In this document: positions 1 through 64,000 of the stretch, in pieces
How positions within the stretch are numbered: position 1 is the stretch's first letter
Layout of the letters: each line of letters begins with the position of its first letter
Assembly: GCA_902559355.1 (NCBI GenBank)
Contig: CACEHM010000001.1
Location: 1-64,000 of the forward strand
DNA: 64,000 bases
Direction of reading: 5' to 3'
Origin: an uncultured Gammaproteobacteria bacterium
Lineage (GTDB): Bacteria > Pseudomonadota > Gammaproteobacteria > GCA-002705445 > GCA-002716945
Notes under the pieces: model-generated
The model's input: only the letters and a program-made list of their open reading frames with translations
Told to the model about the DNA's origin: nothing
The model's database searches: none
Position numbers and translations under genes: made by a program

Positions 1-521
1 TAGATCCTCAAAATTCCGCTTTAAACTGGCTGTCTTTAAGACCAATAACTAAACCGAAAATTAAAGGAGTATCATCATTGCCTCCACAAAAAGTCTCAAG
101 GAAGCTTAATGATGTAACAATTTTCGATGTCCCGGCAGCTATATATGGTCCAAGGCTTGAGACTTATATTAAAAAAGCTAGAAAGATTATAATACCTGTC
201 CTTCCGTCACCTATAGACATGGCTGCAGCAAAAGATTTTCTTAAGTCTATTAGAAACCTAGGAAGTGTTGTTAGAAATAGAACAGATATATGCTTGGTCG
301 CAAATAGGTGTAGAGCTAATACAAATATATTTGAGGAATTAGATGACTATCTTGTAAAAGAAAAAGGCATTAGATATGTCACAGCTTTTAGAGATAATAC
401 AAATTATATTAATTCAGCTAGAAAAGGTATTGGCATATTCGAAATGGGCGAATCAATGACCGCTCAAGATCGAGAAGAATGGAAGCCTCTTCTATCTTGG
501 CTTAAGCCAAAGAAAAAGTAA
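1..521 (+). CDS. ParA-family ATPase, C-terminal part (5' end outside window)
   Basis: The frame is open from base 3 with no start codon, so the gene begins upstream; about 172 residues are visible. They open with DPQNSALNWL, the DxDPQ segment that follows the P-loop in ParA/MinD-like ATPases, and continue with a Walker-B-like stretch (TIFDVPAAIYG) and IIPVLPSPIDMAAA, all typical of ParA-type deviant-Walker ATPases. The P-loop itself lies outside the window. Such proteins position plasmids, chromosomes or protein complexes; the cargo cannot be told from here. A TTG at 78 could pass for a start, but it lies inside the conserved domain. It converges on the SDR gene with 4 bases between stops. 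Confidence 0.75.
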   Translation, partial: DPQNSALNWLSLRPITKPKIKGVSSLPPQKVSRKLNDVTIFDVPAAIYGPRLETYIKKARKIIIPVLPSPIDMAAAKDFLKSIRNLGSVVRNRTDICLVANRCRANTNIFEELDDYLVKEKGIRYVTAFRDNTNYINSARKGIGIFEMGESMTAQDREEWKPLLSWLKPKKK

Positions 522-525
522 TTTT

Positions 526-1365
526 CTAGTTTAGACTATCTTTAATACCTTCTCTGACATCTTTAAACTCTATGATACCTGGAAAGATGCTGTTCATTAA
601 TGACACATCTAATATCCTCGATTCATTTATAAAACTCTTGCGTTTATCATCGTATAGCTCATTAGCCTCTTCATAATCTATGAATTTTGGATAGTTGAGT
701 TTGAGCACATCATAGATATGAAGATAGTACTCAGTAGTTTTAATTGGAGTGCCATCACTTACGTTCATGACTATATTTGTGGTCTCTTCATGCATTAAAC
801 ATTTGATTATTATTTTTGCTAAATCTTTAGCATTTATTAAATTTGTATGTTTACAGATATCTTGTCTAATCAATGGTAAATTACTATCCACTCTTTTCAT
901 AGGCAATCTTCCTGGTCCATATATTCCTGGTACTCTAAGAATTGTATAATCAATTTTGCTATCAATAATTTGATTCTCTGCATGAACTCTTCTTTTAGCT
1001 CTGTCGGTCATCGGCGCTAACTTTGATTCTTCGTCTACTAACTGATCTTTCTTATCGCCGTATACCCCGCTAGTACTTATATATACGAGTCTATTTATTT
1101 TACTTTTATCTACACTAGACAGGAAATTTTTAAGCGTATGATCTTCAACTCCACTTGCTTGTGGCGCAGCTAAGTAAACGACATCACCCTTATCTTTGAA
1201 CACTATATCTAGTTCATCCGTGCATATCGAGATATCTATGGAATAGTTATGTTTGCAGTTATTTTTTTCAGATCTACAAACTCCAACAAACTCATAATCA
1301 CAACTATACTTGTCTGTTATAAAGTCACAAACATATCCGTTGCCTATAAGGTAAATTTTATTCAT
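526..1365 (-). CDS. NAD(P)-dependent epimerase/dehydratase-like SDR protein
   Basis: 279 aa, an extended-SDR (Rossmann) protein of the YeeZ-like type. The N-terminus IYLIGNGYV is a Gly-rich nucleotide-binding turn. YISTSGVYGD in the middle carries the Ser/Tyr region usual for sugar epimerases, and LRVPGIYGPGR follows as in NAD-dependent epimerases. The classical YxxxK is not evident: the residues after the Ser/Tyr region read RAKRRVHAE. The start overlaps the end of hemD by 8 bases, so it is probably translated with hemCD. Substrate unknown. In many betaproteobacteria hemX/hemY follow hemD; this gene takes that place. Confidence 0.7.
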   Translation of the reverse strand: MNKIYLIGNGYVCDFITDKYSCDYEFVGVCRSEKNNCKHNYSIDISICTDELDIVFKDKGDVVYLAAPQASGVEDHTLKNFLSSVDKSKINRLVYISTSGVYGDKKDQLVDEESKLAPMTDRAKRRVHAENQIIDSKIDYTILRVPGIYGPGRLPMKRVDSNLPLIRQDICKHTNLINAKDLAKIIIKCLMHEETTNIVMNVSDGTPIKTTEYYLHIYDVLKLNYPKFIDYEEANELYDDKRKSFINESRILDVSLMNSIFPGIIEFKDVREGIKDSLN

Positions 1366-2062
1366 TTATCTGACTTATTTTTAAAGCTAATGTTTCTATA
1401 TCGTATATATCTTCAATTTTTGTTATAGATGCGACATCCTCATCAATAATAATCTTTTCATCAGACTTATCTAATAAAAAAAAGTGTACTTTCTCTAAGT
1501 TAACATCGGGGTTTCTTATAAGTGGTTCTACACTACTTTTGCTAAATCCAATAATGATACAACCTTGATTAACCATCTTGCTTACTTTAGCTAAATTATC
1601 ATTATTGAGTATGCGCTCATATACATTACATATTTTATAATCGATTTTTTTATTATTAAGATATTCCTCAATTGTTCTCTTTCCACCTATTCCTTTAAGA
1701 AGGAGAGTTTTTCCTAGCTCATAGTTATCATCATCAAATTTCTTTATAAGTCCTAAGCTCGAATATTCGATTTCGGGTATCAAACAGCTTATCCCAAATT
1801 TCTTCTCTACCCATGCTTTGCAGTTAGGGCCTATTCCATAAATTCGCTTAGTACTATAGATATGATTATTGCTGGAGTCTATTTTTTTTATAGCATTAGC
1901 GCTCTGGATAATTATGGTTTTATATTCATCATCTATAGGGTATCTCTCAATGTGTTGAATATCTTGTATTAACATGTCATGAAATGCATGTCCCTTTTGT
2001 TCTAATATCTCTGCAAGTTCATCTTTCATTGAAAAGTTTGAGACTAGGATTATATCTAACAT
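1358..2062 (-). CDS. hemD: Uroporphyrinogen-III synthase
   Basis: 234 aa, normal length for HemD, which closes and inverts ring D of hydroxymethylbilane to give uroporphyrinogen III in the cytoplasm. The family is poorly conserved. Support comes from the two-lobed pattern: an IIIQSANAIKKI segment in lobe 1, LLLKGIGGKRTIEEYL (the usual RG..GR..L turn) at about residue 120, and IIIGFSKSSVEPLI (the usual T.ss.a...l) in lobe 2. The start overlaps the 3' end of hemC by 7 bases, giving translational coupling. Function rests on position as much as on sequence. Confidence 0.85.
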   Translation of the reverse strand: MLDIILVSNFSMKDELAEILEQKGHAFHDMLIQDIQHIERYPIDDEYKTIIIQSANAIKKIDSSNNHIYSTKRIYGIGPNCKAWVEKKFGISCLIPEIEYSSLGLIKKFDDDNYELGKTLLLKGIGGKRTIEEYLNNKKIDYKICNVYERILNNDNLAKVSKMVNQGCIIIGFSKSSVEPLIRNPDVNLEKVHFFLLDKSDEKIIIDEDVASITKIEDIYDIETLALKISQINE

Positions 2063-2967
2063 TTAAGCATCCTCTTGGAACCCATCTTTATAAAAACATC
2101 TGATAGGTCTTTAGCAAGTTCTTCATAAGCATCTTTTTTACCAGATACTTTATTTTTAATGAACTTTGTTCCATCAATAGATGCAACATAACCTGTTATT
2201 GTTAGTAAATTTTTTTCTATCACAGCATGCGCACCTATTGGCGATAAGCAATCACCGTCCATGTTTCTAGCAAATATCCTCTCAGCAGTACCACATATTT
2301 CGGTATCTGTGTGTACCACTTTTTTAATTCTCTTGATAACAAAATCATTTTCAGATAAACACTCTATACATAAAATTCCCTGTCCTGGCGAGGGCACAAA
2401 ATCATTTACATCAAGACTCTCTGTAACAACATGATCCAGTCCCATTCTTTTGAGTCCAGATTTAGCTAAAATTATTCCGTCCAACTGTTCTTTTTTTAGT
2501 TTTTGAAGTCTTGTTTGAATATTACCTCTTATTTCTTTTGATTTAATATTTGAATTTATATGTTTTATTATTGCCTGCCTTCTAGGGCTGGAAGAACCAA
2601 TAACGCCAGTTTCAATATCAGACAAAGTCTTGTGTTTATCTGAGATAAACACATCTCTTGGATCCTCTCTTTCCATAATAGTGCTTATATTAAATCTCTC
2701 ATCAAGCTTTGCAGGAACATCTTTCATAGAATGAACAGCTATATCAGCCTCTCCCTCTAGGAGTGCGTTTTCAAGTTCTTTTAAAAAAAGGCCTTTACCA
2801 CCCTCTTTTTTGAAGATTTTATTATCCACTGTATCCCCTGATGTGCTCATAGATATTAGTTCAACTTTATCAAAAACACCGTTATCTATTAGAAAGTTTT
2901 TGACCATATTAGCTTGAGCTAAAGCTAGAGGACTTTTACGAGTAGCAAGTATTATATTGTTAGTCAT
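2056..2967 (-). CDS. hemC: Porphobilinogen deaminase (hydroxymethylbilane synthase)
   Basis: 303 aa, full length. HemC polymerises four porphobilinogens into hydroxymethylbilane. Visible landmarks are the N-terminal ILATRKSPLALAQA, substrate/cofactor-binding segments VHSMKDVP (about 79-85) and GSSSPRRQA (124-132), and the cofactor cysteine C240 in MDGDCLSPIG, to which the dipyrromethane is attached. It heads hemC-hemD-SDR and is divergent from argH across a 72-bp spacer. hemB is far away at 31.6 kb, so heme genes are dispersed. Confidence 0.97.
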   Translation of the reverse strand: MTNNIILATRKSPLALAQANMVKNFLIDNGVFDKVELISMSTSGDTVDNKIFKKEGGKGLFLKELENALLEGEADIAVHSMKDVPAKLDERFNISTIMEREDPRDVFISDKHKTLSDIETGVIGSSSPRRQAIIKHINSNIKSKEIRGNIQTRLQKLKKEQLDGIILAKSGLKRMGLDHVVTESLDVNDFVPSPGQGILCIECLSENDFVIKRIKKVVHTDTEICGTAERIFARNMDGDCLSPIGAHAVIEKNLLTITGYVASIDGTKFIKNKVSGKKDAYEELAKDLSDVFIKMGSKRMLKC

Positions 2968-2969
2968 TA

Positions 2970-3001
2970 TTGCATTACCAAAATTTCAGTTATAGTATAC
3001 T
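2970..3001. promoter_or_regulatory. Probable divergent promoter region, hemC / argH
   Basis: The spacer holds AGTATACT (2994-3001), a perfect palindrome that reads TATACT, a good sigma70 -10 box, on both strands. On the + strand TTGCAT (2970-2975) precedes TATAGT (2991-2996) by 15 bp, or TATACT by 20 bp, so no spacing is ideal. The reverse copy would start hemC transcription about 20 bases before its ATG at 2967. No other candidate was seen in this short spacer. Confidence 0.4.
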
Positions 3002-3039
3002 GGCATTGAGACATATATTAAAACTTCAAGAGATTTATT

Positions 3040-4431
3040 ATGAAAAACTCCACTTGGTCAGGAAGATTTAAAAAAGGGTTAGATGAAGAAGTGCTCGAGT
3101 TCTCTGAAAGCATTAGCTTTGACCATCTTCTTTTTGATTCAGACATCAGGGTGTGTATTGCGCATGCAGAGATGTTGTCAGAATGTAAAATTATTTCAAA
3201 GAAAGAATCAAATATGTTGATTAAAGGTTTAAATGCAGTTCAAAAGAAATATGATGCAGGCAAGCTGAAGCTGTCAATCAAATTTGAAGATGTACACATG
3301 AACATAGAACAAGCTCTTACTAAAGAGATAGGAGAACTTGGTAAAAAAATTCATATGGGAAGATCTAGAAATGATTTAGTTGCCACAGATTTTAGGCTCT
3401 ACTTGAGGGACTGTTCAGACTTAATTCTGGAAAAGTTAAGAGACATTAGATATGCACTTGCCTTATCTGCACATGATAATTCTGGCGTAATTTTTCCAGG
3501 TTACACACATTTACAACTAGCTCAGCCAGTTACATTCGGCCATCATCTGCTTGCTTGGCATGAAATGTTAGCTAGAGATGAACAGAGAATGGTTCAAACT
3601 AAAGACAGACTAAATGTGCTCCCTTTAGGAAGCGCTGCGCTGTCTGGAACACCATATAAAATTGATCGTAAGTCTGTAGCTAATAAACTTGGATTTAAAA
3701 CCGTGTCGTCTAATTCTATGGATGCAGTAAGCGATAGAGATTTCGTTTGTGATTTTGCATATACATGTTCAATGACGATGATGCATCTTTCAAGGATATC
3801 AGAAGAACTAGTTTTCTGGATGAACAGTCATATTAAGCTTGTAGATATTGATGAAGCATTTTGTACTGGATCATCAATTATGCCTCAGAAAAAAAATCCT
3901 GATGTGCCTGAATTAGTAAGAGGGAAATCAGGTGCAGTAATAGGTTCTTTAACATCATTGTTTGTTTTATTAAAAGGGCTGCCATTAACATACAATAGAG
4001 ATCTTCAAGAAGATAAAAGTATCATATTAGAAGCTATTGGGAGTGTGGTTTCATGCTTAGCTTTAATGCCAAGACTGATATTAACTTTAAAAGTCAACAA
4101 GGAAAGAGCTTTGATTTTTTCCAAACAAGATTATTCAAATGCTACTGATTTAGCTGACTATCTTTCTATGAAAGGCGTTCCATTTAGGACGTCTCATGAA
4201 ATAGTTGGAAAAATAGTTAAATATGCTGAATCAAAAAACATAAGCCTTAATGAGATCTCACTGGATGTATTTAAAACATTTTCTAATAAAATTAATAAGG
4301 ATGTATATACATCAATTGATGTTGAAAGGTCTATACATACAAAAAAAGCAATAGGAGCATCATCGCCAGCTAATGTTAGAAAAGAAGCAAAAAAAATATT
4401 ATCAGCACTGAAGGTTTATGGCTATAAATAA
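3040..4431 (+). CDS. argH: Argininosuccinate lyase
   Basis: 463 aa, full length. ArgH splits argininosuccinate into arginine and fumarate, the last step of arginine synthesis, as a homotetramer of the fumarase/aspartase superfamily. The superfamily signature GSSIMPQKKNP is at residues 277-287, GRSRND at 107-112, and the catalytic-base region PGYTHLQLAQP at about 153-163. It is divergent from hemC; argH/hemC neighbourhood is common in Betaproteobacteria. The following small gene starts inside its last codons. Confidence 0.97.
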   Translation: MKNSTWSGRFKKGLDEEVLEFSESISFDHLLFDSDIRVCIAHAEMLSECKIISKKESNMLIKGLNAVQKKYDAGKLKLSIKFEDVHMNIEQALTKEIGELGKKIHMGRSRNDLVATDFRLYLRDCSDLILEKLRDIRYALALSAHDNSGVIFPGYTHLQLAQPVTFGHHLLAWHEMLARDEQRMVQTKDRLNVLPLGSAALSGTPYKIDRKSVANKLGFKTVSSNSMDAVSDRDFVCDFAYTCSMTMMHLSRISEELVFWMNSHIKLVDIDEAFCTGSSIMPQKKNPDVPELVRGKSGAVIGSLTSLFVLLKGLPLTYNRDLQEDKSIILEAIGSVVSCLALMPRLILTLKVNKERALIFSKQDYSNATDLADYLSMKGVPFRTSHEIVGKIVKYAESKNISLNEISLDVFKTFSNKINKDVYTSIDVERSIHTKKAIGASSPANVRKEAKKILSALKVYGYK

Positions 4432-4783
4432 AATAAGCTTCAGTTTACTTATAATATTTTTATTAGCTTTCTCACATGTATCACATTCTGATATTAAAAC
4501 GCCAACTATTAAAGAATACATGAGTGATGATTCTGGGCTATATGATTCATATATCTATGGCCTTGAGAGCGGCCTTGAGTGGGCTTCAGAATATTATTAT
4601 CGAAAACACGAGATTGAGCTTTATTGTAAGCCAGGAAACATAGAGCTTCCTGCGTCTGAACTCCGCAAAATCATTAATAAAACTATTAGCTCTAAACCAG
4701 GGTTCTTTGACGAATATGAAAATGAACCTTTGGTTGGCCTTGCCCTTAGAAATGGGTTTATTGAGACTTTTCCTTGCCGATAA
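4418..4783 (+). CDS. Small exported protein, Rap1a/Tai-like
   Basis: 121 aa with an N-terminal signal peptide (hydrophobic stretch about 7-19, likely cleavage after HVSHS at 24). The mature part is about 97 residues with two cysteines, C70 and C120, placed to form a disulfide. The pattern YIYGLESG, then xYCKPG, a helix, and a C-terminal LRNGFIETFPC resembles the Rap1a/Tai4-type periplasmic domain (family known from immunity to type VI amidase effectors and from many orphan homologues). No effector gene is next to it, so an immunity role is not supported here. The start overlaps argH by 14 bases, so it is co-translated with argH. Confidence 0.6.
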   Translation: MAINKISFSLLIIFLLAFSHVSHSDIKTPTIKEYMSDDSGLYDSYIYGLESGLEWASEYYYRKHEIELYCKPGNIELPASELRKIINKTISSKPGFFDEYENEPLVGLALRNGFIETFPCR

Positions 4784-4812
4784 CTCTTGTTACAAAGTAC
4801 CTAATTCTGTAA

Positions 4813-4818
4813 TATAAT
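4813..4818 (+). promoter_or_regulatory. -10 box upstream of the 118-aa gene
   Basis: A perfect TATAAT lies 34 bases before the ATG at 4853. TTGTTA at 4787-4792 is the best -35 match but with a 20-bp spacer. A strong ribosome binding site, AGGAGA, sits just before the start. Together they suggest this small gene has its own, possibly strong, expression. Confidence 0.45.
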
Positions 4819-4852
4819 TACTGGATTATATTAATTTATAGGAGAAACGAAT

Positions 4853-5209
4853 ATGCCAGATCATCCAGTACCACAAGGAGATGACATTATATTGCCTGAT
4901 GGGACCAAGGTAGGTTCATGGAATGGCGATGATGTGAAGGATCTTCAAGTAGAGGTACTTAGAATAATAAAAGAACAGAAAGAGAGTGGAGCCGATAGAA
5001 ACAATCTTCTGATACGTTTTGGAATACCACATATGGATCAGACACCTGATCATCTCAAAAATTTTATCGCTTATGCACTATGGGGTGTTGATAAGAAAGG
5101 AATGTGTCTTACTCACAGAAGAGCTGACCATTTTGAACACTTAGATAAAATTAACGAAAAATACGGAAGCGAAACTGCAATAGCTGCAGCACAAAGATAT
5201 CGCGAGTAA
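4853..5209 (+). CDS. Conserved-looking hypothetical protein, 118 aa
   Basis: I do not recognise this protein. It is soluble: no signal peptide, no membrane segment. It is rich in charged residues, with an acidic N-terminus (PDHPVPQGDD, then ILPDGTKVGSWNGDD), a predicted amphipathic helix about 27-45, and a His-rich C-terminal half (HMDQTPDHLKN, THRRADHFEHL) with one Cys in GMCLTHRR. The His/Cys clustering could bind metal, which is speculation. It has its own TATAAT box, the strong ribosome binding site AGGAGA, and an intrinsic terminator directly after the stop, so it is probably a well-expressed single-gene unit. Confidence 0.7.
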   Translation: MPDHPVPQGDDIILPDGTKVGSWNGDDVKDLQVEVLRIIKEQKESGADRNNLLIRFGIPHMDQTPDHLKNFIAYALWGVDKKGMCLTHRRADHFEHLDKINEKYGSETAIAAAQRYRE

Positions 5210-5215
5210 CCCATT

Positions 5216-5255
5216 ATTTAAAAGGGCGGCAAGACTGCCCTTTTAAAGTTTTTTA
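5216..5255 (+). terminator. Intrinsic terminator after the 118-aa gene
   Basis: Inverted repeat TTTAAAAGGGC (5217-5227) and GCCCTTTTAAA (5237-5247) with a 9-base loop, followed by GTTTTTTAT. The stop codon of the opposing carboxylesterase gene lies in the downstream arm, so the hairpin separates two convergent genes. The U-tract is good only on the + strand. Confidence 0.85.
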
Positions 5256-5863
5256 TAAAACCAGTCTGTTAAATCACTAATCATTTCTTTACTGATTGTA
5301 TGACCACAATTGTCTACAAACTCATGCATATTCAAGCCTTTTTCTTTTAAGAATGCCATAGAATTATGATGAGTCTCTATAGAAATAGTTGTATCTTTAC
5401 TGCCATGAGCTACGTATATATCAGCATTTTTATTTTTTATCTCTAAGCTTGATGAAGACGGAACATACCCTGATATAGCGACAATAGCATCACAATTTAT
5501 ATCCGCATTTATACCCATTGATAGCGCTAGCGCTGCTCCTTGTGAAAAACCTCCAAGATATGTTTTTTTATTTGAATCTATGTAAGTAGCAAGGGCTAAT
5601 GTTATGTGTTCTTTAGATTTTTTTATTCCTTCATCATCTTCAATAACTATGCCATTATCTTCTTTAGGCAACGGATACCATGACCTTTTTCCATTATCCA
5701 TTGGCGCATTAGGCATTATTACATGAAGCTTCCCATCTAAATTTAAATTTAGTAATTTTATGAACGGTTCAAATCCCCAATTATTTGCCCCATAACCATG
5801 AAACCAGATTAGGTTGATGGAAGCGGATTCTTTATCACCTATCGTGATTATATCTTTATTCAT
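5243..5863 (-). CDS. Carboxylesterase/phospholipase-like alpha/beta hydrolase
   Basis: 206 aa, close in length to the bacterial carboxylesterase (acyl-protein-thioesterase-like, EstB/YpfH) family. NLIWFHGYGANNWGFE near the N-terminus forms the oxyanion-hole region, GFSQGAALALSMG at about residue 105 holds the nucleophile Ser in GxSxG, VAHGSKDTTIS supplies the acid Asp, and NCGHTIS the catalytic His. The complete triad predicts an active esterase; the substrate is unknown. No signal peptide, so cytoplasmic. Transcribed alone, divergent from lptM-lysA. Confidence 0.85.
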   Translation of the reverse strand: MNKDIITIGDKESASINLIWFHGYGANNWGFEPFIKLLNLNLDGKLHVIMPNAPMDNGKRSWYPLPKEDNGIVIEDDEGIKKSKEHITLALATYIDSNKKTYLGGFSQGAALALSMGINADINCDAIVAISGYVPSSSSLEIKNKNADIYVAHGSKDTTISIETHHNSMAFLKEKGLNMHEFVDNCGHTISKEMISDLTDWFYKKL

Positions 5864-5902
5864 TTTTTTAAAATCTTCATGATATGTGTTTGTAATTTAG
5901 AT

Positions 5903-5908
5903 TATAAT
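5903..5908 (+). promoter_or_regulatory. -10 box of lptM-lysA, implying a leaderless transcript
   Basis: TATAAT is 6 bases upstream of the lptM ATG at 5915. With normal -10 to +1 spacing transcription would start at or next to the A of the ATG. No ribosome binding site is possible in that space and no better promoter is visible between the carboxylesterase start and lptM. No clear -35 box was seen. Confidence 0.45.
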
Positions 5909-5914
5909 ACCAGA

Positions 5915-6043
5915 ATGTACACATCTATATTACACAAATATATTTTAGTTCTTATAATGATTTCATTTTCACTGGTTCTATCTAATTGTGGCAACAAAGG
6001 ACCTTTGATCCCAGCATCTAACATAGTTTTAATAAATAAATAA
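5915..6043 (+). CDS. lptM: LptM-type small outer-membrane lipoprotein
   Basis: A 42-aa open frame (ATG at 5915, TAA at 6041). It has a hydrophobic signal sequence and then LSNCGNKGPLIP, which matches the lipobox plus CGxKGPL motif that defines LptM (YifL). LptM is a short lipoprotein that assists oxidative maturation of the LPS translocon LptDE at the outer membrane. The lipidated residue is Cys 25. One base separates its stop from the TTG start of lysA, the same order (lptM-lysA-dapF) as in many Beta- and Gammaproteobacteria, which strongly supports the call. Confidence 0.88.
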   Translation: MYTSILHKYILVLIMISFSLVLSNCGNKGPLIPASNIVLINK

Positions 6044-6044
6044 T

Positions 6045-7280
6045 TTGAATTCTTTACACTACCAAAAAAATAAACTCTTTTTTGATCAGTTAGATTTAGA
6101 AGAACTATCAAAAGGGATTACTACTCCATTTTACTTATATTCTGAAAATCTCATAAAACAGAATATTAAAGAATATATCTCACAGTCTAATGACAAGACG
6201 CTTTTTTGCTACTCTGTAAAGGCTAACTCAAATTTATCAATATTAAAATTAATTGCCTCTCAAGGAATGGGCTTTGATGTTGTATCTATGGGGGAGTTAT
6301 ATAGAGTTATTAAAGCTGGTTGTGATACTAAAAAAGTTGTTTATTCAGGTGTTGGAAAAACAAGAGCTGAGATTAGATATGCTTTAGAAAATAATATTCT
6401 TTGCTTCAATGTAGAGTCTGAAGGCGAGCTCTTTGTAATTAATGATGAAGCTTCTGCTATGGGCACAACCGCAAATATTTCTATCAGAGTCAATCCTGAT
6501 GTTGCGGTGGAATCACATCCATATATATCAACTGGATTGAAAGATAATAAGTTCGGTATCACATACAAGAATGCATTATCTCTCTATATAAAGGCATCAA
6601 AACTAAGTTCACTAAATATAATAGGCATTGATTTTCATATTGGATCACAGATTACTTCAATACAGCCCTTTATAGATTCGATTAAATCAATTAGAAGTTT
6701 AGTTAGTGATTTAAAAAAAGAAAATATTAATATTACACATATAGATGTAGGTGGCGGTCTTGGAATATCTTATGATGGCGAGGATATTGTTGGAAAAGCT
6801 GATTATATTAAAGAAATAACTGATTCTTTGAGAGATTTAAATGTGAATATCTTATTTGAACCAGGACGATCAGTAATAGGAGACTGCGGTCTTTTGGTGA
6901 CACAAATTCAATATATCAAAGAGTCAAAAACTAAGAACTTCATGATAGTAGATGCAAGCATGTCAGAGTTGATAAGACCCCCTCTCTATAATGCATTCCA
7001 TAAAATTACACCAATTTTAAAACGTGATAAGGGTCATAAAAAATATGATATAGTAGGCCCTGTTTGTGAAAGCGCAGACTTTCTTGGAAAAGAAAGGTCT
7101 ATGAACTCAGAGGTTTATGATCTTCTTGTTATTGAGGATGTTGGAGCCTATGGGTTTGTTTTATCATCAAATTATAATACAAGGCCGAAACCGTCAGAAT
7201 ATATTATATCAAATGGCAGTATTAGAGAGATAAGGTCTGCAGATACTCTTGATCAGATTCTTACAAATGAACTTAAGTGA
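6045..7280 (+). CDS. lysA: Diaminopimelate decarboxylase
   Basis: 411 aa, full length. LysA converts meso-diaminopimelate to lysine; it is a PLP fold-III enzyme. K59 in CYSVKANSN is the PLP lysine. HIGSQI, DVGGGLGI and FEPGRSVIG are the phosphate- and substrate-binding motifs, and GPVCESADFLGK contains the active-site Cys contributed across the dimer. The start is TTG: LHYQKNKLFFDQLDL aligns with the usual LysA N-terminus and no ATG lies nearby. It follows lptM by 1 base, precedes the methyltransferase with a 4-base overlap, and shares substrate with dapF two genes on. Confidence 0.96.
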   Translation: MNSLHYQKNKLFFDQLDLEELSKGITTPFYLYSENLIKQNIKEYISQSNDKTLFCYSVKANSNLSILKLIASQGMGFDVVSMGELYRVIKAGCDTKKVVYSGVGKTRAEIRYALENNILCFNVESEGELFVINDEASAMGTTANISIRVNPDVAVESHPYISTGLKDNKFGITYKNALSLYIKASKLSSLNIIGIDFHIGSQITSIQPFIDSIKSIRSLVSDLKKENINITHIDVGGGLGISYDGEDIVGKADYIKEITDSLRDLNVNILFEPGRSVIGDCGLLVTQIQYIKESKTKNFMIVDASMSELIRPPLYNAFHKITPILKRDKGHKKYDIVGPVCESADFLGKERSMNSEVYDLLVIEDVGAYGFVLSSNYNTRPKPSEYIISNGSIREIRSADTLDQILTNELK

Positions 7281-7930
7281 GACGCACTCCTGAACCAGAG
7301 CTAATGGAGAGTGAGACACAAGCTGTCTCATACGCACAAGCAGACTTTTCTGAATCAAATCAAATCTTCATGAGCAATCTTCTCCAGCAGACTTCAATTA
7401 ATAGTAAAACAAAAATATTAGATGTTGGCTGTGGTGATGGAGAGATACCAATAATGCTTGTTAAAAAAACTCAATGCCAGATCACTGCAATTGATGGTTC
7501 GGAAAATATGCTTAAACAATTTACTTTAAAAAAAGAAAAGCAAAATATAAAAAACATCGAGATATATAAAAAACTTATCAATAATGAGCTCTTCACAGAA
7601 AATGTATTTGATTTAGTTATTAATAATAGTGTTTTGCATCATATATCAGATGTAGATCTTTTTTGGCAAACTCTAATTAGACTGATTCGGCCAAAAGGAA
7701 AAATATTTTTGATGGACTTAGTGCGCCCTGAATCAAATGCACAATTAGAAAATATTCTATCAAAATACGGAGGCTCTGACCCTATCTTACTGAAAGATTT
7801 TGAGAATTCTCTTAGAGCTGCGTATACAATTGATGAGGTTAAATCACAACTAAGTGACTTTAGTCAAGTTACATTCAATATCAAATCTGTATCAGATAGA
7901 CATTTTTTTGCTACTATAATTATGAGATGA
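7277..7930 (+). CDS. Class I SAM-dependent methyltransferase
   Basis: 217 aa. ILDVGCGDGEIPIML (about 49-63) is SAM motif I, TAIDGSENML motif II and FDLVINNSVLHHISD motif IV, as in UbiE/Methyltransf_11 proteins. It begins with GTG inside the lysA stop; the N-terminus RRTPEPELMESETQAVSYAQADFSE matches a conserved leader of a beta/gammaproteobacterial family of unassigned methyltransferases. Substrate unknown. It sits between lysA and dapF with 4-base overlaps on both sides, so it is translated with them, which need not mean a lysine-related function. Confidence 0.85.
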   Translation: MRRTPEPELMESETQAVSYAQADFSESNQIFMSNLLQQTSINSKTKILDVGCGDGEIPIMLVKKTQCQITAIDGSENMLKQFTLKKEKQNIKNIEIYKKLINNELFTENVFDLVINNSVLHHISDVDLFWQTLIRLIRPKGKIFLMDLVRPESNAQLENILSKYGGSDPILLKDFENSLRAAYTIDEVKSQLSDFSQVTFNIKSVSDRHFFATIIMR

Positions 7931-8784
7931 CGCTTTATACAAAACTAAACAGTCAAGGTAATGATTTTATACTTATTGATACCAATCATACCAACACAAG
8001 TATTACTGTTGATGACATAATATATTATTCTAGAAGAGATAAGATAGGGTGTGATCAATTTTTTATCATTAATCCAGAAGACAAAGATAATATAACCTGT
8101 GAAGTTTATAATCAAGATGGATCAAAAGCCTGTCAGTGTGGCAATGGTCTCAGAGCTGTTATGCTTTATTTGAATAGAAATTATAATTTACTAAAGACAA
8201 ACTTAATTGTCTGTGATGTGAGCTATGAAGTAAAAATACATAAGGATCAAATATCTGTAAACATGGGATCCCCAACATATGTAGATATCCCAAAAAAAAG
8301 CTACAATGAGGATTATTTGATTGCACAGCATGATCTAGTCATAACGATTGAAAGCATCAAAGATAATATAACTTTTTCATTCATACCTTTATCAATCGGA
8401 AACCTTCATTGCGTTGTGTTTTCTGCTGGCTGCGATGAGCATAAAAAAGAAATCTGTAAAGTTATAGATGAGATATATGATAGTTCTATGAACATAGGTT
8501 TTATAAAAAATGCTAGAGAATTTTTGAACAATACTGAAACTGAAGTTGACTTAACTGTCAATGAGAGAGGTGCCGGATACACTGACTCATGTGGAAGTGG
8601 AGCAACCGCAGCAGCTATATGTATGTTTAAAATATACGAACTTGAAAACGAATCTAAAGTTTTAAACTCTACTATCTCTATCAAGCAAAAAGGAGGTACT
8701 CTATGTGTAAATAAAAAATATAATCCTGATACATTCCAACTTATAGGGCCAAGTTCATATGACGGCGAGGGGAACCTTGAGTAG
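7927..8784 (+). CDS. dapF: Diaminopimelate epimerase
   Basis: 285 aa. DapF interconverts LL- and meso-diaminopimelate without cofactor using two cysteines. C71 in ACQCGNG and C222 in TDSCGSGATAAA are the catalytic pair; the second motif is usually ACGTGACA, so this copy is slightly divergent. NSQGNDF at the N-terminus and NERGAGYT before the second Cys also match. In many relatives a DUF484 gene lies between dapF and xerC; here dapF runs directly into xerC. Confidence 0.95.
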   Translation: MTLYTKLNSQGNDFILIDTNHTNTSITVDDIIYYSRRDKIGCDQFFIINPEDKDNITCEVYNQDGSKACQCGNGLRAVMLYLNRNYNLLKTNLIVCDVSYEVKIHKDQISVNMGSPTYVDIPKKSYNEDYLIAQHDLVITIESIKDNITFSFIPLSIGNLHCVVFSAGCDEHKKEICKVIDEIYDSSMNIGFIKNAREFLNNTETEVDLTVNERGAGYTDSCGSGATAAAICMFKIYELENESKVLNSTISIKQKGGTLCVNKKYNPDTFQLIGPSSYDGEGNLE

Positions 8785-9658
8785 TGAAAAAACTTATATT
8801 TCAGAATTTGTAAAGTATTTACAATACGAGAAACAGTACACACAAGACACTCTTGTAAATTATAAAATTGACTTAAAGCAATTTTCACAATATTTGAAAA
8901 ACAATAATTTTAATATTGATGATGTCAGTAAAGATAATATTGAACAATTTTTTATGAATCTTCACAAGCTGGGAATTAGCGGTAACTCTTTGGCAAGAAA
9001 AGCATCAACACTTAGATCATTTTACTCCTACCTTTTAAAAACTTCACAAATTAGTATCACTCCAATGTCTGGTATAAAAACGCCCAAACTTTCAAAAAAA
9101 TTACCAAATATTTTATCGATAAGTGACATTGATACACTTTGCAATATATCTGAGACGACTATGGTCGCCTTAAGGGACAAGGCTATTATAGAAGTCATGT
9201 ATAGTTCAGCTCTTAGATTGAGCGAACTAACTCAGCTAAACATTGATTCAATTGATATGCTGTCGAAATACGTAAAAGTAATCGGAAAAGGCAGAAAGGA
9301 GAGAATATTACCGTTAGGGGAACAAGCATTGCTTGCACTGAAAATTTGGATAGCTAAAAGAGCAGAATCTAGGATTAGTTGTGATGCACTTTTCGTCAAT
9401 AAATATGGTGATAGATTGTCGAATAGATCTATTCAGAATAGAATTAATTTCTGGGTAAAAAAACAAGGCTTGAATTGTAAGATATCACCCCATACATTAA
9501 GACATAGCTGTGCAACTCACTTGTTAGAGGCATCTGGAGATTTAAGAGCTGTTCAAGAATTCTTGGGTCATGAGGATATTAGTACAACACAAATATATAC
9601 AAATATGGATTTTGAACATTTGAATAAGGTATATAAAAATAGCCACCCGAGGGCATAA
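8777..9658 (+). CDS. xerC: Tyrosine recombinase XerC
   Basis: About 293 aa from the TTG at 8777, preceded by GAGGGG; an ATG at 8759 would add six residues. XerC with XerD resolves chromosome dimers at dif. An N-terminal SAM-like core-binding domain (about 5-85) is followed by the catalytic domain with all tyrosine-recombinase residues (numbered from 8777): R147 in ALRLSEL, K171 in GKGRKER, H239 and R242 in HTLRH, H265 in [10 protein letters not shown], and nucleophile Y274. It overlaps dapF by 8 bases. Context dapF-xerC-hslVU identifies XerC rather than XerD. Confidence 0.93.
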
Positions 9659-9662
9659 AGTT

Positions 9663-10208
9663 ATGAAAAATGAAACATTTCATGGGACAACAATCATTGG
9701 TGTTAGAAGAAATAATCAAATAGTTGTTGGAGGCGATGGTCAGGTAACACTTGGCAATACTGTTATGAAAAACAACGCTAAAAAAGTACGTAGACTATAC
9801 AAAGATAAAGTACTTGCTGGATTTGCAGGAGCCACTGCTGATGCCTTCACATTATTTGAAAAATTTGAAAGCAAGTTGGAGAAGTACAGCGGTCATTTAA
9901 CAAGATCTGCAGTTGAGCTAGCCAAAGATTGGAGGACTGATAAAATACTTCGTAATTTGGAGGCGTTACTCATAGTCGCTGACAAAGACGTTTCATTATT
10001 AATTTCTGGAAACGGCGATGTTATAGAACCTCAAGACTCAATACTAGCGATTGGTTCAGGCGGTTCGTTTGCACAATCTGCTGCAAAAGCTCTGTATGAT
10101 AATACAGATTTGTCCGCCGAAGATATAGTAAAGAAGTCACTAAGCATTGCATCAGATATATGCATATATACAAATTCAAATTTAACTATAGAGAAAATAA
10201 ATGTCTGA
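9663..10208 (+). CDS. hslV: ATP-dependent protease subunit HslV
   Basis: 181 aa. HslV is the N-terminal-threonine peptidase of the HslUV (ClpQY) proteasome-like complex. The mature Thr follows an eight-residue leader (MKNETFHG, then TTIIGVRR). [23 protein letters not shown] contains the catalytic-site Lys, and [16 protein letters not shown] is the conserved C-terminal core. Its stop overlaps the hslU start by 8 bases. The propeptide form is the same as in other betaproteobacterial HslV. Confidence 0.97.
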
Positions 10209-11541
10209 AATGACACCAAGAGAAGTTGTCGAAGAGCTTGATAAGCACATCATTGGTCAGTCTAATGCTAAAAGGGCAGTGTCTATCGCACTAAGAAATA
10301 GATGGAGAAGGTTACAGCTTCCTGACAATATTAGTAATGAAATTACGCCGAAAAACATATTGATGATAGGACCAACTGGCGTAGGTAAGACAGAAATTGC
10401 ACGAAGACTTGCCCATTTAGCTGGCGCGCCTTTTATAAAAGTTGAGGCCACTAAGTTTACTGAAGTAGGTTATGTTGGCAAGGAAGTTGATTCAATAATA
10501 AGAGATTTAACAGAAATTGCTATAAACCAAGCAAAGTCAAAAGCCATGTCTAGAGTTTATCGTAAATCTGAAGAGTTAGCAGAAGAAATAATATTAGATC
10601 ATTTGCTTCCACGAAGAACTAATGACAGCTTTGAGACTGGAAGCTCTTCTGAATCTTCAGATAGTAGAGAGACTAGGCAAGCTCTTCGGAAAGAATTAAG
10701 AGAAGGGAAATTAGATGATAAGGAAATAGACATTAGTATTCAGGCAAACAATCCATCATTTGAGGTTATGGCTCCACCAGGAATGGAAGAAATGACGGAT
10801 CAACTTCAAGGAATGTTCAAGAATTTATCAAATACTAAAACTAAAACACAGAAAATGAAAATAAAGGACGCTCTTTTAGTAGTTGCAGAGCAAGAAGCCA
10901 AGAAGTTAGTCAACGATAATGACATAAAGCAAGATGCTATCAAGCAAGTAGAGCAAAATGGAATTGTTTTTATTGATGAAATAGATAAGGTCTCATCAAG
11001 GGCTAATGCAAGTGGAGCAGATGTCTCAAGAGAGGGCGTTCAAAGAGATCTACTTCCTTTAGTTGAAGGAAGTACAGTTAACACCAAGCATGGCCCCGTT
11101 AAAACAGATCATATTCTTTTCATTGCATCTGGAGCATTCCATTTATCAAAACCATCAGACTTAATTCCTGAACTACAAGGGAGATTGCCTATAAGGGTAG
11201 AGCTTAGTGCGCTATCGGTTGATGATTTCGAATTAATTTTAGAAGAACCAGATTATTCATTAACCGAACAATATATTGCTCTGATGAAAACTGAGGGAAT
11301 AGATGTTAAGTTTGATAAATCAGCAATTACAAGATTATCGAAAATTGCCTGGACAGTTAATGAGAAAACTGAAAACATTGGTGCTAGAAGGCTACATACT
11401 ATAATGGAGAGATTGCTTGAAAAGTTATCTTTTGAGGCTAGTGATATAAAAGACACTAAAATCACAATTGATGCAGATTATGTTGATAAGCACTTAAATG
11501 AATTAGCAGAAAACGAGGATTTGAGTAGGTACATTTTATGA
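10201..11541 (+). CDS. hslU: ATP-dependent protease ATPase subunit HslU
   Basis: 446 aa, full length. AAA+ unfoldase that feeds Hsl[23 protein letters not shown] is the N-terminal signature, Walker A GPTGVGKT is at 57-64, the long I-domain insertion spans about 110-240, Walker B IVFIDEID is at about 255-262, and the C-terminal domain ends NEDLSRYIL, the tail that inserts into HslV. It overlaps hslV at the start and the DUF971 gene at the end. Confidence 0.98.
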
Positions 11542-11894
11542 TAAAACCAACAGAACTAAGATATATTAAAAAAACAAATACACTGTCAATTACATTTGAA
11601 GATGGTTTCAGTAATGATATTACTTCAGAATATTTAAGATGCTTCTCTCCTTCTGCTGAAGTCAAAGGCCACGGACCAGGACAAGAGAAACTACAAATTA
11701 ATAAAGAAGATGTTGTAATTGATAAATTAGAACCTGTTGGCAATTATGCTGTAAGAATTGTTTTTGACGATGGGCATGATACAGGGTTATATTCTTGGGA
11801 ACACTTATATAGTCTATGCAAAAATTATCAAGAGAATTGGCATAATTATTTAGAAAGACTGAAAGAAGCAGGACATACTAGAAAAAAGCCATGA
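11538..11894 (+). CDS. DUF971 protein (gamma-butyrobetaine hydroxylase-like N-terminal domain)
   Basis: 118 aa. [16 protein letters not shown] and [20 protein letters not shown] are the two hallmark stretches of DUF971, a small fold also found at the N-terminus of gamma-butyrobetaine dioxygenases. Stand-alone copies occur next to hslU and ubiE in Betaproteobacteria; some bacterial homologues have been linked to iron-sulfur cluster handling, but the function here is unproven. Unlike many relatives it is followed by ridA rather than ubiE. Overlaps neighbours by 4 bases on each side. Confidence 0.88.
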
Positions 11895-12274
11895 GCAAAA
11901 AAGCGATTACATGCAATACCGCACCATCTGCAATAGGCACATACTCTCAAGCAATAACTGTAGATAAATTTACATTTATATCTGGACAGATTCCACTCGA
12001 TTACAAGAACATGAGTATTATTGAAGGAACATTTGAAGATCAGGTAGTCATTGTCCTTAATAATTTAAAAAACATAGCAATGGAAGCAAATTGTACTCTC
12101 GATGATTGTGTTAAATTCACTGTTTATCTAAAAGACTTAGAAAACTTCTCAATTGTTAATTCTATAATGGAGCGTCACTTAAAAGAGCCATACCCTGCCA
12201 GAGCAGCAGTCGAAGTCAGTAGACTTCCTAAAGATGTTCATATAGAAATTGACGCTATATTATTTAAAGACTAG
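11891..12274 (+). CDS. ridA: RidA family enamine/imine deaminase
   Basis: 127 aa, typical length. RidA hydrolyses reactive 2-aminoacrylate and related imines released by PLP enzymes. GTYSQAI near the N-terminus, the CTLDDCVKFTVYLKDL segment, and YPARAAVEVSRLPKDVHIEIDAI at the C-terminus contain the conserved Arg (YPAR) that binds the substrate carboxylate and the Glu near the end. Cytoplasmic trimer in the family. Overlaps the DUF971 gene and precedes recG by 3 bases. Confidence 0.93.
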   Translation: MSKKAITCNTAPSAIGTYSQAITVDKFTFISGQIPLDYKNMSIIEGTFEDQVVIVLNNLKNIAMEANCTLDDCVKFTVYLKDLENFSIVNSIMERHLKEPYPARAAVEVSRLPKDVHIEIDAILFKD

Positions 12275-12277
12275 TAC

Positions 12278-14329
12278 ATGAGAAAATATTCTGACGAAAT
12301 TTCTCAGAGTATAGGTTCATTGAAAGGGGTTGGTGAGAAAACTAAGTCTCTTTTATCTGAAATTGGTATTACATCATTATTTGATCTTTTATCTTACCCG
12401 CCAATTGATCTAATAGATAAGACTGAAATAGATAATATTGATGACGTAAATAATGGCGACTCGGTGGTAATTTCAGGAGAAATTATAAAAGCTATAAAAA
12501 CCAAAGGGTATAAGCCAAATTATATTTTAATGATTCAATCAGCATCTGGTATTTTCTATATAAGATTCATTCATAAAATTATAGTATTCATGAACTTACA
12601 AAAAGGCATGAGTATTAGAGTTTCAGGCACTGCTATACTGAAAGGCAAAAAATTAGAATTTATACATCCAGAAGTAGAAGTTTTTAAAGATAGTTCGTCT
12701 CTCGCAAATATTATCCCAAAGTATTCACTTAGAGGAAGAGTTTCACAATCAAAAATTAGAAAATTAATAAGACAAGCTTTTTCAACCTTTTCAAAGAACT
12801 ATGAATTTACCTGTTTAGATGATTACTTTAATGAGGAATTTAATAGTATGTCATTATTAAAAGCTCTCAAGAAATTACACTTTCCCGATGGAAATTATTC
12901 TGATGCGATAAATGAATATATACTTGCCAGACAAAGGTTAGCCTTTGAAGAAATCTACTTACATAAACACGAATTTCTAAAAACTATCGTAAAGTATAAT
13001 TCTAAACCTTCTTTTGAACTAAAGATAAATAAAGAATCAATGAATAGCTTCTACTTATCATTACCATTCCAACTTACAGATGGTCAATTATCAGCAATTG
13101 ACAGGATTAGTATATCTATTAGAGATAAGGCGCCATCAAAAGTACTCATACAAGGTGATGTTGGATGTGGCAAAACGCTAGTAGCGATACTGGCCTGTTA
13201 TCAAGCCCTTTCAAATAATCATCAGTGCCTAGTTCTGGTTCCAACAGAAGTTTTATGCTCACAACATTTTATAACCTTTACGGAGTACCTTGGTAAGTAT
13301 GGGAAGATAGAAATGGTTAGCGGTAAATCCACAAAAGCAGAAAAAGAAAGTATCAAAAGAGAGCTGTATGATGGGAAAATATCTATCCTGATAGGGACAC
13401 ATGCTCTTTTATATGGCAACTATAAATTTAAAAGCCTGGCTATAGTTATTATTGATGAGCAACATAAATTTGGTGTCAAACAAAGAGAAAAGATATCCTC
13501 AGAATATGAAAAGCAACCACATCTTATTTATATGTCAGCAACACCCATACCAAGAACATTGGCCTTAGTTCTATATGAAAATATGAATTATATTACTATT
13601 TCAGATAAACCATCAAACCGAGAAATTATAAAGACAACTGTTTATGATGATGATTCTAGAAAAAAAATTTATGATAAAGTTGCAGAGCATTTAAAAGATG
13701 GTATGCAGGTATATTGGGTATGTACAAGAATAGAAGATACTGAAGACACTGACAAACAGTCGGTCAATGTATTTTCAAACACTATCAAAAAAATATACCC
13801 AAGTTATAAAATAAAAATACTCCATGGAAAGTTATTCTCTGAAGAAAAGATTAGAATAATTAATGATTTTAGATCAGGAAAGATAGACATACTTGTATCC
13901 ACAAGCGTTATAGAGGTTGGGATAGATTGCCCCAATGCTAACTGCTTAGTTATAGAAAATGCAGAATTATTTGGATTAGCTCAGTTACATCAGCTCAGAG
14001 GAAGAGTAGGCAGAGGTTTAGTAAATGGGTATTGTTATTTAGTACATTCTAGGAAAGCTACATCAGAATCAATAGAAAAGCTTGAGTATCTAGAAAAACA
14101 TCATTCTGGCTTTGATGTTGCGGAGTATGATTTAAAAACACGAGGAACAGGAACATATTTGGGCAGTAAACAGTCAGGTATGCCTGATAACTACCGGATT
14201 TCAACCATCAACGACATTATGGATAACATTTCATATATAAAAAACTTCAAATTTGAATTATCATCAGCAAAGATCAGGGAACTGAAAAAACGTTGGAAGA
14301 TAAAAAGCATTAATGAAATACAATTATAA
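12278..14329 (+). CDS. recG: ATP-dependent DNA helicase RecG
   Basis: 683 aa, near full length (E. coli 693). RecG remodels stalled forks and branch-migrates Holliday junctions. The wedge/OB domain occupies about 50-150. Helicase motif I GDVGCGKT is at 293-300, motif II reads DEQHKFG at about 394-400, as usual for RecG, motif III is MSATPIPRTLAL, and motif VI QLRGRVGRG is in the second RecA-like domain, followed by the TRG region. Its last bases overlap ubiC by 17. Confidence 0.97.
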   Translation: MRKYSDEISQSIGSLKGVGEKTKSLLSEIGITSLFDLLSYPPIDLIDKTEIDNIDDVNNGDSVVISGEIIKAIKTKGYKPNYILMIQSASGIFYIRFIHKIIVFMNLQKGMSIRVSGTAILKGKKLEFIHPEVEVFKDSSSLANIIPKYSLRGRVSQSKIRKLIRQAFSTFSKNYEFTCLDDYFNEEFNSMSLLKALKKLHFPDGNYSDAINEYILARQRLAFEEIYLHKHEFLKTIVKYNSKPSFELKINKESMNSFYLSLPFQLTDGQLSAIDRISISIRDKAPSKVLIQGDVGCGKTLVAILACYQALSNNHQCLVLVPTEVLCSQHFITFTEYLGKYGKIEMVSGKSTKAEKESIKRELYDGKISILIGTHALLYGNYKFKSLAIVIIDEQHKFGVKQREKISSEYEKQPHLIYMSATPIPRTLALVLYENMNYITISDKPSNREIIKTTVYDDDSRKKIYDKVAEHLKDGMQVYWVCTRIEDTEDTDKQSVNVFSNTIKKIYPSYKIKILHGKLFSEEKIRIINDFRSGKIDILVSTSVIEVGIDCPNANCLVIENAELFGLAQLHQLRGRVGRGLVNGYCYLVHSRKATSESIEKLEYLEKHHSGFDVAEYDLKTRGTGTYLGSKQSGMPDNYRISTINDIMDNISYIKNFKFELSSAKIRELKKRWKIKSINEIQL

Positions 14330-14822
14330 ACAGAAATGGAGATGCGAGCGAAAAATCAAAGATTTACCAAACAATCTCAGGCGAATCTTAATTGATAATT
14401 CTTCTCTAACCAAAAGGATAATTAGTAATAAGTCAGGTCGTGTGAAGTTTATCTCATCTCACATAAGTTTAACAAAAAGACTTAACTGCTTATCAAAAAA
14501 ATATTCATTTATAAGAAAAGTAGAGATCAAGGGCAACTTAGATAAATCTATAAAGGCTGTATCATATACACCTATAAGTAATATTAAAGGCAAGATAAAA
14601 CATATAAAGCATCTTAAGGACAAATCTTTGGCAACTATATTGTTTAATAACCACAGTTTTGTGAAACATTCTATAAACTATTGTTTACAAGAAAATCATG
14701 TGACAAGAGTTACTCTTTTTAAAAAAAACAAAACTATAATTCATGTTGAGGAAACATTCCCCATAGATAATAATTATGAAACGCTTTCTTTAATTGATTG
14801 CAGAAAGAACCTGATTAATTGA
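14313..14822 (+). CDS. ubiC: Chorismate lyase, divergent
   Basis: 169 aa, the length of UbiC, which converts chorismate to 4-hydroxybenzoate and pyruvate at the start of ubiquinone synthesis. Similarity is weak but collinear: LRRILIDNSSLTKR near the N-terminus matches the family LxxxLxxxxSxTxR; R68 in SFIRKVEI corresponds to the substrate Arg, and E146 in HVEETFPID near the C-terminus to the catalytic Glu. The protein is unusually Lys-rich. ubiA, the next enzyme, is 14 kb away at 28.8 kb. Its 3' end overlaps that of the opposing yrfG-like gene by 33 bases. Confidence 0.72.
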   Translation: MKYNYKQKWRCERKIKDLPNNLRRILIDNSSLTKRIISNKSGRVKFISSHISLTKRLNCLSKKYSFIRKVEIKGNLDKSIKAVSYTPISNIKGKIKHIKHLKDKSLATILFNNHSFVKHSINYCLQENHVTRVTLFKKNKTIIHVEETFPIDNNYETLSLIDCRKNLIN

Positions 14823-15437
14823 TGATAGCTTGAGTATTTTGTCAGAAGCAGTAAAGCCTTCATCACCTAGATATATGGCACCTGATATCCCAGCAGATAG
14901 CGCTACATTAATATTATTAATTGTATCTTCAATTAGAATCGTTTTTTTATAATCTAATTTATATTTTAAACGTAACATATACCATAACTGTATATCCTCC
15001 TTGACATAACACAGCTCATGCGCACAAACCATGTCATCAAAATAAGGAGCTAAATCATATTTTTCTAACTTGATATTCAGTGTTTTTCTATGGGCATTTG
15101 TAATTAGGATTAATTTTGATTTTTTTTTAAGTTCATTTAAAGTATCAATAACTCCATCATATAAACTTATTTTACTAAAGCTTTGCTCTGATCTTTTTTG
15201 AGCCTCAATATCTATGTCTAGCATATTAGACCAGTAATCGACGTCATACCAGTCCTTAGTATCTTTCTTATAATTAAATATCTGTATAGCAAGTTTTTTT
15301 GCGTCATCGAATGAGATTCTTTTATTTTGTGCAATAACTTCTGGAATTTGATTTTGCCAAAAGTTATTGTCATAAGTGTTATCTAGAATGACCCCATCCA
15401 TGTCTATTAGCATGCATTCTATATCTTTAAAAATCAT
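14790..15437 (-). CDS. yrfG: HAD-superfamily nucleotidase (YrfG-like)
   Basis: About 215 aa from the ATG at 15437, chosen because MIFKDIECMLIDMDGVILDN fits the family; an upstream start at 15482 would overlap nudE head to head. HAD motif I is the DMDGVILD stretch with nucleophile and acid Asp, motif II LITNAH, motif III a Lys near YVKEDIQLW, and motif IV IEDTINN. It resembles GMP/IMP nucleotidase YrfG, whose gene is near nudE in many proteobacteria. First Asp-x-Asp is intact, so it should be active. Substrate by homology only. Confidence 0.75.
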   Translation of the reverse strand: MIFKDIECMLIDMDGVILDNTYDNNFWQNQIPEVIAQNKRISFDDAKKLAIQIFNYKKDTKDWYDVDYWSNMLDIDIEAQKRSEQSFSKISLYDGVIDTLNELKKKSKLILITNAHRKTLNIKLEKYDLAPYFDDMVCAHELCYVKEDIQLWYMLRLKYKLDYKKTILIEDTINNINVALSAGISGAIYLGDEGFTASDKILKLSSINQVLSAIN

Positions 15438-15475
15438 AACTGATAATGTATCATCCTTGATAGTCAGAGTACACA

Positions 15476-15997
15476 ATGCCAAAAATACTTAAGCAAAAAT
15501 CAATATTTAAATCAAAACTATTTGATATCAAACAAGCAGACATAGAGTTTAATGGTATAACTATGAAGTATGAAATCATATCTGGAACGGGGAGTGGTGC
15601 TGTGATGGTAGTCCCTTTCATAGAAAATGATATTATTTTTATAAAAGAATATGCTGCTGCAATCGATGATTATATGATTACTTTTCCTAAAGGCAAGATT
15701 GACAAAGGGGAAACAATTGAGGAAGCTGCTAATCGTGAGTTACAAGAAGAAGTTGGTTATAAATCTAAGGAAATTAAACTTATAAAAAAACTTTATCTTG
15801 CGCCTGGTTATATAGATCACATGACTTATGTAATGGTTGCTAAGGAGTTATCTGTATCATCGCTTCGTGGTGACGAACCAGAAGAACTCGAGGTAATAAG
15901 AGTTCACAGAGATGATGTCATTAATTTTCTTGATAAAAATGAAATTATAGATTCGAGAGTACATGCCGCTCTGAACATTATAGAAAATCATGAGTAA
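15476..15997 (+). CDS. nudE: NUDIX hydrolase, NudE-like ADP-sugar/ADP compounds hydrolase
   Basis: 173 aa. A complete Nudix box runs from GKIDKGETIEEAANRELQEE on to VGY (about residues 70-92), with the RELQEE metal-binding glutamates. The N-terminal ILKQKSIFKSKLFDIKQADIEFNG matches the NudE/ADP-ribose pyrophosphatase group, which cleaves NADH, ADP-ribose and similar compounds. It is divergent from the yrfG-like gene and overlaps cysQ by 8 bases, the yrfG/nudE/cysQ arrangement seen in other Betaproteobacteria. Confidence 0.88.
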   Translation: MPKILKQKSIFKSKLFDIKQADIEFNGITMKYEIISGTGSGAVMVVPFIENDIIFIKEYAAAIDDYMITFPKGKIDKGETIEEAANRELQEEVGYKSKEIKLIKKLYLAPGYIDHMTYVMVAKELSVSSLRGDEPEELEVIRVHRDDVINFLDKNEIIDSRVHAALNIIENHE

Positions 15998-16790
15998 TCA
16001 CAATTTTCAAAAACACGTTCCGGATCTTCTAAAACTTTGTCAAAATATAGGACAGATTCAATTAGATGGACAAAAAAATTTAAACATTAATTTAAAATCT
16101 GATAATACCCCTGTGACTAATATAGATATACGATCTAGTGAGTTGATAGTTAGTTATCTATCTAGAACATTTAAAGGAGATACTATTATTTCCGAAGAGA
16201 ACGATGATAAATCCAATAAAAAGTCTTCCTATTGGCTGGTCGACCCAATTGACGGAACAAAGAACTATATAAAAGGAGGTAAACAATTTTGTATATGTAT
16301 TTCATATATACATAATAGCTATCCTTCATTTGGAATAATTTATATACCATCAAGTAAAGAGTTTTACTATGCATCTTCTGGTGAAGGTGCATTTTTGATA
16401 AAAGAGAATATGCCTAAAGTCAAAATTACTAATAAATCTCAAATCGATAATAATATATTTGTAAGCACAGTTATAAGAGATAGTGTTGTAAAATTATTGA
16501 ACAATAATTTCAAACATTCAAAGCTAATTTATATGTCGAGTGCAATTAAATTTGTTCGAGTAGCAGAGGGTAAAGGGCATTTTTCAGTAAGACTAGGGCC
16601 CACTCATGAATGGGATACAGCAGCCGGGCAATGTATAATTGAAGAATCTGGGGCTCTCTTCGTAGACAAAAACCTTAAGAGATTTAGATACGGGCAAGGG
16701 TCGAAGTTCTTAAACGGACCGTTCTTCGTAGTCAATGGCCAGATGAAAGAACATGAGGATTCAATTAACCAGTGTCTTTCTTTGATTTGA
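15990..16790 (+). CDS. cysQ: 3'(2'),5'-bisphosphate nucleotidase
   Basis: 266 aa. CysQ removes the 3'-phosphate of PAP, a by-product of sulfate assimilation, and belongs to the Li-sensitive inositol monophosphatase fold. Metal-binding motifs: EEND, WLVDPIDGTKNYI (the DPxDGT motif, about 87-97) and WDTAAGQCIIEESGA in the C-terminal half. It overlaps nudE at the start. A small reverse frame overlaps its last 26 bases. Confidence 0.92.
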   Translation: MSNHNFQKHVPDLLKLCQNIGQIQLDGQKNLNINLKSDNTPVTNIDIRSSELIVSYLSRTFKGDTIISEENDDKSNKKSSYWLVDPIDGTKNYIKGGKQFCICISYIHNSYPSFGIIYIPSSKEFYYASSGEGAFLIKENMPKVKITNKSQIDNNIFVSTVIRDSVVKLLNNNFKHSKLIYMSSAIKFVRVAEGKGHFSVRLGPTHEWDTAAGQCIIEESGALFVDKNLKRFRYGQGSKFLNGPFFVVNGQMKEHEDSINQCLSLI

Positions 16791-16905
16791 CTGAGTTATT
16801 GAATGCTTTTTTATTAAGTTTTTTCATAAGTTTATATTTTCCTTGCAAACTTTTGCACCATGTAACCATAGATTTCTCATAGTCTCTTAGTTTATTTTCA
16901 GTCAT
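16765..16905 (-). CDS. Possible small basic protein, 46 aa
   Basis: An open frame with ATG at 16905 and TAA at 16765 encodes a Lys-rich 46-residue protein with no membrane segment (MTENKLRDYEKSMVTW, then a strongly basic tail). It fills most of the 149-base gap between cysQ and ccmC and overlaps the cysQ 3' end by 26 bases. There is no clear ribosome binding site, and I recognise no family. The gap is otherwise unexplained, and in this compact genome an unexplained gap is unusual. Low confidence. Confidence 0.33.
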   Translation of the reverse strand: MTENKLRDYEKSMVTWCKSLQGKYKLMKKLNKKAFNNSVKSKKDTG

Positions 16906-16939
16906 AAAATTATTTGTATGCTATCATTTTTTATTAATT

Positions 16940-17665
16940 ATGTTAAAAAAACTTTTTTCAACTATTTCACCCGAGGGTTATTATAAATTCACCGATGCAA
17001 TTATACCATGGCTTTTGCTACTTGCTCTGATATTCATTAGCTATGGACTGTATGAAGGTTTATTTGTAGCACCGTCAGATTACCAACAAGGTGATGCATT
17101 TAGAATCATGTATGTTCATGTTCCCAGCGCATGGATTTCTCTTTTTGCTTATTCTGTGGTTTTCTTCTCTGCCATCATATCGTTAATTTGGCACATCAAG
17201 GTCTATGATTTAATTTTGTTAGCTTCCTGCAAACTTGGTGCTGTATTTACTTTTTTTACACTGATTACTGGCGCTATATGGGGAGAGCCAATGTGGGGAA
17301 CATGGTGGGCATGGGATGCTAGGCTTACATCAGAGCTAATCTTGTTTTTTATTTATATATCAATATTGTTATTACATGGTTCTTTTGAAGATAAGAAAAA
17401 AGCTGCAACTTCTGTAAATATATTATCTATTGTTGGTTTTATAAATATTCCTATTATTCATTTTTCTGTAGAGTGGTGGAATACACTTCATCAGGGCCCA
17501 TCTGTAATTAAGTTGAGCGCACCTAGTATTGCAGGTGATATGTTAACGCCTCTAATAATAACCGCTCTTGGGTTTACATTTTTCTTTCTTGGTACTATGT
17601 TTAAATCATCTCAAAACATGCTTCTTGAAAATGAGAAAAACAAATCCTGGGCTAAACTAGTCTAA
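16940..17665 (+). CDS. ccmC: Heme exporter/handling protein CcmC
   Basis: 241 aa with six hydrophobic segments. CcmC binds heme at the periplasmic face and loads it on CcmE for c-type cytochrome maturation. The tryptophan-rich signature WGEPMWGTWWAWDARLTSELILF is at about 113-135, and conserved periplasmic histidines are present (VHVPSAW near 55, and VEWWNTLHQGPS in the C-terminal part). It converges on ccmB with a 9-base overlap: ccmA and ccmB are on the opposite strand. No ccmD follows; none was found here. Confidence 0.95.
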   Translation: MLKKLFSTISPEGYYKFTDAIIPWLLLLALIFISYGLYEGLFVAPSDYQQGDAFRIMYVHVPSAWISLFAYSVVFFSAIISLIWHIKVYDLILLASCKLGAVFTFFTLITGAIWGEPMWGTWWAWDARLTSELILFFIYISILLLHGSFEDKKKAATSVNILSIVGFINIPIIHFSVEWWNTLHQGPSVIKLSAPSIAGDMLTPLIITALGFTFFFLGTMFKSSQNMLLENEKNKSWAKLV

Positions 17666-18328
17666 GCTATTTTTTAGACCCATCGCAGATGCGAATGGCG
17701 AAATAATTAAAAATAATATTAACAATAATAATAAAAATAATAATTCAGAATTATAATCAACTCCTGACATGGCATTATAGACAGAACTCGTCCCGAAAAT
17801 TAGCACAGGAATATCCAAAGGCAGCACTATTGATGATAATAATAGATTGTTTCCTTTTATACTTAAAGTAAGAGAAGCAGCAATAGACCCAATTAATGAG
17901 ATAGTCAAGGTCCCTAGAAGTAAACTAACCAATAGGACTATTGAAGCACCCATGTCAGATGTAAGAAGATAGTTAGCAAGAAAACCAATGATAACCAATG
18001 GTATAATTGTAAAGAGCCAATAGGATATAACTTTGGCCAAAACATTAAATTCTAGTACATGAGAATTAATGACGATACCCTCTAATGTTCCATCTTCAAA
18101 ATCATCCTTAAACAAAGCTTCCATATTTAATAGACTTACTAGTAAACAAGCTAGCCAAATAATTTGAGGTAATACTTTGTCATAACCACCAAGGGTTGTA
18201 TTTGCAATACTAATTGAAAAGAAGATTAGTATTAGTAAAAGATACACTATAGGCATGAAAACTTTTGTACCAGAGTTTAGAATTACTCTCATATCTTTGA
18301 AAATGATTGAAAAGAAAACATTCATCAT
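17657..18328 (-). CDS. ccmB: Heme exporter ABC permease CcmB
   Basis: 223 aa, six predicted membrane helices. CcmB forms, with CcmA and CcmC, the ABC unit that releases holo-CcmE in cytochrome c maturation. The N-terminal FFSIIFKDMRVILNSG and the middle FKDDFEDGTLEGIV (DxxxGxLExL-like) are family hallmarks, as is the PLDIPVLIFGTSSV motif in the C-terminal half. Its start overlaps ccmA by 4 bases. The 3' end overlaps ccmC on the other strand. Confidence 0.94.
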   Translation of the reverse strand: MMNVFFSIIFKDMRVILNSGTKVFMPIVYLLLILIFFSISIANTTLGGYDKVLPQIIWLACLLVSLLNMEALFKDDFEDGTLEGIVINSHVLEFNVLAKVISYWLFTIIPLVIIGFLANYLLTSDMGASIVLLVSLLLGTLTISLIGSIAASLTLSIKGNNLLLSSIVLPLDIPVLIFGTSSVYNAMSGVDYNSELLFLLLLLILFLIISPFASAMGLKNSLD

Positions 18329-18918
18329 AGTTCTACATTAGTAAACTTATCTTTTTGGTTATGACTAGTAATAACAACTGTTCCGCCGTCAGCTATATGC
18401 TGATCTATTTTTTTTATAAAGGTATCAATTATGTTTTGATCAAGACCAGTAAATGGTTCATCTAAAACCCAAATTTTATTTTTAACTAGAGACAATTGCA
18501 CCAGAGTTACAATCTTCTTTTGCCCATGTGATAGATATTTTACTTTAGTTATAAATTTATCTTTTATGTTATATAAATCTAATTCATCAATAATGTACTT
18601 TTCTTCTAAGTTCCGCTGATGGAATCCAAGAGTATACTTAATATTATCAGCCACACTTAGTTCATTTTTTAAGCCATATTTATGGCCAATATAAAATAAA
18701 TCCTCATGGATAGAAGTATTTTCATCAATGGTTACTTTGCCTGATGATGGACATGTAATTCCAGAAATCAATTTTAGTAATGAAGTTTTTCCAGTTCCGT
18801 TTCTTCCAAAAATATTAATTTTTTCTCTGTAAGATATAGCTAGTGAAAAATCATCTACTATTTTTTTCCCTTGTTTAATTAAGTTAATGTTTTCAAGATT
18901 TATAAAAATATTATTCAC
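18325..18918 (-). CDS. ccmA: Heme exporter ATP-binding protein CcmA
   Basis: 197 aa, a minimal ABC ATPase. Walker A GRNGTGKTSLLKL is near residues 39-51, the ABC signature is YLSHGQKKIVTL (family usually LSxGQ; here SHGQ), and Walker B plus D-loop is IWVLDEPFTGLD. The switch His lies in VVITSHNQ. ATP hydrolysis drives release of heme-loaded CcmE. It overlaps ccmB and rraA by 4 bases, forming a coupled run. Confidence 0.94.
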   Translation of the reverse strand: MNNIFINLENINLIKQGKKIVDDFSLAISYREKINIFGRNGTGKTSLLKLISGITCPSSGKVTIDENTSIHEDLFYIGHKYGLKNELSVADNIKYTLGFHQRNLEEKYIIDELDLYNIKDKFITKVKYLSHGQKKIVTLVQLSLVKNKIWVLDEPFTGLDQNIIDTFIKKIDQHIADGGTVVITSHNQKDKFTNVEL

Positions 18919-19397
18919 TTTAAGATAATCTCTGTTGACGAGATAACAATACCGTCAGGATCAGAGTAAATAAATTGATTTTCCTTGAATGTTACTCCAG
19001 CGAAGTTTAGATCTAGATTATATTTTCCAACATCCTTTTTTTCACTCTTGTTGGGAACTAAGTTAATGGCTTTTATAGATATACCAATGTTGTTAATCTC
19101 CAAACTATCTCTTATACAGCCATTTACTATAATTCCTGACCAGTTATTCTCTGCTCCGAGTGCAGCTAAATTATCACCTACAAGAGCACATTTTTCTGAC
19201 CCTTTACCATCAACGACCATTACACAGCCTGATCCATCTTCTTGTAATAGCTTCTTTACGTATGAGTTATCTTCGATAGCTTCTACAGTTTTAATTCTTC
19301 CATAGCAATGTGTATGAGAGCCAAAAGACTTGAAGATAGGTTTTGCTACAACCAATTCATAGTCGTCACACAAGTCAGCTGTATTAAATTTGTTCAT
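18915..19397 (-). CDS. rraA: RraA family protein (regulator of RNase E / aldolase-like)
   Basis: 160 aa, full length. RraA-type trimers inhibit RNase E in E. coli, and related proteins are 4-hydroxy-4-methyl-2-oxoglutarate aldolases. TADLCDDY at the N-terminus, CVMVVDGKGSEKCALVGDNLAALGAENNW and IVNGCIRDS are characteristic. The GDNLA and NGCIRD segments contain metal/substrate residues of the aldolase-like site, so enzyme or RNase role cannot be separated from sequence. Overlaps ampG by 14 bases and ccmA by 4. Confidence 0.9.
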   Translation of the reverse strand: MNKFNTADLCDDYELVVAKPIFKSFGSHTHCYGRIKTVEAIEDNSYVKKLLQEDGSGCVMVVDGKGSEKCALVGDNLAALGAENNWSGIIVNGCIRDSLEINNIGISIKAINLVPNKSEKKDVGKYNLDLNFAGVTFKENQFIYSDPDGIVISSTEIILK

Positions 19398-20652
19398 CTT
19401 TAATAATAAATTTGATTTTTTTTAATATTAACAGAGCAGGTATTGCTATTAAAGAACAAAAAATAAAGTAGATATCCCAATCTAACATTTCAACTAGGAA
19501 CCCTGAGGTCCCAGATAAGAATGTTCTAGGTAAAGACATTAATGCTGTCATAAGAGCAAACTGTGTTGCTGTAAATTGCTTTGAAGTCATATTAGCTATA
19601 AAGGCTAGGTAAGCAGTATATCCCATTCCTGCAGCTAAATTTTCAAGTGTTATGACACCAATTAGCATAATTATATTGTCGCCGGTGTAGAATAATACGG
19701 CAAAACCTAGTGTAGCGATTAATTGAAATACACCAAAATATATTAGGGATTTGTATAAGCCAATTTTTAGTGATAGCACACCGCCTACGAAAGCTCCTAT
19801 CAATGTAGCGCCTAGACCAAAAAATTTAACTACGGTACCAATTTCTGTTTTTGAAAATCCTATCTCGAGATAAAAATTTGTACTTAATGAGTGTGCCATC
19901 GTATCGCCTACTTTATACAACAATACGAATAATAAAATTAGATATGGAACATACTTTTGAATATCATTTTTTTCAACCTGATAGCGATTAAAGAATTCTT
20001 TAAAAGGTTCAATTATAGATTCTTTCAGTGTGGTTGGCTGAGCTGTAATTTTAGGTTCATTTGCAAAGAATGTTGTTACAACACCTATTAGCATTATCAA
20101 TGACATCAGCGTATAAACAAATGAGTAAGAATAAATATCCGCTAGAATAAGCCCTCCCGCGCCGGCAGCTAAAGCCCCGAATCTGTATCCTAAAACATAA
20201 GCTGATGCCCCTATGGTCTGTTCCCTTTCTAGAAGGCTTTCTCTTCTATATGCATCTATAATGATATCTTGAGAAGCTGAAAAGAACGTAACTGATAATG
20301 AGAGAACAGCAACATTATAAAGATTAATCTCTGGATTTGATTGTCCTAATAAAAATATAGATATTATTAGTAGTACTTGTACGAATAAAAGCCAGCCTCT
20401 CCTTCTTCCTAGAGGAGATATTACATACCGATCAAAAATTGGTGCCCATAAAAATTTTAAAGAGTAAGGTAAGCCGATCAATGCAAATAATCCAATAGTT
20501 GATTTGGATACATTGACGTCCGTAAGCCATGCTTGAAGAAGTGTGATAGTTAATAGCAAAGGAAGGCCCGCGACAAAACCCATTATCATTGAGATAATTA
20601 TTTTTTTGTCTGAATAAGGTTTGAATATATTTTGTATAGAATCAAATATCAT
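19384..20652 (-). CDS. ampG: AmpG-type MFS permease (muropeptide transporter)
   Basis: 422 aa with about twelve hydrophobic segments. AmpG imports GlcNAc-anhydroMurNAc muropeptides for peptidoglycan recycling. The N-terminal GFVAGLPLLLTITLLQAWL and IGLPYSLKFLWAPIFDRY, and the SQDIIIDAYR segment in helix 4, are AmpG hallmarks. The GRRRGW loop 2-3 motif is the MFS basic loop. Overlaps xth by 11 bases and rraA by 14. Confidence 0.9.
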   Translation of the reverse strand: MIFDSIQNIFKPYSDKKIIISMIMGFVAGLPLLLTITLLQAWLTDVNVSKSTIGLFALIGLPYSLKFLWAPIFDRYVISPLGRRRGWLLFVQVLLIISIFLLGQSNPEINLYNVAVLSLSVTFFSASQDIIIDAYRRESLLEREQTIGASAYVLGYRFGALAAGAGGLILADIYSYSFVYTLMSLIMLIGVVTTFFANEPKITAQPTTLKESIIEPFKEFFNRYQVEKNDIQKYVPYLILLFVLLYKVGDTMAHSLSTNFYLEIGFSKTEIGTVVKFFGLGATLIGAFVGGVLSLKIGLYKSLIYFGVFQLIATLGFAVLFYTGDNIIMLIGVITLENLAAGMGYTAYLAFIANMTSKQFTATQFALMTALMSLPRTFLSGTSGFLVEMLDWDIYFIFCSLIAIPALLILKKIKFIIKDEQI

Positions 20653-21409
20653 AATTAACTATAAGAGGCGCATGATCTGAGAATTTATTTGCTTTATATA
20701 CTGAAGCACTTTTAATTTTATTACAGAAGTTATCAGTCACCATTTGGTAGTCAATTCTCCAGCCTACATTATTATTATAAGCATTACCTCTATTTGACCA
20801 CCATGTATATATATCTGTTTTTTTACACTTTTCTCGAAACGCATCCTTTAATCCAATCTTATTAATTAATTTTGTCATCCACTCTCTCTCTTCAAGTAAA
20901 AACCCAGAATTCTTCTGGTTAGATCTCCAATTCTTTATATCATCTTTAGTGTGCGCAATATTGTAATCCCCACATACAATCAATGGCTTCTTATCTTTGA
21001 TAAGCTTTTTTATAAACTTCTCAAAATGTCCCATAAACTCATATTTTAGTTTTTGTCTTTCTTCTCCAGATGACCCCGATGGAAAATACACAGATATCAA
21101 AGAAAAGTCTTTATATTCAGTGAGAATAAAGCGGCCCTCAGATTCAAATATCGATTTAGAAAAAGAGGTCTTAATATTAAGAGGCTTGTGCTTTGTATAA
21201 ATAGCTACTCCGCTATATCCTTTTTTTTCAGCAACATTAAGATATCTAGAATATCCTTTCAGAGAAAAACAAGAATCCATTATTTGTTCCTCAAGAGCTC
21301 GGGTTTCTTGCATGCATATGAAATCCGCTTTAGTTTTTTTCAGCCAATCAAAGAGCCCTTTTTTTTGACTAGACCTTATTCCACAAACATTTATAGTTAT
21401 AACTTTCAT
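20642..21409 (-). CDS. xth: Exodeoxyribonuclease III
   Basis: 255 aa, EEP-superfamily AP endonuclease/3' exonuclease for base-excision repair. Visible active-site groups: ITINVCGIRS with metal-binding Asn, FICMQETRA with catalytic Glu, SVYFPSG, VCGDYNIAHTKDDIKNW with Asp/Asn, WWSNRGNAYNNNVGWRIDYQMV and the terminal FSDHAPLIV with the catalytic His. It heads the minus-strand run xth-ampG-rraA-ccmA-ccmB and is divergent from pyrE. Confidence 0.95.
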   Translation of the reverse strand: MKVITINVCGIRSSQKKGLFDWLKKTKADFICMQETRALEEQIMDSCFSLKGYSRYLNVAEKKGYSGVAIYTKHKPLNIKTSFSKSIFESEGRFILTEYKDFSLISVYFPSGSSGEERQKLKYEFMGHFEKFIKKLIKDKKPLIVCGDYNIAHTKDDIKNWRSNQKNSGFLLEEREWMTKLINKIGLKDAFREKCKKTDIYTWWSNRGNAYNNNVGWRIDYQMVTDNFCNKIKSASVYKANKFSDHAPLIVNYDI

Positions 21410-21453
21410 TTTACTTTTATCGTTATGTTATCATTAATTTATGGCTAGCCACT

Positions 21454-22095
21454 ATGTTTAATAAGAAACGAGATTTCATAGAGTTTACAATTAATAAAAA
21501 AATTTTAAGATTTGGAGATTTCACGCTCAAATCAGGCAGAAAAAGTCCTTATTATTTTAATACTGGTTTATGTCACGATGGCCAGCTATTATCTGACCTC
21601 TCCTCATATTATGCTGATTATATAAAAAATAATAATCTCAATTATGATTTCATATTTGGACCAGCTTATAAAGGGATCACGCTATGCTCATCAATTTGTC
21701 AGAGCTTATATTATAAATATTCAATTATTTCACAATATGCATTTAACAGAAAAGAAAAAAAATTGCATGGTGACAAAGGTAACTTCGTTGGCTGCGATAT
21801 AAAAGGAGAGTCCTTGATAGTAGATGATGTAATCTCATCTGGATCATCTATAATCGAATCATACAACCTAATTTTAGAATCTCATGCTACTTGCAAGAAT
21901 ATTCTCGTGGCATTTAACAGAATGGAAATAGGCAAAAATTCTATGGCATCAAAAGAACTTAAAGAAAATTATGATATACAAACGCATTATTTAATTAATC
22001 TTGATGACATTTATGAATATATAAAATCAAATTCAAAATATACAAAATATGTTCAAAATATGGATGTTTATATTTCTAAATATAAGGGTATTTAA
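21454..22095 (+). CDS. pyrE: Orotate phosphoribosyltransferase
   Basis: 213 aa, full length. PyrE makes OMP from orotate and PRPP. FTLKSGRKSPYYFNTG is the orotate-binding segment, FGPAYKGITL follows, RKEKKLHGDKG is the mobile loop with the catalytic Lys, and SLIVDDVISSGSS is the PRPP motif. It stands alone on the + strand; its stop overlaps the stop of the opposing permease by 4 bases. Confidence 0.96.
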   Translation: MFNKKRDFIEFTINKKILRFGDFTLKSGRKSPYYFNTGLCHDGQLLSDLSSYYADYIKNNNLNYDFIFGPAYKGITLCSSICQSLYYKYSIISQYAFNRKEKKLHGDKGNFVGCDIKGESLIVDDVISSGSSIIESYNLILESHATCKNILVAFNRMEIGKNSMASKELKENYDIQTHYLINLDDIYEYIKSNSKYTKYVQNMDVYISKYKGI

Positions 22096-22820
22096 AATAG
22101 AAGTTTATACGCAACTACGATTGTCACGAATTGATATGCAGCTTTGATAACTTTATTAGATTTACTAATAGCAATCATTGCTCCCACGTAACCTCCAAAA
22201 AAAGAGCCAATTATAAGGACCGGCAGGATTGTAAAATCTATCGTTGAAATTAGGTACAGGGTCACAGCGCCAATTAAGTTAAAAAACAGACCTACTACTA
22301 ATAATGTATAACCAATTGCTTCTTTAAATGACATTCCATATATTTGGGTCAACATCAAAGTGTACAGTAAACCTGTCCCAGCTGAGAGTGAACCATTTAG
22401 AAAACCAATCATGAACAATATAAGATAGAGCACAGAGGGATGTATGCTATCACTTATGTTTCCAGTACGTTTTATAAATGATAATAGGAATACTATTAGT
22501 ATTAAAATCCCAAGTAGTTTTCTCGCTAGACCTTCATCTATAGAGCTTATTGAGTATGCACCAACAATCACTGCTGGCAAACCAATCATGATTCCCTCTA
22601 GTAGTACTTTTTTATCAGGAATGTTTTTTTCAAAAAACTTTAGAGACGCACCTAAACCCAAAAGAACTGTTGAGACTTTATGAGTAGCAAGTGCTACCGG
22701 AAATGTTATTTCGAACAATAATAGAATTGCAGGAAGTTGTATTATACCAGCGCCACCTCCCGAGAAAGCAGAGAATAAATTTGAAATAAAAGATACAAAA
22801 AGAAGGAATATGTATTCCAA
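22092..22820 (-). CDS. TauE/SafE family membrane permease
   Basis: 242 aa with about eight hydrophobic segments. The family (sulfite exporter TauE/SafE) transports organosulfonates, sulfite and similar anions. FSAFSGGGAGIIQLPAILLL at the N-terminus and FLNGSLSAGTGLLYTLMLTQIYGMSFKEAIGYTLLV in the second half are the two repeated family motifs (GGGxG / G-x-GTG). Substrate unknown. Last gene of the long minus-strand run that starts at the fae-like gene, 3 bases behind argB. Confidence 0.87.
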   Translation of the reverse strand: MEYIFLLFVSFISNLFSAFSGGGAGIIQLPAILLLFEITFPVALATHKVSTVLLGLGASLKFFEKNIPDKKVLLEGIMIGLPAVIVGAYSISSIDEGLARKLLGILILIVFLLSFIKRTGNISDSIHPSVLYLILFMIGFLNGSLSAGTGLLYTLMLTQIYGMSFKEAIGYTLLVVGLFFNLIGAVTLYLISTIDFTILPVLIIGSFFGGYVGAMIAISKSNKVIKAAYQFVTIVVAYKLLF

Positions 22821-22823
22821 ATC

Positions 22824-23720
22824 TTATGTTCTGCGAATCATTGTTCCAACACCTTCGTCTGTAAAAAGCTCAAGGAGTAATGCGTGTTCAATTGTGCCGT
22901 CGATTATCTGTACGTTATGTACACCTGCAGATACAGCCTCAAGTGCAGACTCAACTTTAGGTAACATTCCTGAAGATATAGTACCTTTTTTTACAAACTG
23001 TCTTACCTGTTCAGCATTCATGGATTTAATAAGATTGCCATCATCATCAAAGACACCTGCAGTGTTGGTCAACATAACATATTTGCCAGCTTGGAGAATT
23101 TTTGCAATTTTGCCAGCAACTATATCGGCATTAATATTATAGGTTTTGTAATCATCTCCTATACCAATTGGCGCAATGACAGGAATAAACGATGTAGAGT
23201 CTAGGAGATTTACTACACTTGGATCAATGCTTGCGACCATACCTGTATTCTTGAAATCAAAGTTTTTATTTTTACCTTCAGAAACCATTTTTTTAGCCCT
23301 TATTAATCCACCATCTTTGCCAGATAAACCTACGGCTCTGCCTCCATGGCTTGTAATCAAATTTACAATCTCTTTATTAATAGATCCGCCAAGAACCATT
23401 TCAATAAGGTCTATTGATTTCTCATCTGTCACTCTCATGCCATCTACAAACTCACTTTTAATTCCCATTTTCTCAAGGTAGCTTGTTATTTGTGGTCCAC
23501 CACCATGAACAATTACAGGGTGTAGACCAACTTGTTTTAAAAGAACAATATCACGGGCAAAGCTATTTTTAAGTTTGTCATCAATCATTGCATTACCACC
23601 AAATTTAATGACTATTATTTTGTTAGATAGTTTTTGTATATAGGGCAATGCTTCTATAAGCACGTCTGCCGTAGAGGGTATATTCGCAGTATCTTTTCTT
23701 AGTACAATTTCTTTGTTCAT
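22824..23720 (-). CDS. argB: Acetylglutamate kinase
   Basis: 298 aa, full length. ArgB phosphorylates N-acetylglutamate in arginine synthesis. IVIKFGGNAM binds phosphate, VHGGGPQI is the GG-motif, FVDGMRVTDEKSIDLIEMVLGGSINKEIV binds acetylglutamate, and ISSGMLPKVESALEAVSAGV is the C-terminal signature. It is unlinked to argH (3.0 kb). Spaced 3 bases from both neighbours on the same strand. Confidence 0.97.
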   Translation of the reverse strand: MNKEIVLRKDTANIPSTADVLIEALPYIQKLSNKIIVIKFGGNAMIDDKLKNSFARDIVLLKQVGLHPVIVHGGGPQITSYLEKMGIKSEFVDGMRVTDEKSIDLIEMVLGGSINKEIVNLITSHGGRAVGLSGKDGGLIRAKKMVSEGKNKNFDFKNTGMVASIDPSVVNLLDSTSFIPVIAPIGIGDDYKTYNINADIVAGKIAKILQAGKYVMLTNTAGVFDDDGNLIKSMNAEQVRQFVKKGTISSGMLPKVESALEAVSAGVHNVQIIDGTIEHALLLELFTDEGVGTMIRRT

Positions 23721-23723
23721 AAT

Positions 23724-25091
23724 TTAGAACGGTAATTCTATCGTATTATCAATTTTAAGAATAGCATTTTTAATTTCATTTTTGATGGTATTAAGGCTAC
23801 TTTCTGACAATGATTCAAAACGGAGCGTTATTTTAGGTGATGTATTTGAGGCTCTTATTAAGCCCCAAGAATCTGTATTTGATATTTTAATTCCATCTAA
23901 ATACGACACTGAGTAGTTATGAAAATCACTATTTGCTCTGAAGCTTTCCATAAATTCAAAATGATCATTTCCTGGAAATTCTATATCAATTTCTGATGTC
24001 GAGAATGTTTTTGGTAAACTTGATAAATGATCAACTAGATTAGGCTCATTTGATAATATTTCTAAGAACCTGAGAAAAACATAAATTCCATCATCAAACC
24101 CATACCATTTGTCATTAAAGAATATATGACCACTCATTTCTCCGCCTAGTTTTGCAGATTCTTTTTTAATTGTTTGTTTAATGTATGAGTGTCCGGTTCT
24201 TGATTCTATAGGTATGCCATTAGAATCTTCTATTGTTTTTTTTAGATTTTTTGTGCATTTAACATCGTATACAATCTTTGCATTCTGATTATCAGCAAGG
24301 ATAGATTTTGAGAATAAAATCATAAGTTGATCAGGCCAAATGATATCTCCATTTTTTTTAATAATTACAAGACGGTCACCGTCACCATCAAATGCAACTC
24401 CGTACTCCGCATTTGTCTCGATTATTTTTTCTTTCAGCATTTCTAGGTTAGATTCTTTTGTGGGATCTGGATCACAATTAGGATAATTACCATCTACAGC
24501 GCTATTGATAAATTCCGCATTAATATTAAATGCTCTGGTTACTTTTTTTATTACACTCCCTGTGATTCCATTCATGCAGTCAATAACAAATTTATCTTCA
24601 AGATTAATTGATATATCTTCTTTTATTCTTTTGATGTATTTATCAGCTATATCACTAGATATGTTTGGCTTATCATTATTACCAACCTCCTCAATTATAT
24701 TATTGGCTATCCAGTCTCTAAGAGCATATATATCTTTGTCAAAAAGTGGATTATCGCCTACAATCATCTTGATTCCATTATAGTCTCTAGGATTATGACT
24801 CCCGGTTACCATAAAGCCATTTGGTATATTGAGTATTTTAGTTGCAAAATAAAGCATTGGTGTTGGCAGCATTCCACAATCAGTAACTTCAATGCCATGC
24901 GAAACAAGACCATCAATTAATGATTTCTTAATACAAGGCCCACTTAGCCTTCCATCCATTGCTACAACTGCTTTTCGATTGATAGTAATTTTATCAGCTA
25001 AGGCAGCTCCAATTTTATATGCGGTTTCTTCATTAAGGTCTGATGGATAAAGACCCCTGATGTCATATGCTCTGAAGATATCTGCGTTCAT
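23724..25091 (-). CDS. algC: Phosphomannomutase/phosphoglucomutase
   Basis: 455 aa, alpha-D-phosphohexomutase family. It interconverts hexose 6- and 1-phosphates for envelope polysaccharides and LPS. FRAYDIRGLYPSDLNEETAY opens it; S98 in TGSHNPRDYNGIKM is the phosphoserine; DGDGDRLVI is the Mg-binding loop (about 235-243); GGEMSGHIFF carries the sugar-specificity EMSGH; and the C-terminal IRASNTSPKITLRFE binds phosphate. The length and EMSGH suggest the dual PMM/PGM AlgC type. Confidence 0.93.
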   Translation of the reverse strand: MNADIFRAYDIRGLYPSDLNEETAYKIGAALADKITINRKAVVAMDGRLSGPCIKKSLIDGLVSHGIEVTDCGMLPTPMLYFATKILNIPNGFMVTGSHNPRDYNGIKMIVGDNPLFDKDIYALRDWIANNIIEEVGNNDKPNISSDIADKYIKRIKEDISINLEDKFVIDCMNGITGSVIKKVTRAFNINAEFINSAVDGNYPNCDPDPTKESNLEMLKEKIIETNAEYGVAFDGDGDRLVIIKKNGDIIWPDQLMILFSKSILADNQNAKIVYDVKCTKNLKKTIEDSNGIPIESRTGHSYIKQTIKKESAKLGGEMSGHIFFNDKWYGFDDGIYVFLRFLEILSNEPNLVDHLSSLPKTFSTSEIDIEFPGNDHFEFMESFRANSDFHNYSVSYLDGIKISNTDSWGLIRASNTSPKITLRFESLSESSLNTIKNEIKNAILKIDNTIELPF

Positions 25092-25094
25092 GTG

Positions 25095-25544
25095 TTATTT
25101 TTCCCCTGATGAACCAAAACCTTTCTCACCTCTTTTGGAAGTCCTAAACTCTTCGACAACCTCTAGCTTAGGATGTTCAACTTTTATAAATATCATTTGT
25201 GCAATTCTATCTAAAGGCTCAATTATGTAATTCTCTTTACTTCTATTCCAACAAGATATCATGAGTTCACCTTGATAATCTGAATCTATAAGACCAACTA
25301 AGTTACCTAAGACTATTCCTTTTTTATGGCCTAGACCAGACCGCGGTAGCAGTGTTGCGGCATAATCTTTATCTTCAATAAAAATAGATAACCCTGTTGG
25401 TATTAAAATTGTTTCCTCAGAGTGCAGTTTCATCTTTTCATTTATAGCCGCACGGAGGTCCAAGCCCGCCGAACCCTCTGTTGCGTAATCTGGCAATTCT
25501 TTAATAATATTATTGACAATCTTTACTTGAACAATATCAAGCAT
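25095..25544 (-). CDS. dut: Deoxyuridine triphosphate nucleotidohydrolase (dUTPase)
   Basis: 149 aa trimeric dUTPase. Motifs 1-5 are present: [51 protein letters not shown], and C-terminal [10 protein letters not shown] that closes the active site. It produces dUMP and keeps uracil out of DNA. It follows coaBC with an 8-base overlap, the coaBC-dut pair being conserved across Proteobacteria. Confidence 0.97.
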
Positions 25545-26754
25545 TTTTAATCTTCAACAGATTTTTTTTGTATATAGATACTATTTTATGAATGATAATC
25601 TTTGCCAATTCTTTTTTTGAATTACGAGGTATCGTAGTTGTCTCTGATTCATTTATGATAACTATTTGATTATAATCAGATTCAAAGCCCAATCCTTTTT
25701 GGTGATTTGCCTCATTAGCTATTATCATATCAATTTTTTTACTAACAAGCTTTGCTTTTGCATTTTCTTCAATATTTTTCGTTTCTGCAGAAAATCCAAC
25801 AGCAAACACATTCTTATTTTTTAATTTTGCTGTTTTTAAGATATCTTCTCCACGCACAAGTTTTATATTAAGATCACCATCAGAACTTTTATGTTTTTCA
25901 ACTGAGGTATCAGAAGGCTTGTAGTCTGATATAGCAGCTGCAGAAATAAAAATATCACAATCAGATACACTATCTAAGACTTCGTCCAGCATTTCTGAAG
26001 ATGTCTCAACAGCTTTAGTTGGTATTGCTTCTGGTAATGCAAGTTTCACAGGCCCGGTGATTAATCTAACATCACCACCTAAGTCTCTAGCATATTCTGC
26101 AATAGCATAACCCATTTTTCCTGAACTGTAGTTACTGATGAACCGAACTGGATCTATTGGTTCTCTTGTTGGACCTGCAGTGATTAATATTTTGATACCA
26201 TCTAAGATACCTTTACCCATTGCTTTACTTAAGGTTTCGATAATAAGATCTGGAGATGACATTCTGCCATAACCAACATCCCCGCATGCATGATTGCCAT
26301 AGTCTGGTCCAATTATCACAAATTTATCTACGGATATATTTTTTAAGTTATCTTGCACGATAGTGTTATTCCACATATCGGGATTCATTGCAGGAGCTAT
26401 AAAAATTTTTCTTTTAAACGCAAGACATGTCGTAGATAAGAGATCATCACCGAGACCTTTTGTAATCTTATTTAGTGAGTTTGCAGTGCATGGTGCAACA
26501 AGAATAATATCTGCCCATTTTGCAACTTCTAGATGAAGGAATGATTCTTCTGTTTCAGACTCATCTACCAATACTTTATTATTTGATATTGATTCTAAAG
26601 TTCTTTCAGTAATAAATGATGTTGAGGCTCTAGTCATTATAACTTTTACATTAGCACCATTATTTTTTAAACTACTAACAAGCTGAGCTGCCTTATACGC
26701 AGCGATACTGCCAGTAATCCCAACTAATATATTTTTATTATTTAGATTTTTCAC
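25537..26754 (-). CDS. coaBC: Bifunctional phosphopantothenoylcysteine decarboxylase/synthetase
   Basis: 405 aa. N-terminal CoaC (about 1-175) is a flavin-binding decarboxylase: [11 protein letters not shown], active-site H74 in [17 protein letters not shown], and C157 in [12 protein letters not shown]-terminal CoaB (about 186-400) is the ligase: [29 protein letters not shown] with the nucleotide-binding loop. Together they make 4'-phosphopantetheine for coenzyme A. Its start overlaps bioF by 17 bases. Confidence 0.97.
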
Positions 26755-27907
26755 AATGTATATTCTCTAGTGTATCAAGAAGTATATCAATATCTTTCTT
26801 CGTATGGTCTGAGGTTAAGGTAACTCTTAATTTATCATGTTTTCTGGGAACAGTCGGGTATCTTATGGCTTGAACCATTATTCCTTCTTTTATAAGCTTA
26901 TCTCTAATGCTGAGTGTTGAATGAGGATCGCCTATCAGATATGTTTTTATTGGACTTTCTGTAAAATTAAATGCCATGTCCTTCTTAAGACTTTGCTTAT
27001 TAAAATATGATATGTTGCTATGAAGCTTATTGTATCTTGTTTTGTTTATTGCAAGAATTTTTAAACTTTTCCTAGTAGCGTCAATAATACATCTTGGAAG
27101 CGCAGTTGAGTATATATATGGACGGCCTTTTTGTACAACCATATCAATAAGGTCTTTATTCCCACAGATAAATGCTCCTAGCGTTCCAACAGCTTTGCCA
27201 AAAGTTCCCATGTATGCATCAATATTTGAGATTTTAATATTGAAAGATGAACATGAGTTTTCTATAGAATTATTTTTTGCTTTGCACTTCGCTATACCAA
27301 ATCCATGTGCATCATCAACAAATAAAAAAGATTTATAATTCTTTTTTAACTTATAGTGTTCTTTAATATTTGTTGCGTCACCTGACATGCTGAATACAGA
27401 TTCGCTAAAAATAATATCTTGCTTTCCATTTCGCAAATGTTTTTCTAAATGAGTATTATCAAGATGTTTATATCGATTAATTTTTATTTTATTTATTTTA
27501 GAGGATTCAATTATCGAGTTATGAGACTGTCTATCTTGAACGACATTCATTTCCTGATCAAAAATATTCAAAAGACATAGGTTTGCCATATATCCACTGT
27601 TAACCACTAGACAAGATTCTACATTTAAATATTCTGCAATTTCTTTTTCAAGATAATGATGTGATTCACTATAACCTGAAATAAGAGGAGAGGATCCAGA
27701 GCCTATTCCATGAGTATTAGCTGATTTCTTTAATTCAGTTATTATAATTCGATTCTTTGACATTCCAAGATAGTCATTGCTAAGGAAGGATGTCACTATT
27801 TTATTGCCTAAATTTACTCTAGTACTCTTCTCAACATTTATAACAGACCTTGTTCTTAAGTAGCCTAGGGAATTTAATTTTTTTATTTGATTTTTGAAAG
27901 ACGTCAA
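26738..27907 (-). CDS. bioF: 8-amino-7-oxononanoate synthase
   Basis: 389 aa, PLP fold-I alpha-oxoamine synthase. BioF condenses pimeloyl-ACP/CoA with alanine, the first dedicated biotin step. FLSNDYLGMS near the N-terminus, GSGSSPLISGYSESHHYLE for substrate binding, FVDDAHGFGI with the PLP Asp and His, and K238 in MGTFGKAVGTLGAF as PLP lysine. It lies 2 bases after bioB. bioD is 31 kb away and bioA, bioC and bioH are not seen in this window. Confidence 0.95.
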   Translation of the reverse strand: MTSFKNQIKKLNSLGYLRTRSVINVEKSTRVNLGNKIVTSFLSNDYLGMSKNRIIITELKKSANTHGIGSGSSPLISGYSESHHYLEKEIAEYLNVESCLVVNSGYMANLCLLNIFDQEMNVVQDRQSHNSIIESSKINKIKINRYKHLDNTHLEKHLRNGKQDIIFSESVFSMSGDATNIKEHYKLKKNYKSFLFVDDAHGFGIAKCKAKNNSIENSCSSFNIKISNIDAYMGTFGKAVGTLGAFICGNKDLIDMVVQKGRPYIYSTALPRCIIDATRKSLKILAINKTRYNKLHSNISYFNKQSLKKDMAFNFTESPIKTYLIGDPHSTLSIRDKLIKEGIMVQAIRYPTVPRKHDKLRVTLTSDHTKKDIDILLDTLENIHCEKSK

Positions 27908-27909
27908 GA

Positions 27910-28854
27910 TTATAGAGTTTTAATGCTAAGTTTATCCATCAGAACTTTGTCATGATTAATAGAGGAATTTTTTGTTGTAAGTAGCTCATCACCATAAAAT
28001 ATGGAATTTGCCCCAGCAAAGAAACATAATGCTTGCATCTCATCATTCATACTATCTCTTCCTGCAGATAATCTCACAAAAGTCTTTGGCATAGTAATTC
28101 TTGAAATAGCTATAACTCTTATGAAATCGAAGTTGTCAACATTTTCATTTTCTGAGTATGGCGTCCCATCAATCTTTACTAGTTTGTTCATCGGAACTGA
28201 CTCTGGTTGTTCTTCCATATTACAAAGCACTTCAATAAGTTTTAGTCGGTCTATATTTTCTTCGCCAAGACCTAATATGCCACCAGTGCATACTTTTATA
28301 CCTGCATCTCTGACATAACTTAATGTATTGAGTCTATCTTGATAAGTTCTTGTGGATACAACTTTGCTGTAATACTCTTCCGAACTATCTAAATTATGAT
28401 TATAATAATCCAATCCACATTCTTTGAGAGAATCTGCTTGCTCTTTTTTTAACATACCTAGTGTTAAGCAGGTCTCTAGGTTAAGATTCTTTACAGCCTT
28501 GACCATATCTTTAATCTTTTCTAGGTTACTATCGTTTAGATTTCTCCATGCAGCACCCATACAAAACCTAGATGCACCAGAGTCTTTTGCAGCTTTCGCC
28601 TGATCAATGACATCTTCAACAGAAAGCAGTTTTTCAATTTCTACATCAGTATTGTATTTGATACTTTGTGAACAATATTTACAATCTTCAGGGCAGCCAC
28701 CAGTCTTGATAGACATTAATGTCGAGACTTGAATTTTATTAGGATCATGATGCTCTCTATGAATAGAATGAGCTTTAAAAATAAGATCATTAAAAGGTAG
28801 ACGATATAGATTTTCTAAATCATCAAGTTTCCATTTTTTAGTATTTTTATTCAT
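27910..28854 (-). CDS. bioB: Biotin synthase
   Basis: 314 aa radical-SAM enzyme that inserts sulfur into dethiobiotin. The CxxxCxxC motif is C54, C58, C61 in GGCPEDCKYCSQS. The ligands of the sacrificial 2Fe-2S cluster follow the usual pattern (ASRFCMGAAWR, ETCLTLGML, YYNHNLD) with Arg in VRLSAGR near residue 260. Stop and start overlap ubiA by 8 bases. Cytoplasmic homodimer in the family. Confidence 0.97.
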   Translation of the reverse strand: MNKNTKKWKLDDLENLYRLPFNDLIFKAHSIHREHHDPNKIQVSTLMSIKTGGCPEDCKYCSQSIKYNTDVEIEKLLSVEDVIDQAKAAKDSGASRFCMGAAWRNLNDSNLEKIKDMVKAVKNLNLETCLTLGMLKKEQADSLKECGLDYYNHNLDSSEEYYSKVVSTRTYQDRLNTLSYVRDAGIKVCTGGILGLGEENIDRLKLIEVLCNMEEQPESVPMNKLVKIDGTPYSENENVDNFDFIRVIAISRITMPKTFVRLSAGRDSMNDEMQALCFFAGANSIFYGDELLTTKNSSINHDKVLMDKLSIKTL

Positions 28855-29704
28855 AAAGGTAGCTTAATAGTAGTCCAAAAAAGATTATTAATCCAAAGTA
28901 ATTATTATTTTCAAAAGCTGATATACATTGATATGGTTTTCGACTAGATACTAAAATTTTTTGATAGATGCATATTAGTGTAGCTAAAAATAATGCTACA
29001 TAGAAAATTAAATTCAAATTGTTTATCAAGCCGACAATTATTAATAAAGTTATAGTTAATATTTGTAGCCAATAAGGTGCATGAATATCGTTATTTCCAA
29101 ACAAAATTGCTGACGATTTATTTCCTATTTTTATATCATCCTGCTTATCTGCTATCGCATAGTAAGTATCATAAGATATCGCCCATGAAATTGTGGCCAG
29201 ATAAAGCAGTATGCATGAAGTATCAACTTCTCCAATTTGGACTATGTAAACCATTGGTATGCTTGATCCAAAAGCTACGCCTAGAATTAACTGAGGAATT
29301 TTAATCACTCTTTTTGAGATGGGGTAAATAACAAGTAGACAGAATGAAATTAAGGCATAGATAAGAATATCAGCGCCAATCATTAGCAGAAGTAAGATAC
29401 ATAATGATATAAGAGCTATAAAAATAAGCGTAGCCTCATTTGAGCTAACTTTGCCAGAGACTAACATTCTATCTTTAGTTCTTTCTACTTTAGAATCAAT
29501 ATCTCTATCAAAGTAATCATTAATGACACAACCAGCGGACCGTGTGAGCACAGCGCCTATCATAAATAGTAATAAGTAAAATATATTTGGTTGTCCATTC
29601 GTAGATACCCAAAAAGCCCAAAGCATAGGCCACATAAGTAGATAAATGCCTATAGGCTTGTTCAATCGCATTAATAGAAAATAGTTATTCATTCGATCAA
29701 ACAT
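28847..29704 (-). CDS. ubiA: 4-hydroxybenzoate octaprenyltransferase
   Basis: 285 aa integral membrane prenyltransferase, about eight or nine helices. UbiA attaches the polyprenyl tail to 4-hydroxybenzoate made by UbiC. The first Asp-rich motif VINDYFDRDIDSKVERTKDR (about 61-80) and the second YDTYYAIADKQDDIKIGNKSSAI hold the Mg-diphosphate-binding aspartates. The N-terminal LNKPIGIYLLMWPMLWAFW is typical. It follows the fae-like gene by 3 bases rather than ubiC. Confidence 0.96.
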   Translation of the reverse strand: MFDRMNNYFLLMRLNKPIGIYLLMWPMLWAFWVSTNGQPNIFYLLLFMIGAVLTRSAGCVINDYFDRDIDSKVERTKDRMLVSGKVSSNEATLIFIALISLCILLLLMIGADILIYALISFCLLVIYPISKRVIKIPQLILGVAFGSSIPMVYIVQIGEVDTSCILLYLATISWAISYDTYYAIADKQDDIKIGNKSSAILFGNNDIHAPYWLQILTITLLIIVGLINNLNLIFYVALFLATLICIYQKILVSSRKPYQCISAFENNNYFGLIIFFGLLLSYLYE

Positions 29705-29707
29705 TAT

Positions 29708-30256
29708 TTATATTTTACCATCTAGGCCCATTTGATAATATTTATGAATAAGATTATCTTGATTTTCTAATAACCAATCTATCGACGGTTCGTTATTCAT
29801 AGCTTTTTTAATAGCTTGATGTGTCGCTTTTCTATGAATATCAAAAAGAATTTTATGATCTAAATTATCATCTTTACTTACACTCGGATTAAGCCAGACC
29901 GATACAATAATTCCAAGATCATTTGCTTTATTTTTGTCTATAGTGCCGTCTCTTACAGAATCTAAAACTCCATTTGCTATAGCGCCTTGAACCGTACCCA
30001 TTAGAATATTAGTATATCTAGTATTATCAACTGAAACTTTACTGACCATAAGCGTTGCAGGTTTAACCATAATATCTGTATTCATAATTGCTAAGACTTT
30101 CGAATGTCCTTTGGCTTGGTCACCTAATAGATTTGCAAAGGCAGTACCGAAAGGCCCGTCAAGCTCACCTATAATTACTTCAGGCTCAGCAGCTGTGCCG
30201 GCAGGACCACCAGCGACTAGTGATTCACCAACACGCATTGTCATTTTTTCACTCAT
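29708..30256 (-). CDS. Formaldehyde-activating enzyme (Fae) homologue, catalytic His not conserved
   Basis: 182 aa. Fae catalyses condensation of formaldehyde with tetrahydromethanopterin. Family features: VGESLVAGG near residue 9, VIIG (27-30), GPFGTAFANLL (34-44), KVLAIMNTDIMVKPATLMVSKVSV with the conserved KP, a Gln (Q90) in the GxxQGA region, and ATHQAIKKAM in the C-terminal helix. By my alignment the general acid/base His of canonical Fae (its residue 17, in AHIDLIIG) corresponds to Glu 24 (AEPEVIIG), and two extra residues precede it. So this is a Fae paralogue, probably not a normal Fae. No mtdB, mch or fhc genes are nearby. It has a strong ribosome binding site (AGGAG, 5 bases from ATG) and heads the run to ubiA and biotin genes. 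Confidence 0.85.
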   Translation of the reverse strand: MSEKMTMRVGESLVAGGPAGTAAEPEVIIGELDGPFGTAFANLLGDQAKGHSKVLAIMNTDIMVKPATLMVSKVSVDNTRYTNILMGTVQGAIANGVLDSVRDGTIDKNKANDLGIIVSVWLNPSVSKDDNLDHKILFDIHRKATHQAIKKAMNNEPSIDWLLENQDNLIHKYYQMGLDGKI

Positions 30257-30277
30257 TTCTACTCCTATTTTAATTTT

Positions 30278-30315
30278 TTGACTATGATATAGTTTTTAAG
30301 TAATTATTTAAACAA
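30278..30315. promoter_or_regulatory. Divergent promoters for the fae-like operon and the carbonic anhydrase gene
   Basis: In the 64-base spacer, + strand TTGACT (30278-30283) is 17 bp from TAATTA (30301-30306), serving the gene at 30321. On the minus strand TTGTTT (30310-30315) is 18 bp from TATATC (30286-30291), serving the fae-like gene. The two sets interlock, so they probably compete for polymerase. Both -10 boxes are imperfect. Confidence 0.4.
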
Positions 30316-30320
30316 TCATT

Positions 30321-30848
30321 ATGATTAGAAAATTTAAAGATTTTACCCCGAGCATAGGAAAGCGAGTATTTGTTGATGAGCAAGCTACAGTTATTGGTGA
30401 TGTTTCTCTTGGAGATGATGTAAGTGTTTGGCCTCAGTCAGTGATTAGGGGAGATATAAACCCAATTACTATAGGAGAAAGAACCAATATTCAAGATGGC
30501 AGTATTGTACATGTCACTCATAAAAGTCAATATTCAGAGGGTTATCAATGCCATATTGGGGCAGATGTAACAATAGGACATGGATGTATAATACACGCCT
30601 GCACTATAGAGGACATGGCCCTAGTCGGAATGGGCAGTGTTATTCTTGATGGTACGATAATATCAAAAAAAGTTATAATAGGAGCAAAGTCACTTGTACC
30701 CTCTGGCAAGACATTGGAGTCGGGTTATTTATATATGGGTTCACCATGTAAGAAGATTAGACCTTTGAATGATGCTGAGCTCGAGTTTCTAAAATATTCA
30801 GCGACTCATTATGTGAATACTAAAGATGATTTCCTAAGTGAGCCTTAA
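30321..30848 (+). CDS. Gamma-class carbonic anhydrase family protein (YrdA-like)
   Basis: 175 aa left-handed beta-helix protein of the gamma carbonic anhydrase/PaaY group. Hexapeptide repeats run from about residue 20 to 140 (for example VIGDVSLGDDVSVWP). The three Zn-ligand histidines expected in the family are visible in GSIVHVTH, IGHGCIIHAC. Real carbonic anhydrase activity varies in this family, so only the fold and metal site are safe. Single gene, converging on aroE with a 15-base overlap. Confidence 0.87.
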   Translation: MIRKFKDFTPSIGKRVFVDEQATVIGDVSLGDDVSVWPQSVIRGDINPITIGERTNIQDGSIVHVTHKSQYSEGYQCHIGADVTIGHGCIIHACTIEDMALVGMGSVILDGTIISKKVIIGAKSLVPSGKTLESGYLYMGSPCKKIRPLNDAELEFLKYSATHYVNTKDDFLSEP

Positions 30849-31640
30849 TTGTTCTTCTAGACTGTTTACATCAGGTATTTTATTATTCCAAATTGTGAAA
30901 GAATGCTTTGCTTGCTCTATTAACATCCCAAGACCATCATAACAAATTTCAATACCATTTCTAATTGACCATTCTTGAAATGTTGTTTGTTGTTTACTGT
31001 AAAATAAGTCATAACATGTTGTAGATGGTTTAATAAAGTTATTTGGAAAAGTTACTTTATCCGCAGACATACTTATCGGTGTGGTATTTATAACCAAATC
31101 GTAAACGGAACCAGCTTTGTGAATTTGAAGATTATTGTTACTAAAATAATCAACTAATTTATCAGCCTTACTTATAGTTCGATTTAGAATAGATATTTTT
31201 GATTCGATAGATTCTCGCAGTAGAGAATTTGCAATACTCATGGCGGAACCTCCAGCTCCTAAAATTAATATTGTTGAGTTATTTATGCATACATTTTTTT
31301 TTATTAAGTCATCTATAAAGCCTTGGCCATCAGTATTGTATCCTTTTATTTTACCTAACTCACTTTTTAGAGTGTTCACACTGCCACACTGACTTGCCGT
31401 CTCATCTAATGTGTCACATAAATTATATGCATCTACTTTAAAAGGGACGGTTATATTTAAACCAGAGCCACCATCTCTAAAGAAATCATTTACAGTCTCC
31501 TTAAGATTTTCTTTAGATGATAAAATCTTTTTATAACTATAGTTTTTGAAATCAAATTGTGCAGCAAAAAAATTATGAATCTGAGGTGACATGCTATGAG
31601 CTATCGGTTTACCTATAACAGCAAAATCTAGTTTAGCCAT
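30834..31640 (-). CDS. aroE: Shikimate dehydrogenase
   Basis: 268 aa, full length. AroE reduces 3-dehydroshikimate with NADPH. IGKPIAHSMSPQIHN binds shikimate, NITVPFK contains the catalytic Lys (with NTDGQGF Asp), and ILGAGGSAMSIANSLL is the NADP-binding turn, followed by ILNRT. Its start overlaps hemB by 13 bases, giving a hemB-aroE pair. Confidence 0.95.
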   Translation of the reverse strand: MAKLDFAVIGKPIAHSMSPQIHNFFAAQFDFKNYSYKKILSSKENLKETVNDFFRDGGSGLNITVPFKVDAYNLCDTLDETASQCGSVNTLKSELGKIKGYNTDGQGFIDDLIKKNVCINNSTILILGAGGSAMSIANSLLRESIESKISILNRTISKADKLVDYFSNNNLQIHKAGSVYDLVINTTPISMSADKVTFPNNFIKPSTTCYDLFYSKQQTTFQEWSIRNGIEICYDGLGMLIEQAKHSFTIWNNKIPDVNSLEEQLRLT

Positions 31641-32644
31641 TGTGCAACTTCTTTTGCGTAATATGTAATGATTGACGATGCTCCAGATCTTTTAATACAA
31701 GTAAGACTCTCAATGACTATCAATTTCTCATCTATTGATTTATTTTTAGCAGCAGATTTTATCATTAAGTACTCACCACTAACATGATACGCAAATACTG
31801 GAATTTTAAATGTTTTCTTTATTAGTGAAATAATGTCCAAATATGGCAACGCGGGCTTAACCATTACTAGGTCAGCTCCTTCTCTAAGATCTAAGTCGAC
31901 CTCTCTGATAGCTTCAGATTTATTTGAAAAATCCATTTGATATGTTTTTTTATCTGCTTTTCCTAAAGCTGATATTGAACCTACTGCATCTCTAAAGGGT
32001 CCATAGTAACTTGATGCATATTTAGCAGAGTAAGAAAGTATTTTTGTATTATAGAAATTTTCTTTTTCAAGTCCTTTTCTTATAATTTTTATTCTTCCAT
32101 CCATCATATCTGATGGAGCAACTATATCAGAGCCAGCTTCAGCATGACTTAATGCTTGTTTTAACAAAACATCGTTTGTAATGTCATTTATGATGTAACC
32201 AGTAGAGTCAATAATTCCATCTTGCCCATGAGAGGTATATGGATCTAGAGCAACATCACTAATAACAATAAAGTTAGGAAATTTATTTTTTATCTTTCTA
32301 ATGCACCTTTGTATGAGACCATCATTATTAAAAGCTTCGTTAGCGCTTTCTGATTTATTATTTTTTGATATATTTGGAAATAATGCTACAGCTATGATAC
32401 CTAAACTTTTTAACTTTTTTACCTCTCTTAGTAGGTTATCTTCAGAATATCTATATATCCCGGGTAGTGAGGATATCTTTTCAGTTTTATTTTTTCCTTC
32501 GGTAACAAAGATAGGTTGTACTAAGTTATCTACTGTGAGTTTTGTTTCACTTATTAACTTTCTAATGCCACTATTGTTTCTTAGTCTTCTCATTCTTAAA
32601 GACGGGTAAGTTTGTTTAGATAACTTTTTCATTTGCCTTTTCAT
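31628..32644 (-). CDS. hemB: Delta-aminolevulinic acid dehydratase (porphobilinogen synthase)
   Basis: 338 aa, full length. HemB joins two 5-aminolevulinates to porphobilinogen. Active-site lysines are in SYSAKYASSYYGPFRDA (about 207) and MVKPALPYLD (about 262). The metal segment reads DVALDPYTSHGQDG, with Asp and Ala where zinc-type enzymes have a Cys triad, so it is the Mg-type, zinc-independent form as in Pseudomonas. The usual APSDMMDGRI motif is present. hemC and hemD are 30 kb away. Confidence 0.97.
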   Translation of the reverse strand: MKRQMKKLSKQTYPSLRMRRLRNNSGIRKLISETKLTVDNLVQPIFVTEGKNKTEKISSLPGIYRYSEDNLLREVKKLKSLGIIAVALFPNISKNNKSESANEAFNNDGLIQRCIRKIKNKFPNFIVISDVALDPYTSHGQDGIIDSTGYIINDITNDVLLKQALSHAEAGSDIVAPSDMMDGRIKIIRKGLEKENFYNTKILSYSAKYASSYYGPFRDAVGSISALGKADKKTYQMDFSNKSEAIREVDLDLREGADLVMVKPALPYLDIISLIKKTFKIPVFAYHVSGEYLMIKSAAKNKSIDEKLIVIESLTCIKRSGASSIITYYAKEVAQWLN

Positions 32645-32698
32645 TTTAAGAGAAGATGATATATTAATCTATCAAGTTTTAACATATGAGGTATATAG

Positions 32699-33175
32699 AT
32701 GAGAATTTGGCATGAAAACTATACGCTCGAGCATGTAATTGCTCTAAGAGATAACAATCTTAATAGACATCTAGGTATAAAATTTACTGAAATCAGCAAT
32801 AACTCGATAACAGCTACCATGCCAGTTGAGGATTTTACTAGACAATCTAGAGGTGTTTTGCATGGTGGAGCATCGTGCGTACTTGCAGAAGCTCTTGGAA
32901 GTATTGCATCAAACCTATGCTTAGACATGAAAAAACAAAAAGCTGTAGGTTTAGAAATAAATGCAAATCATATAAGGCCTGTAAAATCTGGATTAGTTAC
33001 CGGAATTACTAAAGCAGTTGCCCTAGGCAAATCTGTTCATGTATGGAACATTGAAATATTCAATGAAGCGGGCAAGATGAACTGTGTATCAAGATTAACA
33101 ACCGCAATCGTAGATCTTAAAGAAGAAGAAAAAGAAAAGAATGTTAAACTGTTGGATAGCTTATTGTCTAGCTAA
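32699..33175 (+). CDS. Hotdog-fold (PaaI/YdiI-type) thioesterase
   Basis: 158 aa. TMPVEDFTRQSRGVLHGGASCVLAEALGSIAS contains the HGG motif and catalytic-type Glu of hotdog acyl-CoA thioesterases. GLEINANHIRPVKSGLVTG is the second signature. Such proteins release CoA from aromatic or fatty acyl-CoAs (EntH, MenI, PaaI). The true substrate is unknown. GAGG upstream is a weak ribosome binding site. It is divergent from hemB and overlaps the hemF 3' end by 15 bases. Confidence 0.87.
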   Translation: MRIWHENYTLEHVIALRDNNLNRHLGIKFTEISNNSITATMPVEDFTRQSRGVLHGGASCVLAEALGSIASNLCLDMKKQKAVGLEINANHIRPVKSGLVTGITKAVALGKSVHVWNIEIFNEAGKMNCVSRLTTAIVDLKEEEKEKNVKLLDSLLSS

Positions 33176-34045
33176 GGCAAACATTTTTAATAGTTTTTTT
33201 TCATATACCTCGAAATCATAATCTTTGGACCAAGATACCTTTGGGGGCATAGACATTAATATTGATTCTGTTCTACCACCGGACTGTAACCCAAATAAGG
33301 TTCCTCTGTCATACAATAAATTAAATTCTACATATCTTCCTCTTCTGTACAGCTGAAACGCCCTTTCTTTTTTTGTATATTTAAGATTCTTTTTTTTGTT
33401 AAACAGTTTTGAGTAGGACTGAATAAAAGTAGCGGCACAATCCAAAGTAAAACTTTTGCAAACATCATAGTCAAGGTTATTAAGCTGATCAAAAAAGATG
33501 CCGCCTACGCCACGGGGTTCATTACGATGTGGCAAGAAAAAGTATTTATTACAATTATTATTATATTTTTTATAAAAGCCTTTATTATATTTATTACAAA
33601 GAGTTTCTGCAGAATTCTTCCAGAATAACATGTCGCTTTTACTGATAAAGTATGGGGTCAGATCAAAACCACCACCGAACCACCAAATGGTTTTTTTACC
33701 AACAACTGCCTCAAAAAACCTAATATTTAAATGTGCACATGGAGCTTTAGGATTCCAGGGATGTACGATAACAGAGACACCAGTTGCATTAAATTTCTTT
33801 AACCCTTTCATACCTGTTTTTTCTAAAGCACTAGATGGTAGTTTTTCCCCTATAATGCTAGAAAAGTTAACAGCCGCTTTTTCTATATTTCTATTACCAG
33901 ATATTTCACAACTTATGCCACCACCACCTTGACCATGTTTCCATTTAGTAATATTTTTTTTTGAAGAACTATCAAGCTGCTGTATCTCATCAATAATAAT
34001 TTGTTGTACCTTTGAAAAGGATTTATATATATCTTTTGTTTTCAT
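33161..34045 (-). CDS. hemF: Coproporphyrinogen-III oxidase, aerobic
   Basis: 294 aa. HemF oxidatively decarboxylates coproporphyrinogen III with O2. WKHGQGGGGISCEISG, VIVHPWNPKAPCAHLNIRFFE, WWFGGGFDLTPYF, LPHRNEPRGVGGIFFDQL, and RRGRYVEFNLLYDRGTLFGLQSGGRTESILMSMPP are all strongly conserved family blocks. It marks an aerobic lifestyle. It follows tsaC by 3 bases in the run topA-tsaC-hemF. Confidence 0.97.
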   Translation of the reverse strand: MKTKDIYKSFSKVQQIIIDEIQQLDSSSKKNITKWKHGQGGGGISCEISGNRNIEKAAVNFSSIIGEKLPSSALEKTGMKGLKKFNATGVSVIVHPWNPKAPCAHLNIRFFEAVVGKKTIWWFGGGFDLTPYFISKSDMLFWKNSAETLCNKYNKGFYKKYNNNCNKYFFLPHRNEPRGVGGIFFDQLNNLDYDVCKSFTLDCAATFIQSYSKLFNKKKNLKYTKKERAFQLYRRGRYVEFNLLYDRGTLFGLQSGGRTESILMSMPPKVSWSKDYDFEVYEKKLLKMFALARQ

Positions 34046-34048
34046 TTA

Positions 34049-34594
34049 TTAGCGTCTTAAAATTTCATTTGTCATAATATCTCTAATCATAGAAGGCTTT
34101 TTCTCATTACCTAATTTTCCTTTTACAATACAGTCTATTTTTCCATCAAATAATTTCTCTATAGTAGTTATATCATTTATATATTGTTCATTCGAATAAT
34201 TAGCACTCGTTGAGATAATTGGTCCATTTAAATTTTCACATAGTTCATCTATTACAGGATGACTCGTAATTCTTATAGCTATGCTTTTATTAGTCTCAAG
34301 CCATGGCGGACAATCTTTATTTATTGGTACAACCCATGTTGTAAAGCTTCCATCAGTTAATGTTTTATTTTTAAATAAACTTTCATCTATAATCTTTTTT
34401 AAATAATTTATATCTGAGGCAAGAATGATAAAGTTTTTAGTTAAATTTCTACCTTTAACATCAAAGATATCTTCTACACTTGATTTATTGAATGGATCGC
34501 ATCCGATTCCATATATCCCTTCAGTTGGGTAAATGACATTTCCACCATTTTTAATTATCTCTGAGGCAGCAGAAGGGTCAAGTTTTGGTATCAT
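34049..34594 (-). CDS. tsaC: Threonylcarbamoyl-AMP synthase
   Basis: 181 aa, YrdC/Sua5 domain only. TsaC makes threonylcarbamoyl-AMP for the t6A37 modification of ANN-decoding tRNAs. NVIYPTEGIYGIGCDPFN (KxTxYxLGCD-like), the Lys in KGRNLTKNFIILAS, and GPIISTSAN with the nucleotide-binding Ser/Asn are typical. Between topA (4-base overlap) and hemF. Confidence 0.93.
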   Translation of the reverse strand: MIPKLDPSAASEIIKNGGNVIYPTEGIYGIGCDPFNKSSVEDIFDVKGRNLTKNFIILASDINYLKKIIDESLFKNKTLTDGSFTTWVVPINKDCPPWLETNKSIAIRITSHPVIDELCENLNGPIISTSANYSNEQYINDITTIEKLFDGKIDCIVKGKLGNEKKPSMIRDIMTNEILRR

Positions 34595-36906
34595 TTTTTT
34601 GCTCGTGTTCTACGAGCGCGTCTCTTAGGTGCATTTTTTATCATTTCAATACATGTTAGTTCATCGAGGGATTTTGGGTCAACATCCTTTGGTATACGTA
34701 CATTCTTCTTACCATCAGTTATATACGGGCCATACATTCCATTAAGTACCTTTATTCCTGATGAATCAAAAATATTAATTTCTCTATTTGCATCAATTTC
34801 TCTCTTTTCCTCAATGCGTGTTATAGCCTCGGCTTCTGATAAAGAAAATATATCAATATCTTTCATAGATACATTAGTTTTACCACATTTAACATAAGGT
34901 CCAAATGGACCAATATTTATAAGTATTTCCTCTCTTTGCAATTCCCCAATTTTTTCGGGCAGCTTAAACAGTCGAATTGCATCATCAAGCGTTATTGAAT
35001 CAATATTCTTTTTTTGATCAGGCGTCAACGCTGCCCATTTTGGTTTTTCTTCATCTTCTTTTGTGCCCATTTGAATTGTTGGCCCATATCTTGTTAGTCT
35101 TACGGTCACAGGCCTTTTTGTTTCTGGATGGATTCCTAAGTCCTTTAGTTCTCTTTGTTCAGAGATATCAACAGTTTTAATTTTTTCATCAAGATTCTCC
35201 TTAAATGGCTTATATGTTTTTTCAACACATTCCATATATTCTTTTTCACCATTTGCTATTTTATCTAAATCTTCTTCAAGACGGGCAGTAAAATCATAAT
35301 CAACTAAATCATCTCTAAAATGGTTTATGAGAGTTTCATAGACAACTTTAGCTAATGCTGTTGGCTGAAAATTACTTTTTTCAGGATCAACATAATTACT
35401 TTCCATTATTTTATTAATAATAGTCACATATGTTGACGGTCTTCCAATACCTAATTCCTCCAGTGCTTGTATTAAACTCGCTTGATTGTATCTAGCAGGA
35501 GGCTGAGTAAACTTTTGTTCCGCATTAACACTATCAAGATTTAGCTCATCATTTATTTTCAAGCTTTCCAGTATTTTTTTATTCTCTTTTTCTTTTTCAT
35601 CATTATCACTAAAACTATAAACTTCTTTGAATCCGGGAAACTCTAGATATGAACCAGAATATTTAAATGTGAAATCACTTTCCATAGATAGGTCTATTGA
35701 TACTGTTTTGCTAATAGAGTCTTTCATTTGAGATGCCAACGTTCTTTTCCAGATTAAATCATATAGCTTATAGTCATTTTCTTCGAGATACTTTTGAACA
35801 GCACTAGGTGTATTTGACATAGATGTCGGCCTTATTGCCTCATGGGCCTCTTGTGCATTTTTTGATTTACCTTTGTATATTCTTACATTATCCTCTGCTA
35901 GCGTTGGGTGATTTTTTTTAAGATATGATGAAATATCGGATAAAGCATCTTTTGACAAGTTTGTTGAATCTGTTCTCATATAACTTATCAAACCAACGGG
36001 TTGTCCACTCCCTATATCCATACCTTGATAGAGTCTTTGTGCTATTGCAGAGGTTTGTTTAACAGATAGACCAAGACTTGTATAAGCAGTTTGTTGTAAA
36101 GATGCAGTTGTGAATGGCGCTTTAGGTTTAGTTTTTCTTTGCCCATTTTTTATATTAGATACTTTTACATTTTTATATTTTTCTATTTTTGATTTTATTT
36201 CTTCAGCGCTTTGAGAGTCATTTATATTTGTAATATTGTCTTTTTTTATTTTCTCTCCATTAATTTCTGTTAATTCTATTTCTATATTTCTATCATTATT
36301 TGAGACACTTGCAGATAAATTCCAATATTCTTGCGGGTTAAATGCATTTATTTTAATTTCACGTTCTACGATTAATCTTAAAGCTGGACTTTGTACTCTT
36401 CCAGCTCTTGCGTCACGACTTACCTTCTTCCATAAAAATTCAGAAATATCATAACCCATTAAGTAATCAAGAGTCCTTCTTGCTAAATACGCATCCCACT
36501 GACTAATGGATATTGTTCGTGGGTTTTTTAAAGCATCAATGACGGCATTTTTTGTAATTTCATTAAATACAACTCGGTGAGTTTCTTTACCTTTTAAGAA
36601 TTTTGCTTTTTCTAAAATATCATACAAGTGCTTTGATATAGCTTCACCCTCTCTATCAGGGTCAGTCGCAAAATATATTACATCAGCATCTTTTGTATAT
36701 TTTTTGATGTCATCAATGACAGATTTTTTATTATTCGATACCTTCCAAACTGGCTTAAACCCCTGATCTACATCTATTCCCTTTCTTGCAGAAGAAACAA
36801 GATCTCTGACATGACCAACTGATGCAACGACTTTAAAATCTGGGCCAAGAAATTTTTCAATACTCTTAACCTTTGTTGGTGACTCTACTATCATTAAGTT
36901 TTTCAT
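34591..36906 (-). CDS. topA: DNA topoisomerase I
   Basis: 771 aa type IA topoisomerase, relaxing negative supercoils. TOPRIM domain 1-125 with ESPTK and the metal triad TDPDREGE (81-88). R and Y of the active site in GLISYMRTDSTNL, with nucleophile Y309. After about 570 the C-terminus has repeated topoisomerase C-terminal units (GPTIQMGTKEDE, GPYVKCGKTNVS, GPYITDGKKNVR) and ends in a basic tail, KRRARRTRAKK. The zinc ribbons of E. coli TopA are absent, which accounts for the shorter length. Confidence 0.97.
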   Translation of the reverse strand: MKNLMIVESPTKVKSIEKFLGPDFKVVASVGHVRDLVSSARKGIDVDQGFKPVWKVSNNKKSVIDDIKKYTKDADVIYFATDPDREGEAISKHLYDILEKAKFLKGKETHRVVFNEITKNAVIDALKNPRTISISQWDAYLARRTLDYLMGYDISEFLWKKVSRDARAGRVQSPALRLIVEREIKINAFNPQEYWNLSASVSNNDRNIEIELTEINGEKIKKDNITNINDSQSAEEIKSKIEKYKNVKVSNIKNGQRKTKPKAPFTTASLQQTAYTSLGLSVKQTSAIAQRLYQGMDIGSGQPVGLISYMRTDSTNLSKDALSDISSYLKKNHPTLAEDNVRIYKGKSKNAQEAHEAIRPTSMSNTPSAVQKYLEENDYKLYDLIWKRTLASQMKDSISKTVSIDLSMESDFTFKYSGSYLEFPGFKEVYSFSDNDEKEKENKKILESLKINDELNLDSVNAEQKFTQPPARYNQASLIQALEELGIGRPSTYVTIINKIMESNYVDPEKSNFQPTALAKVVYETLINHFRDDLVDYDFTARLEEDLDKIANGEKEYMECVEKTYKPFKENLDEKIKTVDISEQRELKDLGIHPETKRPVTVRLTRYGPTIQMGTKEDEEKPKWAALTPDQKKNIDSITLDDAIRLFKLPEKIGELQREEILINIGPFGPYVKCGKTNVSMKDIDIFSLSEAEAITRIEEKREIDANREINIFDSSGIKVLNGMYGPYITDGKKNVRIPKDVDPKSLDELTCIEMIKNAPKRRARRTRAKK

Positions 36907-36939
36907 AGCTAACCTGGGCTTAATTATTCTTTTTTTTAC

Positions 36940-36969
36940 TTTATACTATCAAAATAACAATAAGTACAA
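36940..36969. promoter_or_regulatory. Divergent promoters for topA and def
   Basis: For topA, minus-strand TTGTAC (36964-36969) is separated by 18 bp from TATAAA (36940-36945). For def, TATACT (36942-36947, + strand) lies 40 bases before the ATG; its -35 is unclear. The two -10 elements overlap, so the two genes probably share one polymerase-binding region. Confidence 0.45.
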
Positions 36970-36986
36970 GACATTAGGTTAAAAAA

Positions 36987-37523
36987 ATGACTTTGAGAAC
37001 AATATTGCACTACCCAGATAATAGATTAAGACAGCTTTGTCCTGATCAGACCGAGTATAATAACGACTTGAAAACCCTAATATCTGATATGTTTGAAACT
37101 ATGTATCACGAAAAAGGTATTGGTCTATCAGCAATACAGATTAATGTAATAACAAGAGTGATAACAATTGATGTTTCGAAAGATAGAAATGAAAAGATTA
37201 TACTTATTAATCCAGTTATCTTGGATAAAAGAGAACCTATCGTTTTTGATGAGGGCTGCTTATCCGTTCCTGGATTCTACGAAAAAGTCGATAGATATAA
37301 TTTTATTAAATACCAAGCTAATGACATTAAAGGTAAGTTGTATGTAGCTGAGGCTACAGACTTACTAGCTGTTTGCATTCAACATGAAATTGACCATCTT
37401 AATGGAAAATTGTTTGTTGATTATCTATCTGACATGAAAAAATCAAAGATTGAGAAAGGCCTTATTAAGCAGAAACAAAATCCAGAATCGAGCAAAAGAT
37501 CAGAGAATCCATATATAAAGTGA
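36987..37523 (+). CDS. def: Peptide deformylase
   Basis: 178 aa metalloprotease that removes the formyl group from nascent proteins. Motif 1 GIGLSAIQI (usual GxGLAAxQ, here Ser at one Ala), motif 2 EGCLSVPG with metal ligand C91, motif 3 QHEIDH with ligands H133 and H137 and catalytic E134. It precedes fmt with a 4-base overlap, pairing the two ends of formyl-Met metabolism. dprA and smg, often between fmt/def and topA in relatives, are absent. Confidence 0.96.
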   Translation: MTLRTILHYPDNRLRQLCPDQTEYNNDLKTLISDMFETMYHEKGIGLSAIQINVITRVITIDVSKDRNEKIILINPVILDKREPIVFDEGCLSVPGFYEKVDRYNFIKYQANDIKGKLYVAEATDLLAVCIQHEIDHLNGKLFVDYLSDMKKSKIEKGLIKQKQNPESSKRSENPYIK

Positions 37524-38479
37524 CTAAGCTAAAGATAATTTATTTTGGTAGCCCTTATTATTCAGCTCCACTTCTAAATAAAATTATTAGCTCAGGACAT
37601 CAAGTTCCTCTAGTAATATCACAAGGCTCAAAGAAGACGAGAAGAGGAAAAATAGTCCATACATCAATATATGAATTTTGTGAAAAAAATAAATTAAGAT
37701 GTATTACGCCTGATCAATTTAGCGATACCGTTGTAGATGATATTTCTAGCATCAAAGCTGATCTCGGTATCGTATATGCATATGGAAAAATAATCCCACA
37801 ATCTATTATTGATGCTACTGAGTTCGGTATTATGAATCTTCACTGTTCACTACTCCCTGCATACCGTGGTGCTGCCCCCATACAGCATGCATTAATAAAT
37901 AATGAAACTGCAACCGGTATAACCTATTTTGAAATAAACGAAAAACTTGATGAAGGAAAGATGATATTGAATAAAGTTTATACTATAAAAGAATCAGACA
38001 ACTGTTCAACTATACAAGATAATCTAACAGACATAGCTGTTGAGTGTTGCTCCGAGGCAATAGATAAAATGTGCGCTAAAGAATATATCAAAAGTGCATT
38101 AAATAAAAAGCCAACTTATGCAAAAAAAATAATAAAAGAAGATGCATTCTTAAATTGGGATATGAATGTACGACTAATGTTTAATATGATAAGAGCACTC
38201 CATTTATGGCCAGTGGCGCGCATTGATCTATTCGGAGATAACATAAAAATTCTTGATGCAAATTGTATTGAGAAAAAACATGAACACCCAACTGGTACAG
38301 TAGTCAGTTTCAACAAAAATGAACTGGTAATAGCAGCAAAGGAAGGATTTTTATCTATTTTAAAGCTTCAGCTTGAGGGTAAAAAAACTATTACGAATAG
38401 AGATTTATATAATTCCAATCACTCTATCAAAGAAACTCTTATAAATAATTGCGCTAATATTTCATATAAATCATTATAA
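37520..38479 (+). CDS. fmt: Methionyl-tRNA formyltransferase
   Basis: 319 aa. Fmt formylates Met-tRNA(fMet) using 10-formyltetrahydrofolate. N106 and H108 in MNLHCSLLPAYRGAAPIQHAL, with the Asp of the catalytic triad in KLDEGKM; the C-terminal domain (about 205-315) binds tRNA. It begins with GTG overlapping the def stop. N-terminus IIYFGSPYYSAPLL is the usual FxGTPxFA with minor changes (FGSPYYSA). Confidence 0.96.
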   Translation: MTKLKIIYFGSPYYSAPLLNKIISSGHQVPLVISQGSKKTRRGKIVHTSIYEFCEKNKLRCITPDQFSDTVVDDISSIKADLGIVYAYGKIIPQSIIDATEFGIMNLHCSLLPAYRGAAPIQHALINNETATGITYFEINEKLDEGKMILNKVYTIKESDNCSTIQDNLTDIAVECCSEAIDKMCAKEYIKSALNKKPTYAKKIIKEDAFLNWDMNVRLMFNMIRALHLWPVARIDLFGDNIKILDANCIEKKHEHPTGTVVSFNKNELVIAAKEGFLSILKLQLEGKKTITNRDLYNSNHSIKETLINNCANISYKSL

Positions 38480-38520
38480 TTTAAATATTTTATGATGTAG
38501 AATTATGACCAGACACATCT

Positions 38521-39891
38521 ATGAAAAAGATAGCAGTATTAGGCGGAGGGCAAGTAGGTTCCTCTTTAGCAAAAATCCTCACCGATGATGGAAATGATAT
38601 AACCCTTATCGACACTAACCTATCAGTTATTGAGAATCTTCAAGAAGATAATGATATAAAAACTATTCATGGTAATGCGTCATCACCTTCAATTTTAGAA
38701 CAAGCTGAAGTAAATGATTGCGACATTCTAATCGCAACAACGGCAAGTGATGAAGTTAATCTAGTCTCTTGTCACTTAGCTAAAAAGATGTTTAATGTAC
38801 CAACTGTAATAGCAAGATTACGTAACTCAGAATTTCAAGTAAGTACATCTGGATTTGATTTAGACTTATTTTCCATTGACTCTATAATTAGCCCAAGTCA
38901 GTTAGTTACAGATTTTATAAAAAATATAATCGAACACCCAGGCGCATTTCAAGCATATGATTTTGCTGACGGAAATCTTCAAGTTATAGGAGCTACAGTT
39001 TTAAAAGATGGCCCACTAGCCGGACGAAAGTTATCAGAATTTAAAAAACATCTACCAAATGTAGATGTAAAAGTAATTGCTTTATACAGAGATAGAAAAA
39101 TACTACCTGTGAATGGAACTACTGTTATAGAAACAGGCGATGATTTATTTTTCCTTGCAACAGAAGAAAATATGAGATTTATGAGTGAATTGAGCAAAAA
39201 TCAGTCTCGCATAGAAAATATTATGATTGCAGGAGGAGGAACTGTTGGAATGACACTAGCTGATAAACTTTCACAAAAATTCTCCACGAAAATTGTAGAA
39301 AAAGACTTAATCAGATCAAAATATTTATCAGAGTCTTTAGAAGACACAGTTGTTTTGAATGATGATATTTCAGATGAGTCCTTACTAGATAATGAGGGGA
39401 TTGATGAAGTAGACTATTTCTGTAGCGTCACAAATGATGATCAGATGAATATTTTGTCTGCAAAACTGGCTAAAGATCTAGGAGCAAAAAAATCAATAGC
39501 AATCATCAATAAGCTCTCATATAGAAAACTTGTATCTAAAGAAATTGATGTTGTTGTCTCTCCTGAGGATGTAACTATTGGCTCTATTTTAGCTTCTGTA
39601 AGAACAAGCGATGTTGTTAAAGTACATTCTCTGGGTTTTGGAGAAGCAGAATTATTAGAAATTATTATTCATGGTGATAATAAAACATCAAAAGTTGTTG
39701 GCAAAAAAGTATCAGAATTAGAGTTACCATCAGGTTGTAGAATAGGTGCAATCTATAGAGAAGGAAAAGTTATTCTATTGAATGAAGATGTAAGCATACA
39801 AAGTAATGACCGATTGATTATTTATTTACTTCATAAAAAAGATTTTTCTAAACTTGCGAAACTACTCCAAGTAAGTATTGGCTTTTTCTAA
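38521..39891 (+). CDS. trkA: Trk potassium transport peripheral protein TrkA
   Basis: 456 aa with two RCK (Rossmann plus TrkA_C) halves: GGGQVGSSLAKIL at 8-20 and AGGGTVGMTLADKL at about 237-250 are the two NAD(H)-binding turns; each is followed by a TrkA_C segment (about 145-220 and 370-450). It gates the TrkH channel. The next gene begins in the base after its stop, so the two are coupled. Confidence 0.95.
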   Translation: MKKIAVLGGGQVGSSLAKILTDDGNDITLIDTNLSVIENLQEDNDIKTIHGNASSPSILEQAEVNDCDILIATTASDEVNLVSCHLAKKMFNVPTVIARLRNSEFQVSTSGFDLDLFSIDSIISPSQLVTDFIKNIIEHPGAFQAYDFADGNLQVIGATVLKDGPLAGRKLSEFKKHLPNVDVKVIALYRDRKILPVNGTTVIETGDDLFFLATEENMRFMSELSKNQSRIENIMIAGGGTVGMTLADKLSQKFSTKIVEKDLIRSKYLSESLEDTVVLNDDISDESLLDNEGIDEVDYFCSVTNDDQMNILSAKLAKDLGAKKSIAIINKLSYRKLVSKEIDVVVSPEDVTIGSILASVRTSDVVKVHSLGFGEAELLEIIIHGDNKTSKVVGKKVSELELPSGCRIGAIYREGKVILLNEDVSIQSNDRLIIYLLHKKDFSKLAKLLQVSIGFF

Positions 39892-41331
39892 ATGAACTAT
39901 TATCAAATACTTAAAATAACTGGCATTATTCTATTAATTTTTAGTTTTTTCTTACTCATACCATTAATGGCATCTATCTACTACGCTATAAGTGCAGACA
40001 ACTTTCTACAATCTTTTTTAATAGTTTTTTTTTCTGGGTTAATCACATATTTTCCTAATAAAAAAGAAAAATCACAAATTAAAATAAAAGAAGGGTTTCT
40101 TATTGTTGCAATTTTTTGGTTTGTATTAAGCATCTTTGGTTCAGTGCCTTTCATTTTAGATAAACAACTCAATCTTAGCTTTATAGACGCAATTTTTGAA
40201 TCAACTTCTGGATGGACTACAACAGGCGCCACTGTTATAACGAATATTGAAGAATTGAGTAGACCACTGCTCCTTTACCGTCAATTACTCCAGTGGCTAG
40301 GAGGTATTGGGATTGTTGTTCTCGTTTTGGCTATATTACCCATTTTAGGTGTAGGAGGGATGTATTTATATAAAGCTGAAACATCGTCACCCATCAAAGA
40401 TAATAAATTATCTCCGAGAATTAAAGAAACCGCTAAAAGTTTATGGGGTGTTTACCTTATATTAACAATCGTATGTATGATATTTTATAAACTCGCAGGC
40501 ATGAATTACTTTGATGCTATTGGTCATAGCTTCTCTACAGTGTCTATAGGAGGCTTTTCTACACATAACGAAAGTATAGGATATTACTCAAGTGATTATA
40601 TAAAAATAATATGTATGGTATTCATGTTTTTATCAGCATTAAATTTTGTTCTACATTTTTTATTTTATAAAACAAAATCTTTTAATAATTATTTTTCTAA
40701 TTCTGAAGCTAAAACTTTTTTAGTCATAATTATGGGCCTCCTCACTCTAGTGTTCCTTTTTTCAATTGGGGGGAGATTATCATCCATTAATAATATAGAT
40801 TTAATCTTCCATGTGATGTCTTTTGTAACTACATCAGGTTTCACCGTATCAGAGTATAATATATGGCCTACGTTTATTATTACTCTGATTTTTTTATCTA
40901 GTTTCATAGGCGCATGTGCAGGATCAGCTGGCGGAGGAATGAAAGTTATAAGAATAACTATTGCTCTAAAGTCGATTAAAAAACAGCTATTAAAAGTAAT
41001 ACATCCCAAAGCTCAGATATCTATAAAAGTGAATGATAAAAAAGTGGAAGATGTAACTATTGAGACTATTTTGTCATTCATAATCCTATATATTGTTATT
41101 TTCTTTATATCATCGTTACTAATTATGATGTCAGGACATGATTTAATAACATCCTTTTCAACAACTGCTGCATGTATAAATAATCTCGGTCCAGCTCTTG
41201 GAGAAGCTTATGGGAACTATGCAGCTCTCAATGATTTTTCCAAATCGTTACTTTCATTGATGATGATTATAGGAAGGCTTGAGATTTATACATTTATTAT
41301 CTTAATAACTAAATATTTTTGGAAATACTAA
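39892..41331 (+). CDS. trkH: Trk potassium uptake channel TrkH
   Basis: 479 aa, a four-fold MPM repeat membrane protein. Selectivity-filter loops are visible as TSGWTTTGATVI, STVSIGGFST, VTTSGFTVSEY, and NLGPALGEA. GGIGIVVLVLAILP and CAGSAGGGMKVIR are family blocks. It moves K+ with TrkA as regulator. Overlap with trkA is nil (adjacent), and the acyltransferase gene follows after 4 bases. Confidence 0.95.
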   Translation: MNYYQILKITGIILLIFSFFLLIPLMASIYYAISADNFLQSFLIVFFSGLITYFPNKKEKSQIKIKEGFLIVAIFWFVLSIFGSVPFILDKQLNLSFIDAIFESTSGWTTTGATVITNIEELSRPLLLYRQLLQWLGGIGIVVLVLAILPILGVGGMYLYKAETSSPIKDNKLSPRIKETAKSLWGVYLILTIVCMIFYKLAGMNYFDAIGHSFSTVSIGGFSTHNESIGYYSSDYIKIICMVFMFLSALNFVLHFLFYKTKSFNNYFSNSEAKTFLVIIMGLLTLVFLFSIGGRLSSINNIDLIFHVMSFVTTSGFTVSEYNIWPTFIITLIFLSSFIGACAGSAGGGMKVIRITIALKSIKKQLLKVIHPKAQISIKVNDKKVEDVTIETILSFIILYIVIFFISSLLIMMSGHDLITSFSTTAACINNLGPALGEAYGNYAALNDFSKSLLSLMMIIGRLEIYTFIILITKYFWKY

Positions 41332-41335
41332 GTAG

Positions 41336-42310
41336 ATGCCAAAACCTTTTATATCGAAAAATAATCCATTTGGTGAACCAGAAGTTAATGGAGAGGGTTT
41401 TGAATACAAATATTTCTATCCAAAATATTGGCCCATGTGGGGTTTTCTTGGCCTAAGTTTTCTAGTTGCATATTTACCAAAGTACCTAAGAGCTCTTCTT
41501 GGTGAACTAATAGGCAAGATTTTATATAACTTTGGTAAATCAAAAAAAGATATTGTTGAGATAAATATGAAGCTAACATTTGGCGAGTTAAGTCCCGAAG
41601 ATCGAGCCAAGTTATCTAAATTATTTTTTAGAAATCTTGGACATATGTACATCAATTTACCTCTACTTTGGTGGAAGCGTGATAGAGCGCTGCAAAAAAT
41701 AATTGATAAAAAAGGGTTAAACTTAATTGAGAGCCATTTACAGAAAGATCAGAGTGTAATTTTATTAGCACCTCACACATTATCATTAGATTTTGGTGGT
41801 AGAGCATTATCTAAGTATGATTTATTAAGTATGTACAAACCCTTTAAAAATGAGCTATTGAATTGGTTCATTGGCAGATCAAGAAGTAAAGACACTGATA
41901 AGGTTGTGATCTATCCTCGTGACAAGATTCGTATGAAAACTATTATTAAACATATGAGAAAACCTAGTGTATTTTATTTGCTTGCAGACGAGGATATAAG
42001 TATGGAAGATTCACTGTTTTCTAATTTTTTTGATACTCAAAAAACTGCACTCAAGTCTGTTAGTAAACTTGCAAAAATTACAAAATCTAAAGTTCTACCA
42101 TGTACATGCACCTATGACATAAAAAAGCATAAATATTATTTTCAGGTATTTCCTGAACTTGAAAATTTTCCATCAGATAATCTTCATGATGATTGTGCTA
42201 AAATAAACTCTGTACTAGAAAAACAAATCATGATCAATAAAATGCAATACATGTGGACACTTAGAATTTATAAGAACAGACCTGATGGAAGTGATATTTA
42301 TAGGATATAA
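41336..42310 (+). CDS. LpxL/HtrB-type lysophospholipid (Kdo-lipid A) acyltransferase
   Basis: 324 aa. One hydrophobic segment near 32-50 (MWGFLGLSFLVAYLPKYL) and the catalytic HxxxxD as HTLSLD in LLAPHTLSLDFGGRAL (about 147-160). ILYNFGKSKKDIVEINMKLTFGEL matches the family block about N-terminal asparagine (NxxLxFPE-like). It likely adds a secondary acyl chain to lipid A at the inner membrane. LpxL versus LpxM cannot be decided. Confidence 0.86.
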   Translation: MPKPFISKNNPFGEPEVNGEGFEYKYFYPKYWPMWGFLGLSFLVAYLPKYLRALLGELIGKILYNFGKSKKDIVEINMKLTFGELSPEDRAKLSKLFFRNLGHMYINLPLLWWKRDRALQKIIDKKGLNLIESHLQKDQSVILLAPHTLSLDFGGRALSKYDLLSMYKPFKNELLNWFIGRSRSKDTDKVVIYPRDKIRMKTIIKHMRKPSVFYLLADEDISMEDSLFSNFFDTQKTALKSVSKLAKITKSKVLPCTCTYDIKKHKYYFQVFPELENFPSDNLHDDCAKINSVLEKQIMINKMQYMWTLRIYKNRPDGSDIYRI

Positions 42311-42316
42311 CTATAT

Positions 42317-43249
42317 ATGAATTTCTATAATATTAACAAACCTTTCGATACTCATCGAATTGAAGTTAGCGATATCCATGAAGTCTATATTGAAGAATAT
42401 GGAAATAAAAATGGCGCCCCATTAATTTTTTTACATGGAGGCCCAGGAGCTGGGACATCTCCAATTTACCAAAAATATTTCAATCCTGAAAAGTATCACT
42501 TAATAATGTTTGATCAGAGAGGCTGTGGGAAGTCCACACCTTATGGAGAGGTTTCAGAAAATTCAACTGATCATTTAATAGCTGATATAAACTCAATCGC
42601 AGATTATCTAAGCATTGAAAAGTTTCATATTTATGGTGGTTCATGGGGATCAACACTAGCACTACTTTATGCTGAAACTTGTCCGGAGAGAGTTATCTCC
42701 TTGGTATTAAGAGGTGTATTTCTGTGTAGAAAAAATGATATCCAATGGTTTTATCAATATGGTGCATCTGAGATTTATCCTGCATATTGGGAAAATTATA
42801 TCTCTATAGTAGATAATGCTAAGACAGATGATATTCTGTCTGAGTATCACAAAATGATATTTTCTGATAATGAAAAACTTGCTGATAAGGCTTGTAAAGA
42901 ATGGTCATTATGGGAAGGCAGATCTTCTTGTTTATATCCCGCTCCTAATGTGGTTGATGCGTTTGATGAGTGCTCGGTATCACTTGCTAGAATTGAGTCT
43001 CATTTCTTTGTAAATGACTGTTTTATTGAAGAGAATCAAATTATAAAAAATATAGACAAAATTTTAGGCATACCATGCACAATTGTACATGGTCAGTATG
43101 ATGTTGTATGTCCTATTAGACAGGCATATGATCTTAATCAGGTCTATCCAAAGTCTAGACTAATAGTTGCTGAGGACGCTGGCCACTCACTTTTAGAGCC
43201 TACAATTAGTAAAGAAATATTGAGTATATTTGATGAACTTGTTGTCTAG
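42317..43249 (+). CDS. pip: Proline iminopeptidase
   Basis: 310 aa, S33 family. HGGPGAGTSPIYQKYF forms the oxyanion loop, DQRGCGKSTPYGE follows, GGSWGSTLALLYA holds the nucleophile Ser in GxSxG, VHGQYDVVCP supplies the Asp and EDAGHSLLEP the His. WEGRSSCLYPAP is the Pip-specific cap segment. It releases N-terminal proline from peptides in the cytoplasm. The next hydrolase gene overlaps its end by 17 bases. Confidence 0.94.
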   Translation: MNFYNINKPFDTHRIEVSDIHEVYIEEYGNKNGAPLIFLHGGPGAGTSPIYQKYFNPEKYHLIMFDQRGCGKSTPYGEVSENSTDHLIADINSIADYLSIEKFHIYGGSWGSTLALLYAETCPERVISLVLRGVFLCRKNDIQWFYQYGASEIYPAYWENYISIVDNAKTDDILSEYHKMIFSDNEKLADKACKEWSLWEGRSSCLYPAPNVVDAFDECSVSLARIESHFFVNDCFIEENQIIKNIDKILGIPCTIVHGQYDVVCPIRQAYDLNQVYPKSRLIVAEDAGHSLLEPTISKEILSIFDELVV

Positions 43250-44006
43250 AATCATAACATTCTTTCTGATAATTTCATTTATTGTTCATTGCACTCATAT
43301 ACATCTTCCAGACAAATTTAGAGAGTCAATGATATATGAACAAAGCTTAAGTGAAATATTTGATGGAAAACATCTTTATATAGATTACAAGTTCGGGAAA
43401 TACTCAATGTTAGAGCTATATAATGAGGAACACAACACTGCAGTATTATTTTTACACGGGAGGGGATTAAGCCCCAATGAACAAAATCTAGCACACCCTG
43501 TAAGAGTCATATTGAGTAATCTTTACAACACATATAGCCTTCAATTGCCCGTATTAAAAAAACAATCTACATATTCAGAATATACAAAAATATTTTATGA
43601 TTCAGACGAAAGAATATTATCTGCACTTGAACACATATATAAAAAAAATAATAAAGTAATAATAATTGCTCATAGCTGTGGCGTCCATATGTTGATGTCA
43701 TTTATACAAAACAAAAACTTAATTAACAATATAAGTTCGTTAGTTTTAATTGGAAGTGGGGCTGTAGATAAAGGAGAAAAACTTATCTACGAATATCCTT
43801 ATAGTAAGATAAAAGTTCCAATACTAGATTTATTTGGTGAAAATGATTTTAATTTAGTTTTGAAGAATGCGAATAAAAGAAAGAAACTTATAAAAGAAAC
43901 AAGTACTAAATCACAACAGATTAAAATAAAATCCTCAGATCATTATCATACAGATAATAGTGAGAGAGTTATAACTTTTGTAAAGAAATGGCTAAGTAAT
44001 CAATAA
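43233..44006 (+). CDS. Alpha/beta hydrolase, DUF3530-like, probably membrane-anchored
   Basis: About 257 aa from the ATG at 43233 (a TTG precedes it). Hydrophobic N-terminus followed by FIVHCTHIH: a Cys at a signal-peptide boundary, but His at -1 makes a poor lipobox, so anchoring is uncertain. [14 protein letters not shown] forms the oxyanion turn, [12 protein letters not shown] has Ser in the A-H-S-C-G nucleophile elbow, LFGENDFN the Asp, and SSDHYHT the His. Complete triad; function unknown. It overlaps pip and precedes hisB by 16 bases. Confidence 0.7.
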
Positions 44007-44022
44007 TATATTAATATATGGC

Positions 44023-44610
44023 ATGAGAAAAATTCAGGAAAGTAGAAAAACTAAGGAAACAGACATTACCCTTTCTCTAAATCTAGATGGCTCGGGTAAT
44101 AGTAACCTGACTGCAAATTTACCATTTTTGGAACACATGCTTGATCAAACTACTCGTTACTCATCAATAGATCTTGACTTAAATGCAAAAGGTGATCTTG
44201 AAATAGATGCTCATCATACTGTAGAAGATATTGGAATTACACTGGGTGCTGCATTCGATAAGGCTCTTGGTGATAAAAAAGGAATTCATAGATTTGGCTA
44301 TGCTTATATCCCTCTTGATGAAGCTTTGTCACGAGTTGTTATAGATTTTTCAGGTCGACCAGGTCTTATATATAATGCAACCTACCCAAGAGCAAGAGTA
44401 GGAGAATTTGACGTTGAACTTTTGAGTGAATTTTTTCAAGGCTTCAGTAATCATGCTAAAGCTACTATTCATATTGATAATATTAGAGGAAAGAATGCCC
44501 ACCATATAGCTGAGACAATATTCAAAGCATTCGGTAAAGCTATAAAGATGGCCATCTCTTTTGACAAACAAAATATAAATAAGATACCATCGACTAAAGA
44601 ATTTCTTTGA
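44023..44610 (+). CDS. hisB: Imidazoleglycerol-phosphate dehydratase
   Basis: 195 aa, monofunctional (no HAD phosphatase domain). Histidine step 7 (dehydration of imidazole glycerol phosphate). Mn ligands in [37 protein letters not shown]; this is the standard HHxxED/HHxxE pattern. First gene of hisBHAF-hisE. Start ATG at 44023; ends in a stop overlapping the hisH start. Confidence 0.97.
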
Positions 44611-45242
44611 TGAAAAATATTGCTGTTATAGATTATGGGATGAGTAATCTTCATAGTGTTTTAAAATCATTAAAAAAAGTTATCAATAAAAATTATAATC
44701 TTTCTATAGCATATTCTTCAAAAGACATTGAAGATGCATCATTACTTGTTCTACCTGGGCAGGGAGCAGCACATTCATGTTTAGAAAAACTTGCGTCTGA
44801 CTTTCCTGATCTTAAAACACATATTATGAATAAGCCTTTTCTGGGAATATGCCTTGGGTTTCAAATTCTTTTTGAAAAATCATTTGAGAATGATGGTGTT
44901 AATTGTTTTTCTTTGATAACTGGAGATGTGAAAGATTTTAGAAGCACCATAAAGAAAGATATGAAAGTTCCGCATATGGGTTGGAATAAAGTAAACCAGA
45001 AATATAATCATATTCTTTGGGAAAATATTCCCGATAAATCTTTTTTTTATTTTGTTCATAGTTATTATGCCAAGGCAACTACTGAAACTAATATACTTTC
45101 AGATTCTGATTATGAGATAAATTTTACATCCGCCATACTTAAAGATAATATTTTTGCTTGCCAATTCCACCCTGAAAAAAGTTCTAAACATGGTTTACAG
45201 CTCTTATCAAACTTTATCAACTGGTCAGAAAAATTAACATGA
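44610..45242 (+). CDS. hisH: Imidazole glycerol phosphate synthase, glutamine amidotransferase subunit
   Basis: 210 aa from the ATG at 44610 (a TTG precedes it). Class I amidotransferase supplying ammonia to HisF. Nucleophile Cys is in LGICLGFQILFE (about residue 81), and His-x-Glu in CQFHPEKSSKHGL. GMSNLHSV near the N-terminus and HMGWN are usual. It overlaps hisB by 1 and hisA by 4 bases. Confidence 0.96.
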   Translation: MKNIAVIDYGMSNLHSVLKSLKKVINKNYNLSIAYSSKDIEDASLLVLPGQGAAHSCLEKLASDFPDLKTHIMNKPFLGICLGFQILFEKSFENDGVNCFSLITGDVKDFRSTIKKDMKVPHMGWNKVNQKYNHILWENIPDKSFFYFVHSYYAKATTETNILSDSDYEINFTSAILKDNIFACQFHPEKSSKHGLQLLSNFINWSEKLT

Positions 45243-45964
45243 TCATATATCCTGCAATTGATATTATAGAGGGTAAATGCGTTCGTCTTTCAAGGGGAGA
45301 CTACGCTTTAAAAACGATTTACTCAGATAATCTAAAGGATATTGCAAAGAATTGGATTAGTAATGGGACCAAGTTCATACATATAGTAGACCTTGATGGA
45401 GCGAAGGCTGGTAACCCTACTAATATTCAAAATATCCTTGATATAAGAAAATCATTCCCGAATATTTTTATACAGGTTGGCGGAGGAATTAGAACTATAG
45501 ACACTATAGAAAGGTACATTAGTCATGGGGTGGATAGAATTATCCTCGGTACAAAAGTTTTAAAGAATAGAGAATTTATTTTATCTTTGGACAAAAGCTT
45601 TAGGCAACGTATAGCTATAGATATTGCTGTCAAAGACGGTAAACTTGCTGGCGATGGTTGGGAAAAAACTGAAAGTGAGAATATAAAATCTTTTATTGAA
45701 TATCTTGAAATCAATGAGATTAAAATGTTTATTATCACTGATATAAGCAAGGACGGAATGATGAAAGGTATAAGTAAAAATTCGATAAATTCTATATTAA
45801 ATTACATCACTACAAGCGCTATCATATCGGGAGGGGTTACAACTATGGATGATGTAAGAACTATATTATCTATGGATAAATCTAAAATTAATGGAATGAT
45901 AATAGGTAAAGCACTTTATGAGGATTCTATTAAACTATCAGAGGCTATTGATGAGTGTAGCTAA
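45239..45964 (+). CDS. hisA: Phosphoribosylformimino-AImCAR isomerase
   Basis: 241 aa beta/alpha barrel. [21 protein letters not shown] has the catalytic Asp (D8 region), [11 protein letters not shown] and [10 protein letters not shown] the phosphate loops and second Asp, and [11 protein letters not shown] the last phosphate loop. Cytoplasmic isomerase of histidine synthesis. Overlaps hisH by 4 bases and hisF by 14. Confidence 0.96.
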
Positions 45965-46706
45965 AAGAATTATTCCTTGTTTAGATGTCGACAAAGGAAG
46001 GGTTGTAAAAGGGACAAACTTTATAGATATTGTGGATGCAGGAGACCCTGTAGAAATTGCTCAAAAATATGATAATGAGGGTGCAGATGAAATAACGTTT
46101 CTTGACATCACTGCATCACATGAGGGTCGTAATAATATATTGAGTGTAGTTGAAAAAGTAGCTGATGAAGTATTTATACCCCTAACTGTTGGTGGTGGCG
46201 TTAAAAACTTCAATGACGTGAGAGATTTATTATCTGTAGGTGCGGATAAAGTTACAATAAATACTGCTGCTGTGTCTAATCCTGATATGATCAATAATGT
46301 AACTGATAGGATTGGGAGACAATGTATAGTTGTAGCTGTGGATGTAAAAAAAATTGATAATGATTATATTGTTTTCACACATGGCGGTAGAACACAAACT
46401 ACCCTTAAAGCGTATGATTGGTGCCTTGAATGTCAAAAAAGAGGAGCTGGTGAAATCTTATTGACAAGTATGGATAAAGACGGAACCAAAGATGGATTTG
46501 ATGTTGAGATACTCAGCAAAATTTCAAATAATGTTACTATACCAGTAATAGCATCGGGTGGAGCTGGAAACTTAGATCATTTATATCAAGCAATTCTTAA
46601 AGGAAATGCAGACGCTGTGTTAGCAGCAAGTATTTTTCATTTTGGAGAATATACGATATGTCAGGCTAAAGAATACTTGAAAGCAAAAGGTATTTCAGTA
46701 AGATAA
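45951..46706 (+). CDS. hisF: Imidazole glycerol phosphate synthase, cyclase subunit
   Basis: 251 aa from the ATG at 45951, chosen because [21 protein letters not shown] is the standard HisF N-terminus; an upstream start would add 11 non-family residues. D11-type and D130-type catalytic Asp are in CLDVD and ...[26 protein letters not shown] and [12 protein letters not shown] are phosphate loops. It uses ammonia from HisH. Followed by hisE after 17 bases with hisI missing. Confidence 0.97.
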
Positions 46707-46723
46707 ATTTTTGTGAGGATTGA

Positions 46724-47035
46724 ATGGAAGATATATTAGATAAACTAGATAAAATTTTAGAAGAAAGGAAATCTTCAAACTCTAAAGATTCTTATATCTC
46801 AGCATTATATAAAAAAGGAAATAATCATATTTGTAATAAAGTGATTGAAGAAGCTAGCGAGCTCGTTGAAGCCACAAAGGAAAACGAAAATCAAATAATC
46901 CATGAATCTGCAGATTTATTATTTCATGTGCTTGTATTATTAGCTTCACATGACATTAAATATGCTAGGATATTAGAAGAATTAGAAAATAGATTTGGCA
47001 CTTCTGGTATAGAAGAGAAAAATAATAGAAAATGA
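46724..47035 (+). CDS. hisE: Phosphoribosyl-ATP pyrophosphatase
   Basis: 103 aa, stand-alone HisE (histidine step 2). The MazG-like helical motif is present: NHICNKVIEEASELVEATKE and ESADLLFHVLVLLASH with the metal-binding EExxE and DLLxH groups. The partner HisI (phosphoribosyl-AMP cyclohydrolase, step 3), which normally lies between hisF and hisE, is absent from the window. Ends 12 bases before tatA. Confidence 0.94.
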   Translation: MEDILDKLDKILEERKSSNSKDSYISALYKKGNNHICNKVIEEASELVEATKENENQIIHESADLLFHVLVLLASHDIKYARILEELENRFGTSGIEEKNNRK

Positions 47036-47047
47036 TGAGGTAATAAA

Positions 47048-47239
47048 ATGTTAAGCGGAATATCTCCATGGTCAATATTACTTATTTTAATCATAGTTGT
47101 TGTATTGTTTGGTACAAAGAAACTTAGAAATGTCGGTGCTGATTTAGGTGCAGCGATGAAGAGTTTCAAAAAGTCCTCAAAAGAAGATTCTACTAGCAAT
47201 AAAACAATTGACGACGACAATCAAAATAAAAATACTTAA
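47048..47239 (+). CDS. tatA: Sec-independent translocase protein TatA
   Basis: 63 aa. One short N-terminal transmembrane helix (about 8-21, [17 protein letters not shown]), the FGTKKL hinge, an amphipathic helix ([16 protein letters not shown]) and an acidic/basic tail. TatA oligomers form the pore for folded proteins. GAGG is its ribosome binding site. Order hisE-tatA-tatB-tatC is standard for Betaproteobacteria. Confidence 0.96.
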
Positions 47240-47241
47240 CG

Positions 47242-47523
47242 ATGTTTGATATAGGTTTTTGGGAATTATTTTTTTTATTCCTCCTAACACTCTTCGTCTT
47301 GGGTCCTGAAAAGCTTCCAGAGGTTGCTTCTTATCTTGGTAAACAGTTTGGTAAAGTACAACGCTACTTTAGTTCAGTAAAAGATAAAATAGATAGTGAG
47401 GTAGATAGTACTGACATTAAATCAATATTGAAAGATCAAGAGTTGTCTATATCAGAATTACAAAAAAGAATTAAAGAGACACAATATGAGTCAGAGTCAG
47501 ACAAATCAGAAAAATCTGATTAA
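47242..47523 (+). CDS. tatB: Sec-independent translocase protein TatB
   Basis: 93 aa. N-terminal transmembrane segment (about 5-20) with the E in GFWELFFLFLLTLFVLGPEKLPEVA, followed by a longer amphipathic helix and a polar tail. The GPE/LP segment distinguishes TatB from TatA. Its C-terminus overlaps tatC by 38 bases, a large overlap for this operon. Confidence 0.95.
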   Translation: MFDIGFWELFFLFLLTLFVLGPEKLPEVASYLGKQFGKVQRYFSSVKDKIDSEVDSTDIKSILKDQELSISELQKRIKETQYESESDKSEKSD

Positions 47524-48277
47524 AAATTCATTTGTACCCCATCTATTAGAGCTCAGAAGTAGGCTTACTAAAATCCTATTATCTGTACTAGTAATATTTA
47601 TATTTTTAATTCCTTTCTCTGGAGAGATTTATAATACTTTATCTATACCTCTTTTGAACGCTCTTCCTGATGGCAGCGAGATGATCGCAATTGATGTTGC
47701 ATCACCATTTTTAATACCCTTCAAGCTGGTTATTTATTTATCTATATTCATCGTAATACCATATATTCTCTATCATATTTGGTCGTTCATAGCACCAGGC
47801 CTGTACGCGCATGAAAAGAAACTTATACTTCCATTAATATTATCAAGCAGCTTTTTATTTTATTTAGGCGCGGCATTCGCATACTTCATAGTATTCCCCT
47901 TGATATTTGTTTTTTTCATTGGTATTGCTCCAACCGATGTTGCGGTCATGACTGATATCGGAAGATATTTAGATTTTGTAATAGCGTTATTTTTCGCATT
48001 TGGATTTTCCTTTGAGGTACCAATAGTGACAGTACTGCTAATAACATCTGGTATTACAACAAGAGAAAAACTTGCTTCAAAAAGGCCATATATCATAGTG
48101 GGTGCTTTTACTCTTGGTATGCTACTGACACCACCTGATGTGATATCACAAATACTTCTTGCCTTACCAATGTGGTTATTATATGAAATTGGTCTTCACT
48201 CCTCAAAATATTTTAAAATAAGAAAATTATCTAATAATGATGAAGAAGTATATAATGATATTGCAAATAAAAAATGA
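47486..48277 (+). CDS. tatC: Sec-independent translocase protein TatC
   Basis: 263 aa, six transmembrane helices. FVPHLLELRSRLTK is the receptor-binding N-terminus, VASPFLIPFKLVIYLSIF, the motif YHIWSFIAPGLYAHEKK, and FGFSFEVPIVTVLL are conserved. TatC binds twin-arginine signals. The ATG at 47486 lies within the tatB frame; a later start could not reach the family N-terminus without losing conserved residues. Confidence 0.96.
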   Translation: MSQSQTNQKNLIKNSFVPHLLELRSRLTKILLSVLVIFIFLIPFSGEIYNTLSIPLLNALPDGSEMIAIDVASPFLIPFKLVIYLSIFIVIPYILYHIWSFIAPGLYAHEKKLILPLILSSSFLFYLGAAFAYFIVFPLIFVFFIGIAPTDVAVMTDIGRYLDFVIALFFAFGFSFEVPIVTVLLITSGITTREKLASKRPYIIVGAFTLGMLLTPPDVISQILLALPMWLLYEIGLHSSKYFKIRKLSNNDEEVYNDIANKK

Positions 48278-48828
48278 AATCTCAAGGAACCAGAAAAATA
48301 TGGTTTGTACGCCATGCTCAATCAGAATATAACAAGGAACATCTTTTTACAGGTTGGCATGATCCTCAATTAACAGAAAAAGGTATGCGTGCAGCTTTAG
48401 ATCTTAAGCAAGAATTATCAGATGTTGTATTCGATTATGTATTTAGTTCACCTTTAAAAAGAGCAATGACTACAGCAATTAGTATCGTAGGTGATTATGT
48501 AGACATAACCTATGATGACCGCTTAAAAGAACGAAGTTATGGTGACTGGTCTGGATTAAATAAATCAGATGTTCGTACTAGAATTGGTGATGACGCTTTT
48601 ATTTCTGCTAGAAGAGGCTGGAGTACAAGCCCACCCAATGGAGAAAGCTTAAAAGATGTCAGCTTGCGAGTATTGAGTTTTATTGACTCATTACCTAGCA
48701 GTGGAAATATATTAGTTGTTTCTCACGGAAACACAATAAGGGCAATTAGCGTGCTGCTCGGCATCAACACTGAAGAAGAGGTATCTTCATATGAAATCAA
48801 GACAGGAACCTTTCTGTTTTATGAATAA
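48274..48828 (+). CDS. Phosphoglycerate-mutase-like histidine phosphatase (short GpmA type)
   Basis: 184 aa. RHAQSEYNKEHLFTGWHDPQLTEKG has the catalytic His of the RHG motif (here RHA) and substrate-binding FTGWxD; SSPLKRAMTTA, LKERSYGDWSGLNKSDV and VVSHGNTIRAI contain the Arg, Glu and second His. The FTGWxD/YGxxxGLNK pair is characteristic of dPGM (GpmA), but the protein is much shorter than the approximately 230-250 aa enterobacterial enzyme, nearer the small alphaproteobacterial type. Might be a true glycolytic mutase or a general phosphatase. Coupled to tatC by 4 bases. Confidence 0.75.
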   Translation: MKSQGTRKIWFVRHAQSEYNKEHLFTGWHDPQLTEKGMRAALDLKQELSDVVFDYVFSSPLKRAMTTAISIVGDYVDITYDDRLKERSYGDWSGLNKSDVRTRIGDDAFISARRGWSTSPPNGESLKDVSLRVLSFIDSLPSSGNILVVSHGNTIRAISVLLGINTEEEVSSYEIKTGTFLFYE

Positions 48829-48856
48829 AAAAGCCAGCTTCCTGCTGGCTTCTTTA
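48829..48856. terminator. Intrinsic terminator between the mutase-like and DUF3050 genes
   Basis: AAGCCAGC (48831-48838), a 5-base loop and GCTGGCTT (48844-48851). On the minus strand the stem is followed by TTTTATTC, a good U-tract, ending the rpoD-msrA-tRNA-DUF3050 unit; on the + strand the tail is only CTTTAT. It likely works in both directions, more strongly for the minus strand. Confidence 0.8.
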
Positions 48857-48893
48857 TATACGGAGGAGGTTTGTATATAAGTATATTATCATA

Positions 48894-49670
48894 TTATGAT
48901 ACTTTGTCAATACCAAGTTCACTAGCTATCCTGTCCCATACCTTTAACCTTAACTGTAAAGAAGTAATACCGGAATTATATGCAAGCTCATAAGCTTCAT
49001 CGGTATCACAAATCGTATCAAGCAATTTAATAGATAGCGGACCATGTCGATCTCCATCAATATTTATGTGTCTTTTTAGATAAGTAAGTAAATTATTCGT
49101 TGTATTGTTATGTTCAATGCATGCAACTATATAGCTAAACATATTCGGTATAACTTTTTCTCTACCAAGTGTGAAGCTACCAACAATCTTTGGTAAACTC
49201 CCTGATAGTGCTATATCAAGATCAAATTTGATAAAATCCTTAACTTCATCGTAAATCTTTAATTCATCGATAAATTTTTTATCATACTCTTCACTTTTCA
49301 ATCTTTTAGTTAAAAGATTAATTTGTGAGGCATCAGCATTCATTTTATCCATAGCTAAAAGATAAATCTCAAAGTGAGATATATACCCAATATCATCTAT
49401 GTCATCACTTTCTTCACATAATACAATTTCATTTATAAAATTAGTCAGCCCATTTTTAGTATTTTGATTTGGCATCCAAGGTAAATCATTGACAGTAATT
49501 CCCGATTGTAGTCCCTTAAGCAGGCTCATAAATCCCCAAACTGAAAATATATGAGATTCCATGAACTGTCTTACTTGATCTGCATTAAGTGTATTAGAAA
49601 AAAGCTTATGAGAAACTAGCGATTGTTTCAGTTCTTCAATTACTATTTTATAATTATCAAGACTATCCAT
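48894..49670 (-). CDS. DUF3050 protein, heme-oxygenase-like fold (putative dimetal oxidase)
   Basis: 258 aa from ATG 49670. A longer open frame runs into the tRNA and is not real. All-helical. It matches the DUF3050 pattern: FMESHIFSVWGFMSLLKGLQ at about 37-56, WMPNQN at 65-70, HFEIYLLAMDKM at 99-110, FTLGREKVIPNMF at 166-178, and H201-x3-D205-x3-H209 in LKRHINIDGDRHGPLS. The last element with E101/H99 and E171 resembles the ligand set of heme-oxygenase-like dimetal oxidases (UndA, CADD, SznF types). Activity and substrate are unknown. It begins 8 bases after the tRNA 3' end. Confidence 0.75.
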   Translation of the reverse strand: MDSLDNYKIVIEELKQSLVSHKLFSNTLNADQVRQFMESHIFSVWGFMSLLKGLQSGITVNDLPWMPNQNTKNGLTNFINEIVLCEESDDIDDIGYISHFEIYLLAMDKMNADASQINLLTKRLKSEEYDKKFIDELKIYDEVKDFIKFDLDIALSGSLPKIVGSFTLGREKVIPNMFSYIVACIEHNNTTNNLLTYLKRHINIDGDRHGPLSIKLLDTICDTDEAYELAYNSGITSLQLRLKVWDRIASELGIDKVS

Positions 49671-49678
49671 ATTCTTTG

Positions 49679-49752
49679 TGGGCCCGGCAGGACTCGAACC
49701 TGCGACCAATGGATTATGAGTCCACTGCTCTAACCAACTGAGCTACAGGCCC
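49679..49752 (-). tRNA. tRNA with CAU anticodon (tRNA-Ile2 likely, or elongator tRNA-Met)
   Basis: 74 bases without CCA. Acceptor stem GGGCCTG/CGGGCCC (one G-U), D-arm GCTC-GAGC, anticodon arm GTGGA-CTCATAA-TCCAT, T-arm GCAGG-TTCGAGT-CCTGC, discriminator A. CAU anticodon means Met or Ile(AUA) after lysidine modification. Base pairs C4:G69 and C5:G68, determinants for TilS in E. coli, are present, favouring tRNA-Ile2. It is not an initiator (no 3xGC anticodon stem, and 1:72 paired). CCA is not encoded. Confidence 0.93.
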
Positions 49753-49765
49753 TAATGTAATTTTT

Positions 49766-50230
49766 TTATAAGATCATGTTCTTCTTTTTTCTTATATACT
49801 TCTGATGATATTCTTCAGCGATCCAAAAAGTTCCCGCCATGCTTATTGAGGTAACAATATTACCATTAAACTTGTCGTTATTTAAATTTCTTTTAAACGT
49901 GTCTGCGATTAAATATTGATCTTCATCTAGACAGAAAATCTCAGATCTATATTGCGTCCCGATATCAGGGCCTTGACGATTCAAAGTTGTTGGATCATGT
50001 ATCTCAAAAAAAAGTTTTAATAAGCTTTCATATGAAATAACCCGACTATCAAACTTTACTCGAACTGCTTCTGCATGTTCTGTGTTACCAATACAAACAT
50101 CCTGATAATTTGGGTTTTTTGTTATACCACCTATATAACCAACCTCTGTATTTAATACTCCAAGTTGTGATAAGAATTTTTCCTCGATACCCCAAAAACA
50201 TCCTGCAGCAAAAATGGCAAGATTAGTCAT
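49766..50230 (-). CDS. msrA: Peptide methionine sulfoxide reductase A
   Basis: 154 aa. [13 protein letters not shown] has the catalytic Cys of the GCFWG motif. [21 protein letters not shown] (usual GxTGHAExV), [26 protein letters not shown] are standard. It repairs methionine-S-sulfoxide. No signal peptide; cytoplasmic. Overlaps the rpoD 3' end by 8 bases, so it is transcribed with rpoD. Confidence 0.96.
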
Positions 50231-52064
50231 TATCTAAAAAACTTTTAAGATTTTGTGCACGTGAAGGGTGTCTTAGTTTTCTTAGAGCTTTTGCTTCTAT
50301 TTGCCTTATTCTCTCTCTTGTGACATCAAACTGTTTACCAACTTCTTCTAATGTATGGTCAGTATTCATATCAATACCAAAGCGCATTCTTAAAACTTTG
50401 GCTTCCCTTGGAGTAAGACTAGATAAAATATCACGCGTTGAATCTGATAGACCATCATTGATAGTCTGATCTAAAGGTTTTTCTGCATTTTCATCTTCAA
50501 TAAAGTCACCTAGATGAGAATCTTCATCATCACCCACTGGTGATTCCATAGATATAGGTTCTTTCGCAATCTTTAGGACTCTTCGAACCTTTTCTTCAGT
50601 CATATCCATATGTTCAGCTAGCTCCTCAGGTGAGGCTTCTTTACCATTTTCTTGGAGCAGCTTTCTTTGTATTCTGTTCAGTTTATTAATTGTTTCGATC
50701 ATATGAACCGGTATACGGATAGTCCTCGCTTGATCGGCAATCGACCTTGTTATAGCTTGTCTAATCCACCAAGTTGCATACGTTGAAAATTTATATCCTC
50801 TTCTATACTCAAATTTATCCACAGCTTTCATTAAGCCTATATTTCCTTCTTGAATTAAATCTAAGAATTGTAATCCTCGATTAGTATATTTCTTAGCTAT
50901 GGATATTACCAAACGTAAATTCGCTTCAACCATTTCTCTTTTTGCGTTTCTCTCTTTAATCTCTCCAGTTCTTCTGGCTTTATTGATAACTTTAATTTCT
51001 TGAATACTAATTCTCTGCCCAGACTCTATAAGCATTAGCTTTTTATTAATTTTACTAAATTCTTTTGAAAAAAGCGCCTCATCAGTACCTGGTTTGAGGT
51101 GATTATTCTTAATTTCTTCTAGAATATTTATATCTGTCTCATGATTTTTAAAGAGTTTAACAAACTCTTTTTTAGAGAGTGACGTCTGTTTAAGACAAAG
51201 TGAAAACATGTCTTTTTCATACTTCACGATATTATTAGAAATATCTTGAATTTTCGCTATTAGTTTTTCAATAAAGAGGCTAGTAAATTTGAAATTTGAA
51301 ATTTCATCTTTTATTTTATCAAATATTTTTTCTGCTTTTATCTGATCTTTTTGAGATTTATATTTATCGAAATATTCTTTTATGATTAAGACTTTCTGAG
51401 ATACAAGCTCTTTATCGGGTGAATTATCAATTATTTCGTCTTCTTCTTCCGACTCGTCTATCTCATCAGATTTATCTGATGCGACAGGAGCATCAGGTAT
51501 CTGTTCTGTTTTGAATCCCTCATTAGAGTTTTCTTTAACATCCAGAATATAATCAGAAATTTGTGCTTCTAACTCTTCCTCTTCTTTAAATAACTTCAAA
51601 AAATAGCTGACTGATAATGGAAACCTTTGAATTGCTTCATAAATTAATTTTTGCCCTTCTTCAATTTTCTTGGCAATAACTATCTCACCAGCTCTATTTA
51701 GAAGTTCAACAGTACCCATTTCTCGCATGTACATTCTTACAGGATCTGATGTTCTTCCAAATTCTTCATCAAGATTAGATAATACTTCTACAGCTTCTTG
51801 TTCAGTGATTTCATTATCATCATCATCGGTTATCTCTTCATCTCCGATCACGACCTCTGTTTGTATATCTTTATTGCTTTCAACAACCTTAATTTTTAAA
51901 TCTGTGATTAATTTAATGATTCCATCTATTTGATCAGCATCATATAAATTAGTAGGCAAAAGATCATTAATCTCTCCGATCGTAAGGAATCCTTGCGATC
52001 TTCCTTTTTCAATGAGCTCTTTAATTTCTTTTTGTTTGGTTTTAGATAAATTATTGCTTGGCAT
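50223..52064 (-). CDS. rpoD: RNA polymerase primary sigma factor (sigma-70)
   Basis: 613 aa. Region 1.1 about 1-70 with an acidic stretch, region 1.2 [16 protein letters not shown], non-conserved region with acidic segment at about 195-215, region 2 from about residue 370: [59 protein letters not shown], region 3, region 4 [26 protein letters not shown] at the end. This is the vegetative sigma. dnaG and rpsU, common neighbours, are not here; msrA follows. Confidence 0.98.
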
Positions 52065-52091
52065 AGATATATTCTTCTTTGGAAGTGAGGT

Positions 52092-52097
52092 ATTATA
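52092..52097 (-). promoter_or_regulatory. Extended -10 promoter of rpoD
   Basis: Reading the minus strand, TGATATAAT (TGn extended -10 plus perfect TATAAT) lies 28 bases before the rpoD ATG at 52064. The -35 is weak (TGTTAA at 18 bp), as expected where an extended -10 is used. The Trx-like gene on the other strand has no similar box. Confidence 0.5.
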
Positions 52098-52179
52098 TCA
52101 CTAATAATATTTTAATTAACATAAAAAACCTGATTTCCAACTAATATTGGGGTCAAGTTCAGATTTTTCAAGATAATTC

Positions 52180-52740
52180 ATGGCTGAAACCTATACACCT
52201 AACTGTGATTATGATATGAAAGCTCATGAGTTTGAGCTTCGTGGTGTTGATGATCAATTTCATACACTTAAATCATGTCAAGGGGAGAAAGCAACTCTCA
52301 TTATGTTTATCTGTAATCATTGCCCATATGTTCAATCTATCATTGATCAACTTGCTGTAGAGGTAAGTGTCATGCAGAAAAAAGGCATCGGATGCGTTGC
52401 TATTAATTCTAATGATTATGATGCATATCCGGAGGATTCATTTGAAAATATGCAGAAGGTCTCTAAAAGATTTGGTTTTAGCTTCCCATACCTCTTAGAT
52501 GATAAGCAAAATATTGCAAAAAAATATAAATCTGTTTGTACACCAGATTTCTTTGGATTTAATAGTAATCTAGAGTTACAGTATCGGGGAAGATTTGATG
52601 CTAGAAAAATGTCGAAACAAATGTCAGCTAACTCAAGTGATTTATTTAAAGGCATGATAGAAATAGCAAGAACTGGGAAGGGACCTGTAAATCAAATTCC
52701 GAGTGTTGGGTGCTCAATAAAATGGAGACAAGGTGAATAA
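52180..52740 (+). CDS. Thioredoxin-like (AhpC/TSA-type) redoxin
   Basis: 186 aa. ICNHCPYVQSIIDQL contains CxxC-type redox cysteines (C-N-H-C) in a family of redoxins with the conserved CNHCPYV motif. GVAINSNDYDAYPEDSFENMQ and PYLLDDKQNIAKKYKSVCTPDFFGFN with cis-Pro-type CTP, a thioredoxin-fold hallmark. No signal peptide. Partner unknown. Overlaps the tkt start by 8 bases; likely first gene of the tkt-gap-pgk-pyk-fba run. Confidence 0.8.
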   Translation: MAETYTPNCDYDMKAHEFELRGVDDQFHTLKSCQGEKATLIMFICNHCPYVQSIIDQLAVEVSVMQKKGIGCVAINSNDYDAYPEDSFENMQKVSKRFGFSFPYLLDDKQNIAKKYKSVCTPDFFGFNSNLELQYRGRFDARKMSKQMSANSSDLFKGMIEIARTGKGPVNQIPSVGCSIKWRQGE

Positions 52741-54730
52741 TCGTATTTTAGCGAATGCCATAAGGTTCCTGAGTATTGATGCAGTTAATAAGGCAAATTC
52801 TGGACACCCAGGAGCACCGATGGGTATGGCTGACATTGCCACAGTTTTATGGAGAGAGTTTTTAAAGCATAACCCAAAAAATCCTAATTGGTTCAACAGA
52901 GATAGATTTGTTCTGTCAAATGGACATGGTTCAATGCTGTTATATTCTCTTTTACATCTAAGCGGTTATAAATTATCAATCAATGATATAAAAAAATTTA
53001 GACAATTAAATTCATTAACACCAGGACATCCAGAGTGTGATATCACGCCAGGTGTAGAGACAACAACTGGACCTCTTGGGCAGGGACTCGCCAATGGTGT
53101 CGGAATGGCTCTGGCAGAAAAAAATTTAGCTGCTGAATATAATAAACCTGGCAATACCATTATTGATCACAATACATATGTTTTTGCAGGTGACGGGTGC
53201 TTAATGGAGGGAGTTTCTCACGAAGCATGCTCATTAGCAGGGACAATGAAACTTAATAAACTAATAGTCTTTTATGACATGAACAGTATTTCCATAGATG
53301 GAAATGTCAATGGTTGGTTTACCGACGATATCCCATCCAGATTTAAGAGTTATGGTTGGAATGTTGTAAAAAATATTAATGGCCATGACTTTGTAAGCAT
53401 TAGACAAGCTATAAAAAATGCGAAGAGCCAAATTACTAAGCCGACCATAATATGCTGCAAGACAGTCATAGGTTATGGATCCCCAAAATATCAAGGAACA
53501 AGTGCTGCACATGGAGCACCAATTGGAAAAGATGAAGCAGAAGTAGTAAGAAAAAGATTAGGTTGGAAATACAAGCCTTTCAATATACCAAAAGAAATTT
53601 ATATGAGTTGGGATGGATGTACAAAAGGTAAAAAAAATGAGGATCAATGGAATAAGAAGATACAAAAATATAAAAAATTATATAAAAAGGAATATAACGA
53701 ACTAAATAGAAGGATAAAAAATAAACTATCAGCTATTACAATAAACAATTTAAATAAATTTATTTTAAAAACTCATAAACCAATGGCAACTAGGAAATCA
53801 TCACAAGTGGTGATGTCTGTATTTGGTAAATACATGCCAGAACTTATTGGTGGCTCAGCAGATCTTAAAGGATCAAATTTATCATATTATGATGACATGA
53901 AAGTTTTTTCACCAAATAATCCTTCTGGTAAATATGTTTATTATGGAGTGAGAGAGTTTGGAATGTCTGCAATTTCAAATGGCATATATTTGCATGGAGC
54001 AATGAGACCCTTTGCTAGTACGTTCTTAATATTTTCTGAGTATGCAAAAAACGCGATAAGAATGTCTGCGCTCATGAAACTGCCTGTAGTTTATATTTTT
54101 ACGCATGATTCAATTGGTCTTGGTGAAGATGGGCCGACACATCAAGCAGTTGAACAGATATCATCACTTAGACTTATTCCAGGTTTGGACGTTTGGAGAC
54201 CAGCAGACACACAAGAAACAGCAGTTGCTTGGAAGCATGCACTCTTATCACAAGAAACACCATCAGCTCTCGCCTTGACAAGACAAACTCTTAAAGAACT
54301 GCCAAAATCAAAAATACAAAATGAGAATATTAATAAAGGAGGTTACATAGTTTTTGGATCAAGTAATAAGCCAGACGGTATCATAATTGCATCTGGTTCT
54401 GAGGTATCTATTGCACTTCAGGCTGCGATGGAACTTAAAGATAAAGACTTGGATATCCGTGTTATCTCGATGCCATGCCAAGAGGTTTACGAGAGGCAAA
54501 GCGTAGCTTATAAAAATAAATGTATTCCTAAAAATTTTGATAACATACTTGCTGTTGAATCTGGTAAAGGTCAGAGTTGGTTTAAATATATAGGTAAGGA
54601 AGGCTCAATGATAACTATGGAATCTTTCGGATTATCTGGCACTGGTAATGATGTTATGAGATACTTCGGCTTCACAGTTAGCAACATAAAAAAACAAATA
54701 CAAAAATTAATTAATAGAAAAAATAGGTGA
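52733..54730 (+). CDS. tkt: Transketolase
   Basis: 665 aa, full length. TPP-dependent exchange of two-carbon units; supports pentose-phosphate and ribulose-monophosphate-type sugar rearrangement. [33 protein letters not shown] opens it, [18 protein letters not shown] is the TPP motif, [10 protein letters not shown] and [23 protein letters not shown] are the Pyr-domain blocks. GTG start inside the previous gene. Heads the glycolytic group. Confidence 0.97.
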
Positions 54731-54734
54731 GCAT

Positions 54735-55742
54735 ATGACAATAAGAGTAGCTATAAATGGATTTGGAAGAATTGGTAGAAACATATTGAGAGCTAAATAT
54801 GAAAATAGTACATATGAAGATATTCAAATCGTAGCCATAAATGATTTAGGCGATAGTAGTATAAATGCACACTTATTAGTACATGATACAGTTCATGGTA
54901 AATTCAATACTCCTGTTGATGTTAATGGGGATAAAATCATAATAAATAATCAAGATGAAATTCTTGTTACATCTGAGAGAAACCCTGAAAATTTACCATG
55001 GAGTAAACTAAATGTTGATGTAGTTTATGAATGCACAGGAATATTTGTATCAAAAGAAAAAGCTGGTGGACATATAAAAGCAGGAGCGAGTAAAGTTATT
55101 ATATCTGCTCCAGGAAAAGAAGTTGATAATACGGTTGTATTTGGTGTAAATCATGAGACATTGACTGACAAGCAAGAAGTCATATCAAATGCATCTTGTA
55201 CGACAAACTGTCTTGCTACAGTAATTAAAAATATTCATAAAAATTTAGAGATAACAAACGGTCTAATGACCACAATCCACTCATATACTAACGATCAAGT
55301 CTTAACGGATGTATATCACTCAGATTTAAGACGAGCGCGTTCAGCAACACAGTCTATGATACCTACAAATACGGGAGCTGCAGCAGCGGTTGGATTAGTT
55401 ATGCCAGACTTAAATGGTAAGCTAGATGGTTTTGCTATACGCGTTCCAACAACTAATGTTTCTGTTGTCGATTTATGTTTTAACACAAGTAAATCTACAT
55501 CTGTAGATGAACTTAATAATCTTGTATTACAATCGTCTGAAGGCGATATGAAAAATATTGTTGGCTATAACAAACTTCCTTTAGTTTCTATTGATTTTAA
55601 TCACTCATCTTATTCATCTGTATTTGATGAAAGTTTAACAAGAGCATCCGACGACAAGTTATACAAAATTTGTGCTTGGTATGATAACGAATGGGGATTT
55701 TCTAATCGAATGTTAGATGTGACAATGCATTGGGTTAGTTAA
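54735..55742 (+). CDS. gap: Glyceraldehyde-3-phosphate dehydrogenase
   Basis: 335 aa. [17 protein letters not shown] is the NAD-binding start, with AINDLGD giving an Asp at the adenosine-ribose position, compatible with NAD preference. [14 protein letters not shown] has the catalytic Cys, [30 protein letters not shown] the phosphate site and catalytic His. Cytoplasmic tetramer. Ribosome site AGGTGA. Adjacent to pgk with no gap. Confidence 0.98.
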
Positions 55743-56873
55743 GTGATACTGGACAGTATTGTATCAAAAAGAATTCTAGTTAGGTTTGATTTCAATGTTC
55801 CAATGAATAAAGGAAATATTGTAAATGACTTCAGGATTAAACAATCTCTCGAAACTATCCAAAAACTTCTAGAAAATAAAAATAAGATAATTATCTTCTC
55901 ACATTTAGGAAGGCCAACAGAAGGTGTCTACGAAGAATCTCTTTCACTTAAGCCGATATGCAAATATTTATCAGCACTTTTAGATAGAGATATTAAATTT
56001 TTTAACTCTTACACGGATGATATAAATTTTAAGGATTATGAAATTGCTATGCTTGAAAATGTGAGATTTAATAAAGGTGAAAAATCTTCAAATTCAGATT
56101 TATCAAAAGCATATGCCTCATTAGCAGATTATTTTGTTTTCGATGCTTTTGGTGTATCACACAGGAAAGAAAGCAGCACATTCGGTGTGAGTGAATATCT
56201 CAAAACTTATCCTGGTTTAAATATAAGTAACGAGATTTCTACAATAAACAAACTTATTAATGAAGACTCTAGGCCTATGACAATAATTATTTCAGGAGCT
56301 AAAGTTTCAACTAAACTTATTGTGATAAAAAAGCTATTAGCAAAATGTGATTTCATGATTCTTGGAGGAGGCATTTTAAATACATTTCTAAAAGCAAAAG
56401 GTAGCGAAATTGGTAAATCGCTTTATGAAGAAGATCTTGTTAATGAAGCAAAAAATATATTAAGCTCTGACTTCTCATCAAAGATTATATTTCCTACTGA
56501 CCTGTCCTGTGAGTCAGAATCAAAACCTAAAAATAAAGATGTGTGTAATATTAGTAAGAACGATATTATTTTTGATATAGGAGAAAAAAGTCTCACTGAA
56601 ATTAAATCAATTATTAATAAATCATCTGCTATATTTTGGAACGGCCCACTAGGGTATGTTGAAAAAGAGCCCTTTGATAGAGGAACTATAGAGTTAGCCA
56701 AAACAATTGCCGAGCATAATTGTTTTTCTATTATAGGCGGTGGTGATACACTACCTATCATTGAAAATTTAAATTTACAAAGCCAATACAGCTGTCTATC
56801 TACAGGAGGAGGGTCCCTTCTAACGTACTTAGAAGGAGGTGATTTACCCATATTGGATAAGTTGGATTTATAA
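55743..56873 (+). CDS. pgk: Phosphoglycerate kinase
   Basis: 376 aa, slightly short for the family (about 390). RILVRFDFNVPMNKGNI (substrate-binding), HLGRPTEG, MLENVRFNKGEK, FDAFGVSHRKESSTFGV, ISGAKVSTKLIVI and LSTGGGSLLTYLEGGDLP are the conserved blocks; the last binds ATP. In the usual block GGAKVSxK the first Gly is Ser (SGAKVST) here. It begins with GTG directly after the gap stop. No separate promoter. Confidence 0.96.
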   Translation: MILDSIVSKRILVRFDFNVPMNKGNIVNDFRIKQSLETIQKLLENKNKIIIFSHLGRPTEGVYEESLSLKPICKYLSALLDRDIKFFNSYTDDINFKDYEIAMLENVRFNKGEKSSNSDLSKAYASLADYFVFDAFGVSHRKESSTFGVSEYLKTYPGLNISNEISTINKLINEDSRPMTIIISGAKVSTKLIVIKKLLAKCDFMILGGGILNTFLKAKGSEIGKSLYEEDLVNEAKNILSSDFSSKIIFPTDLSCESESKPKNKDVCNISKNDIIFDIGEKSLTEIKSIINKSSAIFWNGPLGYVEKEPFDRGTIELAKTIAEHNCFSIIGGGDTLPIIENLNLQSQYSCLSTGGGSLLTYLEGGDLPILDKLDL

Positions 56874-56876
56874 ACT

Positions 56877-58316
56877 ATGAAAAAAAGAACTAAAATCATT
56901 GCATCTCTAGGACCATCAACCTCAACTGGGACTAAGTTAGAAAAGATGATGCTCGCAGGTACAGATGTTTTTAGGATTAACCTTTCTCATACTTCGATCG
57001 AAGATGCAAAAACATTAATAGATTTGGTAAGAAGCAAAGAAAAAAAAATGGGTAGGCCTGTTGCTGTGATGATTGACCTTCAGGGCCAAAAAATAAGGAT
57101 AAAAGGATTTTCAAAAAAAACACATATAACGCTAAAAACTGGTGATAATTTTATTATTAATCCAGATCTTAATGACAATGGGAGCCAAAAACAGGTTGGA
57201 ATAACATATAAGGATTTATACAAAAACGTGTATGAAGGTGATGAATTACTGCTTAGCGATGCTTTAATTAAACTTAGAGTTATTAAAATACAGTCTAAAA
57301 AGATACATACAACCGTAGAGCGTGGAGGTAAATTAAAACCTCATCAAGGATTAAATAAAAAAGGTGGCGGCCTATCATTATCGGGAATTACAGCCAAAGA
57401 TAAATCTGATCTTAAAAAATCTTTATCTTATGAATATGATTATATAGCTGTTTCATTTGTAAAAGATGAAAAAGATATTCTAGCAATCAAAAATATTATT
57501 AAGAATAAAGATATTAAAGTAATTGCAAAAATTGAAAGAAACGAAGCTCTAAAAAATATTGATAAAATAACTAAAGCTTCAGATGGCCTGTTAGTTGCTC
57601 GTGGTGATCTTGGTGTTGAAATTGGAATAGAACAGTTGCCTGCGGCACAAAGGTTCTTAATTAGAAAAGCTATATCTTTTGATAAACTAGCAATAGTGGC
57701 GACTCAAATGATGGAATCTATGATCACAAATAGAGTACCAACAAGAGCAGAAGTGTTTGATGTAGCCAATGCTGTTACATCAGGTGTTGATGCTATTATG
57801 TTTTCAGCAGAAACAGCAATAGGTAAGTATCCATCGGACGTTATTAATGAAGCGAGTAGAATTTGCGCTGAATCAGAAGGAGCTTATATAAGACCACTAT
57901 CAGTTGATAGAGTTGTACCTAAGACGCTTCCGGTTGATCAGGTAATTGCTTTATCAGCAGTTTACAGCGCTAAATTAACTAAAGTTGTAGCAATTGCAGC
58001 ACTTACAGAAACTGGTTCTACAGCTCTATGGATGTCTAGAGTGCAATCAAACATTCCTATATATGCCATGACCCAAAATGTAAAAACAGCAAGAAGAATA
58101 TGTTTATATAAAGGCGTTCAGTCTATAAAACTAGATAGATTAGAGGAAAATCATGCTCAAGCTAATATGCAAGTGATAGGACTTATGAAAAAGATTGGCA
58201 CGGTTAAAAAAGGAGATTTAGTTATCATAACAAAAGGAGATCTTTTGGGGACTAGCGGCGGTACAAACGCAATGAAGGTTGTGGAAGTTGGTAATATGCT
58301 AGAAATTAATGAATAG
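56877..58316 (+). CDS. pyk: Pyruvate kinase
   Basis: 479 aa, full length. TKIIASLGPSTSTGTKLEKM, FRINLSHTSIEDAK, AVMIDLQGQKIRI (usual DLxGPKIR, here GQK), VIAKIERNEALKNI with the catalytic Lys, LLVARGDLGVEIGIEQLPAAQ and MMESMITNRVPTRAEVFDVANAV are all present, followed by the C-terminal allosteric domain from about 355. It follows pgk by 3 bases. Confidence 0.97.
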   Translation: MKKRTKIIASLGPSTSTGTKLEKMMLAGTDVFRINLSHTSIEDAKTLIDLVRSKEKKMGRPVAVMIDLQGQKIRIKGFSKKTHITLKTGDNFIINPDLNDNGSQKQVGITYKDLYKNVYEGDELLLSDALIKLRVIKIQSKKIHTTVERGGKLKPHQGLNKKGGGLSLSGITAKDKSDLKKSLSYEYDYIAVSFVKDEKDILAIKNIIKNKDIKVIAKIERNEALKNIDKITKASDGLLVARGDLGVEIGIEQLPAAQRFLIRKAISFDKLAIVATQMMESMITNRVPTRAEVFDVANAVTSGVDAIMFSAETAIGKYPSDVINEASRICAESEGAYIRPLSVDRVVPKTLPVDQVIALSAVYSAKLTKVVAIAALTETGSTALWMSRVQSNIPIYAMTQNVKTARRICLYKGVQSIKLDRLEENHAQANMQVIGLMKKIGTVKKGDLVIITKGDLLGTSGGTNAMKVVEVGNMLEINE

Positions 58317-58327
58317 GAGAAAATGTA

Positions 58328-59323
58328 ATGGATAAAAATATTCTTGAAGAAACAGCAAAAAAAATGATGGCCCAACCAAAAGGTATTTTAGCAATGGATG
58401 AAAGCAGCCCGACTATCGCTAAACGTTTAGCATCAATAAATACTGAAAATAACGAGATTAATAGAAGAAGATATAGAGAATTGATTGTTACTGCGCCGAA
58501 TCTTTCTAACTATATAAGTGGTGCAATATTATTTGAAGAAACATTTGATCAAAAAATGTCAGACGGGACTCTTTTTAGAGACTACTTAAATACAATAGGT
58601 ATACTTCCAGGTATCAAAGTAGATAAAGGAGCTAAGGATTTTTCAAATCATCCTAATGAGAAAATTACCGAAGGTCTGGATGGTTTAAGAGAGCGACTAT
58701 CCGGCTATTATGCTCATGGAGCAAAGTTCTGTAAATGGAGAGCTGTTATAACCATCGATCAGGATATTCCATCTGAAGCTTGCATTGAATCAAATATGAA
58801 TGCTCTAGCAAGATACGCCTCCTTATGCCAGGAGAATAATTTAGTTCCAATAGTAGAACCAGAAGTTCTTATAAATGGATCCCATACTATAGAGCAATGT
58901 GACATCGTGACTCGAAAATCAATTAAATCATTATTTAAAAATCTCGATATGTTAAATGTTTATCTTCCAGGAACTGTACTTAAACCAAGCATGGTAATTT
59001 CGGGACAAGATAACAGCTCGAGAGCTGATAGCAGCACTGTCGCAAATATGACAGTTGACTGCCTATCCGAATGTGTTCCAGAGACTACTTCTGGGATCGC
59101 TTTTTTATCAGGTGGGCAAAGTGATACAGAGGCAGAAGAGCATTTGAACCTCATGAATAAAAAAAATAACCTACCATGGAGAGTGACTTTCTCATATGCA
59201 AGGGCAATACAAGCCGCTGCACTTTCAGCTTGGCAAGGGGATGATACAAATTTGGATAATGCTCAAAAGATTCTCATAGAGCGTGCTAGTAGATGTTCAA
59301 AAGCATCTGTTGGTGAATTATAG
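58328..59323 (+). CDS. Fructose-bisphosphate aldolase, class I
   Basis: 331 aa, Schiff-base type, not the metal-dependent class II enzyme. AQPKGILAMDESSPTIAKRL opens it (usual KGILAADES), GAKFCKWRAVI with a Lys, IVEPEVLI with Glu, and LPGTVLKPSMVISG holds the Schiff-base Lys (about 225). FLSGGQSDTEAEEHLNLMN is the C1-phosphate loop. Ribosome site AGGAGA 8 bases before ATG. Last gene of the tkt run. Overlaps bioD by 6 bases at the 3' end. Confidence 0.96.
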   Translation: MDKNILEETAKKMMAQPKGILAMDESSPTIAKRLASINTENNEINRRRYRELIVTAPNLSNYISGAILFEETFDQKMSDGTLFRDYLNTIGILPGIKVDKGAKDFSNHPNEKITEGLDGLRERLSGYYAHGAKFCKWRAVITIDQDIPSEACIESNMNALARYASLCQENNLVPIVEPEVLINGSHTIEQCDIVTRKSIKSLFKNLDMLNVYLPGTVLKPSMVISGQDNSSRADSSTVANMTVDCLSECVPETTSGIAFLSGGQSDTEAEEHLNLMNKKNNLPWRVTFSYARAIQAAALSAWQGDDTNLDNAQKILIERASRCSKASVGEL

Positions 59324-59965
59324 AAATCTGCTAATTTTATCTTGGATAGTTTTAATATCAGCTGACTTAGTGTAGTTGATCATGGGAATACTTGTATATT
59401 TTCTAATTTCTTTAAAGTTATCCATGTTGTTTTTATTTTGTGTATTTAAAATGAGTAAGTCTAATCTTACTTTGTATTTCTCAAAGGCCAGTATGTTTGA
59501 TAAAGCTCCGCTAATACATCCCAACTCATCTTTAATAATCAAGATATTAAATGATCCAATCATCTTCATAAGATCAATATTTAAACCATCAAGAGCAAGA
59601 GGAGAAAAAGCGCCACCTGCGCCCTCTACTAATACAGGAGCATTTTTTGATATTACTTTGAGTTTTGTATAATAATCTTTTAGAAATATCTTTCTTTTTG
59701 CTCTTTTAATAGCCAGATATGGGGAGATTGGCGGTATGAATCTATATGGGTTCAACTCGTCTAAGTCCATGACTTTATTTACTATACTGTAATACTTGGT
59801 GGAATCTTCAGGAATTAGTTCGCCCTTCCTTTTTACACAACCAGTTTCAATAGGTTTAAATACAAGACAACTGTATTTTTTATTTAAACCTTTTATTAGT
59901 TTTGTTCCTATGAAGGTTTTACCAACATCTGTGTTGGTCCCAGTTATAAATAGATATTTAGGCAT
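59318..59965 (-). CDS. bioD: Dethiobiotin synthetase
   Basis: 215 aa from the ATG at 59965 (a TTG at 59971 is upstream). ATP-dependent ureido-ring closure in biotin synthesis. P-loop GTNTDVGKTFIGTKLI is at 8-23, KPIETGC follows, and VEGAGGAFSPLALDG is the substrate/ATP Mg segment. It overlaps purC by 8 bases. bioF and bioB lie 31 kb away, so biotin genes are split in two places. Confidence 0.93.
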   Translation of the reverse strand: MPKYLFITGTNTDVGKTFIGTKLIKGLNKKYSCLVFKPIETGCVKRKGELIPEDSTKYYSIVNKVMDLDELNPYRFIPPISPYLAIKRAKRKIFLKDYYTKLKVISKNAPVLVEGAGGAFSPLALDGLNIDLMKMIGSFNILIIKDELGCISGALSNILAFEKYKVRLDLLILNTQNKNNMDNFKEIRKYTSIPMINYTKSADIKTIQDKISRFL

Positions 59966-60815
59966 TAACAATCATATTATAGACTTGTTGATATCTAGTA
60001 ATAAGAGTATTTTTTATTTTTTCAGGAATATTTATTTGTGTGCTTTGCCAGCCTATTTCTCTTAGATAATTTCTAAAAAACTGTTTATCAAAAAAATCTA
60101 CATCTTTGTTATTTCTGTCTTGTTCTAGGCAATATCTTGAACAATCAGGTGTAAAAATTTCGTCAATTAATATGATATTATTTTGTTCATCATAGCCAAA
60201 CTCAAATTTTGTATCTATCAGACATAAACCTTTTGATAGCGCATATTCATGTGCAAAGTTATATAGCTCTATACTTTTTTTGTTTATGTAGATTGCTTCA
60301 TCATTACCGATTAGTTCCTTCATTTGAGTGAATGTTATACTTTCGTCTTTATCACCCACTTCAGCTTTGGTTGATGGAGTAAAAATCGGAACATCAAATC
60401 TATCATTTAACTTGAGTCCAGGCTTCATGCTAATGTCTGATACTTTTCCATTTTTGAGATATTCGGAATATGCAGAGCCAGACAAATAACCACGAACAAT
60501 TGATTCTATTCTGATAGGTCGACATTTTTTTACAAGCATGCAAGATTCATGAGATTTGGGGATTAAGTCTTGCAGCTCACAATCATCCAATAGATGATTT
60601 TTGATAATATGCTGAGTCTTGTTAAACCAAAACTTCGTAATTTTCGTTAGCAATGATCCTTTTGTAGTAACTTCGTCATCAAAAACAAAATCAAAAGCAG
60701 ATATTTTATCTGATGTTTTAATGAGAAGTTTATCTTGAGAGTAATTAAATACTTGTCTAATCTTCCCAGAGAATAGCGGACTATTCTCTAGAAAATAAGT
60801 ATCATTTTGATTCAT
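59958..60815 (-). CDS. purC: SAICAR synthase
   Basis: 285 aa. Joins CAIR and aspartate in purine synthesis. FSGKIRQVFNYSQDKLLIKTSDKISAFDFVF is the ATP-binding start. VRGYLSGSAYSEYLKNGKV, EVGDKDESITF and GLCLIDTKFEFGYDEQNNIILIDEIFTPDCSR with substrate Asp/Arg follow. The last gives SAICAR synthetase signatures. It follows pseudoazurin by 3 bases. Confidence 0.96.
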   Translation of the reverse strand: MNQNDTYFLENSPLFSGKIRQVFNYSQDKLLIKTSDKISAFDFVFDDEVTTKGSLLTKITKFWFNKTQHIIKNHLLDDCELQDLIPKSHESCMLVKKCRPIRIESIVRGYLSGSAYSEYLKNGKVSDISMKPGLKLNDRFDVPIFTPSTKAEVGDKDESITFTQMKELIGNDEAIYINKKSIELYNFAHEYALSKGLCLIDTKFEFGYDEQNNIILIDEIFTPDCSRYCLEQDRNNKDVDFFDKQFFRNYLREIGWQSTQINIPEKIKNTLITRYQQVYNMIVNA

Positions 60816-60818
60816 TAA

Positions 60819-61268
60819 TTATTTAAGCTCATTAATATATTTAGAGAACCTATCTTTATTTGTAGCAAACTTTTTCTCAGCATCAGCAGCATACTCACTT
60901 GCAGCAGATAAATTGGTTGTGTTATCACCAACAGAAACTATTCCAACCATACCTAAAATATAATGAGGAGTGCACTTATACCCGTAGACACCCTCTTTAG
61001 TGAAAGTAATTTTAAGTTCTTCATTAATCTTGCCATCCCACTGAAGTGAACTGTCAGGACTCATTTCATTAATTGAGGCAGTATTATGCCCGGGATTAGT
61101 AGCTTTCCATGTAACTGTATCACCAGGGTTTATCTGAAGCACAGCAGGTTTAAAAACCATCATTTGCCCATTAGAAGAGCTTAGCATCTCTACAGTATGA
61201 TCGGCAGAAAATGCTGGCATACTAATAACAAATATCATTAGTACAAGTAACTTTCTTATTATTTCCAT
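60819..61268 (-). CDS. Pseudoazurin-type blue copper protein
   Basis: 149 aa with an N-terminal signal peptide (cut likely after MPAFSA at about 21); periplasmic. Mature domain HTVEMLSSSNGQMMVFKPAVLQINPGDTVTW is a plastocyanin-like barrel. Cu ligands: His in NPGHNTAS, then C-x2-H-x4-M in YKCTPHYILGMVG. It carries one electron between periplasmic donors and oxidases; in methylotrophs such proteins can accept electrons from dehydrogenases, which is not shown here. Ribosome site AAAGGAG 5 bases before ATG. The tail after the copper site is unusually long (about 40 residues). Confidence 0.9.
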   Translation of the reverse strand: MEIIRKLLVLMIFVISMPAFSADHTVEMLSSSNGQMMVFKPAVLQINPGDTVTWKATNPGHNTASINEMSPDSSLQWDGKINEELKITFTKEGVYGYKCTPHYILGMVGIVSVGDNTTNLSAASEYAADAEKKFATNKDRFSKYINELK

Positions 61269-61351
61269 GATTTCTCCTTTTAAATTCCTTATAAGTTTTG
61301 TAGGAGTATTTTATCATAAAAAAATTATTTTAATTAAGCTAATGAATGACT

Positions 61352-61357
61352 TATACT
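61352..61357 (+). promoter_or_regulatory. -10 box of rpe-trpE
   Basis: TATACT 22 bases before the rpe ATG at 61380, in the 111-base gap shared with the divergent pseudoazurin gene. No convincing -35 or ribosome site; the leader would be about 15 bases. Nothing resembling a trp leader peptide or attenuator was seen ahead of trpE. Confidence 0.35.
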
Positions 61358-61379
61358 GACCTCACCACCACTACATAAA

Positions 61380-62048
61380 ATGAAAGATTATAAAATAGCT
61401 CCATCAATTCTATCCGCAGACTTTGCTAATCTTGGTAAAGATGTGTCAGATGTTGTAGAAGCGGGAGCAGATTTTATACATTTTGATGTGATGGACAACC
61501 ATTATGTCCCTAATTTAACGATAGGCCCTCTAGTATGTGAAGCTCTTCGTAATTATGGAATAAAGTCGATCATTGATGTTCACTTAATGATTAGTCCTGT
61601 AGATGAAATAATACCTGATTTTGCGAGAGCAGGAGCTAATTACATCACATTTCACCCAGAAGCATCCAAACATGTAGACAGAACAATTAAGTTGATCAAA
61701 GACAATGGATGCATGCCTGGCATAGTTCTTAATCCTGCTACTAATGTATCTGTTCTGGAATATTGTCTTGATCAGATAGATATGGTTCTGCTTATGTCGG
61801 TAAACCCTGGTTTTGCAGGACAAAAATTCATAGAGTCAACATATGAAAAAATCATTGAAGTTAAAGAAATGATCGATGCAGTTAATCCAAAGATTAGATT
61901 AGAAGTGGATGGCGGCATTAATCTAGACAATATAGGTAAAGTTGCAGAGTGTGGCGCAAACACATTTGTAGCAGGGTCAGCAATCTTTAATTCAGATAAT
62001 TATAAAAAAACTATTTCTCAAATGAGAGAAATTATTTCTAAAGCATAG
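61380..62048 (+). CDS. rpe: Ribulose-phosphate 3-epimerase
   Basis: 222 aa (beta/alpha)8 barrel. [34 protein letters not shown] with metal ligands His and Asp, [31 protein letters not shown] and [12 protein letters not shown]. It interconverts ribulose- and xylulose-5-phosphate, fitting transketolase nearby. In many betaproteobacteria gph lies between rpe and trpE; here the gap is 9 bases. Confidence 0.97.
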
Positions 62049-62057
62049 TAAAGATAA

Positions 62058-63518
62058 ATGGACTTTACTGAGTTTTCAAATAAGGCCAAAGATGGTTTTA
62101 ATTTGATACCTTTGATCAAAGAACTTGATTCAATTAAGAAAGAAGCTATTGATATTTATGGTGACCATTTTGATCAAAAAAAGTCATTTTTCTTTGAATC
62201 TTTAGAAGGAGATAAAAATTGGAGCCGATATACAATAATAGGATGTTCCTCCGGAGACTACCTAGAAGTATTTGGTAATAAGATAAAAAAATACAGTAAC
62301 TTTTTAGAAGAGAGCGAGTATCATGATGACAATCCTATTAGCTGGATTGAAAACTTTTTTTCCTCTTATAAGGTATTTATTCCAAAAACCTTGCCTTCTT
62401 TTTGTGGGGGCCTTGTGGGACATTTTTCATTTGAATCTGTTTGTTACTTTGAAGAGAGCGTAATAAGGAGGGACCAAAAAAATGATATTAATGCACCAGA
62501 TATATCATTAATCATCTGTAAAGAATTCATTGTATTCGACAAAGTTAATAATAAGATATTTATAGTTGTTTTTTCAAATAACACATTAGAAGGATATAAA
62601 CAAAGTACAAAAAAACTCAATGAATATGAATCATTACTCAACAAAAGCTCAGATAAAACAAAAGATGTAAACGCTTCATATGAAATGAATTTAAAGTATG
62701 ACTTTGAAAGAAAAGATTTCTTGTCTTCGGTAAATAAGATTAAAGAATATATTAATCAAGGAGATGTGATGCAAGTCGTATTATCTCAGAGAATGACGAT
62801 TGATTTTCATGAAAGGCCAATTGAATTTTATAAGGAACTTAGGAAAATTAATCCATCACCATACATGTATTATCTTAATATGGGCGATTATGTGGTTGTA
62901 GGGTCGTCACCTGAAATTTTAGTAAGGTTAGAGGATGAGAATATAACAGTAAGACCTATTGCTGGCACCAGACCGAGGAATGATGATAACAAAAAAGATA
63001 AAGATTATGAAATAGACCTATTAAATGATAAAAAGGAATTAGCAGAACATTTAATGCTTATAGATTTAGGTAGGAATGATATTGGAAGGATTTGTAAAAC
63101 AGGATCCATAAATTTAACCGACCAAATGATAATAGAAAAATATTCACACGTCATGCACATGGTTTCAAATGTGGAAGGACATATCAAACCTAATTTATCT
63201 ATGTTTGATGTGCTTCGTGCAACTTTTCCTGCGGGTACGGTTTCAGGCGCACCTAAAATTAGAGCGCTACAAATTATATTTGAGCTTGAGAACATAAGTA
63301 GAGGTATTTATGCTGGTGCTATTGGTTACCTGGGATGGAATGGAAATATGGATACTGCTATTGCTATTAGAACTTGTGTTATAAAATCAGAAAAGCTTCA
63401 CATTCAATGTGGCGCGGGTATAGTATACGATTCTGTACCTGAGCTTGAATGGGATGAAACTATAAATAAAGGTAAGGCGATCATTAAGGCTTTGGAGAAA
63501 CTTAGAGAACGAATATGA
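62058..63518 (+). CDS. trpE: Anthranilate synthase component I
   Basis: 486 aa. Chorismate-binding enzyme. Feedback LLES-like motif reads FFFESLEG at about 44-51 (Trp-inhibition site). GDVMQVVLSQRM, PSPYMYYLNMGDYVVVGSSPEILVRL, RPIAGTRPR, EHLMLIDLGRNDIGRI, YSHVMHMVSNVEG and FPAGTVSGAPKIRALQII are the catalytic-core blocks. TrpE type rather than PabB because of ESLEG and the trpG neighbour. Overlaps trpG by 4 bases. Confidence 0.96.
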   Translation: MDFTEFSNKAKDGFNLIPLIKELDSIKKEAIDIYGDHFDQKKSFFFESLEGDKNWSRYTIIGCSSGDYLEVFGNKIKKYSNFLEESEYHDDNPISWIENFFSSYKVFIPKTLPSFCGGLVGHFSFESVCYFEESVIRRDQKNDINAPDISLIICKEFIVFDKVNNKIFIVVFSNNTLEGYKQSTKKLNEYESLLNKSSDKTKDVNASYEMNLKYDFERKDFLSSVNKIKEYINQGDVMQVVLSQRMTIDFHERPIEFYKELRKINPSPYMYYLNMGDYVVVGSSPEILVRLEDENITVRPIAGTRPRNDDNKKDKDYEIDLLNDKKELAEHLMLIDLGRNDIGRICKTGSINLTDQMIIEKYSHVMHMVSNVEGHIKPNLSMFDVLRATFPAGTVSGAPKIRALQIIFELENISRGIYAGAIGYLGWNGNMDTAIAIRTCVIKSEKLHIQCGAGIVYDSVPELEWDETINKGKAIIKALEKLRERI

Positions 63519-64000
63519 TATTGATGATTGATAATTATGACTCTTTTACCTTTAATATAGTCCAATATTTAGGTGAGTTAGGGGCAGACGTATTGGTAAA
63601 AAGAAACAATAAAATTACCCTAGACGAAATTGATAGACTTAATCCAGAAAAGATAGTCATCTCTCCTGGACCATGCACCCCTAATGAAGCAGGTATATCA
63701 TTAGAGGTAGTAAAGAAATATTATAAAACTATACCGATATTAGGAGTTTGTTTGGGCCATCAGACTATTGGACAAGTATTTGGAGGAAACATAGTCTCTG
63801 CCAAAAAAATTATGCATGGTAAAACATCTCAAATAATACATGATGGTGATCATATATTTAAAGACATTGCTCAAGAATTCACAGCTACTAGGTACCACTC
63901 ATTGGTCATAGAGAAAAAATCATTTCCAGATTCGCTGTTGGTTACAGCTAGAACAAAGGATGATGAATCAGAATCTGAAATTATGGGTTTAAGACATAAG
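63515..64000 (+). CDS. trpG: Anthranilate synthase component II (amidotransferase), 3' end outside window
   Basis: 162 codons from ATG 63515 to the window end; no stop. Starts [23 protein letters not shown], a standard TrpG/PabA opening. [12 protein letters not shown] and [15 protein letters not shown] with the nucleophile Cys (about residue 79); [10 protein letters not shown] precedes the expected final His-Glu pair, which is beyond the window. It supplies ammonia to TrpE and may also serve PabB. Confidence 0.95.
   Translation, partial: [162 protein letters not shown]

Follow-up and report, generated by a model that had tools for sequence, protein, structure and literature searches.

An EPE-type Fae-like paralogue beside canonical Fae in an H4MPT-using marine gammaproteobacterium

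The Fae-like gene and its locus

The protein encoded at 29708-30256 of the window (the whole 64-kb stretch of DNA that was analysed) is a true Fae homologue with the Fae fold (Table 1). The ORF matched the Pfam profile Fae (PF08714) at 197.9 bits (cut-off, 27) over profile positions 1-158 of 159. Against the NCBIfam equivalog TIGR03126, it scored 131 bits, narrowly over the cut-off of 118, and the canonical Fae of the same genome scored 234 bits. An AlphaFold2 model built from 58 clade members had a mean pLDDT of 87 and a pTM of 0.86. The best five PDB matches of this model in Foldseek were all 1Y60/1Y5Y, with fold-level scores of TM 0.81-0.93 and rmsd 1.6-2.3. A frameshift or annotation artefact was ruled out, since the ORF is intact, a 100% identical protein is present in an independent single-cell genome (AG-461-I20), and dN/dS is about 0.15.

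The close-spaced gene order fae-ubiA-bioB-bioF-coaBC-dut (25095-30256) was kept in 15 loci of the window lineage, with the fae-like gene at the head of this cofactor operon. The fae-like gene and ubiA are probably co-transcribed, although they are not known to be linked in function. No C1 gene was seen in the ubiA-bioB-bioF-coaBC operon of this lineage. The original prediction also stated that the window is free of H4MPT-pathway genes. This was borne out, as no H4MPT-cluster gene was matched within the 64 kb besides the Fae homologue and a trpE/pabB-type relative; yet an H4MPT gene set with a canonical Fae was found on another contig.

Table 1. Features of the Fae-like gene, its neighbours and the canonical fae1 of the same genome
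Feature	Position	Strand	Basis or remark
Fae-like paralogue (EPE type), 182 aa, 549 bp, ATG at 30256	29708..30256	-	ORF, profile match, fold match
Glu24-Pro25-Glu26 (EPE) codons, in place of canonical His17-Ile18-Asp19	30179..30187	-	alignment
His51 codon (canonical position 44), invariant in both clades without His17	30104..30106	-	alignment
Lys73 codon (canonical Lys66), kept pterin-contact residue	30038..30040	-	alignment; contact role presumed
Gln90 codon (canonical Gln83), kept pterin-contact residue	29987..29989	-	alignment; contact role presumed
ubiA (4-hydroxybenzoate octaprenyltransferase), 3 bp downstream of the fae-like gene, same direction	28847..29704	-	order kept in 15 loci
Gamma carbonic anhydrase homologue, divergent neighbour, order kept	30321..30848	+	
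Canonical fae1, motif SHID	contig C3:67297-67776		in H4MPT gene set

Residues at the catalytic position and clades of the Fae family

We take His17 to be the catalytic residue of Fae, and Asp19, Leu48, Lys66, Thr68, and Gln83 to be the further functional or pterin-contact positions of its structure. In the phmmer and MAFFT alignments, Glu24 of the window protein aligned with the His of the AHID motif in M. extorquens Fae, and Glu26 with its Asp. The claim that Glu24 replaces the catalytic His while the Fae core is kept was thereby confirmed. L55, K73, and Q90 (L48, K66, and Q83) are kept, and S75 replaces T68. The window protein thus has Glu where canonical Fae has His17 and the Asp19 of HxD, and it carries the Glu-Pro-Glu at 17-19, the His44, and the five-residue insertion of the EPE type. 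E24, P25, E26, H51, K73, and Q90 were invariant in 58 aligned EPE clade members, and Lys66 and Gln83 were conserved at 95% or more across the three main clades. A further part of the original prediction, that two residues are inserted before the motif, holds against M. extorquens Fae only. Most canonical relatives have letters in these two columns, and Fae1 of the same genome is one residue longer there. The true length differences of the EPE clade lie elsewhere, in five residues at 128-132 and in a C-terminal tail.

We classed 200 deduplicated Fae-family sequences by residues 17 and 19, one row being misaligned there. The classes were Glu-Glu (EPE, 106), Met-Glu (MPE, 43), His-Asp (HID, 45), and His-Asn (HxN, 5). 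All 106 distinct EPE relatives, which come from alpha-, beta-, and gammaproteobacterial methylotrophs, read Glu-Pro-Glu, and the 43 sequences of the sister clade read Met-Pro-Glu. The window gene is therefore not a lone degenerate copy. Relatives at 70-98% identity were found in Methylobacterium, Methylocella, Ancylobacter, Methylophaga, Methylococcaceae, Bathymodiolus symbionts, and marine gammaproteobacterial genomes. In the maximum-likelihood tree of Fae paralogues, a check proposed with the original prediction, each class formed one side of a single branch (support: EPE, 94/98; HID, 99/96; MPE, 100/94; HxN, 98/97). The window protein fell in the EPE clade, apart from the HID clade, and EPE and MPE grouped together (100/99) in this tree, which was rooted by midpoint only. 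The small fourth clade, with the motif HIN, comprises sequences from a Caballeronia plasmid and other genomes of the class; it has His44 and Trp114 and is intermediate in residues between the canonical and the EPE/MPE types.

It had been considered that H51 might itself occupy the catalytic place. In the sequence alignment, H51 aligned with Phe44 of canonical Fae and not with His17. Position 44 was His in 149 of 149 sequences without His17; among the canonical HID sequences, it was Phe in 37/45 and His in 2/45. Since the HxN clade carries both histidines, His44 was probably already present when His17 was lost. However, EPE and MPE are uniform at 11 columns whose residue is rare in HID, position 44 among them. 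All 11 differences fall on a single old branch, so that the pairing of His44 with the loss of His17 may be a coincidence. These data give a residue rule that is new here: every well-aligned sequence has His17 or His44, and never neither.

We also examined how the EPE protein is distributed and constrained. It was present in 23 of 369 gammaproteobacterial genomes (62-100% identity), and 22 of these 23 also hold a lower-identity Fae; the single exception is a genome that is 75% complete. The same held for 9/9 EPE genomes in a phylum-wide draw. The lower-identity partners were mostly HID among those whose motif was read. In a family read as methanotrophs, dozens of genomes had EPE-level matches and dozens had MPE-level matches. 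The median dN/dS was 0.145 for EPE (352 pairs) and 0.187 for HID (145 pairs); the pairs are non-independent, and the values speak for constraint and not for a difference. Purifying selection acts on the EPE gene as strongly as on canonical Fae. Glu at position 17 is a clade-wide, constrained state, which is also new here.

The neighbours of the gene differ among lineages. EPE fae adjoins fhcC-fhcD in five Methylococcales loci, and it lies directly after mgsABC-gmaS of the N-methylglutamate pathway on plasmid pLVM1 of Methylobacterium sp. DM1. A bacterial-type globin gene (PF01152) adjoins it in two distant lineages, Methylophaga (L081:5428-5829) and Methylobacterium DM1 (L113:6634-7041). A radical SAM protein gene is its divergent neighbour in 13 methanotroph loci. 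On a plasmid of Azospirillum oryzae, 37 bp separate an MPE-type fae from the methyl-accepting chemotaxis protein gene that precedes it (L114:3233-5519).

Canonical Fae in the same genome and published paralogues

The genome of the window (1.04 Mb, 93% complete) encodes exactly two Fae proteins, which share about 32% identity. The search for a canonical Fae and H4MPT genes that accompanied the original prediction as a further check recovered fae1, fhc, and mch. The gene set around fae1 comprises fhcC, fhcD, fhcA, fhcB, mptG, mch, a gene for an MptN-like ligase, and a citG-like protein read as orf5. FhcD, FhcA, Mch, and Fae1 scored over the curated cut-offs, and FhcB, MptG, and the MptN-like ligase were best matches below cut-off. 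MtdB was assigned by eye from its sequence, NCBIfam giving weak dehydrogenase matches. In this genome, no PQQ methanol dehydrogenase or gmaS over cut-off and no sarcosine oxidase beta match was found, and a methanethiol-oxidase-like SBP56 protein is encoded about 3 kb from fhcC. Methanethiol is therefore a plausible source of formaldehyde in this organism. Beside the H4MPT genes (C3:44000-58000; L232:3156-12960) lies a gene for a membrane protein resembling alkane-1-monooxygenase (phmmer E 5e-29 to 8sbb). The same C3 stretch encodes a 2Fe-2S/FAD reductase, a 500-aa FadL-type porin-like protein (by eye), the SBP56 protein, and SCO1-like and MauG-like proteins; together they resemble a path by which a volatile methyl-sulfur compound would yield formaldehyde.

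Compared with canonical Fae of M. extorquens AM1 (1Y5Y, 1Y60), the window protein is alike in fold, size, Lys66, Gln83, Leu48, and the KP-T motif. It has Glu17, Glu19, His44, and Trp114 where that Fae has His17, Asp19, Phe44, and Phe114, it adds the insertion and tail described above, and the identity is about 30%. MPE-type Fae (the M. aquaticum 22A megaplasmid, Azospirillum, Caballeronia) shares Glu19, His44, Trp114, and the five-residue insertion with the window protein but has Met at 17, at roughly 33-47% identity.

Fae-like paralogues have been described before. A tree of 78 Fae sequences published in 2024 had five groups, of which groups 2-4 had no known function, and sensing, regulation, or tetrahydrofolate-linked transfer was suggested for the Fae-like groups (PMC11748545). 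Sensing or regulation had also been proposed in PMC3728764. In M. alcaliphilum, deletion of fae3 caused no growth defect, and fae1 could not be deleted despite fae3; when this fae3 was expressed in an M. extorquens fae1 mutant, it neither relieved methanol sensitivity nor restored growth (PMC11748545; this fae3 is presumably of the EPE type). In M. universalis, fae3 was upregulated 11.7-fold on methylamine and proposed as a C1 shuttle, and its deletion was also without growth defect (PMC5023235). An M. aquaticum 22A mutant deleted for fae2 grew more slowly on methanol (PMC7356819). The sole Fae that we found on the megaplasmid of this strain is of the MPE type and was taken as the published fae2. 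One Methylophilaceae genome holds a full H4MPT gene set and fae2 with no true Fae (PMC4109929), and another fae homologue, mmol_1253, of unassigned clade, lies in a Methylotenera chemotaxis cluster (PMC3728764). As EPE and MPE are both common in the methanotroph family searched, the published fae3 of M. alcaliphilum and M. universalis probably lack His17, whether they are EPE or MPE. The window protein belongs to this known Fae-like (fae2/fae3) kind, an extra Fae homologue beside canonical Fae in methylotrophs (groups 2-4 of PMC11748545). At 70-80% identity, its clade extends to named records of Methylobacterium, Methylocella, Methylophaga, and methanotrophs, the published labels being matched by kind and not by sequence. 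A published mention of the change of His17 to Glu or Met was not found in the literature searched, though one may exist.

Function of the EPE-type protein

The window gene is an EPE-type Fae-like paralogue beside canonical Fae in an H4MPT-using marine gammaproteobacterium. We give a probability of about 0.5 to the reading that it encodes an accessory, non-canonical C1-pterin protein with altered chemistry, working beside canonical Fae. As Lys66 and Gln83 are kept, a reduced pterin with a C1 unit would still be bound at the canonical site. The acid/base group would be supplied by Glu17, and possibly by His44. Less surely, such an enzyme may move or release C1 units between carriers, for example between methylene-tetrahydrofolate or a formaldehyde adduct and H4MPT, instead of repeating the formaldehyde-H4MPT condensation of canonical Fae. 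The site does not appear to be decaying, since decay would bring drift, and the pocket residues are invariant at a dN/dS of 0.145. The co-occurrence with a lower-identity Fae in 22/23 and 9/9 genomes ties the EPE protein to H4MPT users. The fhcC-fhcD and mgsABC-gmaS neighbours seen in other lineages, the induction of M. universalis fae3 on methylamine with its proposed shuttle role (PMC5023235), and the failure of M. alcaliphilum fae3 to complement fae1 (PMC11748545) also speak for this reading. Against it stand the deletions, without growth defect in two species, of fae3 genes that may be EPE or MPE, and the window-lineage operon without a C1 gene. As a full account, a role confined to methylamine use through the N-methylglutamate pathway was rejected, because 56 of the 57 genomes drawn, the whole family of this organism included, have no gmaS over cut-off.

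The original prediction was that function is altered, possibly to that of a sensor. Altered function is likely, as the change from His to Glu is shared throughout an old clade that evolves under purifying selection and the Fae3 of M. alcaliphilum, whose clade we infer, gave no rescue (PMC11748545). A sensor or regulator that would bind formaldehyde or methylene-H4MPT, leave it unconverted, and report the cell's C1 state is a possible but less likely function, and one already in print. It would agree with the loss of His17 at a kept pterin site, with the published proposals (PMC3728764, PMC11748545), and with the MPE gene just downstream of a chemotaxis gene in A. oryzae and the chemotaxis cluster of mmol_1253. 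However, the window protein lacks a signalling domain, and neither its locus nor the conserved EPE neighbourhoods inspected showed a linked gene for a regulator or for chemotaxis. Charged residues so strongly conserved at the catalytic place point to chemistry, and the gene is kept in 1-Mb genomes, where regulators would tend to be lost. No observation here favours sensing over altered C1 chemistry, and in our judgement altered catalysis is preferred.

In Fae, the active sites are placed at the interfaces of neighbouring subunits. A non-catalytic subunit that mixes into the canonical Fae pentamer and tunes its activity would share the fold and would explain why the EPE protein nearly always co-occurs with a canonical-type Fae. 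The identity of about 32% to Fae1 of the same genome makes this improbable, and a pure scaffold needs no invariance at the catalytic position. It is similarly improbable that the protein is an ordinary active Fae, in which Glu17 or a relocated His44 does the work of His17 in condensing formaldehyde with H4MPT. His44 in all sequences without His17, against the usual Phe of canonical Fae, and the HxN clade with both histidines are in line with this, as is the Methylophilaceae genome that has fae2 and lacks a true Fae (PMC4109929). On the other hand, M. alcaliphilum fae3 did not complement fae1, and fae1 could not be dispensed with despite fae3 (PMC11748545; clade inferred); His44 is also one of the 11 clade-separating columns. 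Somewhat less doubtful, but still speculative, is a relocation of the catalytic His to a different reaction. An ancestor with both His17 and His44 would have lost His17, giving Glu17 and Met17 clades that use His44 and Glu19 in an uncharacterised C1-pterin reaction of the H4MPT-linked C1 metabolism of many methylotrophs.

Fae-like paralogues are widespread in methylotrophs and are sometimes strongly regulated. Automated annotation still calls them formaldehyde-activating enzyme, and the window protein itself passes the TIGR03126 cut-off. The His17/His44 rule tells canonical and non-canonical Fae apart, both in genomes and where fae serves as the marker of an environmental survey. The residue pattern also narrows the question of function to one that a binding assay with two or three point mutants could address.
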